This document shows, one piece after another, positions 1 through 64,000 of a stretch of 64,000 nucleotides of DNA. A program made the translations under genes and the position numbers. Position 1 is the stretch's first letter; every line of letters starts with the position of its first letter. The stretch comes from Balneolales bacterium ANBcel1. Lineage in GTDB: Bacteria; Bacteroidota; Rhodothermia; Balneolales; Natronogracilivirgulaceae. The stretch is from positions 372,001-436,000 of the forward strand of contig JARULB010000002.1 in the NCBI GenBank assembly GCA_029688905.1. The letters run 5' to 3'. Below the pieces are notes generated by a model. It had not been told where the DNA came from and made no database searches. It was given only the letters and a program-made list of their open reading frames with translations.

Positions 1-350
1 TCACCAACGATGAAGGCCAAGGTCTGCTGGCTGCCGGAATGCAGGAGCTGAACGTAAGCGCCTGGCCATACAGCCTTCAGGACCTTGAAAAGGCCACCCA
101 TGTAAACCGGCTGCCCGTCAGAGACTTTTTCACGGTTAATATCGACTACAAACAGCAGGGTGTCGGTGGAATTAACTCATGGACCGAACTGGCCCGCGCA
201 ATGGAGCCTTACCGGCTGCCCGCATCCCGCCCCTATTCGTATGGGTTCTATCTGATACCGCTGGATCCGTCTTCGGGTGATATGAGAGACCTGGCCCGTA
301 CGCTGCCACCTAAATCACTCGATCAATTACCGGTACAGGGCGATCATTGA
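1..350 (+). CDS. lacZ: Beta-galactosidase (GH2), C-terminal fragment
   Basis: This is the 3' end of a gene that starts before the window; the frame is open from base 3 and stops with TGA at 348-350. The visible 115 or so residues match the C-terminal Bgal_small_N beta-sandwich of LacZ-type glycoside hydrolase family 2 enzymes: a 'WPYSLQDLEKATHVNRLP' stretch, then 'VNIDYKQQGVGG' and 'SWTELA', then a tail of the 'RPYSYGFYLIPL' kind. In LacZ the equivalent block follows the (beta/alpha)8 catalytic barrel and helps shape the active site. The catalytic glutamates lie outside the window, so substrate cannot be judged. Full-length relatives are about 1000 residues. Family call is confident; it could act on beta-galactosides other than lactose. 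Confidence 0.85.
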   Translation, partial: TNDEGQGLLAAGMQELNVSAWPYSLQDLEKATHVNRLPVRDFFTVNIDYKQQGVGGINSWTELARAMEPYRLPASRPYSYGFYLIPLDPSSGDMRDLARTLPPKSLDQLPVQGDH

Positions 351-462
351 TACTTGCACCAAAATCCATTTTTTGTGATGATACGTGCAGCGGTAAACGT
401 CACTTTCTGGTTTTTATGGCAACGCTTCGTTTCGATTGCAGCTTGAACCGCGGCTGATTGGC

Positions 463-497
463 AAAAATAAAGGGGAACGAGCTTGTCGCTCGTCCCC
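463..497 (-). terminator. Rho-independent terminator behind the BtuB/BtuG-like operon
   Basis: Read on the minus strand, GGGGACGAGC, a short loop and GCTCGTTCCCC form a strong hairpin, followed by TTTATTTTT. It lies about 220 nt past the stop of the propeller gene ending at 719 and is the only terminator-like structure in the 351-718 gap. I see nothing else convincing in that gap. Confidence 0.65.
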
Positions 498-718
498 CTC
501 ACGGGTTTGGATTCAATCGCGTGCACCGGGAAGTACACGCATCTTAACCAAGGTGCTCTCAATGATGAATATAAAAATCAAAAAATCAGGCCCGGCCCGG
601 GTATGTAAAGGATCCATAAAGTACCGGACAATCCGGGAGACCGTCCTCTCCCCCAGTCTGACCGGCACCATCCCCCGTACATACGATACTCTCGCCCCAG
701 AAAAGAGTTGTTAGAAAT

Positions 719-2143
719 TCACTTTACCAACAACATTTTCCTGTTCAGAATCGCGTGGCTGCCGCTGGTCAGGCGGTACAGATAGACTCCACTGGACCAG
801 CCCGAGGCATCAACCGTCACCGTATGGCTGCCCGCGCCGTGATACCCGGATGCCAGGGTCTCCACACGCCGGCCCTGCAGATCAAACACCTCCAGGGTTA
901 CCGCAGCCCCTTTTTCAAGTGAAAACCGAATTCGGGTTGCCGGGTTGAACGGGTTGGGATAGTTCTGGTCCAGCTGAATGCCGGAAGGCCGTTCAGCCAC
1001 ATATCCGGCATCCGTGGGTACATGATAGTGAAACGCGACCGGGCCGGGTCCGATCCCTGCCTGAAAGCTGTCCACTGCGGCAGCTGAAAGATCATAGCGC
1101 ACAACCTTGCCGGCAGAGGCAAAATCCGGGGCAATGGTGACATAAACCAGCGGGTCCTGCGACTGCACATCCACCGAGAACGAGTGCATTTGCCGTTCCA
1201 GCCAGGGTTCGTCATGAAGCCTCATCTGCTCAAGGTCAACGGACCGGATTCCGTCACGTTGCAGTAATGCCGTCTGAGCATCCAGAAAAATCAGTTTTCC
1301 TGGATGTCCGCCCGTCTCCATCCTTCCGGCCACTTCCAGTTCATCGGGATCGATCACCACCAGTTCGCCAAAGGTTTCGTACGTTTCGGGATCCCAGCTG
1401 CCGTCCGGGCCAACGCCGTAATTTCCAACGGCAACGGACCATATTCTGCCGGCCGGACCGACCGCCAACTGACCCGGATTGTCGCCAACCGGGATTCTCT
1501 TGACCACCTCATCACCGGTGATATCAACTACGGCCACTTCGTTTCCGGTACCCATACCACTCAGGGCCACAAACACATGGTTTCCGGACTTTACCATACC
1601 CTCCGGACCGGATCCTGCCCCCAAATCGATCACCGCAATTTCCTCGCCAAGGGCAAGGTCAATCACCGAGAGATTGTCTCCATAGAGGTTGCTTACGTAT
1701 GCTTTCTCTCCGGAAACCTGCAAAATGTGGCGCGGGCTCCCGCCATGTGCTTCATCATCAATGAAAATGGTCATGGCGGACTCGAAGGTTACGGGATCGA
1801 TCACTTCAATTTTGTGGCTGTTGTTGACCACAACGTAGAGCATCTCGTTGATCCACTGCGCATCATTGGCAACATCTCCCAGCAAACGCTGAGTATATGT
1901 ATGGAACACCTGCTGCTCCACTTCTCCCGTCTCCGGTTTGAACACGGTGAGTGTGGCGTTGTTGTTTCCCCAGGAACCTTCGTTAACGACAAAAACCTGA
2001 TATGGCTGATATCCGGCAGATTGCTGTCGGACCTGCTCAGGCGCCTCCGTAAAGAGTTGGGCGGCCAACGGGACATGCCCCGCGAGTCCGGTGATGATCG
2101 AAAAAACTATAAGTGCAAAGAGTGTTCGTAAACCTGATTTCAT
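719..2143 (-). CDS. Secreted YncE-like beta-propeller with T9SS tail; candidate BtuG-type cobalamin-binding protein
   Basis: 474 residues. A signal peptide (hydrophobic LIVFSIITGLAG, cleavage near AAQ) precedes a YncE/cytochrome-cd1-like propeller of repeating blades ('VIDPVTFE', 'VIDLALGE', 'VVDITGDE', 'VIDPDELE'). From about residue 394 follows a type-A T9SS sorting domain with NYPNPFNPATRIRF and a terminal KMLLVK. It lies 49 bp downstream of a TonB receptor that is preceded by a cobalamin riboswitch. In Bacteroides, BtuG is a YncE-type propeller that sits on BtuB and binds B12 with very high affinity; synteny and fold suggest the same job here. Bacteroides BtuG is a lipoprotein, whereas this protein has no lipobox and instead a T9SS tail, so anchoring probably differs. 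The propeller and tail are visible; the ligand is inferred. Confidence 0.75.
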   Translation of the reverse strand: MKSGLRTLFALIVFSIITGLAGHVPLAAQLFTEAPEQVRQQSAGYQPYQVFVVNEGSWGNNNATLTVFKPETGEVEQQVFHTYTQRLLGDVANDAQWINEMLYVVVNNSHKIEVIDPVTFESAMTIFIDDEAHGGSPRHILQVSGEKAYVSNLYGDNLSVIDLALGEEIAVIDLGAGSGPEGMVKSGNHVFVALSGMGTGNEVAVVDITGDEVVKRIPVGDNPGQLAVGPAGRIWSVAVGNYGVGPDGSWDPETYETFGELVVIDPDELEVAGRMETGGHPGKLIFLDAQTALLQRDGIRSVDLEQMRLHDEPWLERQMHSFSVDVQSQDPLVYVTIAPDFASAGKVVRYDLSAAAVDSFQAGIGPGPVAFHYHVPTDAGYVAERPSGIQLDQNYPNPFNPATRIRFSLEKGAAVTLEVFDLQGRRVETLASGYHGAGSHTVTVDASGWSSGVYLYRLTSGSHAILNRKMLLVK

Positions 2144-2192
2144 GAAAAGCTCCTTATTTTGAAATCGCTCAGGGCCCGGACCGGTTCGTCCG

Positions 2193-4283
2193 TCAGTTGA
2201 GCGAAAGGGTTATGGTTAGGTGATAGTGCCTGGGCGCGGAAGGATAAGACTGGATGACCTCGTATGCGGCGTCGGTCAGGTTGCGAATGCCGGCGCTGAC
2301 CTCCCCGCTCCACACGGCAGCCGGCCATCGCATGCCCAGATCCAGATCCATGGCTGTAAATGCCTCCAGAGGATCCCGGATCGCTGAATGGTCAAATGTG
2401 GTGTAACGCGCTCCCGTGTACCGGCCCGACCATTGCACCCAGACCCGGTCTCGCCACGCTGCCCGAATTCCCGCTTTGTGCTGCCACTCCGGTACATAGA
2501 TCATCTGCTTTCCCACGCTGCCGTCTCCGGGAAATCGCTCCTGCTGAATCGCTATGCGGGTGCGTGTTACCATGTAGTGCGCATTCAAACGGAACGGGTG
2601 GATGGCTGCTTCACCACGAATCTCCCCCTCCAGGCCGGTTGAGCGGATCTTTTCGATGTTATCAGGGGTAAAGCGTCCGCCATCTCCGGGCCGCCAGCGA
2701 ATTCCGTTGTCAAAGTCATGACGAAAAACGGTGATTCCGGCTGAAATGCTTTCCATAGTAACAGCCCCGGAGGTGATATTTCCGGAAGCGGTGCTGCCGC
2801 CCGACACTTTCGGGTTGTTCCGTTTATTGTAATACGACAGGCCCGCCTCGAGGGACCGGACCGTTTCGGGTTCCAGATCGGGGTTTCCTCCCGGAATCCA
2901 GAACAGGTCGTTGTAAGAAGGGGTGTTTCGGTTCCGGCCGGCCAGGGCGCGCAACGTCAGCGTTTCATCCAGAGGTTGAAACGTAATACCCAATGCCGGA
3001 TTGAGCGCCGTTCCGAAGGTAGTGTGATGTTCGGCCTCCAGAAAAGGATTCAGTCGAAATCCGGGGAGAGCTTCCCAGTCATGGCGGATGCGCAGCGATA
3101 CCTCCGACTTCCGCTGCCTGCCGGCATAGTTGTCACTTTCAACCTGCTGATGAGCCAATTGAGCGGCAGCCATCGATTCGTGTGCGGCATTCCAGACATA
3201 CCGCAAGGACGGCTGTGCCATAAAAAGCCGGGTGGTGCTGTACTCGGTGCGACCGGTTCGCGCATCAGTGTAATCGAGGACGTACCGGTAAAACCCTCCG
3301 GTGAGATTAAGCTGAATTCGCTCAAACCCCGCATAACCGGCCTGCGTAAGCCATCGGATGGTGCGATCGTCCTGACGCGCCGGTGCGGGCGAGCTTGCCG
3401 GGCCGGGGAGGTCATTGGTGATGTCGTCCAACCAGATCAGTGACCGGAACCGCCAGTCGTTGTGTGCATACCCGGCCTGCGCCGTCAGCCAGGAGCCTTC
3501 CACCGCATTGTTGACCCGTGTTCGTTCGACCCCTCGAACCGGGTCGAAATAGCTGAAATCATAGTCCGCTTTTCGGTGATAGGCTCTGACCGAGCCCTGG
3601 AATGCTCCATGACGGACGAAGGCCCCGGCGCCGGTCTGCCGCAGACCGAAACTGCCGATGCTCCGGCTCACGAACGCGGGATTCTGGGGTTGCGAAGACC
3701 GTAGCGAGATGGCGCCTCCGAGTCCGCCGGACCCTGTCATGGCCGCCGGATTCCCCGAAGAGGCGGAAATCCCGTCCAGCATTCCGGCGGGAATCAGCGA
3801 CATATCAAAAACTCCCAGCATCGGATGGTTCAGTGGCAGCTCCTCCCACAGGATGCGGGTCTGGCCCGGGGAAAAACCACGTTGTGAAACCATGGCCATA
3901 TTTCCGGCGCCATAGTCGCGAATCATGGCAAAAGTGTGATTATCAAGCAGCCAGGCCGCAGACTCCTGACGAAACGCGCGTATTTGTTGCGGGTCAACGG
4001 ACTGGATATAAACCGGCTGATGATGGCCCGGTTTCTCAATACGGGGTGCGAGGATTCGGATTTCATCCAAAAAGAGGGTATCGGCAAGGTCGGTATACCC
4101 TTTCGCCTGCTCATCCCGCCTTTCCAGCGCTACCGCCTCATCCTGCATTTCCGGTACGGCCGGCAGTGCCGATGCCATGGTAATCGGGCCGCTCAGGAGA
4201 TCAGCATATGGCATCCCTGCAATCAGCACCATGGCCAGCCATAACGTTCGGATCACGCCCCATGCATTACGCCGACGAGACAT
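2193..4283 (-). CDS. btuB: TonB-dependent outer-membrane receptor, probable vitamin B12 (BtuB-like) transporter
   Basis: About 696 residues from the chosen ATG at 4283. That start gives a clean signal peptide (MSRRRNAW..., hydrophobic LWLAMVLIAG). The frame is open further upstream to 4535, but that extension runs into the riboswitch aptamer and is not credible. After the signal come a plug domain ('WLLDNHTFAMIRDYGAG', 'GNPAAMTGSGGLGGAISLRS') and a 22-strand-type barrel with the usual 'NTPSYNDLFWIPGGNPDLEPE' near residue 500 and a C-terminal aromatic-rich strand. It would take up a substrate across the outer membrane using TonB/ExbBD energy. Control by a cobalamin riboswitch and the BtuG-like partner downstream make corrinoid the likely ligand. 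There is no SusC-type N-terminal carboxypeptidase-like domain, as expected for BtuB. Confidence 0.85.
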   Translation of the reverse strand: MSRRRNAWGVIRTLWLAMVLIAGMPYADLLSGPITMASALPAVPEMQDEAVALERRDEQAKGYTDLADTLFLDEIRILAPRIEKPGHHQPVYIQSVDPQQIRAFRQESAAWLLDNHTFAMIRDYGAGNMAMVSQRGFSPGQTRILWEELPLNHPMLGVFDMSLIPAGMLDGISASSGNPAAMTGSGGLGGAISLRSSQPQNPAFVSRSIGSFGLRQTGAGAFVRHGAFQGSVRAYHRKADYDFSYFDPVRGVERTRVNNAVEGSWLTAQAGYAHNDWRFRSLIWLDDITNDLPGPASSPAPARQDDRTIRWLTQAGYAGFERIQLNLTGGFYRYVLDYTDARTGRTEYSTTRLFMAQPSLRYVWNAAHESMAAAQLAHQQVESDNYAGRQRKSEVSLRIRHDWEALPGFRLNPFLEAEHHTTFGTALNPALGITFQPLDETLTLRALAGRNRNTPSYNDLFWIPGGNPDLEPETVRSLEAGLSYYNKRNNPKVSGGSTASGNITSGAVTMESISAGITVFRHDFDNGIRWRPGDGGRFTPDNIEKIRSTGLEGEIRGEAAIHPFRLNAHYMVTRTRIAIQQERFPGDGSVGKQMIYVPEWQHKAGIRAAWRDRVWVQWSGRYTGARYTTFDHSAIRDPLEAFTAMDLDLGMRWPAAVWSGEVSAGIRNLTDAAYEVIQSYPSAPRHYHLTITLSLN

Positions 4284-4499
4284 GAATTCGAGACCATGCG
4301 TCGTTGCATGTCCGGTGCTGGAGCCCCTGGCGTTATTTGTTCCCGAGGGCACAAACCGCCGTACCGGCATCATGCTCCGGAGACCGGCGCAAAACGCATT
4401 GCGGGCGCGTGTTGCAACAACACTCCGATGGTACCTACGGATCACTTGGAATAAGCGCATGAATTGCAGGATATACGTCGGCCCCAATTCCCGAGGGCA

Positions 4500-4685
4500 T
4501 CGGCATTCAACACCTGGCAGGTCTCCTGGCTCCATCCCCGATCGAACGGCCTTCCCGTTCCCGATGATGCCGGAACAGTGGCTATGGCAGGTTTCGATCT
4601 TGTTGCGGATGATACAGTTGCGGGTACAGCTCCCGGTTTGAACGGGATTCCCTTTTCACTTCCGTTCTGGAAGAACCAAATGTGA
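4500..4685 (-). promoter_or_regulatory. Cobalamin (AdoCbl-type) riboswitch
   Basis: On the minus strand the conserved elements appear in order: AAAAGGGAA; a GGGAATCCCG..CGGGAGCTG segment with TACCCGCAACTGT; GCCACTG; CGGGAAGGC; and the B12-box AGCCAGGAGACCTGCC (plus-strand 4516-4531). This is the classic cobalamin riboswitch layout. About 215 nt separate it from the receptor ATG at 4283, leaving room for an expression platform that I did not resolve. By family rules, binding of adenosylcobalamin would shut down expression of the receptor and propeller. Confidence 0.95.
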
Positions 4686-4693
4686 TTACTCTG

Positions 4694-4722
4694 ATGATAG
4701 ACAGAAGACTCCACTTGCGCAA
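4694..4722 (-). promoter_or_regulatory. Possible promoter for the riboswitch-controlled operon
   Basis: Minus-strand TTGCGC (4722-4717), a 17-nt spacer and TATCAT (4699-4694) sit just upstream of the aptamer, so transcription would begin close to its 5' edge. The -35 is weak (three of six consensus bases). The call rests mainly on position. Confidence 0.3.
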
Positions 4723-4853
4723 CAGAATTTATTCAAACGTTCGTGGAACGCTAATTTATTGCGCCGTGCGGTATTCACACAGGGCCTTTCTGGCACAAAC
4801 CGGGACTCCGGGTGCGTTTCAGGCGGACACAAACGTAACGGCAATTCAGTCCA

Positions 4854-7073
4854 TCAGAAATAGTATCGGTACGATACCCTGGCATTGCGGCCCATCATGG
4901 GGATATCGCGCTGATCGACCCGTGACAGATGATCACGCCAGGTGACATCAAACAGATTTTCAACCGTTACGGTGAACTGATGCAGATTGTGGGTTCCCAG
5001 TCGCACTCCGCCGGCGATCTCGGTGAGGGTATAGCCGCCGGTCGTCTCTTCAGCGGGGGCAACCCTGTTCTGTGCGAACACGTGCTGAACCTGCAGGCGT
5101 CCCCACCACGAACCGGTGTCGTATTCGGTGGCGCCTTTCAAGCGCAGCGGCGGCATCAAGGGAAGCGGTTGTCGGGAGTCATTTCTTTCTGTAGCGCGGA
5201 TGTAGTCACCTTGCCCGGTCAGACTCCAGCGCCGGGTCAGCTCCTGCTTCACCACAAGCTCACCGCCGATCATATCCGCATCGGAACCCCGGTACTGCAG
5301 TATCGGCAGTCCGCGCACCGGCTCGTTTTCACCAGTGGGCACTCTCGTGATGTAGTTGGTGATACGGTTGGCATACAATGCCAGATGGATCCGTCTGGCC
5401 GGAGTTTCATAATCGATGAAAAAATCGGCTCCATACCCGATTTCATTGTCCAGGGACGGGTCACCGATCTCATACGCACCGGCGCCAAGATGGATCGCGT
5501 CGGAAAACAGCTCTTCGACAGAGGGAGCGCGGTGAGCCCGGGAGAGCTGGAAGCCCACGCGCAAGGGATCCGAAACGGAGCCATGCACCCCGACGGCCCC
5601 GGCCCAGATGCCCTGGTTACGAGTTGATCCGGCATCTGGAAAATCAGGATTTGGTCGTGATTCGGTGCGGTTCCACTCCAACCTGACTCCGGCCTGCAGT
5701 CGCCAGTTTGAAGAGAGCGCAAGTTCCTCCACAACATAACCGGCGACGGTCACTCCCCGTGCATCGGGAGTCAGCGCTTCATCACCGCCCACCTTCATCC
5801 GGTAGTATTCCAGTGATGCTCCTACTGTTCCGTTGTCCAGTATGCCGCGGGAGCCATGCTGCAGCAGCAATTCGGCCTGCGCGTAATCCTGATCCACCGA
5901 AAGCTCCAGATCTTCGTCATATCCCCCTTCGGAATCGTATTCCCGCTCAATCTCCTCGTGGATATAGTGGTTGTAGGAGGCCCTGAACTCGGCTCCTTCC
6001 CAAAAATCATGACGCAGTACCCGGGCGACAGTCCCCTGTGCCGCATATCGCTGCATAAACAACTCCACCTCTTCATCCGGATCAAACGGATCTTCGGGCA
6101 CTCCGTATCTCTGGTCGACGAACTGCACGGACGCTCCTGCATGGGTATCGGCACCACGGTAGGCGGCACCGGTCGCGAAATGTAAGGCCCTCAAATCTGT
6201 ACCTGGAATAGTGCCGGAAGGCGTTTTCATGTCACCGGTATTCCTGGTACTGCCACGCACGGACACCGCCCAGGAATCGGTCCCGTAGGTGTAGCGCCCG
6301 GCACCGGAAAGGGACGCCATCCCGGACTGCCCTTCGCTCCCGACATATCCGCTGGACCCTGCAGTCCATCCCGATGGGATGTCGTTTGAGTGCGCGTTGA
6401 CAATGCCGCCCATTGCGCTGGAGCCGTATATCAGGCTGGCCGGACCCCGGATCACATCCAGTTGTTCTATCGATTGGGGATCCAGGGAAACCGCATGGTC
6501 ATGCGCCGTGGCGGAAATATCCCCCATTTTCATTCCGTTCTGAAGCACCTGGATCCGCTCTCCGTCCATGCCTCGAATAACCGGTCGAGCCGGGGCGATT
6601 CCGAACGATCGCATGGCTACCCCGGCTTCCCCGTCGATCAATGCTCCCAGTGAACTGGTGTTTCGCTGCTGGATATCTGCACTACTATAACTCTGCGACG
6701 GCTGATAGCGGGTGATGCGGCGAAACAGGGATGCCGTTACCAAAACCTCGGCTGTTCGAGTGGTTGCCGGTGACAGGGTGATCTCCAGCGTCGGTTCACC
6801 TTCCTGCGGAAGGGTCACCGAAATCTGCCTGCTTTCATATCCGACATAGCGGATGAGCAGGTGCCAGGTCCCCTCCTCCAGCCCTTCCAGCCGAAAGGTC
6901 CCGTCCGGGGCGGTTGAAGTGCCCAAAGCCGTCTCGAGCACCATTACGGTAGCACCCGGCAACGGCTCCTCCTCCGTGTCGACAACCCGTCCGTGAATGG
7001 TCTGGGCATAAGATATCCGGGGAGTTAACAATAGCAGTAAAACAAGTAGTCCGATACGAAACATATGATACAT
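4854..7073 (-). CDS. TonB-dependent receptor, ZnuD-like metal uptake candidate
   Basis: About 739 residues from ATG 7073 (a second ATG at 7064 gives an almost identical signal peptide, FRIGLLVLLLLLTP..SYAQ). A carboxypeptidase-regulatory-like beta-sandwich ('IHGRVVDTEEEPLPGATVMV') precedes the plug ('GAPARPVIRGMDGERIQVLQ'-type, 'SSAMGGIVN') and barrel. Two features resemble ZnuD zinc receptors: acidic extracellular loops (around 'YGVPEDPFDPDEEVELF' and 'YDSEGGYDEDLEL') and the 'EELFSDAIHLGAGAYEIGD' segment. It diverges from a DtxR/MntR regulator and metal ABC operon; its candidate promoter overlaps a DtxR-type dyad. This supports a role in outer-membrane uptake of Mn, Zn or Fe, repressed when metal is plentiful. 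The metal is not determined. A peptide- or siderophore-bound form of the metal is an alternative ligand. Confidence 0.75.
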   Translation of the reverse strand: MYHMFRIGLLVLLLLLTPRISYAQTIHGRVVDTEEEPLPGATVMVLETALGTSTAPDGTFRLEGLEEGTWHLLIRYVGYESRQISVTLPQEGEPTLEITLSPATTRTAEVLVTASLFRRITRYQPSQSYSSADIQQRNTSSLGALIDGEAGVAMRSFGIAPARPVIRGMDGERIQVLQNGMKMGDISATAHDHAVSLDPQSIEQLDVIRGPASLIYGSSAMGGIVNAHSNDIPSGWTAGSSGYVGSEGQSGMASLSGAGRYTYGTDSWAVSVRGSTRNTGDMKTPSGTIPGTDLRALHFATGAAYRGADTHAGASVQFVDQRYGVPEDPFDPDEEVELFMQRYAAQGTVARVLRHDFWEGAEFRASYNHYIHEEIEREYDSEGGYDEDLELSVDQDYAQAELLLQHGSRGILDNGTVGASLEYYRMKVGGDEALTPDARGVTVAGYVVEELALSSNWRLQAGVRLEWNRTESRPNPDFPDAGSTRNQGIWAGAVGVHGSVSDPLRVGFQLSRAHRAPSVEELFSDAIHLGAGAYEIGDPSLDNEIGYGADFFIDYETPARRIHLALYANRITNYITRVPTGENEPVRGLPILQYRGSDADMIGGELVVKQELTRRWSLTGQGDYIRATERNDSRQPLPLMPPLRLKGATEYDTGSWWGRLQVQHVFAQNRVAPAEETTGGYTLTEIAGGVRLGTHNLHQFTVTVENLFDVTWRDHLSRVDQRDIPMMGRNARVSYRYYF

Positions 7074-7211
7074 AGCTCTGTCTAAATGGTTAATTGGCAG
7101 TATGATCCCGTTTACCAGCGAAACGTCAACCGGGAGTTTCAGAATCATTTGCAGGGATGGAATCCGCCGTTTCACGATGCACCAAGCCACGAAGCAGCTT
7201 TAGGCTGATGG

Positions 7212-7250
7212 ATTATAATGGCTAATTTTAATTTAGTCAAGGCTAAATTT
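7212..7250 (-). promoter_or_regulatory. Candidate promoter and DtxR/MntR-type operator for the metal receptor
   Basis: On the minus strand TTGACT (7240-7235), exactly 17 nt, then TATAAT (7217-7212). The dyad TTTAGTCAAGGCTAAA inside 7230-7250 covers the -35, so a bound repressor would block polymerase. Half-sites TTTAG/CTAAA match the general DtxR/MntR style. Promoter consensus in this phylum is less well defined, so the -35/-10 call is an inference. Confidence 0.6.
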
Positions 7251-7328
7251 AGAATCCCTGGCAATGTGAAAATTCCAGATACTGGTCTTTTATTTTACCG
7301 ATTCACACCCCGATCTCCTACGGCTTTA

Positions 7329-7364
7329 TTGACATTATATTTAGTTTTAACTAAATTCTAATGT
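7329..7364 (+). promoter_or_regulatory. Candidate promoter and nested palindromic operator for the metal regulator operon
   Basis: TTGACA (7329-7334), a 17-nt spacer and TAAATT (7352-7357). Between them lies the perfect 8-bp inverted repeat ATTTAGTT-TT-AACTAAAT (7339-7356), itself flanked by outer arms ACATTA (7332-7337) and TAATGT (7359-7364). A repressor bound here would occlude the spacer, consistent with autoregulation of the DtxR-family gene starting at 7393. Confidence 0.6.
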
Positions 7365-7392
7365 GTAAAAATGCCGTTCAAGAAATCGTAAC

Positions 7393-8055
7393 ATGGAAAA
7401 GCCAAGGTTGAGCGAAGCCCAGGAAGATTACCTGAAGGAGATCTACAAAATTCGTGAATTCAACGGGGAAGTCGGGATGCAGGATCTGGCCCGGAAGCTG
7501 GATGTGCGTCCGGCCTCGGTAACCGGCATGATTAAAAAGTTGGCGGAAGCCGGCCTGGTGGAGCACGAACCGTACAAAGGGGTGCGGCTCACCGCTATCG
7601 GCGAAAAAATCGCCCTGGAAGTGCTGAGGCACCATCGGCTGCTTGAACTCTACCTCGCCGATCACCTCAACTACTCCTGGGATGAAATCCACGATGAAGC
7701 GGAGCGGCTGGAGCATGTCATCAGCGAAAAGTTTGAATCCGCCATTGCCGAACTGATGGGCCATCCCACCCACGACCCGCACGGTGATCCGATCCCTTCG
7801 GTGGACCTTGAGCTACCGGAGTCCCCTGACTGGAAGCCGGTTATTACCGCAAAAAGCGGCTCTGATGCGATCATTCGAAGGGTTATGACCCAGGACAGGG
7901 ACATCCTGAATATGCTTGCGCGGCTCAACCTCACCATCAACCAGAGGATTACCGTTACGGAAAATGATAAAACGGGCACCCGGATCAAGGTGCAGGACGA
8001 CCAGTTCTTCCTGCCACATTCCATTGTCAAATTCATTTGGATAGAATACGTATGA
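7393..8055 (+). CDS. DtxR/MntR-family metal-dependent transcriptional repressor
   Basis: 220 residues. N-terminal winged helix (LSEAQEDYLKEIY, 'DLARKLDVRPASVTGMIKKL', wing 'LVEHEPYKGVRLT') is followed by the metal-binding/dimerisation domain (RHHRLLELYL, 'HDEAERLEHV', 'GHPTHDPHGDPIP') with the His and Glu ligands typical of the family. The C-terminal segment from about residue 145 looks like the SH3/FeoA-like third domain found in IdeR-type members. It would sense intracellular Mn or Fe (or Zn) and repress uptake genes. Two matching dyads lie in the divergent region just upstream. It is first in an operon with four ABC transporter genes; its stop overlaps a candidate start of the next gene (ATGA at 8052-8055). 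Confidence 0.9.
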   Translation: MEKPRLSEAQEDYLKEIYKIREFNGEVGMQDLARKLDVRPASVTGMIKKLAEAGLVEHEPYKGVRLTAIGEKIALEVLRHHRLLELYLADHLNYSWDEIHDEAERLEHVISEKFESAIAELMGHPTHDPHGDPIPSVDLELPESPDWKPVITAKSGSDAIIRRVMTQDRDILNMLARLNLTINQRITVTENDKTGTRIKVQDDQFFLPHSIVKFIWIEYV

Positions 8056-9068
8056 CCAGCAACAGACACATATTCGGGCAGTTCAGGCACGGCTCTTCCC
8101 GGCACATGAAGCGTCCGGTTATAGGGATGCTTTGGGTAATGGCTCTCATCCCCATTGCCCTGCTGCTCTCTTCCTGCGATAACGGGGAAGCGGAAACGGA
8201 TGAGCGGCCTTTTGTCGTAACAACCACGAACCTGATCCGTGATGCTGTGGAACGGGTCGGCGGGGAGGAGATACGGACCGTCAGCCTGATGGGCCCCGGA
8301 GTGGACCCGCACATCTACCGGGCCACGCCGCGTGACTTCCGCCGGATGGAGCAGGCCGACCTGATTTTATACAACGGCCACTTTCTGGAAGGGCGCCTGG
8401 CGGAAATCCTGGCCCGTCAGGGGGAGCGGGCGCGTGCCGTCACCGAACAGATTCCCTCGGAAAAATTGATTGAAGCGTCCGATTTTGGCGGAACATACGA
8501 TCCCCACGTCTGGTTTGATGCCGAGCTCTGGAGGCTGGTGATTGATGATGTTGCTATGGCTCTGTCGCAGCTGCAGCCGGAAAACGCCGGGACGTTCCAG
8601 CGCCGTGCGCAAGAGTATAACGCGGAGCTGCGGGAACTGCACGAGTATGCGCTTGAGCAGATCCGGCGCATACCGGAACAGCAGCGTATCCTGATCACCG
8701 CTCACGACGCCTTTCAGTATTTCAGCCGCGCCTACGGCATCGAGGTGCGGGGGTTGCAGGGGCTGAGCACCGCCACCGAATTCGGCGTTCAGGATGTGAC
8801 GCGGATGGTCAGCCTCATTACAGAGCGGCGGGTTCCGGCCATTTTTGTTGAAAGCAGTGTTAGTACGCGCTCGATCGAGTCGGTGATCGCGGGAGTCCGG
8901 CAGCGGGGATATGAGGTGCGTATCGGCGGAACGCTGTTTTCCGACTCCATGGGCGCCCGCGGCACTCCCGAAGGAACCTACGCCGGCATGTTCCGGCATA
9001 ATGTCGATACCATTGTGGAAGCGTTGACCCCCGGGATGGAGCACGCCGATACAGAGGAAACTCTCTGA
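8052..9068 (+). CDS. Metal ABC transporter substrate-binding lipoprotein (ZnuA/TroA family)
   Basis: 338 residues from ATG 8052, which overlaps the stop of the regulator; an internal ATG at 8106 would give a shorter, more conventional signal peptide. The signal ends in a lipobox (LLLSSC), so the protein should be lipid-anchored in the periplasm. The four cluster A-I metal ligands appear in order: His in 'GVDPHIYRAT', His in 'YDPHVWFD', His in 'ITAHDAFQYFSRAYG', and Asp in 'GGTLFSDSMG'. A His at the third site is the TroA/ZnuA pattern rather than the Glu of PsaA/MntC. The His-rich loop common in ZnuA is missing. It delivers Zn or Mn to the permeases encoded downstream. Confidence 0.9.
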   Translation: MTSNRHIFGQFRHGSSRHMKRPVIGMLWVMALIPIALLLSSCDNGEAETDERPFVVTTTNLIRDAVERVGGEEIRTVSLMGPGVDPHIYRATPRDFRRMEQADLILYNGHFLEGRLAEILARQGERARAVTEQIPSEKLIEASDFGGTYDPHVWFDAELWRLVIDDVAMALSQLQPENAGTFQRRAQEYNAELRELHEYALEQIRRIPEQQRILITAHDAFQYFSRAYGIEVRGLQGLSTATEFGVQDVTRMVSLITERRVPAIFVESSVSTRSIESVIAGVRQRGYEVRIGGTLFSDSMGARGTPEGTYAGMFRHNVDTIVEALTPGMEHADTEETL

Positions 9069-9217
9069 GTTTATATGGCATGCACCGTTTTGCAGGGTTC
9101 ACGCTCACGAGTGCCCACCGGAAATGGACAAAGATCAGCTCCGGAGATCATATTCGAAACATTTATACGGCAGATCAACCTGGTAATTGCCGAAATATCC
9201 GAAATCATTCAAATCGC

Positions 9218-10039
9218 ATGAATACAGCTATGCAGACATCCGCGCCGGATTCCGGCCAATCGGTCAATCCCCCCGTTGAGGTCCATGATCTTACGATCGC
9301 CTACGATCAGAAGCCGGTACTGTGGGATATCGATTTCGAACTTCCGAAAGCGAAACTGACAGCGATCGTGGGTCCGAACGGCGCCGGAAAATCCACACTG
9401 ATCAAAGCCGCGATGGGGCTGATCCCCTCCTCTTCGGGCTACACGCTCATTTACGGCAAGCCGCTGGAAAAACAGCGGAGGAATGTCGCCTATGTGCCCC
9501 AGCGTGAGTCGGTTGACTGGAACTTTCCCATCAGTGTGATGGATGTGGTGTTGATGGGGCGCTACCCGCACCTGCGCCTGTTCCGTCGGCCGCGGCGCAA
9601 GGACCGTGAGATCGCCGCCGACGCCCTGCGGCAGGTCGGTATGGAAGAGTACGCAAAACGCCAGATTTCCCAGCTTTCCGGCGGGCAGCAGCAGCGGGTG
9701 TTTCTGGCCCGGGCCCTTGCCCAGGACGCTGATATCTACCTGCTGGACGAGCCCATGGCCGGTGTTGACGCCGCCACGGAAACCGTAATATTCGACAAGC
9801 TCAAGGAGCTCCGGGACCGCAACAAAACGGTCGTGGTGGTTCACCATGATCTCCAGAACATCCCCGATCACTTTGACTGGGTGATGCTGCTGAACCTCCG
9901 CATGGTGGCGTTCGGCCCGGTGGAGACCACATTTACCGATGAAAACCTCCAGAAGGCCTATGGCGGCCGGCTGAACATTCTGAGCCAGATGGTGGAACGC
10001 AGCCGTCAGCAACGCTTTATCCGCGAAACCGACAACTGA
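9218..10039 (+). CDS. Metal ABC transporter ATP-binding protein
   Basis: 273 residues from ATG 9218 (the frame extends upstream, but the extension shows no homology-like features). Walker A GPNGAGKST lies near residue 52, the Q-loop near 'YVPQRESVDW', the signature LSGGQQQRV near 154, Walker B 'DIYLLDEPMAGVD' near 172 and the switch His in 'VVVVHHDLQ'. It is a close fit to the ZnuC/MntB/TroB family that powers cluster 9 metal importers. It lies between the binding protein and two permeases; a 149-bp gap precedes it and 122 bp follow, longer than elsewhere in this operon, with no clear terminator seen. Confidence 0.93.
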   Translation: MNTAMQTSAPDSGQSVNPPVEVHDLTIAYDQKPVLWDIDFELPKAKLTAIVGPNGAGKSTLIKAAMGLIPSSSGYTLIYGKPLEKQRRNVAYVPQRESVDWNFPISVMDVVLMGRYPHLRLFRRPRRKDREIAADALRQVGMEEYAKRQISQLSGGQQQRVFLARALAQDADIYLLDEPMAGVDAATETVIFDKLKELRDRNKTVVVVHHDLQNIPDHFDWVMLLNLRMVAFGPVETTFTDENLQKAYGGRLNILSQMVERSRQQRFIRETDN

Positions 10040-10161
10040 CCCTGATAACGCCCGAAACCGACTTCCGACTCAAATGATACCCCGATACCCATAGCCGATC
10101 CAGGCCATTTTCCGGAGCCGTTCCGCCCCGGAGGATGCCGTTTATTTCCAGAAAGTGACAT

Positions 10162-11544
10162 ATGGACCTTTTTTTTGAATTTTTCTCCCTGCGTGATCCG
10201 AACATCCGGTATGTGCTTGCCGGTACCATCCTGCTGGGGATTTCGGCCGGCGCCCTGGGCTGTTTCGCCATCCTGAGGCGCAGGGCTCTCGTGGGCGATG
10301 CCGTGGCGCACGCCGTACTACCGGGTGTGTGCCTGGCGTTTATCGTTGCCGGCGGGAAAGACCCCTTCCTGCTGATAATCGGCGCTTTTCTGTTCGGCTT
10401 GCTGAGTATGGTGACCATGGACTTCATCACCAGAAACAGCCGCATCGCTCCGGATGCCTCCATAGGCATGGTGCTGTCCGTCTTTTTCGGTCTGGGGGTG
10501 GTGCTGCTGACCTACATCCAGTCGGCCGGATTTGTCGACCAGAGCGGGCTGGATGATTTCCTGTTCGGTCAGGCCGCCGCCATGATCGGCACCGATGTCA
10601 GGGTCTTCGGCGGGCTGAGCCTCCTGATTCTATTGCTTATGGTACTGGCTTACAAGGAGCTGCAGCTTATCAGTTTCGATGTGCCGTTCGCCCGCAGTAT
10701 CGGCTATCCGGTGAAGCGTATGGAGTTCCTGCTGGCCATGCTCATGGTGATGACCATTACCGCGGGCATTCAGGCGGTGGGTGTCGTGCTGATGGCTGCC
10801 ATGCTGATTATTCCGGCCGCCGCCGCCCGTTACTGGACCGACTCACTGCGGGTGATGCTGGTTATCGCCGCCTCTGTCGGGGCTTTTTCCGGCATAACCG
10901 GTTCGTTTATCAGCTATACTGCCCCGGCCATGCCTACCGGTCCGTGGATGGTGGTCAGCGCCGCCCTGATTTTTTTCCTCTCCTTCTTGCTGGCACCGGG
11001 CCGCGGCGAAATCGCCCGCCATTTCCAGCGCAGGAAATTCTCCTTCAAAATCGCTTGCGAAAACATGCTCAAGACCCTCTATTCCCTGGAGGAAGAAGAC
11101 GGCCGCCGCGACCGGGTTCGCACCTTCCGGGAACTGCGAAAAAAGCGCCATATGAGGGTTGGGAAGCTGAGGTCCGTGCTCTCCTCCCTGCTCCGGAGAG
11201 GGTTCGTATCCCGGTATTCCGGAGAGCCTGACGGGTATGTGCTTACTGCCGCCGGGCGCGATGAAGCCCGCCGGCTGGTTAGAGTCCATCGCCTCTGGGA
11301 GCAGTACCTCAACAAGCAGCTCAACATTCCGGTAGATCATGTGCACGACGATGCCGAATCGATGGAACACCTGATCACCGCCGACATCGAAACCCAGCTG
11401 CGGCTTTCACTCGGCTCGCCCGATCGCGATCCGCACGAAAGCCGGATACCCTACAGCGATTCCGACAACGACTCCGGCGGCACAGACCCGCCACCGGGTA
11501 CCTCCGGTGGCGGAAAATCCGAACATCCCCCTCACAACAGCTAA
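10162..11544 (+). CDS. Metal ABC permease fused to a DtxR-like metal sensor domain
   Basis: 460 residues. Residues 1 to about 280 are a typical ABC-3 permease: eight or nine membrane helices, the 'GDAVAHAVLPGVCLAF' coupling region and 'SIGYPVKRMEFLL'. After a basic linker, residues about 300-435 resemble a whole DtxR-type regulator: a winged helix ('RTFRELRKKRHMRVGKLRSVL', wing 'YSGEPDGYVLT') followed by a dimerisation domain with VHRLWEQYL, 'HVHDDAESMEHL' and 'GSPDRDPHESRIP'. The same His/Glu positions occur in the free regulator at 7393-8055. The tail is Ser/Gly/Pro-rich. The cytosolic domain probably senses metal and gates transport or adjusts assembly; whether it also contacts DNA is unknown. 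Such fusions occur in related phyla as I recall, but experimental data are scarce. Confidence 0.88.
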   Translation: MDLFFEFFSLRDPNIRYVLAGTILLGISAGALGCFAILRRRALVGDAVAHAVLPGVCLAFIVAGGKDPFLLIIGAFLFGLLSMVTMDFITRNSRIAPDASIGMVLSVFFGLGVVLLTYIQSAGFVDQSGLDDFLFGQAAAMIGTDVRVFGGLSLLILLLMVLAYKELQLISFDVPFARSIGYPVKRMEFLLAMLMVMTITAGIQAVGVVLMAAMLIIPAAAARYWTDSLRVMLVIAASVGAFSGITGSFISYTAPAMPTGPWMVVSAALIFFLSFLLAPGRGEIARHFQRRKFSFKIACENMLKTLYSLEEEDGRRDRVRTFRELRKKRHMRVGKLRSVLSSLLRRGFVSRYSGEPDGYVLTAAGRDEARRLVRVHRLWEQYLNKQLNIPVDHVHDDAESMEHLITADIETQLRLSLGSPDRDPHESRIPYSDSDNDSGGTDPPPGTSGGGKSEHPPHNS

Positions 11545-11601
11545 CAGGCCAACGCTAACTATCACTGTCAAACCTCTCACCCGCTCACAGTTAACAATAA
11601 C

Positions 11602-12546
11602 ATGATTACTTCCACGGGATGGATACTTATAACCGGAATTCTTGTTGCCGCCTCATGCGCTCTGGCCGGCTCATTTCTTGTTCTCCGGAAGATGTCCCTG
11701 ATGGGTGACGCCATCTCCCACGCCGTGCTGCCCGGCATCGCCATCGCGTTCCTTCTCACGGCGGGACGAAATTCGGTACCCATGCTGATCGGGGCGGGCA
11801 TCTTCGGCGTGCTGACGGTCTATCTTACCGAAGAGCTCAGCAAAAAGGGCCGGATATTTCATGACGCATCCATGGGTATCGTGTTTACCACGCTCTTTGC
11901 CATCGGCGTAATCATCATCTCCCTGTTTGCCGGGAATGTGGATCTGGACCAGGACTGCATCCTGTACGGGGAAATCGCCTATGTTCCCTGGGATATCTGG
12001 TACTGGCGGGGCATGGACATGGGACCAAGGCCGGTCTGGATTCTCGGCACGGTACTGCTCATCAACATCGGGTTCATCACGCTGTTTTACAAAGAGCTAA
12101 AAACCTACAGTTTTAGTCCGCAGCTGGCTACAACGCTCGGGCTTCCGGTCGGACTGATCCACTACGGGTTGATGAGTACGGTCTCTCTTACCACGATCGG
12201 CTCGTTTGAAAGTGTCGGCGCCATACTGGTAGTTGCCCTGCTGATTGTTCCGCCGGCAACAGCCTACCTGCTCACGGACCGTCTGCACCGGCTGCTGCTT
12301 CTGGCCGTTCTGTTCGGCATCACCTCAGCCGTCGGCGGCTACTACCTCGCCCTGTGGATCAACAGCTCCATCGCCGGCGCCATAGCCGTGGTAACCGGCG
12401 CGCAGTTTGCCCTGGTGTTTCTGTTTGCACCGCGATACGGCTTTCTTGCCGGAAGACGCGGCAGGTCGTACTCTCACCGGGATCTCTCCGCAATCGAGAC
12501 TACCCTCGCTGAACCGGATCCGGCCTTGCCGAAACATCACAGATAG
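11602..12546 (+). CDS. Metal ABC transporter permease, second subunit
   Basis: 314 residues with the ABC-3 permease fold: hydrophobic helices throughout, 'LMGDAISHAVLPGIAIAFLL' near the N terminus, 'HDASMGIVFTTLFAIGVIII', 'LGLPVGLIHYGLM' and 'ESVGAILVVALLIVPPATAYLL'. It lacks the fused regulatory domain of its partner and ends in a short polar tail. With the preceding permease it would form a heterodimeric channel, as MntC/MntD or TroC/TroD do. It is the last gene of the metal operon; the next gene is convergent. Confidence 0.92.
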   Translation: MITSTGWILITGILVAASCALAGSFLVLRKMSLMGDAISHAVLPGIAIAFLLTAGRNSVPMLIGAGIFGVLTVYLTEELSKKGRIFHDASMGIVFTTLFAIGVIIISLFAGNVDLDQDCILYGEIAYVPWDIWYWRGMDMGPRPVWILGTVLLINIGFITLFYKELKTYSFSPQLATTLGLPVGLIHYGLMSTVSLTTIGSFESVGAILVVALLIVPPATAYLLTDRLHRLLLLAVLFGITSAVGGYYLALWINSSIAGAIAVVTGAQFALVFLFAPRYGFLAGRRGRSYSHRDLSAIETTLAEPDPALPKHHR

Positions 12547-12616
12547 GTACATCATGCCATAAAACGGCTGTTGAAAGCGCGCTGTGTCCCTCTTTGTTGC
12601 ACCGGGCTGTGTCCTC

Positions 12617-12886
12617 CTATTTCCTTGTCATCAGGCCGACAACCGCAACGAAAAGCGTGGCTCCGATAATGGACCACAATACCGGGAAGGCGACCTCTCC
12701 GGCTCGAATCGTGAACAGATCCGGCAGGTTGAAGAAGTCGGCCAGCCCCATGCCTATCAGGGCGCCGATAAAGCCGATGACAATGGAGAGCAGGCATCCA
12801 CCGCGGTTAAAACCGCCTATTGCCTGACCGATGGATCCGCAGATGCCTGCAATAAGCAGCAGAAGAAAAAACTCGAATAAGCCCAT
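12617..12886 (-). CDS. GlsB/YeaQ/YmgE-family small membrane protein
   Basis: 89 residues with three predicted membrane helices. The glycine-rich pattern 'AGICGSIGQAIGG', 'GGCLLSIVIGFIGALIGM' and 'VLWSIIGATLFVAVVGLM' matches the transglycosylase-associated/GlsB family. These small proteins are often stress-linked, but their biochemical role is unclear. The gene is monocistronic between the metal operon (convergent) and a metalloprotease gene, with about 200 bp on its 5' side. Confidence 0.85.
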   Translation of the reverse strand: MGLFEFFLLLLIAGICGSIGQAIGGFNRGGCLLSIVIGFIGALIGMGLADFFNLPDLFTIRAGEVAFPVLWSIIGATLFVAVVGLMTRK

Positions 12887-13087
12887 ACCGTCTGATTGAT
12901 TGGATTTTGGGTTCCTGATTGGTTCAGGGCACAGCCGTCATTTGCTCAGATACGACAATCTGTGCCTTCAAGATACAAGATTCTGCCGATTCTGCGAATC
13001 CTGTTCCGGCCGGTTTATAGAGGGAAAAGGTCTGTGGCCATGGATACGAGCCCCGCCTTAGTCTGTGATCGGGATTTATGCCTTGCC

Positions 13088-15505
13088 TCAGTCCGCATCC
13101 AGGATTTTTTTGATATGGTCCTCCACATCCTGCAGGTGATAGCGCGTCACATTATCGGCTGCACGCGGAACAGCCTGGCCGACCTCCTCTCTAAGGTCCC
13201 GCAGATGGCCCCGGATCATGGAGGCGGCTTCGCCGGAAGAGCGGAAAAATGATCCTCCGACCTGCATTTCCACAACTTCAAGGTAGGTTCGCTGCAAATT
13301 GCGCCGGTAGAGATCAACGGAAACGCTGTTATCCGACAGCTCCATCCAGATACCGGTCCGCAGGTCGGTCATCATCTCATCCACAGGATACACCGAATCC
13401 GGATCCCGGCCGGCTTCCAGTTCGGCCATCCGGATCAGGCGGCTGCTGCTCATGAGCATCTGCAGCAACCGGCGCTGGCTTTGCATCACCCGATTGACGG
13501 CACCGGATGCCTGGATCAGATCAAGCACGGATGGATCCAGCAGGTAGTCGGGAGTGGCAAAGGCCTCTTCCAGCAGGTAGTTCAGCGCCTCCACCTGGCG
13601 ATCTCTGGGAACCGGTTCGTAGACAGCGCCATCCTGTCCATAGACCTTCCGCTCGCCATACACGCCCCCGACCCAGTTGACCACATGACCAAGCATAAAA
13701 TCACGCTGTTGATGCACACTGTTGTACAGCTCCTGCAGGGTGGAAAAGTCATCGCCATCCTGTCCGGCGGCATCCACGATAAATTCCATAATACGTTTCA
13801 GGTTCGCGATGCCATACCGGGTGGATGCAACATGGTTGTCACCGAGCGCTTCCCGCTGCTGGGTCGGGTCAACCGTAGACAGGCTTCCAAACAGCAGCAT
13901 GGGCTCCTCCTCCTGGCGGCGGGCGATCTCGTTCAGGAACGGCCGCTCCTCATCGGCGTTCGCTGCTTCCGGAATCGGCTTGTAACCCCACTCCACCGCG
14001 AATTTGTCATAGATCGACACGATCGGGAACATATAGGCGCCATCGCCGGGCTGGGCGACATAATTCATCCTCGCGTAATCCATGATCGACGGGGTGGTGC
14101 CGTACTTTCTGGTAAAGGTGGGGCTTCGCAGGCTGTCGGTCGGCACGGTGGCGCTCGCTTTCATGTTGTGCGGAAAGCCGAGGGTGTGCCCCACTTCATG
14201 CGCCACCACCATCTGTACCAGGCGGCCCATCAGGGAGTCGGGCATGGGGAGGTTGCGCATTCGTTCATCCACCGCTCCCCCCTGCACAAAATACCAGTTG
14301 CGAAGCAACCGCTGCACATTGTGGAACATGCCGATGGAAGAGGTGATGATTTCGCCGCTGCGGGGGTCGTTCACATGCGGACCGTAGGCGTTCATGGTGG
14401 TTGAAGGCATCCATCGCACCATCGAGTAGCGGGCATCTTCCATGCTGAAATCGGGATCGTCCACCGGTGCGCGCTTGCCGATAATGGCGTTTTTGAAGCC
14501 GGCCTGTTCAAAGGCGGGCTGCCAGTCGTTCACCCCCTGGACGACATAGTCGACGAGAAACTCCGGCGTACCGGGATCCACATAGAAGACAATGGGTTTC
14601 ACCGGTTCGGACAGTTCGGCTTCCGGGTCTTTCTTCTCCAGCCGCCAGCGGGTGATATAGCGCCGTTGCTGGGCCTGATGCTCCGGACGGCTGTAGTCCA
14701 CCATTTGTACCGAAAAGAAGCCGACCCGTTCGTCGAACAGCCGCGGCTGCATCGGCTCGTCGGGAAGCCGAAGAAAGCTGTGGTTCAGCATGAGTGAGAT
14801 GGTGCGCAGATCGCCTCCGCCCGGCACGTTGTCGGCCTGCATGGTCAGGACATTGGAGACTTCCACATTCTCCGGAAACGCTCTGGCGCGATCCACATAG
14901 CTTCTCTCGGAATCCACCCGGCGTCCGCGATACCTTTCCCGTGGATTAAATTCGGGCACATCGTTGGTAAAAAGCCTGGTAACCTCGATGAGAGAGGTGC
15001 TGTCGGGACCTGTGCCCTCGATCTCGAATGAGGCGATAATCGGCTCGAAGGTAGCCGCCCGAACGGCGTTGTACACAGCTGAAGCGGTATCGGCTACCGA
15101 CTGGTGCATCACACTTCGCAGCAGGATATCGCCGCCGCGCTTGTCCCATCGAATCACACGGTTGCTCAGCCGCATGCCGCCGTATCCGGTTCCCTCCTGC
15201 GCCCGCACAATACGGGTAACCAGCAGAATCTCCCGCCCCAGCAATGTGTCAGGAATATCAAAATAGAGCTTGTCGTCCACCTGATGCACCCCGAACATGC
15301 CCTTATCCGAAACCGCTTCATCGGTGATGATCTCGTTGTAATCGGCATAGGGGTCGTCGTCATCGGCAACGGGACCCGGCTCGCCGACCTCGATGGTTCC
15401 TTCGGGGATGTCGCCGGTATCATTTTCGGCAGTGGTTCGGAACAGGGAGCAGCTGGAAAGTAGCAGTATGGAGACAAGAAGCGGAACGATTCGGCTGATC
15501 AGCAT
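13088..15505 (-). CDS. Zinc-dependent metalloprotease lipoprotein (DUF5117/DUF5118 type)
   Basis: 805 residues. It starts with a lipoprotein signal peptide (ISRIVPLLVSILLLSSC, Cys about 19). A beta-rich N-terminal half ('GREILLVTRIVRAQEGTGYGG', 'DTASAVYNAVRAATFEPII') resembles the DUF5118/DUF5117 region of Bacteroidota zinc proteases. The motif HEVGHTLGFPHN, with zinc ligands and the catalytic Glu, lies near residue 434, followed by 'SIMDYARMNYVAQPGDG' with a metzincin-like Met-turn. A helical C-terminal region completes the protein. It is likely anchored at the outer or periplasmic face and degrades peptides or proteins; substrates are unknown. It is monocistronic, with a 260-bp gap upstream in which I see no feature. 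Confidence 0.87.
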   Translation of the reverse strand: MLISRIVPLLVSILLLSSCSLFRTTAENDTGDIPEGTIEVGEPGPVADDDDPYADYNEIITDEAVSDKGMFGVHQVDDKLYFDIPDTLLGREILLVTRIVRAQEGTGYGGMRLSNRVIRWDKRGGDILLRSVMHQSVADTASAVYNAVRAATFEPIIASFEIEGTGPDSTSLIEVTRLFTNDVPEFNPRERYRGRRVDSERSYVDRARAFPENVEVSNVLTMQADNVPGGGDLRTISLMLNHSFLRLPDEPMQPRLFDERVGFFSVQMVDYSRPEHQAQQRRYITRWRLEKKDPEAELSEPVKPIVFYVDPGTPEFLVDYVVQGVNDWQPAFEQAGFKNAIIGKRAPVDDPDFSMEDARYSMVRWMPSTTMNAYGPHVNDPRSGEIITSSIGMFHNVQRLLRNWYFVQGGAVDERMRNLPMPDSLMGRLVQMVVAHEVGHTLGFPHNMKASATVPTDSLRSPTFTRKYGTTPSIMDYARMNYVAQPGDGAYMFPIVSIYDKFAVEWGYKPIPEAANADEERPFLNEIARRQEEEPMLLFGSLSTVDPTQQREALGDNHVASTRYGIANLKRIMEFIVDAAGQDGDDFSTLQELYNSVHQQRDFMLGHVVNWVGGVYGERKVYGQDGAVYEPVPRDRQVEALNYLLEEAFATPDYLLDPSVLDLIQASGAVNRVMQSQRRLLQMLMSSSRLIRMAELEAGRDPDSVYPVDEMMTDLRTGIWMELSDNSVSVDLYRRNLQRTYLEVVEMQVGGSFFRSSGEAASMIRGHLRDLREEVGQAVPRAADNVTRYHLQDVEDHIKKILDAD

Positions 15506-15765
15506 TACGGATATGATATAAATGGTTGATTAGAGGGATACCGTAGCATGGCGGTTTGCGTCAGGCGATCCAAAAGGCGGAAACCGGCCACATGCCGGCA
15601 TGATGTAACTGTGCCGGGAAACCAGCTGGTGGTAAGGCCGCAATGGATGCCGTGTGTTGCCACACAGCGGTTTATGGTCATAGTGCTACGGAGCCAGAGT
15701 TCAAGCCGGTTCCGCAACCTACCTGTAACGAACCGAAACCACGCCGCGTCTGCACTTTCTGAACA

Positions 15766-16584
15766 TTAATCCCAGCGGGGTGAAAGGCCCGGAATATCTA
15801 CAAAGCGACGGTTCTTATCCAACAGGCGCAACTGCTCAAGATCTTCCGAATCCAGCTCAAAGTCAAAAATATCGATGTTCTTACGGCGCTTTTCCGTGTC
15901 GGAGGCTTTGGGAACGGCGGCCACGCCATCCTGCATGACCAGCCACCTCAGCGCTACCTGGGTTGCGGTTTTATCGTATTTCCGACCGATTTCCGCGAGA
16001 ACCGGGTGGTCGGCAAGGCTGCCTTTGGCCAGAGGACTGTAAGCGGTCAGAAAGAGCTGATGTTCCCGCATGAATGAAAGGAGTTTCTCCTGCGAGAGCA
16101 GCACATGGTACTCCACCTGATTGGTGATAAGCGGTACTCCGGTCTGCAGAGCCCGCTTCAGCCAGGCCACGGGGAAATTGCTGACGCCGAGGAAACGGAC
16201 GTACCCCTCACTGCGGAGGCGGTCCATGGCACCCAGGGTTTCTTCAAGCGGTACCGCCGAAGAGGGCCAGTGGATCAAAAGCAGGTCGATGTAATCGGTC
16301 TGCAGATTCCGGAGCGATGCTTCGGTTGTCTCCCGCACACGATCCGGCGCCAGGCTTTCGGTCCACAGCTTGGTTGTGACAAACAGCTCCCCCCTGTTAA
16401 TGCCCGATTGAACGATGCCGTCACCGACCGACCGCTCGTTTCGGTACATCTCGGCAGTATCGATGTGGCGGTATCCCATTGCGATAGCGTCACTTACTGC
16501 ATCAGCGCACTGCTTGCCGGAGAGACCGAAGGTTCCGAACCCCAAAGCCGGGATTCTTTCGGAATCAATATCAATATACTTCAT
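15766..16584 (-). CDS. Aldo/keto reductase (2,5-diketo-gluconate reductase-like)
   Basis: 272 residues, a complete AKR (alpha/beta)8 barrel. Catalytic residues are visible: Asp and Tyr in 'GYRHIDTAEMYRNE', Lys in 'VTTKLWTESL' and His in 'DLLLIHWPSS'. The cofactor-binding region 'AVPKASDTEKRRKNIDIFDF' near the C terminus is characteristic of NADPH-dependent members. It resembles DkgA/DkgB-type reductases that act on aldehydes such as methylglyoxal and on keto sugars. It is a single gene, with 58 bp separating it from the lipoprotein gene upstream on the same strand. The physiological substrate is unknown. Confidence 0.92.
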   Translation of the reverse strand: MKYIDIDSERIPALGFGTFGLSGKQCADAVSDAIAMGYRHIDTAEMYRNERSVGDGIVQSGINRGELFVTTKLWTESLAPDRVRETTEASLRNLQTDYIDLLLIHWPSSAVPLEETLGAMDRLRSEGYVRFLGVSNFPVAWLKRALQTGVPLITNQVEYHVLLSQEKLLSFMREHQLFLTAYSPLAKGSLADHPVLAEIGRKYDKTATQVALRWLVMQDGVAAVPKASDTEKRRKNIDIFDFELDSEDLEQLRLLDKNRRFVDIPGLSPRWD

Positions 16585-16642
16585 ATTGGGTATTCGTCTT
16601 TCTGAAAAGATATCCGTTTGCTTGGCCGCCGGCCGGTTTCAC

Positions 16643-17932
16643 CTATTCAAAGTCGGTATTCAGCTTGAACCTGGAAATCCGGTTATTGCCCGTATCGGCG
16701 ACATAAACTACCCGGCGGAAGTAGGCGACTCCTCCGGGATCACGGAACTGCCGCGGACCCGATCCGCGCCCTCCGAACGACACGTTATCCGCTTTGGTAC
16801 GCTCCGAACCCGCTTCGGGGACTTTCCCTTCCTGGCCATTGGACTGAAACAGGAACAGGCTGTCTTTCGCGGCGTCGGTTACAAAAATGTGCCCCCGGGC
16901 ATCCGCCGAATAGGCGACTCCGCTGGGCTGGCTAAAACGGTTTGTTTGATAGAGAAACGATTCCGCCCGGGTTGTGTCCATATTCATCAGTTCCGAACGG
17001 GGACTGTACACAAGGCCGTCGATGGTCATGGTGGCATCAATCCAGAGAACCCGTATGGGAATATTCCTGGTAGTATCAGCCTGTGTGAGGATAAAACTGA
17101 GGTTTTCGGTCATATTCTCACGCTGCGGCGCTCCCACGAGGGTGGTCATGTCGCCAATCCCCACACCGCTGAGAAGCGATGGATTGTTGGGATTGAGAGC
17201 TCGAATCTGGCCGGTATTCTGCATCTTGCCGGTCGGATTACCCGAGGCATCCGAGACGGCACCGTAGATCAGAATGGTGTTATCGGGTGTAGTGATCTGG
17301 CCGGTGACATTCTGCGGCCCCCTTCTTGCCACGTAGATGGTATTGTCGTGCAGCACGCCCAAACCGGTAAGTTCGACCTTGTCGAAATTGTCATCGCGGG
17401 CCGGGTTCAGCCGGCGGCTTCGCGCTCCTGCGGTGTAACTGTCGTCGGCAAACGGCATGATCAGTGTATCCAGCACGTTCTCATTACCGCTGCCGGGGTT
17501 CTCCAGTTTAAAGACCGCCGGAAGGTTCCAGCTTACATCCGGATGGGACGGATTGGCGACCGTATCGATCCGCGCGGATACATACACATTAAGCAGACGG
17601 TCCTGAACAACTCTTGTCGCGCCATCGAACGGGATGGTCCGGTACGGCCGTCCGGCACGATCCAGGATATGAAGTCCCGAAGCATCGGTAACATATACCA
17701 GTTCATCGAAGCCGACCATCACATCAGTGGGACGGTCAAAGTGATCCCAGAAAGGAAGCAGGGCGGCGTAGCCGGCTTCATCGACGATCAGGTTCGGATC
17801 CTGACGGCCCTCTTCAAATATCTCGTCGGTAACCGGATCGCTTTTGGTGCCGAATATTTCGTCACAACCCGTGACTGCCACTCCGGCAATCAGAAGGATC
17901 ATGAGTAAATGATAAGGGGAAAAACGTTTCAT
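16643..17932 (-). CDS. Beta-propeller (NHL-like) lipoprotein
   Basis: 429 residues. The signal peptide ends at a lipobox (IAGVAVTGC). The rest consists of NHL/6-bladed propeller-like repeats, for example 'FDRPTDVMVGFDELVYVTD', 'PSGVAYSADARGHIFVTDAA' and the last blade 'DPGGVAYFRRVVYVADTGNN'. No catalytic motif is recognisable. It is the last gene of a six-gene minus-strand cluster with a PorV-like protein, a SusC-like receptor and two large secreted proteins, so it is probably a surface or periplasmic accessory of that system (ligand binding or scaffolding). The specific role is unknown. Confidence 0.7.
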   Translation of the reverse strand: MKRFSPYHLLMILLIAGVAVTGCDEIFGTKSDPVTDEIFEEGRQDPNLIVDEAGYAALLPFWDHFDRPTDVMVGFDELVYVTDASGLHILDRAGRPYRTIPFDGATRVVQDRLLNVYVSARIDTVANPSHPDVSWNLPAVFKLENPGSGNENVLDTLIMPFADDSYTAGARSRRLNPARDDNFDKVELTGLGVLHDNTIYVARRGPQNVTGQITTPDNTILIYGAVSDASGNPTGKMQNTGQIRALNPNNPSLLSGVGIGDMTTLVGAPQRENMTENLSFILTQADTTRNIPIRVLWIDATMTIDGLVYSPRSELMNMDTTRAESFLYQTNRFSQPSGVAYSADARGHIFVTDAAKDSLFLFQSNGQEGKVPEAGSERTKADNVSFGGRGSGPRQFRDPGGVAYFRRVVYVADTGNNRISRFKLNTDFE

Positions 17933-18031
17933 CTGCTTGTCTGCTTTTAAGATTAATTTGGATCAGTCCTGTCGGATGATAACCGCTGGTTTCAGGTTCC
18001 TGCCGGCCGGCGATGCGGGGCAGGCCGCGGC

Positions 18032-19066
18032 CTACAGATTGAATTTCAAACTGATGCGATGCAGCGACCCGAGGCGTTCCCGCGTAGCGAAACCGTAGTC
18101 CATCTCAATGGAGTATTGCTGCAGTGGAAGCCGGAAGCCCACTCCGAAATTCGGCAAATAGACCTCATCCACACCGAATACATACCCTGTGCGGACATAA
18201 AACTGATCCATGAACTGCAGTTCGGTACCCATGCTGAAGCGTTCGGCGTTGTCGTTGGGATTGATAATCTGGCCGGTGAGAACCACGTTCATCAGCTCGG
18301 ACCGGTACGCGTCGTAGGCCGCCCCAAAGTTGAACGTGGTAGGCGGAGAGATGGACTCAAACTCGTCAAATACCAGGTAGCCGTCCTCATCGGTCTCCTG
18401 ATCGGACTCATGCGGACCGGGGATGCGACGGGTCTCGCCCGAGGGGGTGGCGTCGATACCGAAATTATTGACCCCGACGGCAAAGCGCAGGCCGGTGTTC
18501 CCCACCCGATAGAAGAAGCCGACATCCATAACGGCAGTTTGTGAACGGATCTCCTCAATGCTTTCATCCAGGTATTTCAGCGTTACTCCGTAGCTGAACA
18601 GGCTGGTCAGTTCCTGGGCGAAGGTCAGGCCCGCCGCCATATGGATCGTGCGAAACGTGCGTCCGGTGCCAAACGGGTGAAATTCCGTCGTTTCTTCCAT
18701 TTCGCCGGAGTCAAGATAGGTCAGCGCCCCTCCGAGAGCGATACTTCCAAGGCGATGAACATAAGCGCCATAGTTCAGGGAGATATCGGTAAAATAAGCG
18801 GTATGACCCAGGAGGAACTGGTTTCCATCCATCTGGGCAGCCAGCGCGGGGTTCCAGAAAAGCGACGAGGCATCTTTTGCATCGGCGATATTGGAATAGG
18901 CCATTCCGGCGGACCGGGCATCCACCCCGATTTTCAGAAACTGAAACCCGGAAGTACCGGACCGCGAGGCGCCGAAACTGGGCAAAATACTCTGCCCGAC
19001 ACCTTCGGTGGCCAGCAACAGCACCAGCAGCGAAGTTATTAGCGTAATGGATTTAAAACGTTTCAT
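18032..19066 (-). CDS. PorV/PorQ-like outer-membrane beta-barrel protein
   Basis: About 344 residues from ATG 19066 (MKRFKSITL...; ATGs at 19069 and 19087 are alternatives). The signal peptide ends near GVGQ. The mature start 'FLKIGVDARSAGMAYSNIADAKDASSLFWNPA' is the hallmark of the PorV/PorQ/UPF0164 FadL-like family, and the rest is amphipathic strands ending in 'RISLKFNL'. In T9SS organisms PorV shuttles cargo from the translocon SprA to the attachment complex. Its presence among T9SS-tailed proteins suggests a dedicated PorV paralogue for this cluster, although PorV-like proteins of unknown function also exist. Confidence 0.8.
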   Translation of the reverse strand: MKRFKSITLITSLLVLLLATEGVGQSILPSFGASRSGTSGFQFLKIGVDARSAGMAYSNIADAKDASSLFWNPALAAQMDGNQFLLGHTAYFTDISLNYGAYVHRLGSIALGGALTYLDSGEMEETTEFHPFGTGRTFRTIHMAAGLTFAQELTSLFSYGVTLKYLDESIEEIRSQTAVMDVGFFYRVGNTGLRFAVGVNNFGIDATPSGETRRIPGPHESDQETDEDGYLVFDEFESISPPTTFNFGAAYDAYRSELMNVVLTGQIINPNDNAERFSMGTELQFMDQFYVRTGYVFGVDEVYLPNFGVGFRLPLQQYSIEMDYGFATRERLGSLHRISLKFNL

Positions 19067-19105
19067 CATGTGAACTAAGCTTGTCATTAGATAAACCGGG
19101 GACCT

Positions 19106-22039
19106 TTAGAAATTGACGGCAAAACCAAACATGATATGCCGCTGCTGGAGGAAATTGGCTGGATTCCTGTACGACGGAATATTGTTGTCGCGCGGGTCGA
19201 GGTAGCGTTCGTCACGGACATTGGCCGGAACATCGTAGCTTCGGTCGTCGCGAAGGGCCCGCAGTTCATCCGGGTCGCTGGGATAGTCGGTTTTATAGGC
19301 TTTGCCGGTTACCGGGTTGATGATGGCGGGATTACTGGAATTCAGCAAATTGGTGACTTCCAGAAATGCGATGAAGCGGGTGTTGCCGATGGTAAACCAG
19401 CGCTGGAAGTTGAGGTCGAATATCCACCACGCCGGTCCCACACCGGAAAATCGCTCGGATGGCTCGTTGTTCCGCTGATAGATGGGGCGCCAGTTTTGCT
19501 CTCCCGTAACAGGATGACGCTCATTTCCGACAAAATCGAAGGGAGTGTAGCGCATTCCGCTTCGGTAGTTACCGGAGACGTAGAGCTTCATCCGGTTGAG
19601 CGGTGCCAGTCCCAGCAACGGTTCGGGCCGGTTATAGGTAAACGTGACATTGGCTTTGATATCCCAGGGGCGGTCCCAGGCAAGCGGGGTCTCGACATTG
19701 AAGCCGAACTGGTCACCGGCCAGGATGTTTCTCAGGGCATCGTTGGCGGTCGAGCTGAGGCCTTCCGCACGGGAGTAGGTTACCGAAAGATTCCCCATGA
19801 ACCAGTCTCTGTGCCGCTTGATGTAGGTCACTTCCACGCCACGCACTCTCGCAAAATCCCCGTTCACCCGGAAGTTCCGTTCGGTGGGATTTCCGGCGGC
19901 GTCTTCGATGATCAGACGCTCGGAAGTTACGAAGTCGTACTTATCGCTCCAGAATGCCGAAATATTGAGGGCGTCATTGGATGAAAGCTGGTTTCGGAGA
20001 CCGATTTCGTAGGAAATGTCAACTTCCGGATCCAGGTTGGGATTACCCAGGTCGGCCAGAAAAGACCGGTCCTGATAAAACGGATCCAGGCCGGCGTAAA
20101 CAAACGAAGGGTGCGGAAGTTTGGTTCTGTGGCCATAGTTGAAATAAAGTACCTGGTTTTCACGTACCGGGAAGGATACGCTTATACGCGGCAGCAGGCG
20201 CATTTTGAACCGGTTACCGAACAGGCTGTAGGTATTGTCCCGATAATCCTGGCGGATCTCATCGGCGATAGGCGCCATGGGATCATCCACCATGTCATCA
20301 ACAAATTTGCCCGGAAACCAGTACTCAAGGCGGAGGCCCAGGTTGGCGATCAGACCCTGGTAGCGAATCTGATCGGTCACAAACAGGGCACCTCGACGCG
20401 GTTTCACGTTCCAGATATCCGAGGATGCTCCCAGGCGCTGGGTTTCGGTAAACGTGTCTTCGTCAATTCGGATGGGGGCACCGACCCAGGGGCGCCGGAT
20501 ATCGATCCACTGGTAATCGTTAAACTTCATCTCCAGTCCGACGCGCAGCCGGTTGTTTCGATTGAAGAAGTAATTGGTGGTGGTTGCGCGTACGGTGTAC
20601 TCTTCGGCGTAATGGTCGTGCCACAGTGTGGCCAGCCCTCCGTTGTTCACCAATCCGGGGCCCGGAAGCACATAGTTGAAAGGCCTGCCCGTTTCAAAGA
20701 TATCGGTGGGGGGCGTGACGATGCTCTCCCCGTCAAATTCACCGTCAACCAGCTCGGGACGCCAGTGCCGGCCGTTGGCATCGGCCCTGAGGCGCGTAAA
20801 CATGCGGCTCACCTGGATATCGTAAAACATCCTGGGATTGATCGTGTGGGTCCATTTGACGTAGGCTAACTTGCTGTCGTGAGAATAGGTATTGGCGTTG
20901 TCGAGGTCTTCGGAGTAGAAAAACTGAAACCCCGGTCGAATCTGCACATCATCGCCCACGATCTGGAGCATACGGGTGTTCTGGTTGATGGTCAGCGATC
21001 GCTGATAGGAAGCCTCCATCCTCATGGAAGGCCGGATATTCCAGGTCAGTTTCCCCATGGCGCTCCAGCGGTTATCCTGGCGGGGCGACCAGAACGTGTT
21101 GTCAATCAGTGATGTTTCGATCTGATCGGCGGTCTGCTTGTAGAATTCGTTGGTGATATTGGCCTGCGCGGCGACGAAAAAGGTCATCTCACCCGGCACG
21201 TCAATACCGAGAGCCGGCAGCAGGCTTTGGTAGGTTTCTACCGGTCCGCCAAGACTGAATTCAAAAATATCGGTATAAAAATTACTGGATGTGGATGTCA
21301 TCCGGCCGGGGTTATCCCGTTTGTGTGAAAAATAGCCGGAGTACTCCTGTCCGCCTGACTGTGTCGTTACGGTAACCACGCCGGAAGTCGCGTCGCCGAC
21401 TTCAGCCCCTACCCCGCCGGTGGTCACTTCCACTTCGGCGTATGCTCCGGCGCCGAGATCCAGTCCGAATCCCGTTCCTGCCAGCGGATCCTGCGCCGAA
21501 ACGCCATCCACAACAAATCCGGTTTCGGAAGAGCGTCCGCCGCGGATGTACAGGCCTGTCGGATCGCGGATGACGCCGGCCTGCTGGCCGACCACTTCAT
21601 CAATTTGCCGGACCGGAGCCGCCTGGATATCATCTCTGGTGACCCTGGTGGACGTGGACGACTGTTCGATATCAAAGATGGGGCGCTCCCCGATCACAAC
21701 CAGCTCGTCGTCGAACGTCAGTACCTGTTCCCGAAGCTCTATGTTCAGCTCGGTGGTTTCACCCGGCTGGACGCGGATGCCGGTGTAGAGTTGCCGCTCG
21801 AACCCGATGTAAGTGATTTCGATATCATAACTTCCGGGTCGGATATTGGTAATCCGGAATCTCCCATCCAGGTCGGTAGAGGCGCCATAGGCGGTTCCCC
21901 GGATGATTACGTTCACACCAATCAGTTCATCGCCGGTATCCGCATCAATTACCTGGCCGGCAATGGTGCCGGTCTGAGCCATGAGCGGGGCCGAAGCCAA
22001 AAGCAGCGGTAGTAAAAGCAGAAGTAAATATCTGTACAT
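19106..22039 (-). CDS. TonB-dependent receptor with N-terminal carboxypeptidase-like domain
   Basis: 977 residues. Signal peptide (YLLLLLLPLLLASAPLMAQ), then a carboxypeptidase-regulatory-like domain ('GTIAGQVIDADTGDELIGV'), plug ('IDEVVGQQAGVIRDPTGLYI' with RGGRSSETGFVVDGV), and a large barrel ending with 'QQRHIMFGFAVNF'. Receptors of this build import large ligands or may act in protein export without uptake. No SusD-like partner is adjacent; the neighbours are a PorV-like barrel, 39 bp downstream, and a lipoprotein gene 12 bp from the start. In related genomes such receptors can sit with T9SS-associated genes. The ligand is unknown. Confidence 0.85.
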   Translation of the reverse strand: MYRYLLLLLLPLLLASAPLMAQTGTIAGQVIDADTGDELIGVNVIIRGTAYGASTDLDGRFRITNIRPGSYDIEITYIGFERQLYTGIRVQPGETTELNIELREQVLTFDDELVVIGERPIFDIEQSSTSTRVTRDDIQAAPVRQIDEVVGQQAGVIRDPTGLYIRGGRSSETGFVVDGVSAQDPLAGTGFGLDLGAGAYAEVEVTTGGVGAEVGDATSGVVTVTTQSGGQEYSGYFSHKRDNPGRMTSTSSNFYTDIFEFSLGGPVETYQSLLPALGIDVPGEMTFFVAAQANITNEFYKQTADQIETSLIDNTFWSPRQDNRWSAMGKLTWNIRPSMRMEASYQRSLTINQNTRMLQIVGDDVQIRPGFQFFYSEDLDNANTYSHDSKLAYVKWTHTINPRMFYDIQVSRMFTRLRADANGRHWRPELVDGEFDGESIVTPPTDIFETGRPFNYVLPGPGLVNNGGLATLWHDHYAEEYTVRATTTNYFFNRNNRLRVGLEMKFNDYQWIDIRRPWVGAPIRIDEDTFTETQRLGASSDIWNVKPRRGALFVTDQIRYQGLIANLGLRLEYWFPGKFVDDMVDDPMAPIADEIRQDYRDNTYSLFGNRFKMRLLPRISVSFPVRENQVLYFNYGHRTKLPHPSFVYAGLDPFYQDRSFLADLGNPNLDPEVDISYEIGLRNQLSSNDALNISAFWSDKYDFVTSERLIIEDAAGNPTERNFRVNGDFARVRGVEVTYIKRHRDWFMGNLSVTYSRAEGLSSTANDALRNILAGDQFGFNVETPLAWDRPWDIKANVTFTYNRPEPLLGLAPLNRMKLYVSGNYRSGMRYTPFDFVGNERHPVTGEQNWRPIYQRNNEPSERFSGVGPAWWIFDLNFQRWFTIGNTRFIAFLEVTNLLNSSNPAIINPVTGKAYKTDYPSDPDELRALRDDRSYDVPANVRDERYLDPRDNNIPSYRNPANFLQQRHIMFGFAVNF

Positions 22040-22051
22040 AATTATCCGGGA

Positions 22052-23605
22052 TTACTGCTCAAAGTTAAGTTCATCAATAAGGAGAAACTCCAGGGCGCTT
22101 TTGAGGGCATCGTTGTACTCGAAACGATTCAGGTCATACCCGAAGTGAATCAATGTCTGTTCCGGGTTTCCTGCAACTATCAGCCTGGAGAAATCGAGGT
22201 TCGGGTCAAAGAACGGCCTGGTTCTGAAGTCGCCATCGAAATACCGGCGTGTATCCCCTGCCGGCAGCATGGGGTAGACACTTTCCGATCCCCGCGTCAA
22301 CCGCAGGGTGTCAACCGGAACGGTTGCATGCGGGAAAAACGGGGCATCGTTGGTAAACCGAAAGCTGGTAAATCCACCGGGAGGCACCGGTTCCATACCT
22401 GTGTAGGGCAGAAAATCGAAGATGGCGTCTTCATCGGACATCCGCTTGGTCGGAATATTGACAAACATGGTTCCGCCGTTGTTGAAAAAGTCTATGGTCG
22501 AACGCAGCGCGTAGGTAATATTGCGGTCCATGTTTCCGGAGATCCAGTAGATATGATCCCAGGCGGCGAGAACCCGGTTCAGCGTGGGCTGCACCGGCCG
22601 GTGGAAGCTGTTGGAAATCGGCACTTTTTGTCCGCCGGTGGCCACTCCGTCCAGCACATGGAGATAGTCAACCTGTGTGAAGCCGATATCGGCAAGCAGT
22701 TGCCTGTGGAATGCCAGGGCCTCTTCTCCCATGGCGCCGGGGAAATCGTTTATGAACAAAATGCGTGACGTCTGCTCCTTGATATGCCATGAAAGGGTGT
22801 CGAGCTGGCTCTCAGCGCCGGCGTTATCGACAGCGCGGATATAAAAGGTGTTGCGGCTGTTCATCCGCACATTTTCCAGAACGTGGTCGGAAGGCGTGAA
22901 ACTGCGACCGAGGTATACCGAAGCGGTGGACTGATCGCCGTTGGGTTCATCGATTACCATGCTCATGAAACTGACGTCGGGGGTAACCTCTATCCAGTTG
23001 CCCAGTGTATCGTTGACAACAAACTCATAATGCGAGAGGTTGGCTTCCCCGTCGGGATCGGTGGCGGTCCAGCCGAAACTGGCAATATGGAAGGTGGTAT
23101 CCGGTGGCACTTCCATGTCGTGCTGGGGGGTGGTGGTGCGATGGAGCCGGATTTCCGGCGGGGAGTTTTCAATCGGGAAAACCACCGAAGCTCCTTCGGG
23201 ATCCCGAGCCCCTTCGTTGTCGATAGCGCGAACGGTAAAACGGACATCAGCGACCCGCTCACCGAACGGGATCGGCAGGACAAAAACACTGTCCGTTTTC
23301 TCTGTGAACACCCATTCCACCTCATCTTCGGTTTCGGGGGTGTACCTCCATTCGCGATCCGTTATGGCAAATTCAAAACCGGTGACATAGCCGTCGGGAT
23401 CATCTCCCCACCAGGAGATGTGTACCTGGCTTACCAGGCGCCTCCCCTGTGCCGAATCATCGTTTTCAAGGTTGATTTCGTTGATGGTTAGGTATGTGGA
23501 TGGCGGAATATTCTCATTCATGTTCCCCTGCAGACCCGTGTCGCAGGAATACATACCAAACAGAATCAGGGACGCCAGCAGGATCAGCAGCAATCGTTGC
23601 ATCAT
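22052..23605 (-). CDS. Large lipoprotein with Ig/FN3-like domains and a GATase-like C-terminal region
   Basis: 517 residues from ATG 23605 (alternative 23602). The upstream extension of the frame overlaps a terminator and was rejected. The signal peptide ends in a lipobox (LILFGMYSC). Two beta-sandwich domains of the 'SWWGDDPDGYVTGFEFAI' and 'GWTATDPDGEANLSHYEFVV' type, with Asp-Pro-Asp-Gly turns, precede an alpha/beta region ('RILFINDFPGAMGEEALAF', 'YWISGNMDRN', 'FFNNGGTMFVNIPTKRM') that resembles class-I amidotransferase-like folds often seen in surface lipoproteins. There is no catalytic triad I can assign. It is probably a surface component of the adjacent TonB receptor/PorV cluster. Confidence 0.65.
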   Translation of the reverse strand: MMQRLLLILLASLILFGMYSCDTGLQGNMNENIPPSTYLTINEINLENDDSAQGRRLVSQVHISWWGDDPDGYVTGFEFAITDREWRYTPETEDEVEWVFTEKTDSVFVLPIPFGERVADVRFTVRAIDNEGARDPEGASVVFPIENSPPEIRLHRTTTPQHDMEVPPDTTFHIASFGWTATDPDGEANLSHYEFVVNDTLGNWIEVTPDVSFMSMVIDEPNGDQSTASVYLGRSFTPSDHVLENVRMNSRNTFYIRAVDNAGAESQLDTLSWHIKEQTSRILFINDFPGAMGEEALAFHRQLLADIGFTQVDYLHVLDGVATGGQKVPISNSFHRPVQPTLNRVLAAWDHIYWISGNMDRNITYALRSTIDFFNNGGTMFVNIPTKRMSDEDAIFDFLPYTGMEPVPPGGFTSFRFTNDAPFFPHATVPVDTLRLTRGSESVYPMLPAGDTRRYFDGDFRTRPFFDPNLDFSRLIVAGNPEQTLIHFGYDLNRFEYNDALKSALEFLLIDELNFEQ

Positions 23606-23664
23606 GGTCACATTGTTGCACCCGCACGTAAACGAACGGGTTGTAAAATGAAAGAGGTGCGGTG

Positions 23665-23704
23665 AAAAATAAAAAACGGGGAACCGGCCCGCTGCCGGCT
23701 CCCC
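23665..23704 (-). terminator. Rho-independent terminator inside the surface-protein cluster
   Basis: On the minus strand GGGGAGCCGGC, a short loop and GCCGGTTCCCC form a strong hairpin directly after the stop of the gene ending at 23715, followed by GTTTTTTATTTTT. It would end most transcripts of the two upstream genes before the lipoprotein gene, splitting the six-gene cluster or creating a dosage step. Confidence 0.8.
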
Positions 23705-23714
23705 GTGTAACAAA

Positions 23715-26453
23715 CTACTTGAGAAGCATCATTTTGCGTGTCTGAACAAATGAGCCTGCCTCCATGCGATAAATATACATACCGCTGGCAAGCCGGCTGC
23801 CGTCGAAAGCGGCCGTATGCGTACCGGCCTGCAACTGCTCATTGACAAGCGTCATCACCCGCCGTCCCAGAATATCGAACACCGCGATGTTGACATGTGC
23901 ATCGGTCGGCACATCAAACCGGATCTGTGTGACCGGGTTGAAGGGGTTCGGATAGTTCTGCTCCAGGGCGAACCTGCGCGGAAGCTCGGAGTCGTCGGCC
24001 GACGTCGGAGTTATATTCCGTTGCAGGGTGATATTGCGATGTAACGTTTCGAATACAGGATCCGAAGCTGCTTTGGTGGAAACCTGAACCGTATCCCGGC
24101 CGTCGGAAATCCATACGGTCCAGATGAAGTCTTCCGATTCGCCATCTTCGAGGCCGCGGCCTGCCAGGAAATCATCCAGCGTTTCCCAGGAAATCCGGAT
24201 CGAGTTTTCGGCTCCGTCGTTGTTAGAGTGTTTCTTAAGCAGGTAGTTTTCGAAAAGCACATCCTCCGGATCGGAAAGCAGGAAGAAGTAGGTCACATCG
24301 TCACCATCGCGATCCGTACTCTCGGACCACATGGCCTCCAATGCCCTGTTCACATCCACTTCCGCGTTATTGGTGGGGTTGAAGAGCAGCAACGTTCTGG
24401 TGGGATAGAACATATCTTCAACGGGCTGCGCATCATCGAGGCTGCGGAGTGTCATTTTCGGGTTTCCATGGCTGAAGCCCAGTACACCCTGCACAAATTC
24501 CAGCTCGGCACCGCTTTTGATGTCGTTGTTGATAAAGGTGCCGAAGGTGCTGAATATCTGGATATCGCTTTGCGCCACATTATTCCGGACGCGCAGGGCG
24601 GAGTGTTCGTCATCCGGTGTTCCGGATGCGAAGCTCCACTCGCCGAAATCGCTGTTGGGAGCATCGGCCTGGTTGGTAACGATATAGGCGTCTTCCACAC
24701 GGATCACCATACCTTCATAGGGTGCCCCCATGTGCTCCTGTCCGGTCAGGTCGGCGGTCGAAAGCACGGGAATAAGCGGAGAGTAATCCACTCCACGATC
24801 CAGAACCTCGAACTCCGTATCTTCCAGGTAAGTCACGTTTGCAAAACTGGGACTGGTGTTGCTGTTGGCAATTACTGCGGAATTGATGAGTATGCGATCT
24901 CCGCGGCGCAGGCTCATGGTGAGGCTGTCCGGTTCAAGGAAAATACCTGACCAGGCCGCGGGTGCGTTCGCTTCGTCATGAATCACGATATAACCGTTGG
25001 TGGAATCGGCAACCACAACCGCGGTGATATCCATTGGAAGCGCGCCAAGGCCGGCCAGCGTACTGGGGCCGCGCATTCCCGTAGTGGTTTCGGAGATCAT
25101 CTGAATCGAGTTGACCCCCTGTTCCATGACGGTGAACTTCAATATGAAAGTCGCTTCCGGATCGGTGGGATCGCCGTCGCCGTCGCGAAGGAACCCGTTG
25201 ATGTCGCGATTGTCGGTAATTCGGATCTCAAACTCCACGGTGGTGAGATCGTCGAAAGCCGGGAACGTGAAGCTGTAACTGCCGCCGGTTACGGCAAGCT
25301 CTTCCACAAACTCCTCGCCATTGACCCAGTAGAAAATCTCTACTTTTTCGATAATGGCATCATCATCGCCGGGGATCACATCAAAAGAAATGGTCACCTG
25401 TTCGTCAGAAGAGATGATATAATCGCTGATCTGGTAGTTGATAATTTCAGGCGGCAAGCCGATCATCTCCAGGTCGTTGCGAAGGCGGTAGGGATAGAAT
25501 TCGGGCAGGTTCTCGTTGGTATAACGGATGGCGTTATCGCCGAAACCGAGCCAGCGCACCCCATCTTCCATGGCCACCAGGGCCATGGTGGCGGTACCGT
25601 CGGCCTCCCGGTTATCGGGATCGAATGTGTTGACAACCGCATATCCACTGTAGTTGATGACGGCGCCCGGTGGTGGCGGCACGTAGTTTCCGTCTACATC
25701 GGCCCTGCGGTAGTTGTACCCTTCGCGGTAGTTGTCGTGCCTGTCGTTTCGGTAGCGCAGGGACGTGTCGCGGTTATAGGCGATCACTCCGTCCTCAATC
25801 ACATACATCCAGGGGCGCAGCGAAGTGATGTCGCGCGCGCCGACCACCGCGTCTTCCAGTTTGATGTACTGGTTGATGTACGTGGTGTAATTCTCCAGAA
25901 TCAAACCCTGGCCGGTCGGGGTAATTTCGTTGATGTCGGTGAGCCGGACGGTCCAGGGCTCCAGCAGCTCCTGGTACTTCTCATACTCGGCATCCTCCCA
26001 GGCGTTTCCGACAGTGAGGATGTCGTCGGTGTTGAACTGGGCTGTATTTCCAAAAAAGCCCAAAGCTCCCCGGAAGGTGATAATGTCGCCAATGTCCAGG
26101 TTCTCCAGGGTAAAAAGCCCCTCTCCGTCAACCACAAGCTGGAGGCCCATGCCTTCCCGTCCCTGGGAGAGCGCCGTTGTATCCACGACAAAGACGTGAA
26201 TCCGGTTGATGGTGCCTTCATCCGGATTATAGCCGGCCAGACCGGAGTTACGCGGATAGGAGGATACGATGGCGGTAACTTCTACTTCCTCTCCTACCAA
26301 CGGATGGTTTGTGAGATCATCGAGGGAGGTGAGCGGGGGATCGTAGGTATTGAGATCACGTGCGGTTACTTGCGGTATATCGGCATAGGCGGTTGAAGCG
26401 CCGAATGCCAGAAGCAGAAAACCGCAGAAAAGGGATTGGTATATCTTCTTCAT
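23715..26453 (-). CDS. Large secreted protein with OB-fold-like domains and T9SS tail
   Basis: 912 residues. Signal peptide (SLFCGFLLLAFGASTAYA). The N-terminal part 'HPLVGEEVEVTAIVSSYPRN' and a second segment 'LPMDITAVVVADSTNGYIVI' resemble the OB-fold-like modules (YhcR/DUF5689 style) common in extracellular nucleases and surface proteins. An Ig-like domain ('VTISFDVIPGDDDAIIEKVE') lies between them. From about residue 835 comes a T9SS type-A tail with NYPNPFNPVTQIRF, a 'VFDILGRRV' strand and terminal KMMLLK. No nuclease or other catalytic domain is recognisable. It is followed immediately by a strong terminator. It is likely exported by T9SS and attached to the cell surface or released. 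Confidence 0.75.
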   Translation of the reverse strand: MKKIYQSLFCGFLLLAFGASTAYADIPQVTARDLNTYDPPLTSLDDLTNHPLVGEEVEVTAIVSSYPRNSGLAGYNPDEGTINRIHVFVVDTTALSQGREGMGLQLVVDGEGLFTLENLDIGDIITFRGALGFFGNTAQFNTDDILTVGNAWEDAEYEKYQELLEPWTVRLTDINEITPTGQGLILENYTTYINQYIKLEDAVVGARDITSLRPWMYVIEDGVIAYNRDTSLRYRNDRHDNYREGYNYRRADVDGNYVPPPPGAVINYSGYAVVNTFDPDNREADGTATMALVAMEDGVRWLGFGDNAIRYTNENLPEFYPYRLRNDLEMIGLPPEIINYQISDYIISSDEQVTISFDVIPGDDDAIIEKVEIFYWVNGEEFVEELAVTGGSYSFTFPAFDDLTTVEFEIRITDNRDINGFLRDGDGDPTDPEATFILKFTVMEQGVNSIQMISETTTGMRGPSTLAGLGALPMDITAVVVADSTNGYIVIHDEANAPAAWSGIFLEPDSLTMSLRRGDRILINSAVIANSNTSPSFANVTYLEDTEFEVLDRGVDYSPLIPVLSTADLTGQEHMGAPYEGMVIRVEDAYIVTNQADAPNSDFGEWSFASGTPDDEHSALRVRNNVAQSDIQIFSTFGTFINNDIKSGAELEFVQGVLGFSHGNPKMTLRSLDDAQPVEDMFYPTRTLLLFNPTNNAEVDVNRALEAMWSESTDRDGDDVTYFFLLSDPEDVLFENYLLKKHSNNDGAENSIRISWETLDDFLAGRGLEDGESEDFIWTVWISDGRDTVQVSTKAASDPVFETLHRNITLQRNITPTSADDSELPRRFALEQNYPNPFNPVTQIRFDVPTDAHVNIAVFDILGRRVMTLVNEQLQAGTHTAAFDGSRLASGMYIYRMEAGSFVQTRKMMLLK

Positions 26454-26572
26454 AGAAAGAGGTTTTATTACGGATGGTTGATTATGGTATGGATGGAGCT
26501 AACAAACTTCGTTTTGGGTACGGATAGCAGCAATCGGTAACCACAAGAGCGTACTTCCCGGTTGCTGCTGTA

Positions 26573-28687
26573 TTATTTGATGATCGCAAGCCTTCCACGC
26601 TGAATACCGCCGCCGTCAAGGTCTTTGACAGTATAGAGGTAGAGGCCGGTCGTCAGGTCCTGGTTGGCATCGGAGAGCAGGTCCCAGTGGTGTTCGCCAC
26701 CGGACATGACCCGATCCCCCGAGCTTAGATTACGGAACCAGCGGATGTCGCCCTGGTAGGTGTCGGAGTGGTGCGTCCTCTTCGCGACCACTTCGCCCGC
26801 GAGGGTGTAGATGGTCAGTTCGGCATTGGGCGGCAGGTTGAAGAACGTGAGTTTCCGTGTGAAGGGAGTGCCGCCGTCCCAGGAAGCACTCACCCGGTAC
26901 GGGTTCGGGTAGACGCCCACCGGCTCTTCGAAGCCGACATTGGGGGTTGTACCGGGAAACACGTTCACGGCGTTGGCAGTCTGACTCGTTTCCAGTGAGC
27001 CGACTCCTTCACCGCCCCAGTCGAAAGCGGTGACCGAAAAGCTGTATTGCCATCCGCTCAGCATGCCATCGATGGTGTATCGATACCGGTATTCGGTATT
27101 ATCGCCGGGGAATGTGACCGGCGATTCATGGTCGGGGATGCGGATCTCGTCGAATCCGGTATTGTAGCCGATCGGAGATTCCGGTGTGTCGAACTCGCGG
27201 ATCAACTGCCGCTGGGAGAGGGTGCCACGCAGGTCATCGGCCAGCCTGGAGCGGTAAATCCGGTAGCCTGCAAAATCTTTTTCACCCGAAATCGGATCGA
27301 CGGTCTGTTCCGCGCGGTCGTCCCAGTACACGGTTGCTCCCCCCTCTTCAAGTTCCACACGAATGCGTGGTACGTCCGGGGGCTCGGGCACCAGATAGCG
27401 GTTGCGTTCTCGTGAAAGGGTGTCGAACTGCCCTTCAAACAGGCGGTATGCCCAGTCTACGGTTTCCACAAGATTGACCCTGGTTTCCGGGGTATCGTGA
27501 CTCTTGAACTGAAGTCCCTGATAATCATCCGGTTTGAGTGCCGCCACAAAGGCAAAATAGACGGTGACGGTTTCGCCCGGGAGCACTTCGGGAAAAGGAC
27601 CTATCGAGTTGAGCTGAATGTAGTTCCCCTGCGCCATCTGGCCGTCGGTGCGAAGGCGTTCACGATGGGTATCTATCGGCCAGGGGTTGGCCATCCGGTC
27701 GTAGCGCTCCAAATCGTCGGAAGGCCGGGTGAAGTCGCCCGTACCTGCGCCAAAAAGCCAGAATGAGGGTTGCACCATCGGTGGCTGCAAGTTCATTTCA
27801 TTCATCTCCTCCTCATAGAGGTGGGCGTAGCGGGGGTGAAATTCGACACCACGGTACTCGGACCCGAGGATGGAAGTGGCTCCATATGTGTTCAGGCTCG
27901 GTTCGTCATTGGACCCGGCATCGAACGCGTAGAGGGTGTAGAGGTTCTCGCCGCCGTCGTCCCGGCCCGCTTCATCCAGATAGCCGAATCCGCCTTTGTT
28001 GAAGAAATCGGAGCCGGTATCCAGGGTGGTGTTGATATTGCGGACCACCATGTCGGAGTACATGGCCAGGTAGACATCCCGCCAGGTATCGTTGCTTTTG
28101 TTGGTGATGTCGTAGCGCAGAATGCTGAGTCCCTCGGCAAAACCGAAATTCCAGTTATAGCTCTCCAGGGCGATGTCGGCATAGAGGGGCTGCTCGTGGC
28201 CCGAGATGGGGATCTGGTTGACGGTGGTATTACTGTCGGTGAAAAACGCCAGCAGGTCTTCATGGCTGACGGCGTCCACACTGAAGTGATCCGCATCGGT
28301 GAGGATGGAACGCCTGCCGATCCCGCGCCCATCGTTGGTAAATTCGAACCCGGCGGTTCCGGCGCTGTACCCGGATGGATGAGTTACGGCACCGGTACTT
28401 ACACGAACGGCGCCATCGACCCGCGCTCCGATCCAGAGTCCGGCTTCAAACAGGTGTTCGGTTCCGGTGCCCCTTGGAAACTCCATGCTGGGGCGTTCGG
28501 GATCGGGCTGATTCCGGACATTCGGACGCCCGATGGTGCCGACGTTGGTGATCATCAGTCCGAGGTCGCTGACACCGACAGGTTGTTCATCACGTTCATG
28601 CTGTTGTGCCCGGACATCCGCGGCCGGCTGCAGTACCACCATAGATACTGCAAACAAGAGAGGGAGAGAATAGTAGCGAAAGCTCAT
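26573..28687 (-). CDS. Large secreted protein with C-terminal FlgD-Ig/T9SS-like domain
   Basis: 704 residues. A signal peptide (SLPLLFAVSMVVLQ.. ending near VRAQ) is followed by a long region without a family I can name ('SDLGLMITNVGTIGRPN', 'TEHLFEAGLWIGARVDGAV', 'PLYADIALESYNWNFGF'). An FN3-like part ('VPRIRVELEEGGATVYWDDR') follows. The C terminus ('ELTIYTLAGEVVAKRTH', 'TTGLYLYTVKDLDGGG', ending RLAIIK) is FlgD-Ig-like and probably works as a sorting tail, though it lacks the NYPNPFNP start and has 'PVGVYPNPYRVS' instead. It is the first gene of the six-gene minus-strand cluster. Confidence 0.7.
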   Translation of the reverse strand: MSFRYYSLPLLFAVSMVVLQPAADVRAQQHERDEQPVGVSDLGLMITNVGTIGRPNVRNQPDPERPSMEFPRGTGTEHLFEAGLWIGARVDGAVRVSTGAVTHPSGYSAGTAGFEFTNDGRGIGRRSILTDADHFSVDAVSHEDLLAFFTDSNTTVNQIPISGHEQPLYADIALESYNWNFGFAEGLSILRYDITNKSNDTWRDVYLAMYSDMVVRNINTTLDTGSDFFNKGGFGYLDEAGRDDGGENLYTLYAFDAGSNDEPSLNTYGATSILGSEYRGVEFHPRYAHLYEEEMNEMNLQPPMVQPSFWLFGAGTGDFTRPSDDLERYDRMANPWPIDTHRERLRTDGQMAQGNYIQLNSIGPFPEVLPGETVTVYFAFVAALKPDDYQGLQFKSHDTPETRVNLVETVDWAYRLFEGQFDTLSRERNRYLVPEPPDVPRIRVELEEGGATVYWDDRAEQTVDPISGEKDFAGYRIYRSRLADDLRGTLSQRQLIREFDTPESPIGYNTGFDEIRIPDHESPVTFPGDNTEYRYRYTIDGMLSGWQYSFSVTAFDWGGEGVGSLETSQTANAVNVFPGTTPNVGFEEPVGVYPNPYRVSASWDGGTPFTRKLTFFNLPPNAELTIYTLAGEVVAKRTHHSDTYQGDIRWFRNLSSGDRVMSGGEHHWDLLSDANQDLTTGLYLYTVKDLDGGGIQRGRLAIIK

Positions 28688-29088
28688 TTATGAGGTAATC
28701 GTGCCAATTGAGAGGTTTTTTGATACTGATTCAGCTAAGCCCGGCTCCCCGGGTCTGCCTGCGATGGAACGGTTATCAGATCGATAAACTATCCCTTTTC
28801 GAGATTAAAAGAAAAGAGTAAAACCGTTCATTTTCGTTGCTAACAATATAGGTATTATCGCAAATTATTGCTTCAAGACAAAATGGGAACCGGCCGGTTT
28901 TATGAAAAGTTAATTCGTACCGTTCTGTTGAAATTTCTATTTTGAAGGATAACATCCTGTGCCGGGCCCCGCTATGAAGCCTGAGTCGCTTTTCCGGCCT
29001 GTAGACGGGCGATACCTGTGCCCGCCTGGTTCAACCGGCAGACATCCGCCGGCATACTCAAACACACTCTGTCAAAAAAATCCTCTTT
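28688..29088. other. Divergent intergenic region, no gene
   Basis: About 400 bp separate two divergently transcribed secretory loci, so promoters for both should lie here. A weak plus-strand candidate is TTGAAA (28928-28933), 16 nt, TAACAT (28950-28955), well upstream of the gene at 29089. The 28800-28960 part is AT-rich. I find no repeat, RNA gene or credible small ORF. Confidence 0.4.
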
Positions 29089-32000
29089 ATGAAGTTTCTA
29101 TCTACTCTCGCCTTTCCACTCCTGTTTGCAGCCTTGCTGTTCCCCCTCGATACCCTTGCACAAGTAGTGCTCTTTGAAGATTTTGAAAGCGGCAGCAAGG
29201 GCGGGTATGCGGCAGGCACGGTCGAACTCGACTCCGGAATCTGGATGCTGAATGATGCCCTGCTGGGCAGACAGTCCGGCGACCTGACTATGGGTTCCCA
29301 GTCGGTCCGACTCCGCGACGGTCACATCAACATGGAGTTTGATGTCGATGGCGCCGGAGAGGTCCGCTTCTACCATGCCAATTCGCAGTTTTCCAATGAC
29401 GGCGGCAGCAGCATACAGCTCCAGTATTCACAGAACGGGGGGGCTAGCTGGACCAACATCGGGGATGAGATTGTCTGCGCGGACGGTGCGCTCGAGCAGG
29501 CCGTAGTCGAAGCCAACATCGAGGGCAACGTCCGGTTCCGGATCATTAAATCGAATGGACCCTCCGGCGCCCGCATCAGCATCGACAATTTTGAAATCAC
29601 CGAGTACCAGGAACCGTCCGATGATCCGCGCCTGCGTGTGGAGGTGGACGGCGCTACGGTCCGGCACCAGGATGAGATCGGTTTCGGAACCATCTCCATC
29701 GGCACGGAAGCGCGGAAATCCATCACCCTCACGAATACCGGCCTGGAGACACTTTCCATCACTACGGCCGTGTGGGAGGGCGATCCCGTTTTTTCTCTGG
29801 ACGGAGCTACCGAGGATGATTTGGAACAAGGCGAATCCGTCACGTTCTCGCTTGTATTCGAACCCGCTTCTTCGAGCGACTTTTCCGGCACACTTTCCAT
29901 TGCGTCAAACGATCCGGATCATCCGCAGTTCGAGCTTTCCATTACCGGGCGGGGGCTATCCGCCGACGGGCCTATCGACATCGCCGAGGCCCGCAACCTG
30001 GAATTGGGCACCATCGTTACCGTAACGGGGTGGGTCACCGTAGCCGATGAGCTTTCCGGACCCATCTACTTTCAGGACGAAACCGCCGGTATCGCGGCCT
30101 ATTACACTCCGTTGATGCGGCACGAGGAAGCCGGCTTTATTCTGAATGTCTCGCACGGAGACTCCGTCGTGGTGCGCGGCGCGCTCAGTCAGTTCAACGA
30201 CATGATTCAGATCTCTCCGGTAGCCGATGTGATGGATACGGTGGAAATCTCGGTCTATCCCGAGGGCAACCGCGTCATTGAGCCTGCCGAGATCTCCGTT
30301 TCCCAGCTGGAAAGCGGTGAGTATCAGGGGCAGCTCGTCCGCTTGAACGGTGTCAGCTTCCTTGACGGCGGCGCATTTGACGGCGACAGCAACTACGACT
30401 TTACCGACGGGGTTGCCGAATCGGAGGTACGCATCTCCAGTTTTACCGACATCCCCGGCCTTGCCATCCCGAACGTCCCTGTGGATATCGTCGGTGCCGT
30501 CAGCCGGTTCCGGCAATTCATCCAGGTCTTCCCCCGGTCACGGGCTGACATCATACAGATCGGCGATGCGCCGCTGTTTGTGAGCACGGCGCCGTTTGAA
30601 ACGGCTGCAACCTCCGAATCGATCACCTTCGAGTGGGAAACCGACCGCCCCGGCACCAGCGAAATCTGCTACGGCGAAACCTCATCCCTGGAACTGGGTT
30701 GTATTGAGGACGCGGAGCCCAAAGAGCGGCATACTATGACGCTGGAGGGACTGGACCCCGCCACGATTTACAGCATTAAGATGCGATCGGTGGCCGGGAC
30801 GGATACCAGCCGGACCACCCCCTACTATGTTACGACCTCCTCTTCAGCGGAAGCCAGCCAGGAGATCAACGTCTATTTCAACCAGTCGGTCGATCATTCT
30901 CTGGCGCTGCATGAAGAAGCCGTACAGAACTTCAATTATGTCGAACACTACGCCCGCAGAATCTTTGAAGCCGAACATTCGATCGACATGGCCTTCTACA
31001 GCACCAGCGGTGACGCGGGCAACCAGATTGCGACTCTACTGAGCCAGGTGCATGAACAGGGAGTGGAAGTGCGGGTGATCCTCGACCATGACACCGCCAC
31101 CGACGCGGTCCGGAATATTCTCCAGAGCAGCGGTGTTCCGGTCATCGAAAGTGATTTCGGGACTCTGAACAGCAACCGAGACGGCATCCACCATAACAAA
31201 TTCGCCATTATCGACTATCGGGGCGGCGACCCCGGCGATATCTGGCTGATCACCAGCTCATGGAACGCGACCGACCCCGGCACGCATGACCAGTACCAGA
31301 ACATGATTGAGTTCCAGGATCCCTCTATTGCCGGTGCCTACACCCGCGAATTCGACCAGATGTGGGGGAGCACAACGACCACCCCTGATCCGGACAACGC
31401 CCGGTTCGGCGAGCAGAAACGGGTGGTGAACCCGTCGGTATTCTGGATCGGTGACAGCTACGTCAGGCTCTATTTTAGTCCGCAGGGCGGCACCGAACGC
31501 GCGATCATCGATGCCATAAACAATGCCGAACACAGCATCAATGTGGCCACCATGCTCGTAACACGCTTCGGAATTGCCAATGCAATGCAAGCCCGGCACA
31601 ATGCCGGCGTGACCGTTCGCGGCCTGGTAAGCAATGTGAACGTTACCGGCAGCGTGTTCGATAATATCGCGGAATGGGCCGATTTCATCCACTTCCCGCA
31701 GAGCCAGTTCGGCCTGCTGCATCATAAATATGCCATTTTTGATGGCGAGGACACCAACTGGAACGGAACCGTGCTCACCGGTTCTCACAACTGGTCGGGT
31801 GCCGCCGACCGCACCAACGATGAGAACACGTTGGTTATACGCGATTCCCGGATCGCCAACCTCTACATGCAGGAGTTCAGCGCCCGGTATACCCAGGCCG
31901 GCGGAACAAATCCGATCACGGTGGATTCCGAAACCAACCTTTCGGAGGTGCCGGCCCGGTTCAAGGTGCATCAGAACTACCCCAACCCGTTCAACCCGGC

Positions 32001-32223
32001 TACCAACATCTCGTTCGAATTGCCCTCCGAGCATGTCGTGAACCTGCATCTCTACGACGCGGTGGGACGCCGGGTAGCCACCCTGCTGTCCGGCGAGAGC
32101 CTGGGCGCGGGCATCCACAGTGTGCGGTTTGACGCCTCCTCCCTGGCGAGCGGTATCTACATCTATCGGGTGGAGCTGCAGAACGGACAGTCCATCACCC
32201 GGAAAATGACCCTGATCAAGTAA
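29089..32223 (+). CDS. Secreted phospholipase D-family phosphodiesterase/nuclease with T9SS tail
   Basis: 1044 residues. Signal peptide (FLSTLAFPLLFAALLF..LAQ), then a beta-sandwich up to about residue 180, a choice-of-anchor D/Ig-like domain ('GFGTISIGTEARKSITLTNT'), an OB-fold ('LGTIVTVTGWVTVADELSGP') and an FN3-like domain ('ITFEWETDRPGTSEICYG'). Two PLD catalytic motifs follow: HHNKFAIID near residue 700 and HHKYAIFD near 877, the full HKD pair needed for one active site. The C terminus is a T9SS type-A tail (NYPNPFNPATNISF, terminal KMTLIK). The OB-fold plus HKD pair favours a nucleic-acid substrate over phospholipid. The next gene, 48 bp on, encodes another secreted phosphodiesterase, so the two probably work together on extracellular DNA or RNA. 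Confidence 0.85.
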   Translation: MKFLSTLAFPLLFAALLFPLDTLAQVVLFEDFESGSKGGYAAGTVELDSGIWMLNDALLGRQSGDLTMGSQSVRLRDGHINMEFDVDGAGEVRFYHANSQFSNDGGSSIQLQYSQNGGASWTNIGDEIVCADGALEQAVVEANIEGNVRFRIIKSNGPSGARISIDNFEITEYQEPSDDPRLRVEVDGATVRHQDEIGFGTISIGTEARKSITLTNTGLETLSITTAVWEGDPVFSLDGATEDDLEQGESVTFSLVFEPASSSDFSGTLSIASNDPDHPQFELSITGRGLSADGPIDIAEARNLELGTIVTVTGWVTVADELSGPIYFQDETAGIAAYYTPLMRHEEAGFILNVSHGDSVVVRGALSQFNDMIQISPVADVMDTVEISVYPEGNRVIEPAEISVSQLESGEYQGQLVRLNGVSFLDGGAFDGDSNYDFTDGVAESEVRISSFTDIPGLAIPNVPVDIVGAVSRFRQFIQVFPRSRADIIQIGDAPLFVSTAPFETAATSESITFEWETDRPGTSEICYGETSSLELGCIEDAEPKERHTMTLEGLDPATIYSIKMRSVAGTDTSRTTPYYVTTSSSAEASQEINVYFNQSVDHSLALHEEAVQNFNYVEHYARRIFEAEHSIDMAFYSTSGDAGNQIATLLSQVHEQGVEVRVILDHDTATDAVRNILQSSGVPVIESDFGTLNSNRDGIHHNKFAIIDYRGGDPGDIWLITSSWNATDPGTHDQYQNMIEFQDPSIAGAYTREFDQMWGSTTTTPDPDNARFGEQKRVVNPSVFWIGDSYVRLYFSPQGGTERAIIDAINNAEHSINVATMLVTRFGIANAMQARHNAGVTVRGLVSNVNVTGSVFDNIAEWADFIHFPQSQFGLLHHKYAIFDGEDTNWNGTVLTGSHNWSGAADRTNDENTLVIRDSRIANLYMQEFSARYTQAGGTNPITVDSETNLSEVPARFKVHQNYPNPFNPATNISFELPSEHVVNLHLYDAVGRRVATLLSGESLGAGIHSVRFDASSLASGIYIYRVELQNGQSITRKMTLIK

Positions 32224-32271
32224 TCCCCGGCCTATCCATATCCACACATTTCACACTACTCAAGATTGCAT

Positions 32272-33603
32272 ATGATGCGTAGCACCGCCATTGCGGGGGT
32301 TCTGGCACTGGCGGTGTCACTACATCCCTGCCCGTGGACCGGGATGTCGGTTGCCGAGGCCCGTCCCGCAACAGACGACATCCGTATCTCTACCGAAAAC
32401 TCCCTGCCGGAGGATGGTCGTGCAGGTTTGGCCGGCGGAGGCGACTGGTCGCATATCCCCCGTTCGAGAACGTTCGATGTGGTGACCTGGAACATTGAGT
32501 GGTTCGGAGATGCCACACGCGGCCCGTCCGACAACGAGCTCCAGTTCAATAACGTTGTGGAGATCATCCAAACCATGCAGCCCGACCTGATCGGTGTCCA
32601 GGAGATTGCCGACCAGGCGCAGTTCGACCGCCTGATGGATGAATTGCCGGAATACGAAGGGTTTATCACAAACTTCTCGCAGCCTCAGCAGACCGGGTTC
32701 ATCTTCCGCTCCGAATCGGTGGATACCCTCTTTACCCGGATGCTGGACTCGCAAATGGGGATGAGTTTCTATCACTGGGCGGGCCGTTTTCCGCTCGAAG
32801 TGGCATTCGTCGCGTCGGTCGAAGATACCGACAAAGTGATGATGGCGGTGGTGATCCACGCCAAGGCCATGTCGGACGAAAAAGATTACAACCGGCGGGT
32901 GGCGGCATCGGCGCAAATCAAGGAGTACTTCGATCACAGCATCGGCTCAACACCGCTCCTGTTCCTCGGCGACTACAACGACAGGGTGACTGGAACCAAT
33001 GCCGGCGACGACCTGCCCTCCCCATATCGCAATTTCGTACTGGATCCCTATTACGAAGTGGTTACCCTGCCGGTGGAAGAGGCGGGTGAGGCCTCCTGGC
33101 CCGGCATCGGAAGCCATTTTGAGGCCAGCATGATCGACCACATAACGGTTAACCGGCCGCTGGCCGACTCATGGTTGCGCGGATCGGAGCGAGTCTATTA
33201 TCCGTATTACATTTCGCAGTACCATAACACAACCTCCGACCACTATCCGGTAAAAGCCCGTTTTGACATCACCGGGAAGGCTACGGTCACCAGCGCCGGA
33301 ACCGGCGACGATACGCCGCCCGCCGAGCACCCCGGTCCCGCCCGCCTGATGGCGAACTACCCAAACCCGTTCAATCCGGCTACTTCCATCCCTTTCCGGC
33401 TGGAGGAGCCGACACGAGCCAGTCTCACCATCTACAGTACGCTCGGACAAAAGGTTGCGCAGCCTGTCCGTGACCGCTTCCACCCTGCCGGCACGCACAC
33501 GGTGCGATTCGAGGCCGGGTCGCTGCCGTCCGGCCTCTACCTGTACGAATTGCGAACCGACGGCGGATTCCGAACAGCCCGGACGATGCATCTGGTCAAA
33601 TAG
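32272..33603 (+). CDS. Secreted endonuclease/exonuclease/phosphatase-family protein with T9SS tail
   Basis: 443 residues from ATG 32272 (a second ATG follows directly). A signal-like hydrophobic start (AIAGVLALAVSLH) precedes the EEP fold: Asn in 'VVTWNIEWFGD' near residue 69, the metal-binding Glu in 'LIGVQEIAD' near 109, Asp/Asn in 'LLFLGDYNDRV' near 230 and the catalytic His in 'TTSDHYPVKA' near 321. These are the conserved DNase I-like catalytic residues. From about residue 360 there is a T9SS type-A tail (NYPNPFNPATSIPF, terminal MHLVK). It forms a two-gene unit with the PLD-family gene. Likely an extracellular nuclease used for nutrient or phosphate scavenging; phospholipid or inositol phosphate substrates are less likely alternatives. 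Confidence 0.85.
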   Translation: MMRSTAIAGVLALAVSLHPCPWTGMSVAEARPATDDIRISTENSLPEDGRAGLAGGGDWSHIPRSRTFDVVTWNIEWFGDATRGPSDNELQFNNVVEIIQTMQPDLIGVQEIADQAQFDRLMDELPEYEGFITNFSQPQQTGFIFRSESVDTLFTRMLDSQMGMSFYHWAGRFPLEVAFVASVEDTDKVMMAVVIHAKAMSDEKDYNRRVAASAQIKEYFDHSIGSTPLLFLGDYNDRVTGTNAGDDLPSPYRNFVLDPYYEVVTLPVEEAGEASWPGIGSHFEASMIDHITVNRPLADSWLRGSERVYYPYYISQYHNTTSDHYPVKARFDITGKATVTSAGTGDDTPPAEHPGPARLMANYPNPFNPATSIPFRLEEPTRASLTIYSTLGQKVAQPVRDRFHPAGTHTVRFEAGSLPSGLYLYELRTDGGFRTARTMHLVK

Positions 33604-33654
33604 CCGGCTTCTTCAAATTACGCGAATCCGGCACCCTGGCCACGCTTCGGTGCC

Positions 33655-33785
33655 CGTATTACGGCCGCCGGTATCAGGTGCCAACACCTGTGATGATGCC
33701 GATGGCTCCCGGAAAACCATTTCTCCCCGGCACAGCGGATTCTCATTGATGATGATTCGGTGTCCGGGTTGGGAACTTGTGGGTT
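33655..33785. repeat. Dispersed intergenic repeat, family C, copy 1
   Basis: Non-coding stretch sharing the exact 19-mer CCTGTGATGATGCCGATGG (33687-33705) with 49644-49662. Its distal half (GCGGATT, T-C-A-T/C-TG-TGAT, TCGGTG, ACTTGTGGGT) matches 50450-50505. It contains a small hairpin, CAGGTGCCAACACCTG. It lies just after the nuclease gene pair. Confidence 0.55.
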
Positions 33786-34164
33786 AATAATTAGTTAGAG
33801 CGCTCTGACTTGATAGACCTGGAATTCAGATCATTTTTATACCCCGAACCTCTGTAATCGAGTGTATTTTATGCGCTTTTTTACCCTCGTTGAAATTTCG
33901 GGTGTAATCTTTACCTTCGTTCAATAGGTTCTAGTGACCTCAATGGGGTTGTGATTCCCTCTGCATAAACACAATGATCCAGCGTAACGGCTAACTCCAA
34001 TGTAAGACAGATTTGAAATTTTCAGTCCAAATAACGGGAGCCTAAGAATCGAACAACAATTTCCTTTTTATGTCATTATATTTAAAGAACTGTTGCGCAC
34101 CTCAAACTGATTGTCATTAGCTTGATTCCACATTTTCTCTCCTTGCCATAAGACATTGAATATT
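33786..34164. other. AT-rich leader of the first toxin-antitoxin cassette, no gene
   Basis: Base composition drops sharply in GC here relative to the neighbouring nuclease genes and stays low to about 35860. I see no ORF of substance. Its last part (34097-34156) is repeated near the second attC-like site. I could not recognise an attC at the left edge, so the start of the first cassette is undefined. Confidence 0.5.
34097..34156 (+). repeat. 60-nt cassette-associated repeat, copy 1
   Basis: Starts GCACCTCAAAC and ends GCCATAAGACATT, directly before the antitoxin start. Aligned with 35676-35735, about nine of 60 bases differ. Here it should hold the promoter or leader of the toxin-antitoxin pair. 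Confidence 0.75.
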
Positions 34165-34383
34165 ATGGACCTTCAATCTTCTAAACTCGAATTAGTCAGA
34201 CTGATTCTCAAAATCGATAATCAGCAAACCATCAATAAGCTCACTGAAGTGCTCAAAGAGCAAGATCCCGATTTTTGGCATGAGCTCAGTGATCAGCAAA
34301 AAGAAGAAATCAAGTTCGGCATCAATCAACTCGATGACGGCCAAAGAATAAGCATGGAAGAATTCATTTCTAAACATTCTTGA
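34165..34383 (+). CDS. Antitoxin of the addiction-module (RelB/ParD-like) type
   Basis: 72 residues from ATG 34165. Short and helical, with 'PDFWHELSDQQKEEIKFGI' followed by 'QLDDGQRISMEEFISKH', the pattern of the addiction-module component family (DUF2683/RHH-like, partner of RelE/ParE toxins): the Gly-Gln..Ser..Glu-Glu-Phe end normally forms the toxin-binding tail. It overlaps the toxin coding region closely: the stop at 34381-34383 is followed by the toxin GTG at 34385. It would neutralise the toxin and repress the pair. The AT-rich codon use differs from the chromosomal neighbours and it lies on an integron-like cassette. Confidence 0.8.
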   Translation: MDLQSSKLELVRLILKIDNQQTINKLTEVLKEQDPDFWHELSDQQKEEIKFGINQLDDGQRISMEEFISKHS

Positions 34384-34384
34384 T

Positions 34385-34702
34385 GTGCTTAAAGTCTACC
34401 TCTCCCCTTTGGCTGAAAAGAAGTTATCGTTACTTCTTGAATTTATTGAGCAACAATGGACCAAAAAGGAACGAGACGAGTTCCTGCAAAAAGTATTAAA
34501 CACATTCAAAAGAGTAGCTACTCATCCTGAGAGTTGTCCAAAGTCGGATACTTTTCCGAATCTATTTAAATGTGTTGTGAGTAAACAAACATCGTTTTTC
34601 TATCGATTCAGCTCTGAAGAGCTTGAAATTATAACGATTTTTGATAATCGTCAGAATCCACATAAAATTGATACTGAGATCAAAAAATATTTTAGCCAAT
34701 AA
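34385..34702 (+). CDS. RelE/ParE-family toxin
   Basis: 105 residues, starting at GTG 34385, one base after the antitoxin stop. The fold signature is clear: 'LSPLAEKKLSLLLEFIEQQW' helix pair at the N terminus, then strands 'FKCVVSKQTSFFYRFSSEEL' and 'IITIFDNRQNPHKI', with the Asn-Arg-Gln-Asn-Pro end common in ParE-type proteins. These toxins act on gyrase (ParE) or on ribosome-bound mRNA (RelE); the lack of obvious RelE catalytic Lys/Arg/Tyr clusters favours ParE-like action, but this is not certain. About 110 bp downstream begins an attC-like site that closes the cassette. Confidence 0.82.
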   Translation: MLKVYLSPLAEKKLSLLLEFIEQQWTKKERDEFLQKVLNTFKRVATHPESCPKSDTFPNLFKCVVSKQTSFFYRFSSEELEIITIFDNRQNPHKIDTEIKKYFSQ

Positions 34703-34810
34703 TGAGAATTATAAATTTTGATTTCTCTGCTATTAAATTGGCAACCACTCTTGATCTTCACTGATTTCTAGTTCGATTGTTATTAATAAATCTTGTTATA
34801 GTAACCGCAC

Positions 34811-34898
34811 TCTAACAAAAAAAATCAAGCGGACGCGGGTAGCGTCCGCTCCCTAAGCGCTGCTTTTCACCGCGCCGCTTAAATTTTGAGCGTTATGG
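34811..34898 (+). repeat. Integron attC-like recombination site 1
   Basis: Left end TCTAACAA (R'' box), right end GCGTTATGG (R' box, cut at G/TTATGG near 34892). The inner arms TCAAGCGG-A-CGCGG (34835 on) and CCGCGCCGCTTAA (ending 34881) pair with one bulged A, the extrahelical base that integrases use to choose the strand. The centre GGACGCGGGTAGCGTCC adds a second hairpin. Orientation matches the toxin-antitoxin genes on the plus strand. No integrase gene is in the window. Confidence 0.8.
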
Positions 34899-35038
34899 AG
34901 TGTTAAAACCCGACCTTGTCTACCCCTCCATCCCTTAAACATTTTCGCCCAATACCTGAAGACTTGTTTGTGATTTAACGAAGAATTTCAATTGGTCCAA
35001 ACAAATACTTATCTTTCGCGTTACTAACGTATAGGATC

Positions 35039-35320
35039 ATGATTGTATCTTTCGTATCAAAACAGACGGAGCAAATTTGGTTTGGTAAAAGGGTAAATAA
35101 TATGCCCCTGGACATCCAAAATGTTGGTCGCAGAAAATTACGCATGCTCAACAACTCACAAACTATCAGTGATTTGACGGTACCCCCCTCGAATAGGCTT
35201 GAAAAGTTGTCGGGTAATCTGTATGGGTTTTACAGTATCCGAATCAACAATCAATGGCGTATTGTCTTCAAATGGAGTGAAGGTAACGCCAGTGAGGTAG
35301 AAATCATGGATTATCACTAA
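35039..35320 (+). CDS. higB: HigB toxin (RelE superfamily)
   Basis: 93 residues from ATG 35039. 'EQIWFGKRVNNMPLDIQNVG' at the N terminus, then 'RRKLRMLNNSQTISDLTVPP', 'NRLEKLSGNLYGFYSIRINN' and 'QWRIVFKWSEG', is the standard HigB pattern. HigB cleaves mRNA on the translating ribosome; the conserved Arg and the Gln-Trp-Arg-Ile strand are present. The antitoxin follows after 12 bp, the toxin-first order typical of higBA. It is carried between two attC-like sites (34898 and 35762) and so appears to be a complete integron cassette. Confidence 0.92.
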   Translation: MIVSFVSKQTEQIWFGKRVNNMPLDIQNVGRRKLRMLNNSQTISDLTVPPSNRLEKLSGNLYGFYSIRINNQWRIVFKWSEGNASEVEIMDYH

Positions 35321-35332
35321 AAGGAACGAATT

Positions 35333-35632
35333 ATGGAAAAGTTATCGAATGTACATCCTGGAGAGATTTTACTCGATGAATTTCTGAAGCCGTTGGGCGT
35401 ATCGGCATACAGGTTGTCGAAGGATTTGAACATTCCACAAACACGGCTCTCCCAAATCATAAATGGTAAACGCCGTATTACCGCAGATACGGCCTTACGG
35501 CTGAGTAAGTATTTTGGAGTATCAGCGAAGTTTTGGCTTGGATTACAAGACGATTACGACCTTGAAGAGGAAAGAGAATCGAAAAAAGCCGAGCTCAGCG
35601 AGATTAAATCACTTCATAAGGATGCGGTATAA
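35333..35632 (+). CDS. higA: HigA antitoxin, XRE-type HTH
   Basis: 99 residues. 'VHPGEILLDEFLKPLGVSAY' followed by 'RLSKDLNIPQTRLSQIINGK' (HTH) and 'RRITADTALRLSKYFGVSAK', then 'FWLGLQDDYDLEEE', is the VapI/HigA family consensus. It binds and inhibits HigB and autorepresses the operon. It sits 12 bp after higB; about 130 bp later the cassette closes with the second attC-like site. Confidence 0.94.
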   Translation: MEKLSNVHPGEILLDEFLKPLGVSAYRLSKDLNIPQTRLSQIINGKRRITADTALRLSKYFGVSAKFWLGLQDDYDLEEERESKKAELSEIKSLHKDAV

Positions 35633-35675
35633 CAGAGAGAATACTTTTTTGGGTCGAAGTAAGTAAACCACCAAT

Positions 35676-35735
35676 GCACCTCAAACGGATTGCCGTTAGC
35701 TTGATTCCATATTTTCGATCTTTGCCATAAGCCAT
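35676..35735 (+). repeat. 60-nt cassette-associated repeat, copy 2
   Basis: GCACCTCAAACGG..GCCATAAGCCATT, homologous to 34097-34156 but placed after higA and before the attC-like site, with no gene behind it. It runs straight into the ATTAATAAATCTTGTTATAG stretch that also precedes attC site 1, suggesting a cassette whose coding part was lost. Confidence 0.75.
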
Positions 35736-35761
35736 TAATAAATCTTGTTATAGTAACCGCG

Positions 35762-35849
35762 CTCTAACAAGAAATTTCAAGCGGACGCGAATTTCTCTCT
35801 TGCTCAATTTCAACATCAACGCCGCGCCGCACAACTTTGGCCGTTATAT
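35762..35849 (+). repeat. Integron attC-like recombination site 2
   Basis: CTCTAACAA at the left, CCGTTATAT at the right (cut at G/TTATAT near 35843). The arms GCGG-A-CGCG and CGCGCCGC pair with the same bulged A as in site 1. The two sites share the left arm but differ in the terminal loop, as expected for different cassettes. About 30 nt upstream of the left box are also nearly identical to site 1. Confidence 0.78.
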
Positions 35850-35902
35850 TGATACCATTGTTCCTCTTATTGAGCGAGCTCAAAATCGACTTACAAAAAA
35901 TC

Positions 35903-36703
35903 ATGACTCGCAATCCCCTTGACGATTGTCTGTCGGCCAAATCATCCGGCAACGCGTCCACTCCTTCTGCCCCGGTTACAGCACTCCTGCTGCCGGGATA
36001 CTCTCCGGATCTCGCCTGGATGGCGCGGGCACTCCATGCCGACCGTGTGATTCTGGACGACCGGCACCTGTTCTCTCGAAAAAGCCGGGTACACCGGACA
36101 AAAATCCGGACACCTGACGGCCACCAGTGGCTCTCCCTCCCCGTCGTAACCGAAGACCGGCGCAAACCCATCAACCGTGTGCGAATTGACGACCGGCGCC
36201 CCTGGCTGCAGCACCATCTCCAGGCGCTGGAGTTCAACTATCGGAACAGCCTCTACTTTGATTATTACGAGCCGGAAATACGCGCGGATCTGCAAAGTGC
36301 CGCCAATTACGAGCTGCTTCTGGATGCGGTGCGGCACCTCATGCAGCGGCAATGGATCTATCTGCAGCTCCCGAAGTTTCCAACATGGGCCGGCGAGCTT
36401 GCACCCGGTGCAACCACATCACGTTCAGATCGCAGCTCAGAGTCTGTCCGCCCAAACGATACGACGCACAAATCTCCATCCGTCTCACCCGAAACAAAAG
36501 TCTGGCAGGAGCCCAACAGCCGGAACTATCAAAAACCCCATCCCAACGCGAGTCAGCCTGATTTCCAAATTCCGGAATACCGACAGCATTTCCCGGGATT
36601 TGTTCCGGGATGCGGTGTGCTGGATGTGCTGTTTGAATACGGTCCGGAAACGTGGCAGGTTCTGGAAGCCATTCAGGTCAATCCCGCCAGATCCCATCCT
36701 TGA
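35903..36703 (+). CDS. WbqC-family protein
   Basis: 266 residues from ATG 35903. 'LLPGYSPDLAWMARALHADR' with 'FSRKSRVHRTKIRTPDGHQW', 'LSLPVVTEDRRKPINRVRID' and 'PWLQHHLQALEFNYRNSLYF' matches the WbqC family (DUF/PF08889), members of which occur in polysaccharide and glycan gene clusters; a precise reaction has not been settled. The middle carries a low-complexity insert around residues 175-215. The last 26 bp overlap the convergent gene ending at 36678. The gene starts about 50 bp after the second attC-like site but has the GC-rich codon use of the chromosome, so it marks the end of the cassette island. Confidence 0.85.
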   Translation: MTRNPLDDCLSAKSSGNASTPSAPVTALLLPGYSPDLAWMARALHADRVILDDRHLFSRKSRVHRTKIRTPDGHQWLSLPVVTEDRRKPINRVRIDDRRPWLQHHLQALEFNYRNSLYFDYYEPEIRADLQSAANYELLLDAVRHLMQRQWIYLQLPKFPTWAGELAPGATTSRSDRSSESVRPNDTTHKSPSVSPETKVWQEPNSRNYQKPHPNASQPDFQIPEYRQHFPGFVPGCGVLDVLFEYGPETWQVLEAIQVNPARSHP

Positions 36704-37463
36704 ATCGAATCTCCTCATCCAGTTCACGGACCCAGATATTTCGGAAACTGACATAATCGCTGTGATCCTGAAGCCGGATTCCCGCCGGGCCGTGTTCTTC
36801 GTAATAAGGAGCACCGATATAGCGCGTATTTCCAAAAATTTCGACATTGTTCTGAACCAGTACGCCATTCAGCATTACCGTGACCCGTGCCGGCTTTTCA
36901 ACCTCACCGTCTTCATCAAAAACGGGTGATTTGAAAAATATCTGGTAGGTCTGCCACTCACCCGGACGTTTCGCCGGATTAGCCAGCGGGATGTGCTGTT
37001 TGTAAACACTGCCGTTCATGCCGTTCGAATAGGTGGGATTATTCCAGTTATCCAGCACCTGCACTTCGTACCGATCCTGCAGAAATACGCCGCTGTTACC
37101 ACGACCCTGACCTTCACCATCAATCTCCGCCGGTGCGCGAAACTCAAGATGAAGCTGAATATCACGGAACTCCTGCCGCGTTATGATATCACCGGTTCCG
37201 GGCTTTACGGTCATATATCCATCCCCGAGCGTCCACTCCGCATCCGAACCATCCCTCGACATCCACCCGTCAAGAGAGGTACCGTCAAATAGGATGATCG
37301 CATCAGCCGGTGGTTCACCATGTACATCAACAGGTTCCACTACCGGTGGTTGGGGTTCCCATATTTCGGTTTTTTCCGGATCGGTTATTTCATCGGATTG
37401 CTGCCCGCAGACAACAGCAGCCGATAGAAAGGGTATCAGAAACAGCAGCACAGTTTTTTTCAT
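36678..37463 (-). CDS. 3-keto-disaccharide hydrolase-like protein (DUF1080)
   Basis: 261 residues. Signal peptide (KTVLLFLIPFLSAAVVCGQ), then the DUF1080 beta-jelly roll: 'AIILFDGTSLDGWMSRDGSD', 'IITRQEFRDIQLHLEFRAPA', 'RGNSGVFLQDRYEVQVLDNW', 'PGEWQTYQIFFKSPVF', 'GPAGIRLQDHSDYVSFRNIW'. In Bacteroides, DUF1080 proteins (for example the glucosinolate operon) cleave glycosides already oxidised at C3 by a Gfo/Idh/MocA dehydrogenase. Such dehydrogenases lie nearby, which fits a periplasmic 3-keto pathway. Its ATG is directly preceded by a dispersed leader unit. The 3' end overlaps the WbqC gene on the other strand by 26 bp. Confidence 0.9.
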   Translation of the reverse strand: MKKTVLLFLIPFLSAAVVCGQQSDEITDPEKTEIWEPQPPVVEPVDVHGEPPADAIILFDGTSLDGWMSRDGSDAEWTLGDGYMTVKPGTGDIITRQEFRDIQLHLEFRAPAEIDGEGQGRGNSGVFLQDRYEVQVLDNWNNPTYSNGMNGSVYKQHIPLANPAKRPGEWQTYQIFFKSPVFDEDGEVEKPARVTVMLNGVLVQNNVEIFGNTRYIGAPYYEEHGPAGIRLQDHSDYVSFRNIWVRELDEEIRFKDGIWRD

Positions 37464-37637
37464 GTGTTTAGAAATTTTTGATTTCGCTTACGCGTTACAC
37501 TGGGCACTTCGTGATCTTCGATTCGCTTACGCGTTACACTGGGCACTTCGTGATCTTCGATTCTAATGTCAGATAGAATGACATGACCGTTTTAGTGATG
37601 CGCCTTTGTGTCCAGAAGCCAGCCCGGTCATGTTCAT
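37464..37637 (-). repeat. Leader-type repeat unit U1 (subfamily A with two 39-bp tandem copies)
   Basis: On the minus strand it starts ATGAACATGACCG, closes its stem with CGGTCATG, continues TGACATTAGAATC, then two 39-bp repeats (GAAGATCACGAAGTGCCCAG..., plus-strand 37483-37560) and ends CTAAACAC exactly at the ATG of the DUF1080 gene. The rest of the 37464-37786 gap holds only the promoter side of the ApbE gene. Confidence 0.8.
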
Positions 37638-37786
37638 TTATATTGGCAATCCTCACACGACGCATTTATTTTTGATGGAATAATCCGGAGTTTCATCAGT
37701 TCCAGATAGCATTTTCCCAAATTTATTATCGGACACAATTTCGGCGCATTCCCCTTTAGAGTCATGGTTCGAATGCAAAAACATAC

Positions 37787-38896
37787 ATGAAAGCGTTTCT
37801 GAATCCAAATTATTCTATCAAGGGTGTAACTCACTTCTCTGCCCCGATTGCAGTCGCCACGGCGCTCCTGATGATCAGCGGGTGGATTTCCCCGACCCCG
37901 GCATTCCATTCATTTGAGGAACCGCAAGACCGCATTCAAAACAAAGAACGTTATCAGTTCACATCACCCCATATGGGGAGCAGGTTTCGCATCGTGCTCT
38001 ATGCATCCAGCGACTCGCTCGCATCGGCCGCCGCCGACTCGGCATTCCGCAGAGTCGATGAGTTGAATGAAATCATGAGCGATTATCAGTCAGACAGCGA
38101 GCTGAACCAACTTGCAGCGACGGCCGGGAGTGGTGAGTACGTGCCGGTCAGCCGGCCGCTGTTTGAGGTATTGCACACGGCACAAATGGTAGCGGAACAA
38201 ACCGGCGGCGCGTTTGATATCACTGCCGGCCCCTTTGTCAGATTGTGGCGGGAGATGCGCAGGGATGATCACCCCCAACTGCCCGGTGAAGAGGCGCTCC
38301 GGGAAGCGGCCCGTTCGGTGGGATACAAGCACGTGCATCTGGATGATTCCCGTCAAAAAGTGATGCTTGAAAAGCCCGGCATGAAGCTTGACCTGGGCGG
38401 AATTGCAAAGGGCTATGCCGCCGACGAGATGCAGAAAGTGCTGTATCATTTCGGAATTACATCGGTTTTGATTGATGCAGGCGGAGATATGGTCATCGGC
38501 GCTGCACCACCCGGCACCGATGGATGGCGAATTGCCGTTTCGGCCCATAACGAAGACGGCGACCCCGAACCGTTTCTGCTGACGCTTACTGATACGGCTC
38601 TGAGCACTTCGGGGGATCTTTTCCAGTTTGTTGAAATTGACGGAACAAGATACTCCCACATTATTGACCCGGGAACCGGCCTGGGCATTACCGAACGCCG
38701 GACCGTCACGGTGATTGCCGGAACCGGGATGCTGGCTGACGCCTATTCCACTGCACTGAGCATCTTACCCATATCAGAGGGGCTGGATCTCATCAACAAA
38801 AAAACGGGTTACGCGGCCTATATCGAAGTGGCGGAAACCGACGGTACGGTACTCTCAATAGCATCGGAAACATTCAGAGAACTCCGGGAGAAATAG
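37787..38896 (+). CDS. apbE: FAD:protein FMN transferase (ApbE)
   Basis: 369 residues. An N-terminal hydrophobic segment (SAPIAVATALLMISGWI) probably serves as signal or anchor. The ApbE core follows: 'YQFTSPHMGSRFRIVLYASS', 'EINEIMSDYQSDSELNQL'-type first motif, 'GGAFDITAGPFVRLWREMRR', 'MKLDLGGIAKGYAADEMQKV', 'SVLIDAGGDMVIGAAPPGTD' and 'SHIIDPGTGLGI' with the Mg-binding Asp/Thr set 'MLADAYSTALSI'. ApbE transfers FMN from FAD to Thr of target flavoproteins such as NqrB/NqrC and RnfG in the periplasm. No such target is in the window. It is isolated: divergent from the DUF1080 gene and convergent with the dehydrogenase gene. Confidence 0.93.
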   Translation: MKAFLNPNYSIKGVTHFSAPIAVATALLMISGWISPTPAFHSFEEPQDRIQNKERYQFTSPHMGSRFRIVLYASSDSLASAAADSAFRRVDELNEIMSDYQSDSELNQLAATAGSGEYVPVSRPLFEVLHTAQMVAEQTGGAFDITAGPFVRLWREMRRDDHPQLPGEEALREAARSVGYKHVHLDDSRQKVMLEKPGMKLDLGGIAKGYAADEMQKVLYHFGITSVLIDAGGDMVIGAAPPGTDGWRIAVSAHNEDGDPEPFLLTLTDTALSTSGDLFQFVEIDGTRYSHIIDPGTGLGITERRTVTVIAGTGMLADAYSTALSILPISEGLDLINKKTGYAAYIEVAETDGTVLSIASETFRELREK

Positions 38897-38917
38897 CCCC
38901 TCAATATTGACTGCTCA

Positions 38918-40273
38918 TTAAAGCACCTCAGTTTGGCCGGGAACCGGTACCGGGTAATAGCCATCCTCTTTCGGCATTACAGGCGGTGGCGTATCCCAGT
39001 TCATATCCTCAGGATCAACATCGTGGTGCGGATACATCCGTTTTTTGGACTGTAACGCCTCATCCCATTGGAGGAACTGACCCGAATACGTGGCCATGAA
39101 ACCCATAATGCTGCTCATGGAGGATTTGGCACCCCAGTCACTGTCGTTGATGGTTTTGCCCGATCTTATTGCTGCAAACAGTTCATCATGTTCCACCTGG
39201 TAAGGACTTGGATCATACTCGTCATCATACCGGAACCTGATATTATGCTGCCGGTCACGGATGGTGCCCCTCAATGATCCCGCCGTTGCCAAGTGCCCTT
39301 TGGTACCCTGAAAGTTTTCGCCTACAAAATGATAGCAGCCTGATTGCTGTCGGCATTGAGCTGCAATAACCACTCCGCTCGGATAGGTATACTCCACAAA
39401 GTTGTGATCAAAAATCTGACCATACTCCTTGCCGGTCCGCACTTCTCGTCCCCCCATTCCCTGGGCTGATACCGGATACTCGCCAAGGAGCCAGTTGGCT
39501 ACATCGATATTGTGAATGAGCTGATCAAGCACCTGATCTCCGGCCAGCCAGGTAAAGTGAAAGTGGTTTCTGATTTGATGTTCCAGCTCGGACCATTCGG
39601 GCTGTCGGTGCCGGATAAAAAACGGGCCCTGATTCCAATACACCTGTCCGGATATGATTTCACCGATCGCTCCATCATTTATTCGTTGCACAAGCTCCCG
39701 GTACATCAGTTCATAACGGCGCTGTAACCCCACTACCACGTTCAAGCCTTTTTCCTCCGCTGCTTTACCGGCCTCCATCACCCTTCGGACACCCGTGGCA
39801 TCAACGGCGACCGGTTTTTCCATGAACACATGCTTTCCTTTTCGGACGGCCTCTTCAAAATGGAGCGGGCGGAAATAGGTCGGAGTAGTCAACAGCACGG
39901 CATCAGCAAGATCGATGGCTTTTTTGTACCCGTCAAAGCCAAGAAACCTGTGATCCTCCGGAACATCGAACCTTCCCGTTCCCCCGAACCTTGTGAACAA
40001 GTTATTATAGCTTTCATCAAGACGATCCTCCACGATATCGGCCATGGCAACCAGTTTGACGCCGGGGTCTGCATCCAAAGCCTGAAAAGCGGCACCGGTA
40101 CCACGACTTCCGCATCCGATGAGTGCTATTTTGATGGTATCACTTCCGGCCGCATAGGCGGATGCCCCGATCGGCAATGAACCCAGCATCAACCCTCCTG
40201 CAGTGACGGATGAGGCTTTGATAAAATCACGTCTGGTAAATCCTTTTGATAAGTCGGTGTCCGTTTTTTTCAT
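38918..40273 (-). CDS. Tat-exported Gfo/Idh/MocA oxidoreductase
   Basis: 451 residues. A twin-arginine signal (TRRDFIKASSVTAGGLMLGS) is followed by a Rossmann NAD(P) domain ('TIKIALIGCGSRGTGAAFQA', 'VLLTTPTYFRPLHFEEAVRK', 'GKHVFMEKPVAVDATGVRRV') and the Gfo/Idh/MocA C-terminal domain ('LDQLIHNIDVANWLLGEYPV'). The EKP Lys is the conserved catalytic residue. As a folded protein exported with its cofactor, it would oxidise or reduce sugars in the periplasm. With the DUF1080 and ThuA genes it fits a C3-oxidation route for glycosides. A leader unit abuts its ATG. Confidence 0.92.
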   Translation of the reverse strand: MKKTDTDLSKGFTRRDFIKASSVTAGGLMLGSLPIGASAYAAGSDTIKIALIGCGSRGTGAAFQALDADPGVKLVAMADIVEDRLDESYNNLFTRFGGTGRFDVPEDHRFLGFDGYKKAIDLADAVLLTTPTYFRPLHFEEAVRKGKHVFMEKPVAVDATGVRRVMEAGKAAEEKGLNVVVGLQRRYELMYRELVQRINDGAIGEIISGQVYWNQGPFFIRHRQPEWSELEHQIRNHFHFTWLAGDQVLDQLIHNIDVANWLLGEYPVSAQGMGGREVRTGKEYGQIFDHNFVEYTYPSGVVIAAQCRQQSGCYHFVGENFQGTKGHLATAGSLRGTIRDRQHNIRFRYDDEYDPSPYQVEHDELFAAIRSGKTINDSDWGAKSSMSSIMGFMATYSGQFLQWDEALQSKKRMYPHHDVDPEDMNWDTPPPVMPKEDGYYPVPVPGQTEVL

Positions 40274-40368
40274 GTTTTTAATTTTTCAGATTCACAATGT
40301 CACATGCAGCATCCATGGTCTTAATCACTCGCCTGAGTCGCCGATTTACCGGCCATGGGTGTCTCAAC
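40274..40368 (-). repeat. Leader-type repeat unit U2 (subfamily B) with tail of a further unit upstream
   Basis: Minus strand: CACCCATGG pairs with CCATGGATG around a GGCGAGTGATTAAG loop, then CTGCATGTGACATTGTGAATC and AAAAAC just before the ATG of the dehydrogenase gene. The usual opening ATGAAC is degenerate (GTTGAG). Directly upstream, at 40369-40397, TGACATTATGAATC..AATAAACA looks like the tail of another unit. Confidence 0.75.
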
Positions 40369-40414
40369 TGTTTATTATTTCTGATTCATAATGTCAGGGC
40401 ATCAGGTTATAAGA

Positions 40415-41476
40415 TTACATATCCAGGACCGGCATAATCCAGTATTTCTCCATTTTTTCCCGGGATGGCGTTTCTTTTGGCCGGATGATGCGGAATCCAA
40501 CCATGGGAGCATTGGTATGCCACCACATGCTCCTGGGAATCTGGGGATCGTCCCGACTCCACCTTGGTGATGAACCACGCCGATGGGTACACCGGATATC
40601 TTCGGCATCATCTCGCCATGATCCGCCTCTTGCAGCCCGGGGATAGAGCACATCCGGAAGGAACAGCGGGTTATCCGCGACCTCTCCTTCCAGCTTTTCG
40701 TGATAATCCAGATGAAACTCATCCATGGTCCATTCAGCCACATTACCCATCATATCATAAAGCCCGAATGGGTTGGGATTCTTCTCGGCAACCCTTCCGT
40801 AGCTTCCACTGCTGTTCCCCCAATGCCACTCATAATCATCCAGTTGATCCGGATCGTCGCCAAAATAATAGGTGGATGAAGTGCCGCCTCTGCAGGCATA
40901 TTCCCACTCCGCCTCGGTAGGCAACCGGTGAAACTCTCCGGTTTTGGCCGTCAGCCACATCGCATAAACTACGGCGGCATAATGCGTGATGCTGATAACC
41001 GGGCGCCCGTCTTCGCCCATTCCAAAGGCTCCGTCGCCATACGGAGGCGATGGCGTGGTAATCGCATCGGCCTCAATCCCAAACCGCTCGAGAACTTCAT
41101 TGCCGATCTCTTTGTCAATAACCTCCTGGGCAAACAGATTGTACTGCTCCCATGTTATCTCGTGACTGGACATCCAGAAGGAGTTAACGGCAACCTCTCG
41201 CTGCGGACCCTCGTGGGACTCTTTTCCATCTTCATCGGATGAACGTCCCATCAGAAAAGTCCCTCCCTCTACCGGGACCATCGCTATCTCCACATCGGTT
41301 CCCGGAATCTCCTGGCTATATGCGGAGAAAGTCGTTTCCGATGCCGCATAACCTTCACCTTCCGCTGCATCCCCGGAACGATCCTGAAAGGTCGCGCATC
41401 CGGGAATGACTACCAGAAAAAGCAAAAAACAGCAAGCGGCCGAAAGCCAGACAGAGGAAAATAATGTGTTTCCCAT
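40415..41476 (-). CDS. SUMF1/formylglycine-generating-enzyme-like lipoprotein
   Basis: About 353 residues from ATG 41476 (a TTG at 41503 is in frame). The signal ends at a lipobox (LFLVVIPGC). The FGE-sulfatase domain is clear: 'VEIAMVPVEGGTFLMGRSSD', 'EVAVNSFWMSSHEITWEQYN', 'RLPTEAEWEYACRGGTSSTY', 'NPFGLYDMMGNVAEWTMDEF', 'AARGGSWRDDAEDIRCTHRR', 'VGFRIIR'. True FGEs activate sulfatases with two Cys in the C-terminal core; I do not see that Cys pair, so this is more likely a structural or binding paralogue. No sulfatase is nearby. It lies in the sugar-oxidation cluster. Confidence 0.85.
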   Translation of the reverse strand: MGNTLFSSVWLSAACCFLLFLVVIPGCATFQDRSGDAAEGEGYAASETTFSAYSQEIPGTDVEIAMVPVEGGTFLMGRSSDEDGKESHEGPQREVAVNSFWMSSHEITWEQYNLFAQEVIDKEIGNEVLERFGIEADAITTPSPPYGDGAFGMGEDGRPVISITHYAAVVYAMWLTAKTGEFHRLPTEAEWEYACRGGTSSTYYFGDDPDQLDDYEWHWGNSSGSYGRVAEKNPNPFGLYDMMGNVAEWTMDEFHLDYHEKLEGEVADNPLFLPDVLYPRAARGGSWRDDAEDIRCTHRRGSSPRWSRDDPQIPRSMWWHTNAPMVGFRIIRPKETPSREKMEKYWIMPVLDM

Positions 41477-41562
41477 TAATCTTTTTTGTGTTACAGTGTC
41501 CAAATATTTTGCAATTCAAATGCCGCCGGATTCGCCATCAGGCTGCATGGGATGCATAAACG

Positions 41563-42201
41563 TCACTCATCCCGAACCATGGTAAAACGGAAGCTGACCA
41601 GTACATCTTCATCGGTTCTCAGTGCGCCTCTCATAAAGCTGGGCGGCTCCAAATCAAAATCGGCAAACCTGACCTGAAACTCACCAAAAACCACAAATTG
41701 ATCCGGATTATCTGATGAAATTGTTACTTCATGTTCCAGTTGGTGATATGCTCCGGCAGCCTGGGCAACACCCCGGATGACCAGCACATATTCGCGGTCA
41801 GCTTCTCCGACACTTATCGCCTTGACTTCTTCAAGCTCATACGACAGCTCCGGATGCTCATCGCTTTTCAATGTACTATGCATCGCCTGATTCATCGCAC
41901 CAATGCCGGAATCCAGCGAAGACGCAGGGACCGACACATGAACTTCATCAAACCAGGTATCCGGATTGCCATTCTCCACATCGGCCTGAAAAAAAGAAGC
42001 GCTTTCACGAACAACCCCGGAAAAGGTGTCTGACGTGATTTCCCAGTCCCTGACATTTGAGGTGCCGGTGAGGGTAAAACTGACATCGTTAATCCGGAAC
42101 ACCGTACTCCGGTTTTCCGCGCCATCACCGGCGGAAACCGAAACTGCAGCCGGCATAAACAGAAGCAAAGAGAGCAGCAGGGATGTAATAATCATTTTCA
42201 T
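41563..42201 (-). CDS. YceI-family periplasmic lipid-binding protein
   Basis: 212 residues. Signal peptide (ITSLLLSLLLFMPAAVSVSA). The lipocalin-like YceI fold is seen in 'TVFRINDVSFTLTGTSNVRD', 'FDEVHVSVPASSLDSGIGAM' and 'QAMHSTLKSDEHPELSYEL', ending 'LVSFRFTMVRDE'. YceI proteins bind long isoprenoid chains or lipids in the periplasm. Its start overlaps the stop of the ThuA gene (ATGA), so both are translated from one message. The functional link to ThuA is not obvious. Confidence 0.88.
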   Translation of the reverse strand: MKMIITSLLLSLLLFMPAAVSVSAGDGAENRSTVFRINDVSFTLTGTSNVRDWEITSDTFSGVVRESASFFQADVENGNPDTWFDEVHVSVPASSLDSGIGAMNQAMHSTLKSDEHPELSYELEEVKAISVGEADREYVLVIRGVAQAAGAYHQLEHEVTISSDNPDQFVVFGEFQVRFADFDLEPPSFMRGALRTDEDVLVSFRFTMVRDE

Positions 42202-43022
42202 TTATACACAGGACTAATCCACTCCTCATAGGGATGATATTTACTTTCAGCGGCCCAGCGAATTCCGCGTTGCTGAATTGCCCACGCCTCCGGAACATCA
42301 AAAACATCCATGGTGTGACCCAAAGACGAGTAGAATACCCGGCCGTCCCCATAATACTTTTTCCAGGCAATCGGCATCACACTACCGTCAATCCAGGGGG
42401 CGTGCTCGCCGGAAAAGCGAGTTGTTGCCAACACTTTGACATTCGGATCCACATGCATGTAGTACTGCTCCGTATGCACATCAAAATCAGAGAGACCCCG
42501 CGTAACCCGGTCGGTATGATCAACAATATTTACCCGGTAATCAATAATATTTCCGGGATGCGAAACCCACTGGCCGCCTGTCATAAACTGATACTCTGTA
42601 TTTTGACGGAAGGAATCACACAGTCCGCCGTGCCAGCCTGAAATGCCGGCTCCGTTTTTGATGGTCTTGAGAAGTATCCTCTCCTGGTCCTGGGTAATTT
42701 CGCTCATCGTGACAATCTGGACAATCAGATCGAGCGATTCCATCAGGCTCTCGTCCAGATATGCATCCAGGGTATCCGACACCGTTACATCGGCGCCTTC
42801 CGAGCGCATCCAGGGTACGAAAAGATCGACCGACTCTTTCGGCTCGTGTCCTTCCCATCCACCATAGACATAGAGAACTTTTTTACCCTCCAGGGACGGA
42901 GCCGGCTGATCATCGGCTTTGGCATATTTCCCGGCAAGCAAACTCCCCGGCGCCATGAGCAATCCGGCACCGCCTGCAATCGAAGATTTTAGAAAGTTGC
43001 GACGTGACTTTTTTTGGTTCAT
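42198..43022 (-). CDS. Tat-exported ThuA-domain protein
   Basis: 274 residues. A twin-arginine-type signal (KSRRNFLKSSIAGGAGLLMA) precedes a ThuA/GATase1-like domain: 'KKVLYVYGGWEGHEPKESVD', 'ERILLKTIKNGAGISGWHGG', 'QWVSHPGNIIDYRVNIVDHT' and 'PIAWKKYYGDGRVFYSSLGH'. ThuA proteins are linked to metabolism of trehalose and other glycosides, and recent work connects them with 3-keto-sugar handling; the reaction is still uncertain. Leader unit U3 abuts the ATG and another (U4) precedes it head to tail. Confidence 0.9.
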   Translation of the reverse strand: MNQKKSRRNFLKSSIAGGAGLLMAPGSLLAGKYAKADDQPAPSLEGKKVLYVYGGWEGHEPKESVDLFVPWMRSEGADVTVSDTLDAYLDESLMESLDLIVQIVTMSEITQDQERILLKTIKNGAGISGWHGGLCDSFRQNTEYQFMTGGQWVSHPGNIIDYRVNIVDHTDRVTRGLSDFDVHTEQYYMHVDPNVKVLATTRFSGEHAPWIDGSVMPIAWKKYYGDGRVFYSSLGHTMDVFDVPEAWAIQQRGIRWAAESKYHPYEEWISPVYK

Positions 43023-43212
43023 GTGTTAGAAAGTTTCAGATTCAGAATGTCTCATGCAGCATCCATGGATTTAATCACTCGCCTGTGTGACCAAATTTTG
43101 GGCCATGGATGGTTCATGTGTTAGAAAAAATTTGATTAAACGGACACATGCTATTCCATGACCGGTTTTAATCATGCGCCAGTTGGTCCAGGTTCCAGAC
43201 CGGTCATGCTCT
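43023..43212 (-). repeat. Tandem leader-type repeat units U3 (B) and U4 (A)
   Basis: U3 (43023-43117, 95 nt) opens ATGAACCATCCATGG, pairs CATCCATGG with CCATGGATG, and ends CTAACAC at the ThuA ATG. U4 (43118-43212) pairs CATGACCGGT with ACCGGTCATG and also ends CTAACAC, running directly into the ATGAAC of U3. The ThuA gene itself begins ATGAACC, as though it occupied the place of a further unit. Confidence 0.82.
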
Positions 43213-43820
43213 TTTCAAAATTAAAATCTGTGTGATGCAACATTCGAAAAACACCCGGAAGCTTTGGACCTCCTGCCCCAGCTACATTCGATTGGTAATG
43301 GTATTGTGGATAATTACTGCTCCGCTTCCGATTTTTGATCAAACGCCTTTAAATTATTGATTGGCTATCATTAAGTGAAATTTTATTTTCGATCCGAACA
43401 TTTTTTTACAAAATCACATGATTCATTTTTTGCTCGTTCCCGGAAGCTGACCGGCACGTTGAGGATATTTAACGTTTTAGGTTAAGCGGATACAGGGAGA
43501 TGCACGTCTGGTTTTAATCATGCGCCTGTGTCCAGATACCAGTCCGGTTATGTTCATTTCATCTTATCCACTGCTATGCAAGCACAATTCTGGATGATTC
43601 ATTATGTTGGTTTGGCGTTCTGTTTCAGTGTATTGTGTGGCGGAAGATGATTACTGCAGATTGTTGAGCTAATGCGTCTCTTCCTGTATCGAAATAATAC
43701 GTCTGTTTAAAAAATTTAAATTACGTGGACTCGTGCAATTCCATGATCGGTTTCATCCATGCGCCTGTATGCCCTGGCGCCGGCCCGGTCCATGTTCATA
43801 GCAACTAAACTATTGGCATT
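43213..43820. other. Non-coding region with two degenerate leader-type units (U5, U6)
   Basis: About 600 bp with no credible gene. U5 (about 43466-43557) and U6 (about 43704-43799) lie in minus orientation, each opening ATGAACAT, keeping GGCGCATG.ATTAAA or a variant, and ending near AAACA, but their stems carry mismatches. The AT-rich stretch 43300-43460 has no recognisable motif. Promoters for both the ThuA gene (minus) and the gene at 43821 (plus) must lie in this region. Confidence 0.65.
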
Positions 43821-44987
43821 ATGAAAAGGAAAATGAGAATGGGAATGGTCGGCGGAGGCCTCGGTGCATTTATCGGAGACATCCACCGGAAAGCCGCCAT
43901 CATGGATGGAGAAATTGAACTGGTATGCGGCGCATTCAGCAGAGATGCGGAAAACTCCAGAAAAACCGGAGAATCCCTTTATCTGCCGGATGACCGGGTT
44001 TATTCTTCCTACGAGGAGATGATTGCCAAAGAGAAAGCGCTCCCCGAAGGCGAACGCATGGATTTTGTATCTATCGTGACACCCAACCATGTCCATTTTC
44101 CCGTAGCCAAAGCCGCCCTTGAAAACGGCTTCCATGTCGTCAGTGATAAACCGATGACCGTGAGTACGGCTGAAGCGGAAGAACTGGTTTCTCTGGTTGA
44201 AAAGACCGGTTTGATGTTCGCCTTGACCCACAACTACACCGGTTATCCCATGGTGAAGCAGGCCCGTGAGATGGCCCGGAAAGGAGATCTCGGCACGATC
44301 CGGAAAATTGTCGTTGAATATCCCCAGGGCTGGCTCTCCAGGAAACTGGAAGGGGAAAACAAGCAAGCCACCTGGCGCTCCGACCCGGCACAAGCAGGGC
44401 CCGCCGGTGCTTTGGGCGACATCGGTACACACGCAGAAAATCTCGCCGAATATATTTCGGGACTCCAGATATCGGATATTTGCGCCGACCTGGGGTCGGT
44501 AGTCGAAGGCAGGTCACTGGACGATGATGCCAATATTTTGCTCCGTTTCTCAAACGGTGCCAGAGGGGTCTTGCACGCCAGCCAGATCAGCGTCGGTGAA
44601 GAGAATCCGCTTAAGATTTTTGTGTATGGGGATAAAAAGGGTTTGGAGTGGCGTCAGGAGGAGCCTAACACGCTGCTGGTAAAACATCTCGACCGCCCAG
44701 TCGAGCGGTATCGGACCGGCCTTGACCACGGCGGGTACCTGTGTGATGCCGCCATGAGTAACTCCAGGCTCCCATCCGGCCACCCGGAGGGATTCATTGA
44801 AGCCTTTGCCAATATTTACAGAAATTTTGCCATGGCATTGCGGGAGCATCAGGGAGGAAACAAACCCGCGACGGAGCATCTTGATTTTCCGACCGTTCAC
44901 GATGGGCTCAGGGGTATGAAGTTTATTGAGACCGTGATTGCTTCCAGCAACAGTGACCGGAAATGGACGCCCTTCTCAGGTGATTAA
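43821..44987 (+). CDS. Cytosolic Gfo/Idh/MocA-family oxidoreductase
   Basis: 388 residues with no signal peptide. Rossmann start 'KMRMGMVGGGLGAFIGDIHR', then 'DFVSIVTPNHVHFPVAKAAL', 'GFHVVSDKPMTVSTAEAEEL' (Asp-Lys-Pro instead of the usual Glu-Lys-Pro), 'LTHNYTGYPMVKQAREMARK' and the C-terminal domain 'GALGDIGTHAENLAEYISGL'. The GDIGTHA motif is common in members that act on sugars or inositols. It is followed after 330 bp by a sugar-epimerase-like gene on the same strand. It probably reduces or oxidises the imported keto sugar, completing what the Tat-exported dehydrogenase starts; direction and substrate are not known. Confidence 0.9.
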   Translation: MKRKMRMGMVGGGLGAFIGDIHRKAAIMDGEIELVCGAFSRDAENSRKTGESLYLPDDRVYSSYEEMIAKEKALPEGERMDFVSIVTPNHVHFPVAKAALENGFHVVSDKPMTVSTAEAEELVSLVEKTGLMFALTHNYTGYPMVKQAREMARKGDLGTIRKIVVEYPQGWLSRKLEGENKQATWRSDPAQAGPAGALGDIGTHAENLAEYISGLQISDICADLGSVVEGRSLDDDANILLRFSNGARGVLHASQISVGEENPLKIFVYGDKKGLEWRQEEPNTLLVKHLDRPVERYRTGLDHGGYLCDAAMSNSRLPSGHPEGFIEAFANIYRNFAMALREHQGGNKPATEHLDFPTVHDGLRGMKFIETVIASSNSDRKWTPFSGD

Positions 44988-45190
44988 TTTTTTTGATTTC
45001 GCTTACGCGTTTTACTGGGCACTTCGTGATCTTCGATTCGCTTACGCGTTTTACTGGGCACTTCGTGATCTTCGATTCGCTTACGCGTTTTACTGGGCAC
45101 TTCGTGATCTTCGATTCTAATGTCCGATAGAATGACATGACCGTTTTTTTCATGCTCCTGTGTGCCTGGCACCGGCCCGGTCATGATCAT
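44988..45190 (-). repeat. Leader-type repeat unit U7 with three 39-bp tandem copies
   Basis: Minus orientation, opening ATGATCATGACCG, stem closed by CGGTCATG, then GGACATTAGAATC, three 39-bp repeats (plus-strand 45002-45118; version with TTTTAC where U1 has TTACAC) and a T-rich end against the stop of the preceding plus-strand gene. It is antisense to both flanking genes, so it cannot be a leader for either. The remaining 45191-45317 contains nothing I can identify beyond the expected promoter of the next gene. Confidence 0.8.
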
Positions 45191-45317
45191 AGCACTTCGT
45201 GACCTTCGGTTCATCTGTTTAAAAAGCGAAGCAGGACAGCGATACGGCAACACGACCAATTTAATTAACGGAAACCAGCTTTTCCGCTATTGACAAGCCA
45301 AACCACAGAGGTACAAT

Positions 45318-46364
45318 ATGAAAGGACCAGCAATTTTTTTGGCCCAGTTTATGGGCGATGACGAACCGTTTAACTCCCTGAAGTCCATTTGTTCATGGGT
45401 TGCGAAACTGGGTTATGAGGGTGTGGAAATTCCAACATTTGATCCGCGTTGTGTCGACCTGAAACAACTGGCGGAAAGCCAGGATTATGCAGATGAAATC
45501 AAGGGTATTGTCAATGAAGCCGGCCTGGAGATAACGGATTTGTCCACGCATCTTCAAGGGCAGCTGGTTGCGGTTCACCCGGCCTACGACACATTGTTCG
45601 ATGGATTTGCACCGAAAGAGGTGCACAACAAGCCGGCAGCCCGAACGGAATGGGCGGTAGACCAGATGATGATGGCCGCCCGGGCGAGCAAGCGGCTTGG
45701 GCTCACCGGACATGTTACCTTTTCCGGCGCACTGTTATGGCACACGATGTACCCCTGGCCCCAGCGTCCAGCGGGACTGGTCGAAGACGGCTTCAATGAG
45801 TTGGCCAAACGCTGGCTGCCTATCCTGAATGAGTTTGACAAGAACGGGGTTGATGTCTGCTATGAATTGCATCCGGGCGAGGATCTCCATGACGGCGTAA
45901 CGTTTGAACGATTTCTGGAGGCTACCGGAAATCACAGTCGAGTCAATATCATCTATGATCCGAGCCATTTTGTGCTGCAAATGCTGGATTATGTCGAATT
46001 CATTGACATCTATCACGAAAGAATAAAACTCTTCCATGTCAAAGATGCCGAGCTGCGGCCAAACGGTCGTGCCGGAGTGTATGGCGGTTATCAACGCTGG
46101 GTTGAGCGTCCCGGAAGGTTTCGTTCACTGGGCGATGGCGATGTTGATTTTCGAGCCATTTTCAGTAAAATGGCTCAATATGATTTCGATGGATGGCCGG
46201 TGCTTGAGTGGGAGTGCTGCCTGAAACACCCCGAGCAGGGAGCCGCCGAAGGAGCGCCCTTTATCGCCGATCACATTATCCACAAAACGGAAAAAGCATT
46301 TGACGATTTCGCCGGGTCCGGTGCCGATGAGTCGCTGAATAAAAAAGTACTGGGATTGATGTAA
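45318..46364 (+). CDS. Sugar phosphate isomerase/epimerase (xylose isomerase-like TIM barrel)
   Basis: 348 residues, cytosolic. 'LKSICSWVAKLGYEGVEIPT', 'LEITDLSTHLQGQLVAVHPA', 'DVCYELHPGEDLHDGVTFER', 'VNIIYDPSHFVLQMLDYVEF', 'IKLFHVKDAELRPNGRAGVY' and 'GWPVLEWECCLKHPEQGAAE' give the AP-endonuclease-2 barrel with Glu, Asp, His and Glu metal ligands. Enzymes of this type epimerise or isomerise keto sugars, or dehydrate them, and are regular companions of Gfo/Idh/MocA and DUF1080 genes. Preceded by 330 bp that include leader unit U7 in antisense, and followed by a hairpin terminator. Confidence 0.92.
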   Translation: MKGPAIFLAQFMGDDEPFNSLKSICSWVAKLGYEGVEIPTFDPRCVDLKQLAESQDYADEIKGIVNEAGLEITDLSTHLQGQLVAVHPAYDTLFDGFAPKEVHNKPAARTEWAVDQMMMAARASKRLGLTGHVTFSGALLWHTMYPWPQRPAGLVEDGFNELAKRWLPILNEFDKNGVDVCYELHPGEDLHDGVTFERFLEATGNHSRVNIIYDPSHFVLQMLDYVEFIDIYHERIKLFHVKDAELRPNGRAGVYGGYQRWVERPGRFRSLGDGDVDFRAIFSKMAQYDFDGWPVLEWECCLKHPEQGAAEGAPFIADHIIHKTEKAFDDFAGSGADESLNKKVLGLM

Positions 46365-46397
46365 AAAACGGGGGTCTCCGGATACCCTTCGGAGACC
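46365..46397 (-). terminator. Hairpin terminator between convergent genes
   Basis: GGTCTCCG (46373-46380) and CGGAGACC (46390-46397) form a perfect 8-bp stem. On the minus strand it is followed by CCCG and TTTTTT, so it should terminate the large gene arriving from 46613; it may also weakly stop the sugar-epimerase message on the plus strand. Confidence 0.7.
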
Positions 46398-46423
46398 TCT
46401 GATAATTGCGTCTGATGAAGTCC

Positions 46424-46466
46424 GGCGCACCAGGTAACCGACGCCGTACCGATGGGAATCGCTTGA
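46424..46466. repeat. Dispersed repeat, family C, short copy 2
   Basis: GCGCACCAGGTAACCGACG and CCGTACCGATGGGAATCGCT match 50380-50418 with a single difference. In the other copy the first part encodes the last codons and stop of an orphan gene, whereas here there is no gene. The rest of 46398-46612 shows no feature. Confidence 0.65.
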
Positions 46467-46612
46467 TTGTACCTAAAGGTTCGTCAACTTGGAGGATGCC
46501 TGAATATAAGATTCAATCTGCCAGCGGCCTTGTTTTTGCAATAATCTGTGCTGGAGAGAATGCTTGCTGCATTCTTTAAGAGCGTGTACCTATTGAAGGT
46601 TTAACCAGGTCG

Positions 46613-49459
46613 CTATTCTTCTTTGTTCAACATCAAGTTAGCACCACTATAATGAACCCCTGGATAAGCCGAACCCGACCTACCCATGTCCCACTCATCA
46701 TTCTCTATAAGATAGTTAATCTTCTCCGCATCACCCTCCCAAACAGGACGCGCAAACTGACCATTAACCTGCTGTTGAATAAAACTAGCATAACCAGCAC
46801 TAGCCATCCAAACCATAAAATCCTTAGGATTACCACTACGAGCAACACCGTCCTCGTCCTCCTTAGAAACCATACGCTCAGCACAATAATCTGGAGGACT
46901 AGGATTATTAAACGCGGGATGAATAAGATGATCCTTAACGCTACAAATACCAGGATTCGGCTCATGAGTAGTACTGAAAAAATGACGCAACTCATTAGTA
47001 TACCAACTAGGCAAACTACCACTAACAAAGAAATAACTAGCCTCCATAACCCTATGAGCACTAGCATAACCATCCTTAATAACAGAACGAGAACGAGAAT
47101 TCTCAATACCACCCCCTCTAGTCCTACCAACATACATAACATTATCCGCAATAGTCATATAAGCCCCAAAACCACCAAAATCATTAACATAACCTAAATC
47201 CGTGAGGTTTTCCGCATAATCTTCCACAAATTTAATACTATAAGGATTAATATCCAAACTATCCTCCAAAACACCCCCTATATCCTCCTTAAAAATCTCC
47301 CAATTAGCCAACTCCTCCTCACTCCAAACACTGCCTGGAAGATACAAACCACCATCCGGATGATCCTCCCTAGGAACATCATTACCAGCAGCCCCTGCTA
47401 CGCTCCAACCCCTACCATAAGCAGAATTACCCAAATTAAAAACAACCACCTGCTCCACAGAAGCATCAGGCAAAACCACAGCAGAATACCTAACAGAACC
47501 CAGCTCCCTAGGATCCGCAAGAATAGGCCTACTAATACGACTCCACTCATCAATAAAATAACCATGCGTATCCACATCAAAAACATTCTCAACAGTCTCC
47601 AAATGACTATTGAAATCACCAACATGCCTGAACAAAACAGGAACATTACTAGAATTAACACGCTCATGCACCAACTCACCAGGACCATAACCACTAACCA
47701 AGTACGTTATAGGCGTTCCATTTCTTTCAGCGCCGTGCCAGTACATAGCAGGAGCAGGATGGTTATCATATTCTACTAATAAACGATTAACCTCGCTCAT
47801 ACCAGGAATACCATCACCATCCTTACTGGCCTCCTCACCACCACCAAGCATAAAAACATAATTACCCCTTGGAATAGAAGCCCTAATAACACCCCCCTCA
47901 TCAGCCACCAACAAAGTATCCTTGCCACTCTCCAAATGTCTTGCTTCGATACTCGCGTAAGGATTGGGTTCTTTACCAAAGAATCCTCTGGCTTGAACCC
48001 TAAAATCGTGCCTATCGCGGACATTAACAAAGTCTTCTAAAACCTTTTTAGTACCGTGAGCATCAAAAACCTTAACAGTATAAGGAAGACTGCCAGTACC
48101 CTCAAAAACATGACTCACATCTTTACTAACATCATTGCCACTAACATCCCAACCATAAACACTACCGTCTACCTCTAAAGCAAGACTATCCAACTCATTA
48201 GGACTACTCGCACTAATATTAAAGTCTCCGCTGAACCAATCAACAACAGCAGGCGCTGAAACACTTACCCGGGGAGCCGTCCTCACAAGAACGATATCAC
48301 CAAGCTCCAGGCGCTCCTTTAACACGTGCTCTGTGGCGGCCGGCTCAAATCCATCGGCCGAGAACGCGTAGACTACCGGCTCTCCCTTCAGGCGCATGGC
48401 CACGTCTCTGGAAAACTCAAAGCTCCCCTGAACCGGCTTGTCAAACGCCACATCTGCATACGAAATCACAACGCGGCCATGAATATCCCCGCCATCAACA
48501 TCCACCAAATGTCCTTTACTCACCATCTCAAAATACTCATCGCCCAGAGCCACATCGCCCAAATCCACAACATCCTTTAAGCGGCGCCTCTCCAAAGCGT
48601 CGGTAAACCCATCGGCCGAAAACGCGTAGGTCACCGGATCCCCCTTCAGGCGCATGGCCACGTCTCTGGAAAACTCAAAGCTCCCCTGAACCTGTCTGTC
48701 ATACCCGGCTTCCGCATACGAGGTCACCACTCGGCCTTGTACATCGGCTCCGGCGGCATCGAGCAGGCGGCCGCGGGTGGTCGCTTCAAACAGCTGGTCC
48801 TTCAGGGTAATGGATTCATTAACATTTCTGCCGAACCGGACAGGCTTAATCACGCCTTTGTAGTTTTCGCTTTCATCCACAACCAGCGACAGGCTGCTCG
48901 GGCCACCGCTGCCTCCCTGGCTGGCTACCGTAATGGCAAAACCGCTTGCTGCCGACAGGCTGGTTAATTTGACCGTCTCGTTGATTCCTTCTCCGCGAAC
49001 GTTAACCAGGTAGACCCCGGATCCCGGGAATGGGCCCACGGTGACCCTGTTGTTCCCCTCGCCAAATTCAACATCGCCACCGAATACCTCCCGGCCCAGA
49101 ACGTCATAAACGCCCACTCTCTTGTTGCCCCCGCCGCTGGTTACTACGATATGCGCCACATCCAGCGTAGGATTGGGGTACGGACGGGCCAGGCCAACAT
49201 CGGAATCGTATTCCAAAACAAACATGCCATCCGGTCCGCTCTGAGCTGTTGCCAGCGTATCGTTCAAAACCTGATCCACCAAATGCACCCCCGCGCCCGC
49301 GACACCTTGTCCGCCAACATTGCTCACACTGCCGGTAACCGCGCTTCGGGTGCCGCTGTGCTGTCCGTACGCATCGCCGGCCGCCAGGCAGAGTGCACCA
49401 AGTAAAACGGCCGTCAGGATCCCCCCGTATGTCGTAACTGCCCGGTGGACTTCGTTCAT
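46613..49459 (-). CDS. Large secreted protein of unknown function, internal sorting-like domain and split codon use
   Basis: 948 residues from ATG 49459 (an in-frame start at 49522 would put 21 polar residues before the signal). Signal peptide 'TYGGILTAVLLGALCLAAGD'. Next comes a carboxypeptidase-like start ('SAVTGSVSNVGGQGVAG') and, at about residues 85-175, a T9SS type-A-like unit ('RPYPNPTLDVAHIVV', 'VGVYDVLGREVFGG', 'SGVYLVNVRG') that is internal instead of C-terminal. Two near-identical blocks of 85 or so residues share 'GSFEFSRDVAMRLKG' and 'YAFSADGF'. From about residue 390 the protein has Ig-like then unassigned sequence ('HRVMEASYFFVSGSLPSWYT'). In that part most third positions are T or G (GGT, GTT, GCT, AGT, AAG), coding-strand C is rare, and GC drops; the N-terminal third has ordinary codon use. 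No enzyme motif is certain. The C-terminal part may be a recent acquisition. Confidence 0.7.
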   Translation of the reverse strand: MNEVHRAVTTYGGILTAVLLGALCLAAGDAYGQHSGTRSAVTGSVSNVGGQGVAGAGVHLVDQVLNDTLATAQSGPDGMFVLEYDSDVGLARPYPNPTLDVAHIVVTSGGGNKRVGVYDVLGREVFGGDVEFGEGNNRVTVGPFPGSGVYLVNVRGEGINETVKLTSLSAASGFAITVASQGGSGGPSSLSLVVDESENYKGVIKPVRFGRNVNESITLKDQLFEATTRGRLLDAAGADVQGRVVTSYAEAGYDRQVQGSFEFSRDVAMRLKGDPVTYAFSADGFTDALERRRLKDVVDLGDVALGDEYFEMVSKGHLVDVDGGDIHGRVVISYADVAFDKPVQGSFEFSRDVAMRLKGEPVVYAFSADGFEPAATEHVLKERLELGDIVLVRTAPRVSVSAPAVVDWFSGDFNISASSPNELDSLALEVDGSVYGWDVSGNDVSKDVSHVFEGTGSLPYTVKVFDAHGTKKVLEDFVNVRDRHDFRVQARGFFGKEPNPYASIEARHLESGKDTLLVADEGGVIRASIPRGNYVFMLGGGEEASKDGDGIPGMSEVNRLLVEYDNHPAPAMYWHGAERNGTPITYLVSGYGPGELVHERVNSSNVPVLFRHVGDFNSHLETVENVFDVDTHGYFIDEWSRISRPILADPRELGSVRYSAVVLPDASVEQVVVFNLGNSAYGRGWSVAGAAGNDVPREDHPDGGLYLPGSVWSEEELANWEIFKEDIGGVLEDSLDINPYSIKFVEDYAENLTDLGYVNDFGGFGAYMTIADNVMYVGRTRGGGIENSRSRSVIKDGYASAHRVMEASYFFVSGSLPSWYTNELRHFFSTTHEPNPGICSVKDHLIHPAFNNPSPPDYCAERMVSKEDEDGVARSGNPKDFMVWMASAGYASFIQQQVNGQFARPVWEGDAEKINYLIENDEWDMGRSGSAYPGVHYSGANLMLNKEE
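48385..48692 (-). repeat. Internal direct repeat in the large secreted protein gene
   Basis: A 50-nt block beginning CCCTTCAGGCGCATGGCC on the plus strand occurs identically at 48385-48434 and 48643-48692, 258 nt apart (86 codons), with flanking similarity. It encodes the duplicated 'SFEFSRDVAMRLKG' region, so one domain was duplicated recently or kept alike by gene conversion. Confidence 0.85.
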
Positions 49460-49609
49460 AACACTTTGGTTTGATAATAGTTGACTTTGGGCAGGATAGG
49501 GCTTTCCCGAATTTGTTGCCATTGTCTTTTTGGGCGGGGGCGGCAGGGGGGCCGGGATCTGTGCGTTCGGGTAGCGATCCCATCCAAAATGATCCTCATT
49601 TTGCGGCCG

Positions 49610-49670
49610 GCCGGAGCAGGGGCGCCGGTATCCGGGGTCATTGCCTGTGATGATGCCGATGGGCTGGCAG
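49610..49670. repeat. Dispersed intergenic repeat, family C, copy 3
   Basis: GCGCCGGTATC..GGGGTCA followed by the exact 19-mer CCTGTGATGATGCCGATGG (49644-49662) shared with 33687-33705, ending near a run of eight T. It lies upstream of the large secreted protein gene. Apart from this and the units below, 49460-50017 holds no gene. Confidence 0.6.
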
Positions 49671-49742
49671 TTTTTTTTCTTTGACCCCGTTTTGTGCTAT
49701 TTTTATGCAATTCTACCATGTACTTGTAATCAGACCTGTAAA

Positions 49743-50017
49743 ATGAACATGACCGGACTGGCGTCAGGGTACACGGGCGCATGATTAAAAAAACCGGTCA
49801 TGGAATTCTATCTGACATTATTAGAATCAAAGATCACGAAGTGCCCAGTGAAACGCGTAAGCGAATCGAAGATCACGAAGTGCCCAGTGAAACGCGTAAG
49901 CGAAATCTAAAAGTTTTAAACACATGAACCATCCGTGGCCGATTATTTGGCAATCAGGGCTATAATTAAGACCATGGATGCTGCATGTGACATTAGGAAT
50001 CAAAAAAAAATAAACAC
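49743..50017 (+). repeat. Tandem leader-type repeat units U8 (A, two 39-bp copies) and U9 (B)
   Basis: U8 (49743-49923) opens ATGAACATGACCGG, pairs with CCGGTCATG, then TGACATTATTAGAATC, two 39-bp repeats and a TTTTAAACAC end. U9 (49924-50017) opens ATGAACCATCCGTGG, pairs with CCATGGATG, then GTGACATTAGGAATC and AAACAC, ending exactly at the ATG of the gene at 50018. This A-then-B-then-gene order is the same as in front of the ThuA gene on the other strand. Confidence 0.85.
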
Positions 50018-50389
50018 ATGAAACTCAACATTATCAGCGGCAGCAAGCAGTCCAAGCCGGCTCTTGCCAAGATCTACAAAAACGGAACCCTGGCGCTAAA
50101 CATCGTTACCCGCCAGAAGCTTTCCATCACCCAGGCCAATAATTATCATCTGGCATTGGCAACCGACCAGACCCACAAGCTTGACGAAAAGCTTTATCTG
50201 GTATTTATGGATAAACCAGGCGATGCCACCCGCAAGCTATTGGTCACAGAGAAAAACGCCACCGTCAATTTTGCTCATGTCTTTGATGCTCAGAACATAG
50301 ATTATGAGAAGACAGCCCATGTCTATGAGCTGGAAAAGCAGATCACCTGGCAGGGCAACCTCGTAGCTGTTTTCCAGCGCACCAGGTAA
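50018..50389 (+). CDS. Hypothetical protein, 123 residues
   Basis: No family recognised. A soluble alpha/beta-looking protein without signal peptide: 'KLNIISGSKQSKPALAKIYK', 'NGTLALNIVTRQKLSITQAN', 'YLVFMDKPGDATRKLLVTEK' and an aromatic-poor C terminus ending QRTR. The start is well supported because leader units U8 and U9 run directly into its ATG. The stop codon lies inside a short sequence repeated at 46424-46466. Codon use is ordinary. It could be cargo of a mobile leader/repeat unit or simply an orphan cytosolic gene. Confidence 0.6.
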   Translation: MKLNIISGSKQSKPALAKIYKNGTLALNIVTRQKLSITQANNYHLALATDQTHKLDEKLYLVFMDKPGDATRKLLVTEKNATVNFAHVFDAQNIDYEKTAHVYELEKQITWQGNLVAVFQRTR

Positions 50390-50419
50390 CCGGCGCCGTA
50401 CCGATGGGAATCGCTCCCC

Positions 50420-50505
50420 GCGGAATTCCGATGCCTGCCAGAAGAAAGGCGGATTTTCACTGGTGATAAATCGGTGCAAGGGACGGAAGGTTGTGGGTAT
50501 ATTAT
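50420..50505. repeat. Dispersed intergenic repeat, family C, copy 4
   Basis: GCGGATTTTCACTGGTGAT..AATCGGTGCAAGG..GGTTGTGGGT resembles 33730-33785. Together with the first part at 50380-50418 this is the longest version of family C. Confidence 0.5.
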
Positions 50506-50583
50506 CAGTTATACTGCTGAATTCTTTAGTCAAATATCATCCCTTTTGAACTTATTTTATCACCCTCAGATACTTAATATGCC

Positions 50584-50910
50584 ATGATAAACAAAACGGT
50601 TACGTTCTCATTCCTGCTTTCTTTGTCACTGATTTGGGGGTGCTCTAATTCTGTAGGTCCGGATAATGATGTAATACCGTCTTCGACTATATCATTTAAC
50701 ATTGTAGAAGCAGCTCATGTCAAACTATGGATAACGAACTCTTATCAGACAAAGGTCATTACGCTTGTCGATGAGCAATTTGACGCCGGGACCCATTCTG
50801 TTTCCTTTGAAATGATTGATTCGAATGGCAACAGGCTTCCGAATGGACTTTACACATACTACCTGCAAGCAGGTTCTAATTCCATCTCACGAACAATCAT
50901 CCTTCATTAG
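50584..50910 (+). CDS. Small lipoprotein with FlgD-Ig-like domain
   Basis: 108 residues. Signal peptide with lipobox (SLSLIWGC), then one beta-sandwich of the FlgD-Ig/T9SS-tail kind: 'FNIVEAAHVKLWITNSYQTK' and 'RLPNGLYTYYLQAGSNSISR', where 'LPNGLYTYYL' is the typical 'sGvYiYrl' strand. A lone tail-like domain on a lipoprotein is unusual; it may be an accessory of the barrel protein encoded 18 bp downstream. AT-richer than the chromosomal average in this window. Confidence 0.65.
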   Translation: MINKTVTFSFLLSLSLIWGCSNSVGPDNDVIPSSTISFNIVEAAHVKLWITNSYQTKVITLVDEQFDAGTHSVSFEMIDSNGNRLPNGLYTYYLQAGSNSISRTIILH

Positions 50911-50928
50911 ATTAATGGAGAAATACCA

Positions 50929-51582
50929 ATGGCCCTCAGATGCTTGCTCTTCTTATTTGCCACCATACTATTCCTCAATCTGACGGATCCTGCAAAGCTA
51001 AAGGGCCAGGATCGGTTTGAATTTTCCATTTTCCCCGGATACCATGTGGTCAATTCGGACGAAGTATCTACTTCCCATGGTGTATCACAGACGAATTGGA
51101 TATTTGGTGGAAGCTTGGGTACACGATTCCGGATAAACAACCTTCCTCTTGCCTATGCGATTGGCTTCTCATATGGAAAATCAACCATCCTCGAACCGTT
51201 TAACGCTGTTACTCTGGAGTCATTTTATCATGTGGATCTGCGCTACAGGACCCTGCCTCAGGAACTATTTTGGGTCCACTCGATAACTGACAAAGTGGAG
51301 TTGTTAACAGGCATCAATCTAACGGCTCAGGATCGGACGTTGATGTATTCAGATGTGGATGTAGAAGATGACCGTTTATTCAGCATGGGAATTGGACTGT
51401 CCGGGAAAGTTCACCTGATGCTTGGTACATTTAGCTCCGGCAATGGTATGGTATTTATGAATCTGTCTGCAAGATGGACAGAGTTTATCTATCATGATAA
51501 AAAGGACAGGAATCTTGATGATTTCACGCTAAGACATGTTACTCTAAGCCCTCACATCGGAGTTTCATATCGTTTGAGATAA
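50929..51582 (+). CDS. Outer-membrane beta-barrel protein, unknown function
   Basis: 217 residues. Signal peptide (LRCLLFLFATILFLNLTDPA..), then alternating amphipathic strands ('FEFSIFPGYHVVNSDEVSTS', 'LPLAYAIGFSYGKSTILEPF', 'MVFMNLSARWTEFIYHD') ending in 'VTLSPHIGVSYRLR', which fits an eight-stranded OmpA/OmpW-like barrel of porin_2/outer_membrane_beta-brl type. No specific family. It is 18 bp after the small lipoprotein gene, so the two are probably co-transcribed. Confidence 0.6.
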   Translation: MALRCLLFLFATILFLNLTDPAKLKGQDRFEFSIFPGYHVVNSDEVSTSHGVSQTNWIFGGSLGTRFRINNLPLAYAIGFSYGKSTILEPFNAVTLESFYHVDLRYRTLPQELFWVHSITDKVELLTGINLTAQDRTLMYSDVDVEDDRLFSMGIGLSGKVHLMLGTFSSGNGMVFMNLSARWTEFIYHDKKDRNLDDFTLRHVTLSPHIGVSYRLR

Positions 51583-51757
51583 GCAGCTTGGTATCAACAT
51601 TGAAGTGCAACAATCAAAAACTGGCTAAATAAACTTAATTCCCAATTTTATCTCTGTTTGCCCCCTCCTGCCCTTTTTTGTCAGGATTGATCATCATACT
51701 TATGTTTTTTTGGTTTCATTAGCTAAATTAGCAGTAGTAAGCCAACTCATTTGCCAT

Positions 51758-51937
51758 ATGACTACCAAAGACAAAGTAAAAAAGGAGATTGATCAGCTTT
51801 CTGAGCACGATGTGCAAAAAGTGTACCTTTATCTTGATACACTGAAAAAGCAACAAAAGGATAACCGAAATATTCGGGCACTTCATTTAAAGGGGAAACT
51901 CGATCAGGTCAACCTTCGCTCTTCCGCATATGAATAG
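51758..51937 (+). CDS. Small antitoxin-like protein (DUF2281/VapB-like)
   Basis: 59 residues from ATG 51758. 'MTTKDKVKKEIDQLSEHDVQ' with 'KVYLYLDTLKKQQKDNRNIR' followed by a basic 'LHLKGKLDQVNLRSSAYE' tail is the usual plan of antitoxins partnered with PIN-domain toxins (N-terminal helix pair, C-terminal toxin-wrapping tail). Its TAG stop overlaps the ATG of a truncated PIN-like reading frame, as in vapBC operons. It may still be expressed although the toxin is broken. Confidence 0.7.
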   Translation: MTTKDKVKKEIDQLSEHDVQKVYLYLDTLKKQQKDNRNIRALHLKGKLDQVNLRSSAYE

Positions 51938-52040
51938 GGTCTTGGTGGATTCCAGATCGTTGATGAAATTAATCTTGTCGAGCTTTAAGTTCGCGTCTAA
52001 CTATCGCATTAGCCGGGCATGTGGCGTTTCCACCCCATGA
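51930..52040 (+). pseudogene. Truncated PIN-domain toxin remnant
   Basis: From ATG 51930 the frame reads MNRVLVDSRSLMKLIL and stops at 52038-52040 after 36 residues. 'RVLVDS' matches beta1 of PIN toxins, including the first catalytic Asp, which are normally 125-140 residues long. The remaining acidic residues and the fold are missing, so it is a broken VapC-like gene, cut off near the 3' end of the symporter gene. Confidence 0.65.
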
Positions 52041-52052
52041 CAACCGACGGCA

Positions 52053-53354
52053 TCAATCATCAAACGACCCTTTGCCAAGGCGGCCTTCGGTGCTTGCAAC
52101 TGCAACGGAGACAGCAGCATCACCGGTAATATTGACGGCGGTCCGGCACATGTCGAGAATCCGGTCCACTCCCAGTATCAAGGCAATCCCTTCCACAGGA
52201 ACCTCTACGGCCTGAAGCACAATCACCAGCATGATAATCCCCGCGCCCGGCACCCCGGCGGTTCCGATCGATGCCAGAGTGGCCGTAATCACGATGATCA
52301 GCTGCTGGGAGAGTGTCAGGTCAATCCCCACCGCCTGGGCGATGAATACCGCAGCCACCGCCTGATACAAACTGGTACCATCCATGTTGATGGTCGCGCC
52401 TACGGGCAGCACAAAGCTGGCCACCTCTTCGTGCACCCCGAGTTTTTTCTCCACGCGCTCCATGGTCAGCGGCAGCGTAGCCAGACTGGAACTGGTGCTG
52501 AAGCCCAGCAGCTGAGCCGGCCGGATCCCCTTCAGAAAATTCCACATGCTCATTGAACTGAAAATTTTGAACAGGATTGTATAGACAATGGACATGTGCA
52601 GGATGAGTCCGGCGATAACCACCAATCCATAAACCAGCAACGCCTGGAGCAGCTCAACGGTGCGGGTCAGATCCTCGCCCCCCAGATCCACAATGACCGA
52701 GGCGATCAGTGCGAAAACGCCGTACGGAGCGACTTTCATGATCATCTCCACGATTTTGATGACCACATCGTTTAGCGAATCAAAGAAGTCAATCAGCACC
52801 CTGGCTTTGTTCTCCGGGATCTTCATCAAGCCGATACCGATAATTAATGCCACAAATACAATTTGCAGCATATTGGCATTGTTGGAAGCGGCGGCAAAAA
52901 AGTTGGAGGGCACGATGTCCACGACAAACTGAAGCGGGCTGCGCTCCAGCAGTTCAGCGGCGGCTTCCTCCTGCCCCTCAATGTTTTCCTTATAGCTGGC
53001 GAAGAGTCCGTCGCGTGTTTCTTCCGGAAGTACCTTGCCCGGCTCAAAGACATTAACTACGGTGAGGCCGATGGTGATGGCAAACACGGTGGTGACCATG
53101 TAGATGCCGATGGTCTTGCCCCCCATCCTGGAGAGTTTGGTGAGGTCGTTCAGGTTGGTGATACCGACAATCAGGGAGGCGATCACCAGCGGAATGGCCA
53201 CCAGTTGCAGCATCCGGATAAATACCGTGCCGACGGGTTCGATGAAGTTGGTGGTGAAGTCGTGAAGGCCGGCGAGTATGGCGATGATACCGAAAATCAA
53301 TCCGGCGATGAGGCCGATCAGGATTTGCCAGTGGAGGGTTTTGTACCAGGGCAT
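52053..53354 (-). CDS. Dicarboxylate/amino acid:cation symporter (DAACS family)
   Basis: 433 residues from ATG 53354 (MPWYKTLHWQILIGLIAGL; upstream in-frame bases add an unlikely polar extension). The glutamate/aspartate transporter fold is clear: 'PVGTVFIRMLQLVAIPLVIA', the hairpin-1 serine-rich 'GFSTSSSLATLPLTMERVEK', 'VLPVGATINMDGTSLYQAVA' (NMDGT metal/substrate motif) and 'GTAGVPGAGIIMLVIVLQAV'. It imports glutamate, aspartate or C4-dicarboxylates with Na+ or H+. Alone on the minus strand; its stop is near the PIN remnant. Confidence 0.93.
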   Translation of the reverse strand: MPWYKTLHWQILIGLIAGLIFGIIAILAGLHDFTTNFIEPVGTVFIRMLQLVAIPLVIASLIVGITNLNDLTKLSRMGGKTIGIYMVTTVFAITIGLTVVNVFEPGKVLPEETRDGLFASYKENIEGQEEAAAELLERSPLQFVVDIVPSNFFAAASNNANMLQIVFVALIIGIGLMKIPENKARVLIDFFDSLNDVVIKIVEMIMKVAPYGVFALIASVIVDLGGEDLTRTVELLQALLVYGLVVIAGLILHMSIVYTILFKIFSSMSMWNFLKGIRPAQLLGFSTSSSLATLPLTMERVEKKLGVHEEVASFVLPVGATINMDGTSLYQAVAAVFIAQAVGIDLTLSQQLIIVITATLASIGTAGVPGAGIIMLVIVLQAVEVPVEGIALILGVDRILDMCRTAVNITGDAAVSVAVASTEGRLGKGSFDD

Positions 53355-53516
53355 AGACCGAATAATAAAGTGAGTGAATGAGTCCCGGACCACGGCGAAC
53401 CGAAGTCCGGCAAGCGAAGCCATTTCCGGGGACAACCGGCTGCCGATCTGTAACCGGCTGGTTGTGCCGCCCGGCAAGCCGGTGTGTCAACAGCCGAAAA
53501 CAGGTCGCGGTATGGA

Positions 53517-54353
53517 TCAGTAAAGCATGTAAGCGATGAGTGCCGCTATGCCGGTGGCCAGGAAATTGACTCCGTTGTTATCGGGGACCAGCCGCTTGAG
53601 CGGTTTGATCACCGGGTAGTTACGCGTAAAAAGAATCAGCCGGTGCATGACTTTATGCACCTGGAAAATCGCTCCAAGATAGGAATCCGCGATACAACCT
53701 GAAAATGCTGAAATCATGATGACGGCCGCAGCCCGGAAGTCGAGGGTCCATCCTGCCAGCATGAAAAGCAGGGCCATGATGAAGGCTGCGGCAAGTCCGG
53801 CCAGTGTGCCCGGAACAGAGACCGCACCATCGGTGCCGGACCGTACCTTCCGGAAAGTGGTGATGAGGCGGGCGTGTGCGGAGAGGCGTTCGCCGCTGGC
53901 GGAAGCCCAGGTATCGGAGGCGGCCGCGGAGATGGAAGCGGCTGCGGCCACCAGCATCCAGTTGCTGCCCAGCAGTGCCCAGAGCACCAGCAGCAGCAAA
54001 AACCAGAACAGGTTGGCCCACACCTGGACCCCCTTCCGGCGTTCACTCACTTTCTGTGCCCGATTATCGCCTTTTTTGTCCAGCCACCTGGCCAGCAGAT
54101 AACTGCTGAAGAAAAAAAACAGCAGCAAAACGGCGCCTGTAGCGTGTCCCAGTCCCATTGCCAGGGTGCCGGCGGCAAGTGCGGCGGCGGCGCCATCGAT
54201 TGAAAGGCTGTTATTGAGGAGGGTAAATGCCACCGCGGCGAGACTCAGCACCAGGGCCGCAATTATCCAGATGCGCTGTGTCGGATCGGAAAACAGCACA
54301 AAAATGACAATAAGAACAAAACCGGACAGATAGTTGAGCAGGCGATCGGCCAA
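53517..54353 (-). CDS. DUF92-family integral membrane protein
   Basis: 278 residues, six or seven membrane helices. 'NNSLSIDGAAAALAAGTLAM', 'AASDTWASASGERLSAHARL' and 'GTDGAVSVPGTLAGLAAAFI' are the conserved DUF92 (TIGR00297) signatures, including the Asp-Thr-Trp-Ala-Ser/Glu motif. Plant homologue VTE6 is a phytyl-phosphate kinase, so this may phosphorylate an isoprenoid alcohol or resemble a CTP-dependent prenol kinase. It begins two bases after the DUF3098 gene and is co-transcribed with it. Confidence 0.88.
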   Translation of the reverse strand: MADRLLNYLSGFVLIVIFVLFSDPTQRIWIIAALVLSLAAVAFTLLNNSLSIDGAAAALAAGTLAMGLGHATGAVLLLFFFFSSYLLARWLDKKGDNRAQKVSERRKGVQVWANLFWFLLLLVLWALLGSNWMLVAAAASISAAASDTWASASGERLSAHARLITTFRKVRSGTDGAVSVPGTLAGLAAAFIMALLFMLAGWTLDFRAAAVIMISAFSGCIADSYLGAIFQVHKVMHRLILFTRNYPVIKPLKRLVPDNNGVNFLATGIAALIAYMLY

Positions 54354-54355
54354 TG

Positions 54356-54673
54356 TCAGGAAGAGCTGGAGGTTGTCTCGGATCCGGAGTCGGTTCCGGC
54401 AGCGTCCTTGCCGGTTTCTTGCGCTTCAAGAGACGGATCCGTGCGGAAAACCGATACCGCGACCACTACAAATCCGGCCAGAACCATAATCGGCGACAGA
54501 TACAGCGAGATAAATCCGAATTGTTTCCCCTCCAGGTACATCAGGGCAAATCCTCCCAGAACGAGTACGATGCCGAGAACCAGCAGCTTGTAGTTGTATG
54601 CCGTCAGCAGCATGGGCTGTGACGGTTCCTTTTTTCTTCTGCGGGATCGTTGCTTTCGCCTGGGTTTACTCAT
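54356..54673 (-). CDS. DUF3098-family small membrane protein
   Basis: 105 residues. A strongly basic N terminus (RKQRSRRRKK) is followed by two membrane helices, 'YKLLVLGIVLVLGGFALMYL' and 'SPIMVLAGFVVVAVSVFR', and an acidic/serine-rich tail. This is the DUF3098 layout, found next to cell-division or membrane genes in Bacteroidota. Function unknown. First gene of a two-gene unit with the DUF92 gene. The 287-bp gap to the divergent amidase gene should hold promoters but shows nothing certain. Confidence 0.75.
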   Translation of the reverse strand: MSKPRRKQRSRRRKKEPSQPMLLTAYNYKLLVLGIVLVLGGFALMYLEGKQFGFISLYLSPIMVLAGFVVVAVSVFRTDPSLEAQETGKDAAGTDSGSETTSSSS

Positions 54674-54960
54674 GTGTACCGAATTCCTTGGATCACCGGT
54701 ACGGGTACCGGTCGCATCCGGGTGCAGGGTTTGAGATAGTAGTTATCAAACGAAAAAAGATACCCTGTATTGGCCTGTTTCGCAACTGTCCGGGCCCGGA
54801 TCTCGGGCACTTCCGGCTTCTTTTGCTGAAAACCCTGTTCCATCCTGTTAAATGCGGACAATTAGCTGTAATTTTGGCTACCGGCACATGCCTCTTACGG
54901 ACAGGACATGAGTCAGCGTCACATACATTCAGGCACAACACGTACCCACATCCCGAGAAA

Positions 54961-55836
54961 ATGCCCCGACCCGCCACAACCATCGCCATGATTCAGACGC
55001 CTTGCGGCGCCGATATCCCGGCCAATATCCGGAATACATTCGAAAAGATCCGGGATGCCGCTGCCGGCGGATCGCAGATAATCATACTTCAGGAGCTGTT
55101 CGCGTGGCCCTACTTCTGCCGTGAAGTGGATGACCGATTTTTTGACTGGGCGGAACCGGTCCCGGGTCCGCTTACCTTTGAACTGGAAAAACTGGCGGAA
55201 GAGCTGGAAGTGGTGATCGTCGCGTCGCTGTTTGAGAAACGGGCCGCCGGACTCTATCACAACACCGCCGTGGTGATTGACGCCGACGGACGATATGCCG
55301 GCAAATACCGCAAAATGCATATCCCCGAGGATCCCGGATTCCACGAGAAATACTACTTCACCCCCGGCGACCTTGGCTATTCCGTATTTGAAACCCGTTA
55401 TGGCAGGATCGGGGTGTTGATCTGCTGGGATCAGTGGTATCCGGAAGCGGCGCGCATAACGGCCATGATGGGAGCCGACCTGCTGGTCTATCCCACGGCG
55501 ATCGCCTCCCTGCCCGAAGAAGCCGGGACGGTTTCCGACACCTATCGCGATGCCTGGCAAACCATTCAGCGGAGCCATGCGATTGCCAACGGATGTTATG
55601 TAGCTTCGGTGAACCGGGTGGGGACCGAAGGCTCGCTCTCCTTCTGGGGCCACTCCTTCTTGTGCGGCCCGTTTGGTGAGGTGATCGCTCAGGGTGGAGG
55701 TGAAGAGAAAATCGTTACCGGAGAGATGGCGCCATCCGCACTGGACCGACACCGCACGACCTGGCCGTTTTTCCGGGACCGCCGCACCGATACGTATCAG
55801 CCGGTCACTTCCCGATGGCTGGATGAAGATTCGTGA
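54961..55836 (+). CDS. aguB: N-carbamoylputrescine amidase (AguB-type nitrilase superfamily)
   Basis: 291 residues from ATG 54961; the longer open frame upstream covers non-coding DNA. The Glu-Lys-Cys triad of C-N hydrolases is visible: Glu45 in 'IILQELFAWP', Lys118 in 'KYRKMHIPED' and Cys155 in 'GVLICWDQWYPE'. The ICWDQWYPEAAR motif and 'HEKYYFTPGD' are typical of N-carbamoylputrescine amidases, which make putrescine, CO2 and NH3. It faces the polyamine genes SpeE, PvlArgDC and SpeD 3 kb away. Agmatine deiminase, needed to make its substrate from agmatine, is not in the window. Confidence 0.92.
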   Translation: MPRPATTIAMIQTPCGADIPANIRNTFEKIRDAAAGGSQIIILQELFAWPYFCREVDDRFFDWAEPVPGPLTFELEKLAEELEVVIVASLFEKRAAGLYHNTAVVIDADGRYAGKYRKMHIPEDPGFHEKYYFTPGDLGYSVFETRYGRIGVLICWDQWYPEAARITAMMGADLLVYPTAIASLPEEAGTVSDTYRDAWQTIQRSHAIANGCYVASVNRVGTEGSLSFWGHSFLCGPFGEVIAQGGGEEKIVTGEMAPSALDRHRTTWPFFRDRRTDTYQPVTSRWLDEDS

Positions 55837-55965
55837 CCGGTTCCGCTCCGGGGCTTTGCAGCCGGACGCCTTTGCATCCCATGAAATTGCCCCCCCCTGC
55901 CGGCCAGTCGGGGCGCGCGGCCTCCGGCAATCCCTCCTCTTCGTGTCGGATGAACAAGAAGCCGG

Positions 55966-57939
55966 TTAAAAGTCGGCGGTCAGGTTGAAATGCACCTTGC
56001 CGTTGTGCACCGGGTCGTCGGCCGACACGGCATAGGTAAACTGAACCAGGCCGACAGGCGTACGGTAGCGAAAACCGAGTCCGCCGGAATAGAGCCACCC
56101 GGAGCTTCCGCCCCCCTCTTCTCCCAGCATGGCCGGACGCTCATACCCCCCGGCCGCGGCAAACACAAACGCATGCGAATAGGGGTCCAGCAGGTAGCGA
56201 TACTCCAGCTCGCCCCAGGCGTGCCTTGCCACATGGAACTGTTCCTCGTGATATCCGCGGATGGATTGTGTGCCGCCCAGGCGCAGAAGGTCGGTTTCGG
56301 TATATTCCGGCGACTCTACGGTGGCGCCATTCAGGCTTAGGACCGCCACCTGGCGTGGCAGCGGATTGAAATAGGTTTTGAGTGTGCTGCTCACACGCTG
56401 CTGCACCATGGTCCCGCGGCTCTCCAGCTCTTCGGCCCGTGCATCGGTAACTCTTCGAAAGCCTGTTGCAAGTCGCAGGGAGAAGAGGATACCACGGGAA
56501 GGATTCAGCCGGCTGTCGGTGTTGTCGAACAGGAAACCGGCTCCTGCCGAGCGGGTAACCCCGTCGAGAACACGAACCGGCAGGGCGGGATGATCATTGG
56601 CCGACACGCCCTCATACCCCAGGTTCAGCGATACACGTCGAGCCGGGGTCCAGTCGTAAAAACCCTCCAGCTGCCAGTTGCGGACCTGATAGCTGGTGTC
56701 CTGCTGCATAAAATGGAATTGCATATCGCCTCCCAGCGGCATGCCGCCGATCCACTGTCGGCCGTAGCCTGTCCGCAGGCGGGTTACCATGCTTTCGAGC
56801 CGTTCAAAAGAGATATTCATCGTGCTGCCGGCCCAGCCCACATTGCGGATGAGCAATGCACCGCGGCCGATCACGCTGTACCCGTCGGCTCTGCCCGGGG
56901 CATAGCCGAACATCAGATCGAAGTTGTTGGCGCGCCGTTCGTCCACTTCATAGTAGACATAGGGCTCGCCGTCCCGCATCCGCACATCCCCCTCACTCAC
57001 ATCATGGAAGAAATCGGTATTCTCGAGGTTGCGGCGGCCTTCACGAATCAGACCGGGCGTGATGAGATCTCCCTGCCGGATGCCGGAGGCCACCTCCACA
57101 TAACCCGGATCGTGCTGTTGCAGTCCGTCGGTGAAAACGCCGGCGGCATGAAACCGCTCACCGGGAATGATGGCCGCGTGGAGATATACTTCGCACTGCT
57201 CCGGGACCGGCTCAAAGGAGGCCACTTCGATTCCCGCCATCACATACCCCTGCGCTTCGTAATGGTGGATGATTCTGCGGAATTCGGCCTCCAGGGCTGC
57301 GGCGTCGTACGGATCCCCTTCGCCGTAAAATCGGGTGAAGCCCCCCGGCTCCTCCCACTCGTCAGGATCATCCTGCCACTGAAATGAATGTGAACGCACT
57401 GTGCTGCCGGACGAGTGATTCTCGATTACGCGGAACCGAAGCTCGCCCAGGGTGAAACGGCATCCCGGACGAGTATGAATGGCTATTTCCGGTGAACCCG
57501 TATCTTCATCCCTGAGCCGGACGCTGTCGATTTCAGCTGAAAAAAAGCCGCCGGACGCGTAGTAATGCGCCATCAGCTCCGCTGCCGCCTGTTCCAGTAA
57601 TTGAACTTCGCTCTCTGTAGTCCGCAATAGTTGCTGTGCAGCTTCCCCGCGTGTTGCCTGCCGTGTGTGAAGCAGTTGCAGCGAATCCCGCAGCGCGTAA
57701 GGCGGGGTGGCTTCCACTCCGTCTTCAAAGAGGATCACCCGGAGTGCTCCCGATTCCCTGTCGGGGGATGTATCAGCTGTTGCCCCGGAAAGTGGAGCTG
57801 CCGCCAAAAGTGACAGCAATATGAACAGGGACGATACCGACAAGGCTGCCGACAATAGCGACCGGACTGCTACGGCCGTTATGCGACTGGCGTCACGTGC
57901 CGGTTTCTGCAACGGAAAATGGGCGAGCTGCCTCGGCAT
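55966..57939 (-). CDS. Omp85-family outer-membrane protein (TamA/BamA-like)
   Basis: 657 residues. A long basic N-terminal stretch, then signal-like hydrophobic SLLSAALSVSSLFILLSLLA. POTRA-like regions ('LRVILFEDGVEATPPYALRD', 'CRFTLGELRFRVIEN', 'ERFHAAGVFTDGLQQ') precede a 16-strand barrel with 'FDNTDSRLNPSRGILFSLRL', the 'RLGGTQSIRGYHEEQF' (RGF/RGY-type strand motif of Omp85) and a C-terminal 'GLVQFTYAVS'. Omp85 proteins insert barrels or secrete proteins. At this size, with few POTRA domains, it resembles TamA or a surface-antigen type rather than BamA. It lies 21 bp behind speE, an unexplained partnership. Confidence 0.8.
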   Translation of the reverse strand: MPRQLAHFPLQKPARDASRITAVAVRSLLSAALSVSSLFILLSLLAAAPLSGATADTSPDRESGALRVILFEDGVEATPPYALRDSLQLLHTRQATRGEAAQQLLRTTESEVQLLEQAAAELMAHYYASGGFFSAEIDSVRLRDEDTGSPEIAIHTRPGCRFTLGELRFRVIENHSSGSTVRSHSFQWQDDPDEWEEPGGFTRFYGEGDPYDAAALEAEFRRIIHHYEAQGYVMAGIEVASFEPVPEQCEVYLHAAIIPGERFHAAGVFTDGLQQHDPGYVEVASGIRQGDLITPGLIREGRRNLENTDFFHDVSEGDVRMRDGEPYVYYEVDERRANNFDLMFGYAPGRADGYSVIGRGALLIRNVGWAGSTMNISFERLESMVTRLRTGYGRQWIGGMPLGGDMQFHFMQQDTSYQVRNWQLEGFYDWTPARRVSLNLGYEGVSANDHPALPVRVLDGVTRSAGAGFLFDNTDSRLNPSRGILFSLRLATGFRRVTDARAEELESRGTMVQQRVSSTLKTYFNPLPRQVAVLSLNGATVESPEYTETDLLRLGGTQSIRGYHEEQFHVARHAWGELEYRYLLDPYSHAFVFAAAGGYERPAMLGEEGGGSSGWLYSGGLGFRYRTPVGLVQFTYAVSADDPVHNGKVHFNLTADF

Positions 57940-57960
57940 ACGTCGGTTTTGGGTGGCATA

Positions 57961-58806
57961 TCAGCGGAGGATATCCCTGACAAAACCCGGCAGCGCAAAT
58001 GCTCCGCGATGGATATCCCGGTTATAATAACGTAACGAAGATCCCATTCGGATGGTGCCCTCTTCCACCCGTTTCATCACTTCCGGATCGTGCGGATGAA
58101 TGCCCTGCGAGGCAAAGGCCAGCGACCACATACCGGCCGGATAGAGCGGAATAAAAGCAAGATACATCTCCGATACCCGAAACGTGGCGTCCAGTGCCGA
58201 AAAGAGATTGCGTATGGCGGGATGGTAGGACGCGACCCACGGGCTTTCGGTCTGGGCGGTAAGCACTCCGTTTTCGGTCAGCGCGTTATGGCAACTCTTG
58301 TAAAAATCATTGCTGAACAGCTCGACTGCCGGTCCCACGGGGTCGGACCCGTCAATGATAATCACATCATACGGATCTTTGACCTCTTTGACGAACCGGA
58401 TCCCGTCGTCGTAATGAACGTGCAGCCTGGGGTTGTCGAACGCGCCGACACCGGGCAGAAATTCCTTGGCGGCTCTGACCACCGCCTCGTCGATCTCGAC
58501 CATATCCACCCGCTCAACCGAGGGATGCTTCAATACCTCCCGGGCGGTTCCACCGTCTCCGCCACCGATAATGAGAACCCGGCGCGGGTCGGGGTGGGCG
58601 AACATCCCCACATGGGAAATCATCTCGTGATAGACAAATTCGTCCTTTTCTGAAAGCATGACCATTCCGTCGATGGTCATCATGTTTCCCCAGGTGTCGG
58701 TTTCAAACACCTCAACCAGCTGAAACGGCGTTTTTTCGGAGAACAGTTTCTTTTTGATGCCGACGGTGAGGCCGGTTCGCTCGTTGTAATACTCGTTGAA
58801 TTGCAT
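57961..58806 (-). CDS. speE: Spermidine synthase
   Basis: 281 residues. N-terminal beta-hairpin domain ('LTVGIKKKLFSEKTPFQLVE'), then the dcSAM-binding Rossmann core 'RRVLIIGGGDGGTAREVLKH' and the catalytic/amine-binding 'PYDVIIIDGSDPVGPAVELF', followed by 'FYKSCHNALTENGVLTAQTE'. It transfers aminopropyl from decarboxylated SAM to putrescine. Directly downstream of the arginine decarboxylase gene (28 bp) and part of the speD-argDC-speE-Omp85 unit, so the operon supplies both donor and acceptor pathway steps. Confidence 0.95.
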   Translation of the reverse strand: MQFNEYYNERTGLTVGIKKKLFSEKTPFQLVEVFETDTWGNMMTIDGMVMLSEKDEFVYHEMISHVGMFAHPDPRRVLIIGGGDGGTAREVLKHPSVERVDMVEIDEAVVRAAKEFLPGVGAFDNPRLHVHYDDGIRFVKEVKDPYDVIIIDGSDPVGPAVELFSNDFYKSCHNALTENGVLTAQTESPWVASYHPAIRNLFSALDATFRVSEMYLAFIPLYPAGMWSLAFASQGIHPHDPEVMKRVEEGTIRMGSSLRYYNRDIHRGAFALPGFVRDILR

Positions 58807-58834
58807 CGGCTAACAGTCCGGTTTCAGGTGGCAG

Positions 58835-59308
58835 TTATTCATACCAAAGTACGGCACCGGCAAAAACAGCACCGCACTCACTGACGGTATGTTCCACACC
58901 AAGCGACTTGATCTCTTTGAGGGAACGGTTTCGGTAGGCGAACGCGTCTTCGGCCATCTGCCGTACCTTTGCCTCGACAACAGTGAGCGGGGCGCGCGCT
59001 TCGTACTCCATAATCACACCGGGCAGTGCGGGATCTTCCGGCAGAGCCACGGCAATGGCGGCCGAGATAATTTCACCGGGCTGGTCGGAGTCGATATGGG
59101 CATAGGCGACGGGAATGAGTCCGCCGGGAGGCAATGCGATCTTTTCACGCTCCACGGCGCCGGGCGGTACGATGCTGCTCATCCTCATCAGGTTGGTATC
59201 TCCGACACCGGCATTCAGCAATGCCTGGTCAAACGCATTAAGCAGCATACGGCCTTCGCCGGCCCCCTTTACCAGCGAGAAAATATTCGGGGTTGAAACC
59301 ATCTCCAT
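58835..59308 (-). CDS. Pyruvoyl-dependent arginine decarboxylase
   Basis: 157 residues from ATG 59308 (59302 also possible; the frame opens to 59386 but would overlap speD). The self-cleavage site is 'NLMRMSSIVPPGA' with Ser44-Ser45: Ser45 becomes the pyruvoyl group, as in Methanocaldococcus PvlArgDC. 'YAHIDSDQPGEIISAAIAVA' and 'HTVSECGAVFAGAVLWYE' are also family-typical. The product is agmatine, which with a deiminase and the amidase at 54961 leads to putrescine. It lies 19 bp after speD. Such pyruvoyl enzymes are common in archaea and in the FCB group. Confidence 0.93.
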   Translation of the reverse strand: MEMVSTPNIFSLVKGAGEGRMLLNAFDQALLNAGVGDTNLMRMSSIVPPGAVEREKIALPPGGLIPVAYAHIDSDQPGEIISAAIAVALPEDPALPGVIMEYEARAPLTVVEAKVRQMAEDAFAYRNRSLKEIKSLGVEHTVSECGAVFAGAVLWYE

Positions 59309-59327
59309 CAATACATGTCTCCTTCTG

Positions 59328-59735
59328 TTAATTGCCGAATTTAGCGGCGTTTTCGGGCTTGAATAGCAGTTTTTGTCCTTCGGCAACCTTGAACATCCCC
59401 CGTTTCATCTCCATGGCAGAAGTATTTTTGGAGTCAAAACACGTTTTCAGATGCTCCTGAATAATCCAGGGGTCGATGGTGTCGCCGCAGGTAAAAATAT
59501 CTACGGCAGCATAGGAATACTCGGGCCAGGTATGTATCGCCACGTGCGATTCGGCGATAACTACCATTCCGCTGACACCATGCGGGCTGAATTTATGAAA
59601 TTTGTGCGATATAATGGAGGCACCGGATGCACGCGTACCTTCAAGAAGGATCGCTTCGATCTGTGAGACGTCATTCAATACATGCTCGTCGCACTCGTAA
59701 AATTCCACCAGTATTTGTCTGCCTAATGCTTCCAT
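59328..59735 (-). CDS. speD: S-adenosylmethionine decarboxylase proenzyme (class 1B)
   Basis: 135 residues. The autocatalytic site 'VIAESHVAIHTWPEYSYAAV' places cleavage between Glu62 and Ser63, generating the pyruvoyl cofactor; His68 and Cys83 ('FTCGDTIDPW') are the conserved processing/catalytic residues. It makes decarboxylated SAM for SpeE. First gene of the polyamine operon; 320 bp of non-coding DNA separates it from the divergent cfa gene. Confidence 0.95.
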   Translation of the reverse strand: MEALGRQILVEFYECDEHVLNDVSQIEAILLEGTRASGASIISHKFHKFSPHGVSGMVVIAESHVAIHTWPEYSYAAVDIFTCGDTIDPWIIQEHLKTCFDSKNTSAMEMKRGMFKVAEGQKLLFKPENAAKFGN

Positions 59736-60056
59736 TTCTTCCCGTCCTTGCCTGTGGTCAAAAAATCGTTGTTGCCTCTGTAACCGTTCGAATAAAAAAA
59801 AAGCAAGCCCCTTTACATTACGACAGGTTTATTCACCCAACATGAATGCAAAAAAGCCGCCTGGAAACTTCAATTTCAATGATTGCGCTCCTTTTTTTCA
59901 GAGAAAACAAAGTTAAAAAAAATTCTGGAAAATTTATCAGTGTGCAAAAGAAATATCTGCGGATTGTGGACAGCTTATTTTGGAGTCTTGTTAGAATTTT
60001 TAATAATATAAGTGAGTTGTCCGACAATAACTTGCTCACAACCGACCGGTGATAAT
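59736..60056. other. Divergent intergenic region, no gene
   Basis: About 320 bp of AT-rich DNA between speD (minus) and cfa (plus). It has several A/T runs but no repeat, hairpin or small gene I can defend. Promoters for both genes must lie here; I could not choose a convincing -35/-10 pair. Confidence 0.4.
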
Positions 60057-61169
60057 ATGAACAAGTTACAAACGCAAACAGAAGAACTGCTGCGGGAAAC
60101 AGGAGTCAGGATCAACGGATCGCGATCGTTTGATATCCAGGTACATAACGATGCACTGTACAAGCGTGTTTTCTCCGAGGGTTCGCTGGGGCTTGGAGAG
60201 GCCTATATGGACGAATGGTGGGAATGCGAAGATCTGGAAGAATTTTTCTATCGCCTGTTGTCGCAAGAGCTGGACCGCAAGCTGCACCCTGTGAGGCTTG
60301 CCGGTACCTGGGCGCGGGCCAAGTTGCTCAACCTGCAGTCTCCCGCCCGCGCATTTGCCATTGGAGAGCACCACTACGATATCGGGGATAACCTCTACGA
60401 AGCCATGCTGGACAAACGCATGATCTACAGCTGCGGCTACTGGAAGCAGACGCGCTCGCTGAACAAGGCACAGGAGCAGAAACTGGATTTGATTTTCCGG
60501 AAACTGGGACTCCGGAAGGGAATGCGGGTGCTGGATATCGGCTGCGGTTGGGGCGGTTCGCTTCAATATGCCGCAGAGAAGTACGGGGTTGAGGGCGTGG
60601 GAATCACCGTTTCCAGGAACCAGGCCGAAAAAGCTCGGGAGATGTGTCGGGACTATCCCGTCGAAATTCGTCTTCAGGACTATCGTGAGCTCGACGAAAC
60701 GTTCGACCGCATCTGGTCGATCGGCATGATCGAACATGTCGGTGTCAAGAACTATCGGCGGTTCATGCAGGTGGCGCGGGAATGCCTGAAGTCCGACGGA
60801 CTGTTTTTGCTGCATACTATCGGCGGGAACCGTTCCGTCCATAAAACCGATCCCTGGATCGGCAAATACATCTTTCCCAACTCCATGATCCCGTCCGTTC
60901 GCCAGCTCGGGCTGGCCTGGGAGGATCTTTTTGTGATGGAGGACTGGCACAATTTCGGCGTTCACTATCAGAAGACCCTGCAGCACTGGTACCGGAATGT
61001 CCGCCGCCATCAGGATCGCCTTCTGGAGAAATACGGTGATCGGTTCTTCCGAATGTGGCGCTATTATCTGCAGAGTTGCGCGGGGGCTTTCAAGGCCCGG
61101 AAACTCAATGTATGGCAGATCGTGCTCTCACCGAGCGGAATTCCCGGCGGGTATGAACGGCCGGAATAA
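60057..61169 (+). CDS. cfa: Cyclopropane-fatty-acyl-phospholipid synthase
   Basis: 370 residues from ATG 60057. An N-terminal helical domain ('NDALYKRVFSEGSLGLGEAY') precedes the SAM methyltransferase fold: 'HHYDIGDNLYEAMLDKRMIY', 'YSCGYW', 'GMRVLDIGCGWGGSLQYAAE' (SAM-binding), 'RIWSIGMIEHVGVKNYRRFM', 'LLHTIGGNR' and the 'WIGKYIFPNSMIPSV' lipid-site motif. It adds a methylene across double bases of unsaturated acyl chains in membrane lipids, usually on entry into stationary phase or acid stress. The last 42 bp overlap the convergent RND gene. Confidence 0.95.
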   Translation: MNKLQTQTEELLRETGVRINGSRSFDIQVHNDALYKRVFSEGSLGLGEAYMDEWWECEDLEEFFYRLLSQELDRKLHPVRLAGTWARAKLLNLQSPARAFAIGEHHYDIGDNLYEAMLDKRMIYSCGYWKQTRSLNKAQEQKLDLIFRKLGLRKGMRVLDIGCGWGGSLQYAAEKYGVEGVGITVSRNQAEKAREMCRDYPVEIRLQDYRELDETFDRIWSIGMIEHVGVKNYRRFMQVARECLKSDGLFLLHTIGGNRSVHKTDPWIGKYIFPNSMIPSVRQLGLAWEDLFVMEDWHNFGVHYQKTLQHWYRNVRRHQDRLLEKYGDRFFRMWRYYLQSCAGAFKARKLNVWQIVLSPSGIPGGYERPE

Positions 61170-64000
61170 CCCGGGCCGCTCCCAGATCCCCATCATCAGA
61201 ATCAGAAACAGGGTACTGGAAGCCAGGCCCCAGATGACAACCGTTGCCAGGTTTTGCCAGAACATGTTGTCACCCATCAGCACAAGCGGCAACAAACCCG
61301 CCAGTGTTGTAAAACTGGTGATGCATACCGGCCGCATTTTTTCCCGGTAGACATAGATCCAGCTTCGCAGTCCATGGATTCCGAGCTGTCGATATCTGTG
61401 CCGGCCGTGCATCAACAGAATGGCGTTATTCACCACCACACCCATCACCAGCAGGGCTCCCGCCACGGCACTGCGGTCGAACTGCAGGTCGAGAAACAGT
61501 GTCCCGGCCATAATTCCGATGCCTCCCAGGGGGATGGCAAGCAGTATAACGGCGGGATCGCGCCACCTTTCCAGCAGTGCGGATATAATCATCCAAACAC
61601 TTAATATGGCCATCAGAAACACAAAAATCAGTTGCCGATCGGAGTCCTCTGCGGCAAACCAGTTGCGGGTGTCCCGTTCGATGGTCATTCCCGGAGGAAC
61701 GGGTAGGCCCTCGATCACATCGTTTCTCACTGCATTTGCGAGGCGTGCCGTCCCCAAATAATCAAAAGAAACCACACGGGTGTACATCTGGTCCTCTCGC
61801 CGGATTTCGGGCAGGGCTCTCTCTCTTTGGAGAGCGGCGATTTCATCCACCGTAAACATGCGCCCATCCAACCGGCGCGGGACGTTCCGGAACTGCTCCT
61901 TGTAGGCGCGGTCATGCCGGTTGCTTGCAATCAGATACATCTGGCGGTTGTCGAATGTGACTCTTCCAAACGTTGAGAACTCCGGATTGATATCGATTTG
62001 CAGCATTTCAAGAACAGATCGCCGGGTCAGTCCGTGTTGAATCAGGCGATCGTCGTCGGGTGTCAGAACAAAATGATACTGGTCACCCATGATGTTTGAA
62101 TGAGGGGAGGCGTTTATATTGACATCCGTGACCCTTGAATGACGTTGCAGCCGGCGGCGGATCTCCCTGGCCGTTTCATCCAGCTGTTCGTAGGAGTATC
62201 CTCTCAAGTTGATGGCGTTGCTCATTTGCTGTCCCCCTCCAAACCCCGTCCAGAAAGACTCTCCGTATCCGCTGACCGAGATGCCGACATTACCGGTTCG
62301 TGCTGCCAGAAACGCTGCGCGCCCGAACAAAATATACGGCTCCGGCTGCCTTTGATAGCCGTCCGGGAAATAGATCTGCAGCCGGGCACTGGACCCGAGT
62401 TCCGACACATGCGACTCATAGTAGTCCACCACATGCTCAAACGGCTCAACCAGCGACTCAAACTGGCGCATGATTTTGTCCAGCTCTTCGAAAGGCGAAC
62501 CGACCGGCGCACGCATCCATATCGAGATGTGGTCATATTCCTGAAGACCGGCCCATCCCTCCCCAAAACGGCCCTGCTGACTGAAGCGATAAGAGAGTCC
62601 GCCGATATATGGATCGATACTTTCCCGGTTTTCGAAATAGGGTTTCGATATGGTTTGCCAGGGGCCGGTACTGCCGTCTTCATCGGGTTCCGGCTCCGAA
62701 ACCAGATGCAGCGGAACACCGATCAATAGCAGTAGCGCGGGATAGAGCAGCCACCGCACGCGATGGCGCCACAGGAACATTCCGAGAAGTATCCGGCCGG
62801 TACGTCTACGCGGTTTATTTCTCCGGTATGTAAGGCCGGCATCGTATCCGGGTCCGTCTGAAATGCTCCCGGAAAGCGCATCGCCTGCATTGGGGTGCAG
62901 TTTGCCGGAAATGCTATTGGAAGGGATATCATGGGCAGCCTGATCGAACCTGTCTGATGTGTTTTTGAAAGGCTTGCTGCCGGCGGCGGGTGCCGGGATC
63001 CTGACCAGCCAGATCAGCGCGTAAGGAATCCAGCTCAACGATATCACCACCGAAGAGACCAGGGTGAGCGTAAGGGCCATGCCGAGCGGCATCAGAAACA
63101 TACGGATCTCATCGAGGGCAAAAATGAGTGGGACAAAAATACCGACGGTGGTCAGCGTGCTTCCGATCACCGGGACCAGCACATGCGGCAGTCTGCGGCG
63201 GACATGGTCGATCCGTGCCCGGCGTGACAGCGGCAAGCCCGGATTCAGATGTTCGAACACCACTACCGCGTTGTCGATGATCATCCCGAGGGCGATGGTG
63301 AGTCCGGCCAGGGTAATCACATTGATGGTGTAGCCGAGGAATTGCAGCATAATCACTGCGAAAAGCAGGGAAAACAGGATACTTCCCAGAATGACCAACG
63401 GTGCCCGGACTTTCCGGATAAAAACCAGCAGAACCAGAAAAACACATATCAGGCTGATCATCGCCTGCCGTTCGAGCAAAGCAAGCTCCTTGCGCAGCTC
63501 CCTGGTGGCGTCCCGCTCGATTTGAATGTGGATCCCTGCCGGCAGGGCGGACTGGATTTCATCCATCCGGTCAATGACTGTTTCGGCAAGCTGCATTGCA
63601 TCGGTGCCGGTTTCGCGCTCAAACCGGATGGTAAGCGCGGGGTTCCCGTTGATGCGCATACTGGACCGTTCGGGATAATCGCTGATCGTCACATTTGCGA
63701 TATCCCCCACCCTCACCCTTCGCTCGATCCCGGACAACGGAATCGGCATGGAGCGGATATCATCGAGACTGTGCAGCCCGGGCGGCACCAGCATACTGTA
63801 TCGGATACCGGAGGCATCGTGGAAACCGGCAGAGCGATGATTCAGCCGGTCGTTAATCTGGCGCATCACCATGGGAACCGAAATTCCGAGCCGTTCCACG
63901 GCTGCGATATCAAGTTCAATCAACAAGGTGGGATCGCGAACACCGCTCAGCTCGATACCGGCGATACCCGAAATCCCTGACAGCGGCAGTTTGATGGTGC
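61128..64000 (-). CDS. RND-family efflux transporter, N-terminal end outside the window
   Basis: At least 957 residues; the frame is open to base 64000 so the start, the first membrane helix and part of the porter domain are missing. Visible are porter-domain strands ('PLSGISGIAGIELSGVRDPT'), helices with 'LTIALGMIIDNAVVVFEHLN', a second porter part ('YSYEQLDETAREIRRRLQRH') and 'GALLVMGVVVNNAILLMHG' followed by 'TTLAGLLPLVLMGDNMFWQN'. This is the AcrB/HAE or CusA-like layout, exporting drugs, lipids or metals by proton antiport. In helix 4 Asp ('IIDNAVV') is present as expected. The adaptor protein is not seen and probably lies beyond the window. Confidence 0.9.
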   Translation of the reverse strand, partial: TIKLPLSGISGIAGIELSGVRDPTLLIELDIAAVERLGISVPMVMRQINDRLNHRSAGFHDASGIRYSMLVPPGLHSLDDIRSMPIPLSGIERRVRVGDIANVTISDYPERSSMRINGNPALTIRFERETGTDAMQLAETVIDRMDEIQSALPAGIHIQIERDATRELRKELALLERQAMISLICVFLVLLVFIRKVRAPLVILGSILFSLLFAVIMLQFLGYTINVITLAGLTIALGMIIDNAVVVFEHLNPGLPLSRRARIDHVRRRLPHVLVPVIGSTLTTVGIFVPLIFALDEIRMFLMPLGMALTLTLVSSVVISLSWIPYALIWLVRIPAPAAGSKPFKNTSDRFDQAAHDIPSNSISGKLHPNAGDALSGSISDGPGYDAGLTYRRNKPRRRTGRILLGMFLWRHRVRWLLYPALLLLIGVPLHLVSEPEPDEDGSTGPWQTISKPYFENRESIDPYIGGLSYRFSQQGRFGEGWAGLQEYDHISIWMRAPVGSPFEELDKIMRQFESLVEPFEHVVDYYESHVSELGSSARLQIYFPDGYQRQPEPYILFGRAAFLAARTGNVGISVSGYGESFWTGFGGGQQMSNAINLRGYSYEQLDETAREIRRRLQRHSRVTDVNINASPHSNIMGDQYHFVLTPDDDRLIQHGLTRRSVLEMLQIDINPEFSTFGRVTFDNRQMYLIASNRHDRAYKEQFRNVPRRLDGRMFTVDEIAALQRERALPEIRREDQMYTRVVSFDYLGTARLANAVRNDVIEGLPVPPGMTIERDTRNWFAAEDSDRQLIFVFLMAILSVWMIISALLERWRDPAVILLAIPLGGIGIMAGTLFLDLQFDRSAVAGALLVMGVVVNNAILLMHGRHRYRQLGIHGLRSWIYVYREKMRPVCITSFTTLAGLLPLVLMGDNMFWQNLATVVIWGLASSTLFLILMMGIWERPGLFRPFIPAGNSAR

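Follow-up and report, generated by a model that had tools for sequence, protein, structure and literature searches.

The window, a 64,000-nt stretch of contig JARULB010000002.1 (positions 372,001 to 436,000) from Balneolales bacterium ANBcel1, carries on its reverse strand a large gene that changes its codon usage abruptly partway through. The ORF has 969 codons from its first ATG; the 948 codons given in a preliminary description of this DNA correspond to a count from the second ATG. The features at the locus are as follows:

46613 to 49522, minus strand: mosaic gene of 969 aa, or 948 aa from the second ATG at 49459 (ORF list, codon table)
48305 to 49522, minus strand: front module with a signal peptide, a CarboxypepD_reg-like domain, an internal Por_Secre_tail domain and repeats (Pfam, NCBIfam)
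48347 to 48745, minus strand: unit of ~141 nt within the front module, in two copies that are 84% identical
48223 to 48313, minus strand: interval of the codon-switch junction; the related gene of ANBcel3 switches at the identical motif (LELGDI)
46616 to 48304, minus strand: block of T/G-ending codons, the exchanged module (change point, KL, homologues, AF2, Foldseek)
46612 to 50497, no strand assigned: duplicated unit shared with contig C5 (paralogue comparison)
50018 to 50389, plus strand: small divergent gene of 123 aa
46421 to 46463, plus strand: 43-bp direct repeat, copy 1, matching the 3' end of the small gene
50373 to 50415, plus strand: second copy of the 43-bp direct repeat, which overlaps the small gene at its end

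The front of the gene is host-like in its third positions (C 0.30, G 0.31, T 0.23 and A 0.15 in codons 0-413; host genome mean A.16, C.34, G.29 and T.22), and codons 414-968 have T3 0.61, G3 0.24, A3 0.08 and C3 0.07. Our likelihood analysis of third-position composition placed the change point at codon 406, or 48,304 (48,223-48,313 within 2 lnL), with a 2ΔlnL of 175 vs at most 21 in 200 codon shuffles, which indicates a sharp junction between two composition regimes. This confirms the abrupt change inside one ORF that had been described before, near 48,280. The earlier counts of C also hold when repeated by hand (8/60 in 47041-47100 and 17/60 in 48901-48960), our codon counts reproduce the preference for T- and G-ending codons, and the “two thirds” of the gene assigned to this usage is close to the about 58% that the block occupies. 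The bias follows a codon rule and is not a loss of C alone: T is used where possible and G is preferred over A in purine-ending pairs, with TTR chosen for Leu, AGR for Arg and AGT for Ser. Since the effective number of codons is 33.5 in the block (28-29 in sub-blocks) vs a host mean of 49.2, the phrase “near one codon per residue” was a fair one; the GC3 of the block alone would predict 53. The bias is interrupted by host-like patches at codons about 500-532, 582-607 and 763-775, and it fades across the last 9 codons. Antisense ORFs in the block read as a by-product of avoiding A-ending codons.

The block is also exceptional in its genome. Its codon deviation (KL 0.90) is equalled by 0/554 background ORFs, drawn from ~0.86 Mb of the ANBcel1 genome, and in this 0.86 Mb the T/G-ending pattern occurs only in the window gene and its paralogue; the codon-run pattern was scanned over the whole genome. 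The nearest background outliers form an AT-rich, glycosyltransferase-like cluster. No further codon outliers of similar size were seen in the sampled part of the genome apart from a strongly AT-rich run of surface-polysaccharide-like genes at L039:12973-19114. A milder internal shift is seen in a large secreted protein at L038:13360-17040, where the first ~300 codons are A/T-ending and the last ~500 are C-ending.

The front half of the window gene is a native export module. Relatives of its first ~400 residues open several other proteins of ~1,100 aa in the ANBcel1 genome and in the GTDB family, and these proteins keep ordinary codon use from end to end. Since the front module is thus common to large proteins with ordinary codons, the window gene can be understood as joining a native front to a back that was exchanged. 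The Por_Secre_tail/TIGR04183 domain (E 2.5e-9 for TIGR04183 and 2e-6 for Pfam) lies at residues 115-186 of 969, internally and near the N-terminus. Between the two ~141-nt copies (about 48442-48562) the front is mildly T-rich and resembles the paralogue.

For the back block, we found an Ig/PKD-like domain and a prealbumin-like domain; its C-terminal domain is uncharacterised, and nothing recognisable is related to the last ~300 residues. Modelled as a whole by AF2 (pLDDT 65), the block matches Ig-like adhesins and pilins in Foldseek; the model of the C-terminal domain alone is poor (pLDDT 49), and a PDB sequence search gave weak PKD matches only. From the model of the block, the gene product is predicted to act as a surface adhesin. 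A degenerate metalloprotease helix (NExxH-like) suggested by the alignment was dropped, as its residues are not conserved.

Two further genes carry the same kind of block. ANBcel1 has one paralogue, on contig C5 (L005:7256-10471), which is 66% identical in the block and T/G-ending from about codon 100 onward. The second is in Balneolaceae bacterium ANBcel3, a member of the same GTDB family and another genus that was assembled independently; its block is 98.3% identical in nucleotides to that of the paralogue over 1,671 nt. There the block follows a different front, which is C-rich, and the junction falls at the motif where the window gene also switches. The codon use of ANBcel3 is itself unlike the block (T3 0.31, C3 0.19), and the sampled ORFs of neither ANBcel1 nor ANBcel3 show such T/G-ending usage. 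Comparison with homologues in the same genome, proposed at the outset as a check on whether the pattern is normal for this organism, therefore gives a divided answer: ANBcel1 does hold a paralogue with the same pattern, yet such usage is not the norm in its genome. Differences between the paralogue and ANBcel3 blocks are strongly clustered, as expected of short recombination tracts. Taken together, the codon switch partway through the window gene follows from the block being a swappable module common to other bacteria.

Traces of replacement and duplication surround the ANBcel1 copies. Behind the stop codon of the paralogue, at an offset of 15 nt, comes a 74-nt stretch that matches the window gene's 3' end at 90.5% identity, the stop codon being part of the match; this is the signature of an old gene end that would have been displaced by the insertion of a new 3' module bringing a stop codon of its own. 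Homology of the duplicated unit ends at the stop codon on the gene side and near 50497 on the side of the small gene. The 43-bp sequence occurs at three sites in the genome, the third being the corresponding position of the C5 unit. The 123-aa gene matches no Pfam, NCBIfam or PHROG family, and within the class it is found only beside the surface gene family (at both ANBcel1 loci and in G124); it may be an obligate partner of that family.

The module family is sporadic, being found by profile searches in 8/245 genomes of the class; a ninth genome (G211), not counted among these eight, gave only a weak match, to a PKD-like stretch. Further members in other families of the order are 21-32% identical, and the distant ones start as lipoproteins with PKD-like domains. 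No full-length member was found beyond the order among 396 genomes of the phylum, and no relative was found in phages, plasmids or IMG/VR, for the last of which the profile of the whole family is too divergent. In G112, two near-identical transposase genes in direct repeat (L095 7121-8140 and 13812-14831) flank a family copy, and the region L095:7121-14831 is composite-transposon-like. Several copies, those of G076, G065 and G124, appear broken or incomplete.

What the preliminary description did not foresee is that codon dialects independent of the host run through the whole family. In seven genomes, the family modules exceed all sampled background ORFs in codon deviation (0 of 554, 39, 63, 59, 37, 45 and 21 ORFs are more deviant; the background outside ANBcel1 is small, at 21 to 63 ORFs per genome), with the single exception of the C-rich 5' block of G112a, which is exceeded by 4/63. 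The dialect is T-ending in G124 and in a fragment of G076, T/A-ending in G122, and A-ending in G112b and G119, whereas G076 and the back of G112a are mixed; both G112a and G076 switch internally. G119 and G112b are 85% identical in amino acids and share the A-ending dialect, with many synonymous differences between them and with hosts of different composition. The dialect thus follows the lineage of the module, not the host. Between the two ANBcel1 paralogues, synonymous sites outside long conserved runs agree nearly at the level expected by chance given composition (0.53 vs 0.46, 0.48 vs 0.39 and 0.78 vs 0.73), and both genes keep a T3 of about 0.60, which together indicate that the regime was maintained over a long divergence. 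Since the split of the paralogue and ANBcel3, 6 of the polarisable synonymous changes run away from T and 1 toward it (n=7); the regime therefore seems inactive in ANBcel1 and ANBcel3 now, although the number is small.

Based on these findings, we consider it probable that the window gene is a mosaic surface-protein gene whose T/G dialect arose elsewhere than in the hosts that carry it today. The front is the native N-terminal export module in host codons, and the back would be an adhesin-like C-terminal module from a gene family that occurs sporadically and is exchanged between genomes. This module would have entered by recombination, on the 5' side within conserved front-module sequence and on the 3' side at or just past the stop codon, so that the codon switch would mark its 5' junction. 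The dialect itself would have taken shape and persisted over a long divergence outside these hosts, its most likely home being a donor lineage or mobile pool that lies beyond the present sampling, and would now be eroding. Several results lead us to this proposal: the change point is abrupt and lies at the module border; the front module recurs in proteins with ordinary codons; the nearly identical block sits behind a different, C-rich front in another genus; and the displaced tail follows the stop of the paralogue. The rarity of the family, the insertion sequences flanking one G112 copy and the duplicated unit with its rare 43-bp repeats agree with it, as do the near-chance synonymous agreement with T3 kept at ~0.60, the 6:1 direction of recent changes, and the A-ending dialect of G119 and G112b in hosts of different background. 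The junction, the foreign composition of the block, its exchange between genera, the displaced tail and the native front module are observations; the direction of transfer, the outside reservoir and the adhesin role we infer from our results. Of the origins offered in the preliminary description, an acquired domain is the one that is supported, given the module junction, the block with a different front in ANBcel3 and the displaced tail in the paralogue; deamination and selection on mRNA structure are not supported, as discussed below.

Some results fit this proposal less well. We found no donor: none of the 396 phylum genomes uses T/G-ending codons genome-wide, as judged from runs of such codons, the sampled genomes with the highest counts being ordinary, and matches to NNK runs in other genomes mostly look like the antisense of Lys/Ala/Glu-rich genes. 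The restriction of full-length members to the order and their absence from plasmids, phages and IMG/VR also count against it. A single donor would leave the different dialects of other members unexplained, a skew that ends at the stop codon is unlike the import of a longer donor segment, and the 6:1 count is small.

A rival explanation is a process linked to the family itself, either targeted mutagenesis or codon selection, which would impose and maintain a lineage-specific, one-base-ending dialect whatever the host. In its favour, the modules exceed the sampled background in seven genomes, the C-rich 5' block of G112a excepted, the T/G and A dialects survive near-saturated synonymous divergence, and the bias does not continue past the stop codon in the window gene, ANBcel3 or G124, nor past the displaced tail in the paralogue. 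However, the directions differ among members, with internal switches in G112a and G076, the recent changes in the paralogue and ANBcel3 run away from T, no shared mutator, reverse transcriptase or deaminase was seen among the neighbours examined beside the copies, and several copies look broken or fragmentary. We regard such a process as unlikely. A wider idea, which we put forward only tentatively, is that the family carries, or lives in, a source of extreme lineage-specific dialects (T/G, T, A or C) that are confined to coding sequence, proof against saturation and independent of the host; as part of the same tentative idea, this source could be an unrecognised mobile reservoir that has mutational regimes of its own, or else a recoding process targeted at these genes.

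Strand-specific deamination of cytosine (and adenine) on the coding strand, for example via transcription or R-loops, would account for third positions poor in C and A and for the skews of the block (GC skew 0.41, AT skew -0.23). However, fourfold T:G in the block is about 5:1, and simple C>T and A>G changes from host usage would give about 1.2:1; together with the AGR/TTR preference, this exceeds what transitions could produce. The C-to-T deamination first suggested also does not fit the depletion of A, the loss of C without any deaminase neighbour context, or the extent of the skew: it is absent from the flanking non-coding DNA, ending with the stop codon in the window gene, ANBcel3 and G124, loci whose downstream DNA is unrelated, and with the displaced tail in the paralogue. 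A-ending relatives exist, and the comparison with homologues that had been proposed for finding synonymous C-to-T changes instead gave recent changes running 6:1 away from T. Deamination is therefore very unlikely. Selection of the block codons for a particular mRNA structure is likewise very unlikely: the block does fold more weakly than host-recoded versions (-28.6 vs -34.9 kcal/mol per 120 nt), but shuffling synonymous codons within it gives -27.2 kcal/mol per 120 nt, so there is no folding signal beyond composition and this earlier suggestion is not supported. An assembly chimera, as raised earlier, or contamination, either of which an abrupt shift within a single ORF might bring to mind, is extremely unlikely, since the same block lies in the paralogue on a second contig and in the independently assembled ANBcel3, with its junction at the same motif.

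This arrangement recalls several known systems. As in mosaic genes formed by intragenic horizontal transfer and codon amelioration, there is an abrupt internal junction, the module occurs across genera with a different front, and recent changes run mostly away from the foreign codons; the window gene differs in that no donor was found, that its composition is more extreme than that of any sampled genome, and that departures from host usage, in several directions, run through the entire family. In the paralogue, the new 3' module precedes a remnant of the old end, as in the C-terminal tip replacement of polymorphic toxins (Rhs, CDI), but the exchanged part here is adhesin-like and no repeat-encapsulation core was found. 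No toxin domain was matched in Pfam, NCBIfam or PADLOC, and no immunity gene was found; the C-terminal domain is uncharacterised, and the small neighbour is upstream and divergent. The signal peptide and the Por_Secre_tail/TIGR04183 homology are those of T9SS type A cargo, except that the sorting-like domain is near the N-terminus, not at the extreme C-terminus. Diversity-generating retroelements likewise act on genes with a diversified 3' part; the bias here spans 1.6 kb and is synonymous, unlike adenine-specific variation in short repeats, and no reverse transcriptase was found among the ten window neighbours scanned or among the neighbour ORFs read by eye elsewhere. We found no matching precedent in the literature. 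Anomalous codon usage is commonly taken as the mark of a single transfer from a single donor, but here one gene family deviates from every host that carries it, each lineage in a direction of its own, and the dialect persists although the synonymous sites have been reshuffled. This would mean either that bacterial surface genes are supplied from a concealed DNA pool with extreme codon regimes, or that synonymous sites are shaped by a process linked to the gene; the family offers natural genes for testing the effects of codon choice.

Of additional note, an intergenic family of ~40-nt direct repeats (agatcacgaagtgcccagtgaaacgcgtaagcgaa) occurs in both orientations, with several copies in the window, at 37459-37639, 43039-43559, 44990-45190 and 49824-49904, with traces elsewhere in the ANBcel1 genome. 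The ANBcel3 gene is flanked on both sides by many copies of another ~40-nt repeat, GTCATTGCGGGCTTGACCCGCAATCTCC (L004:1-110 and 2870-3917).
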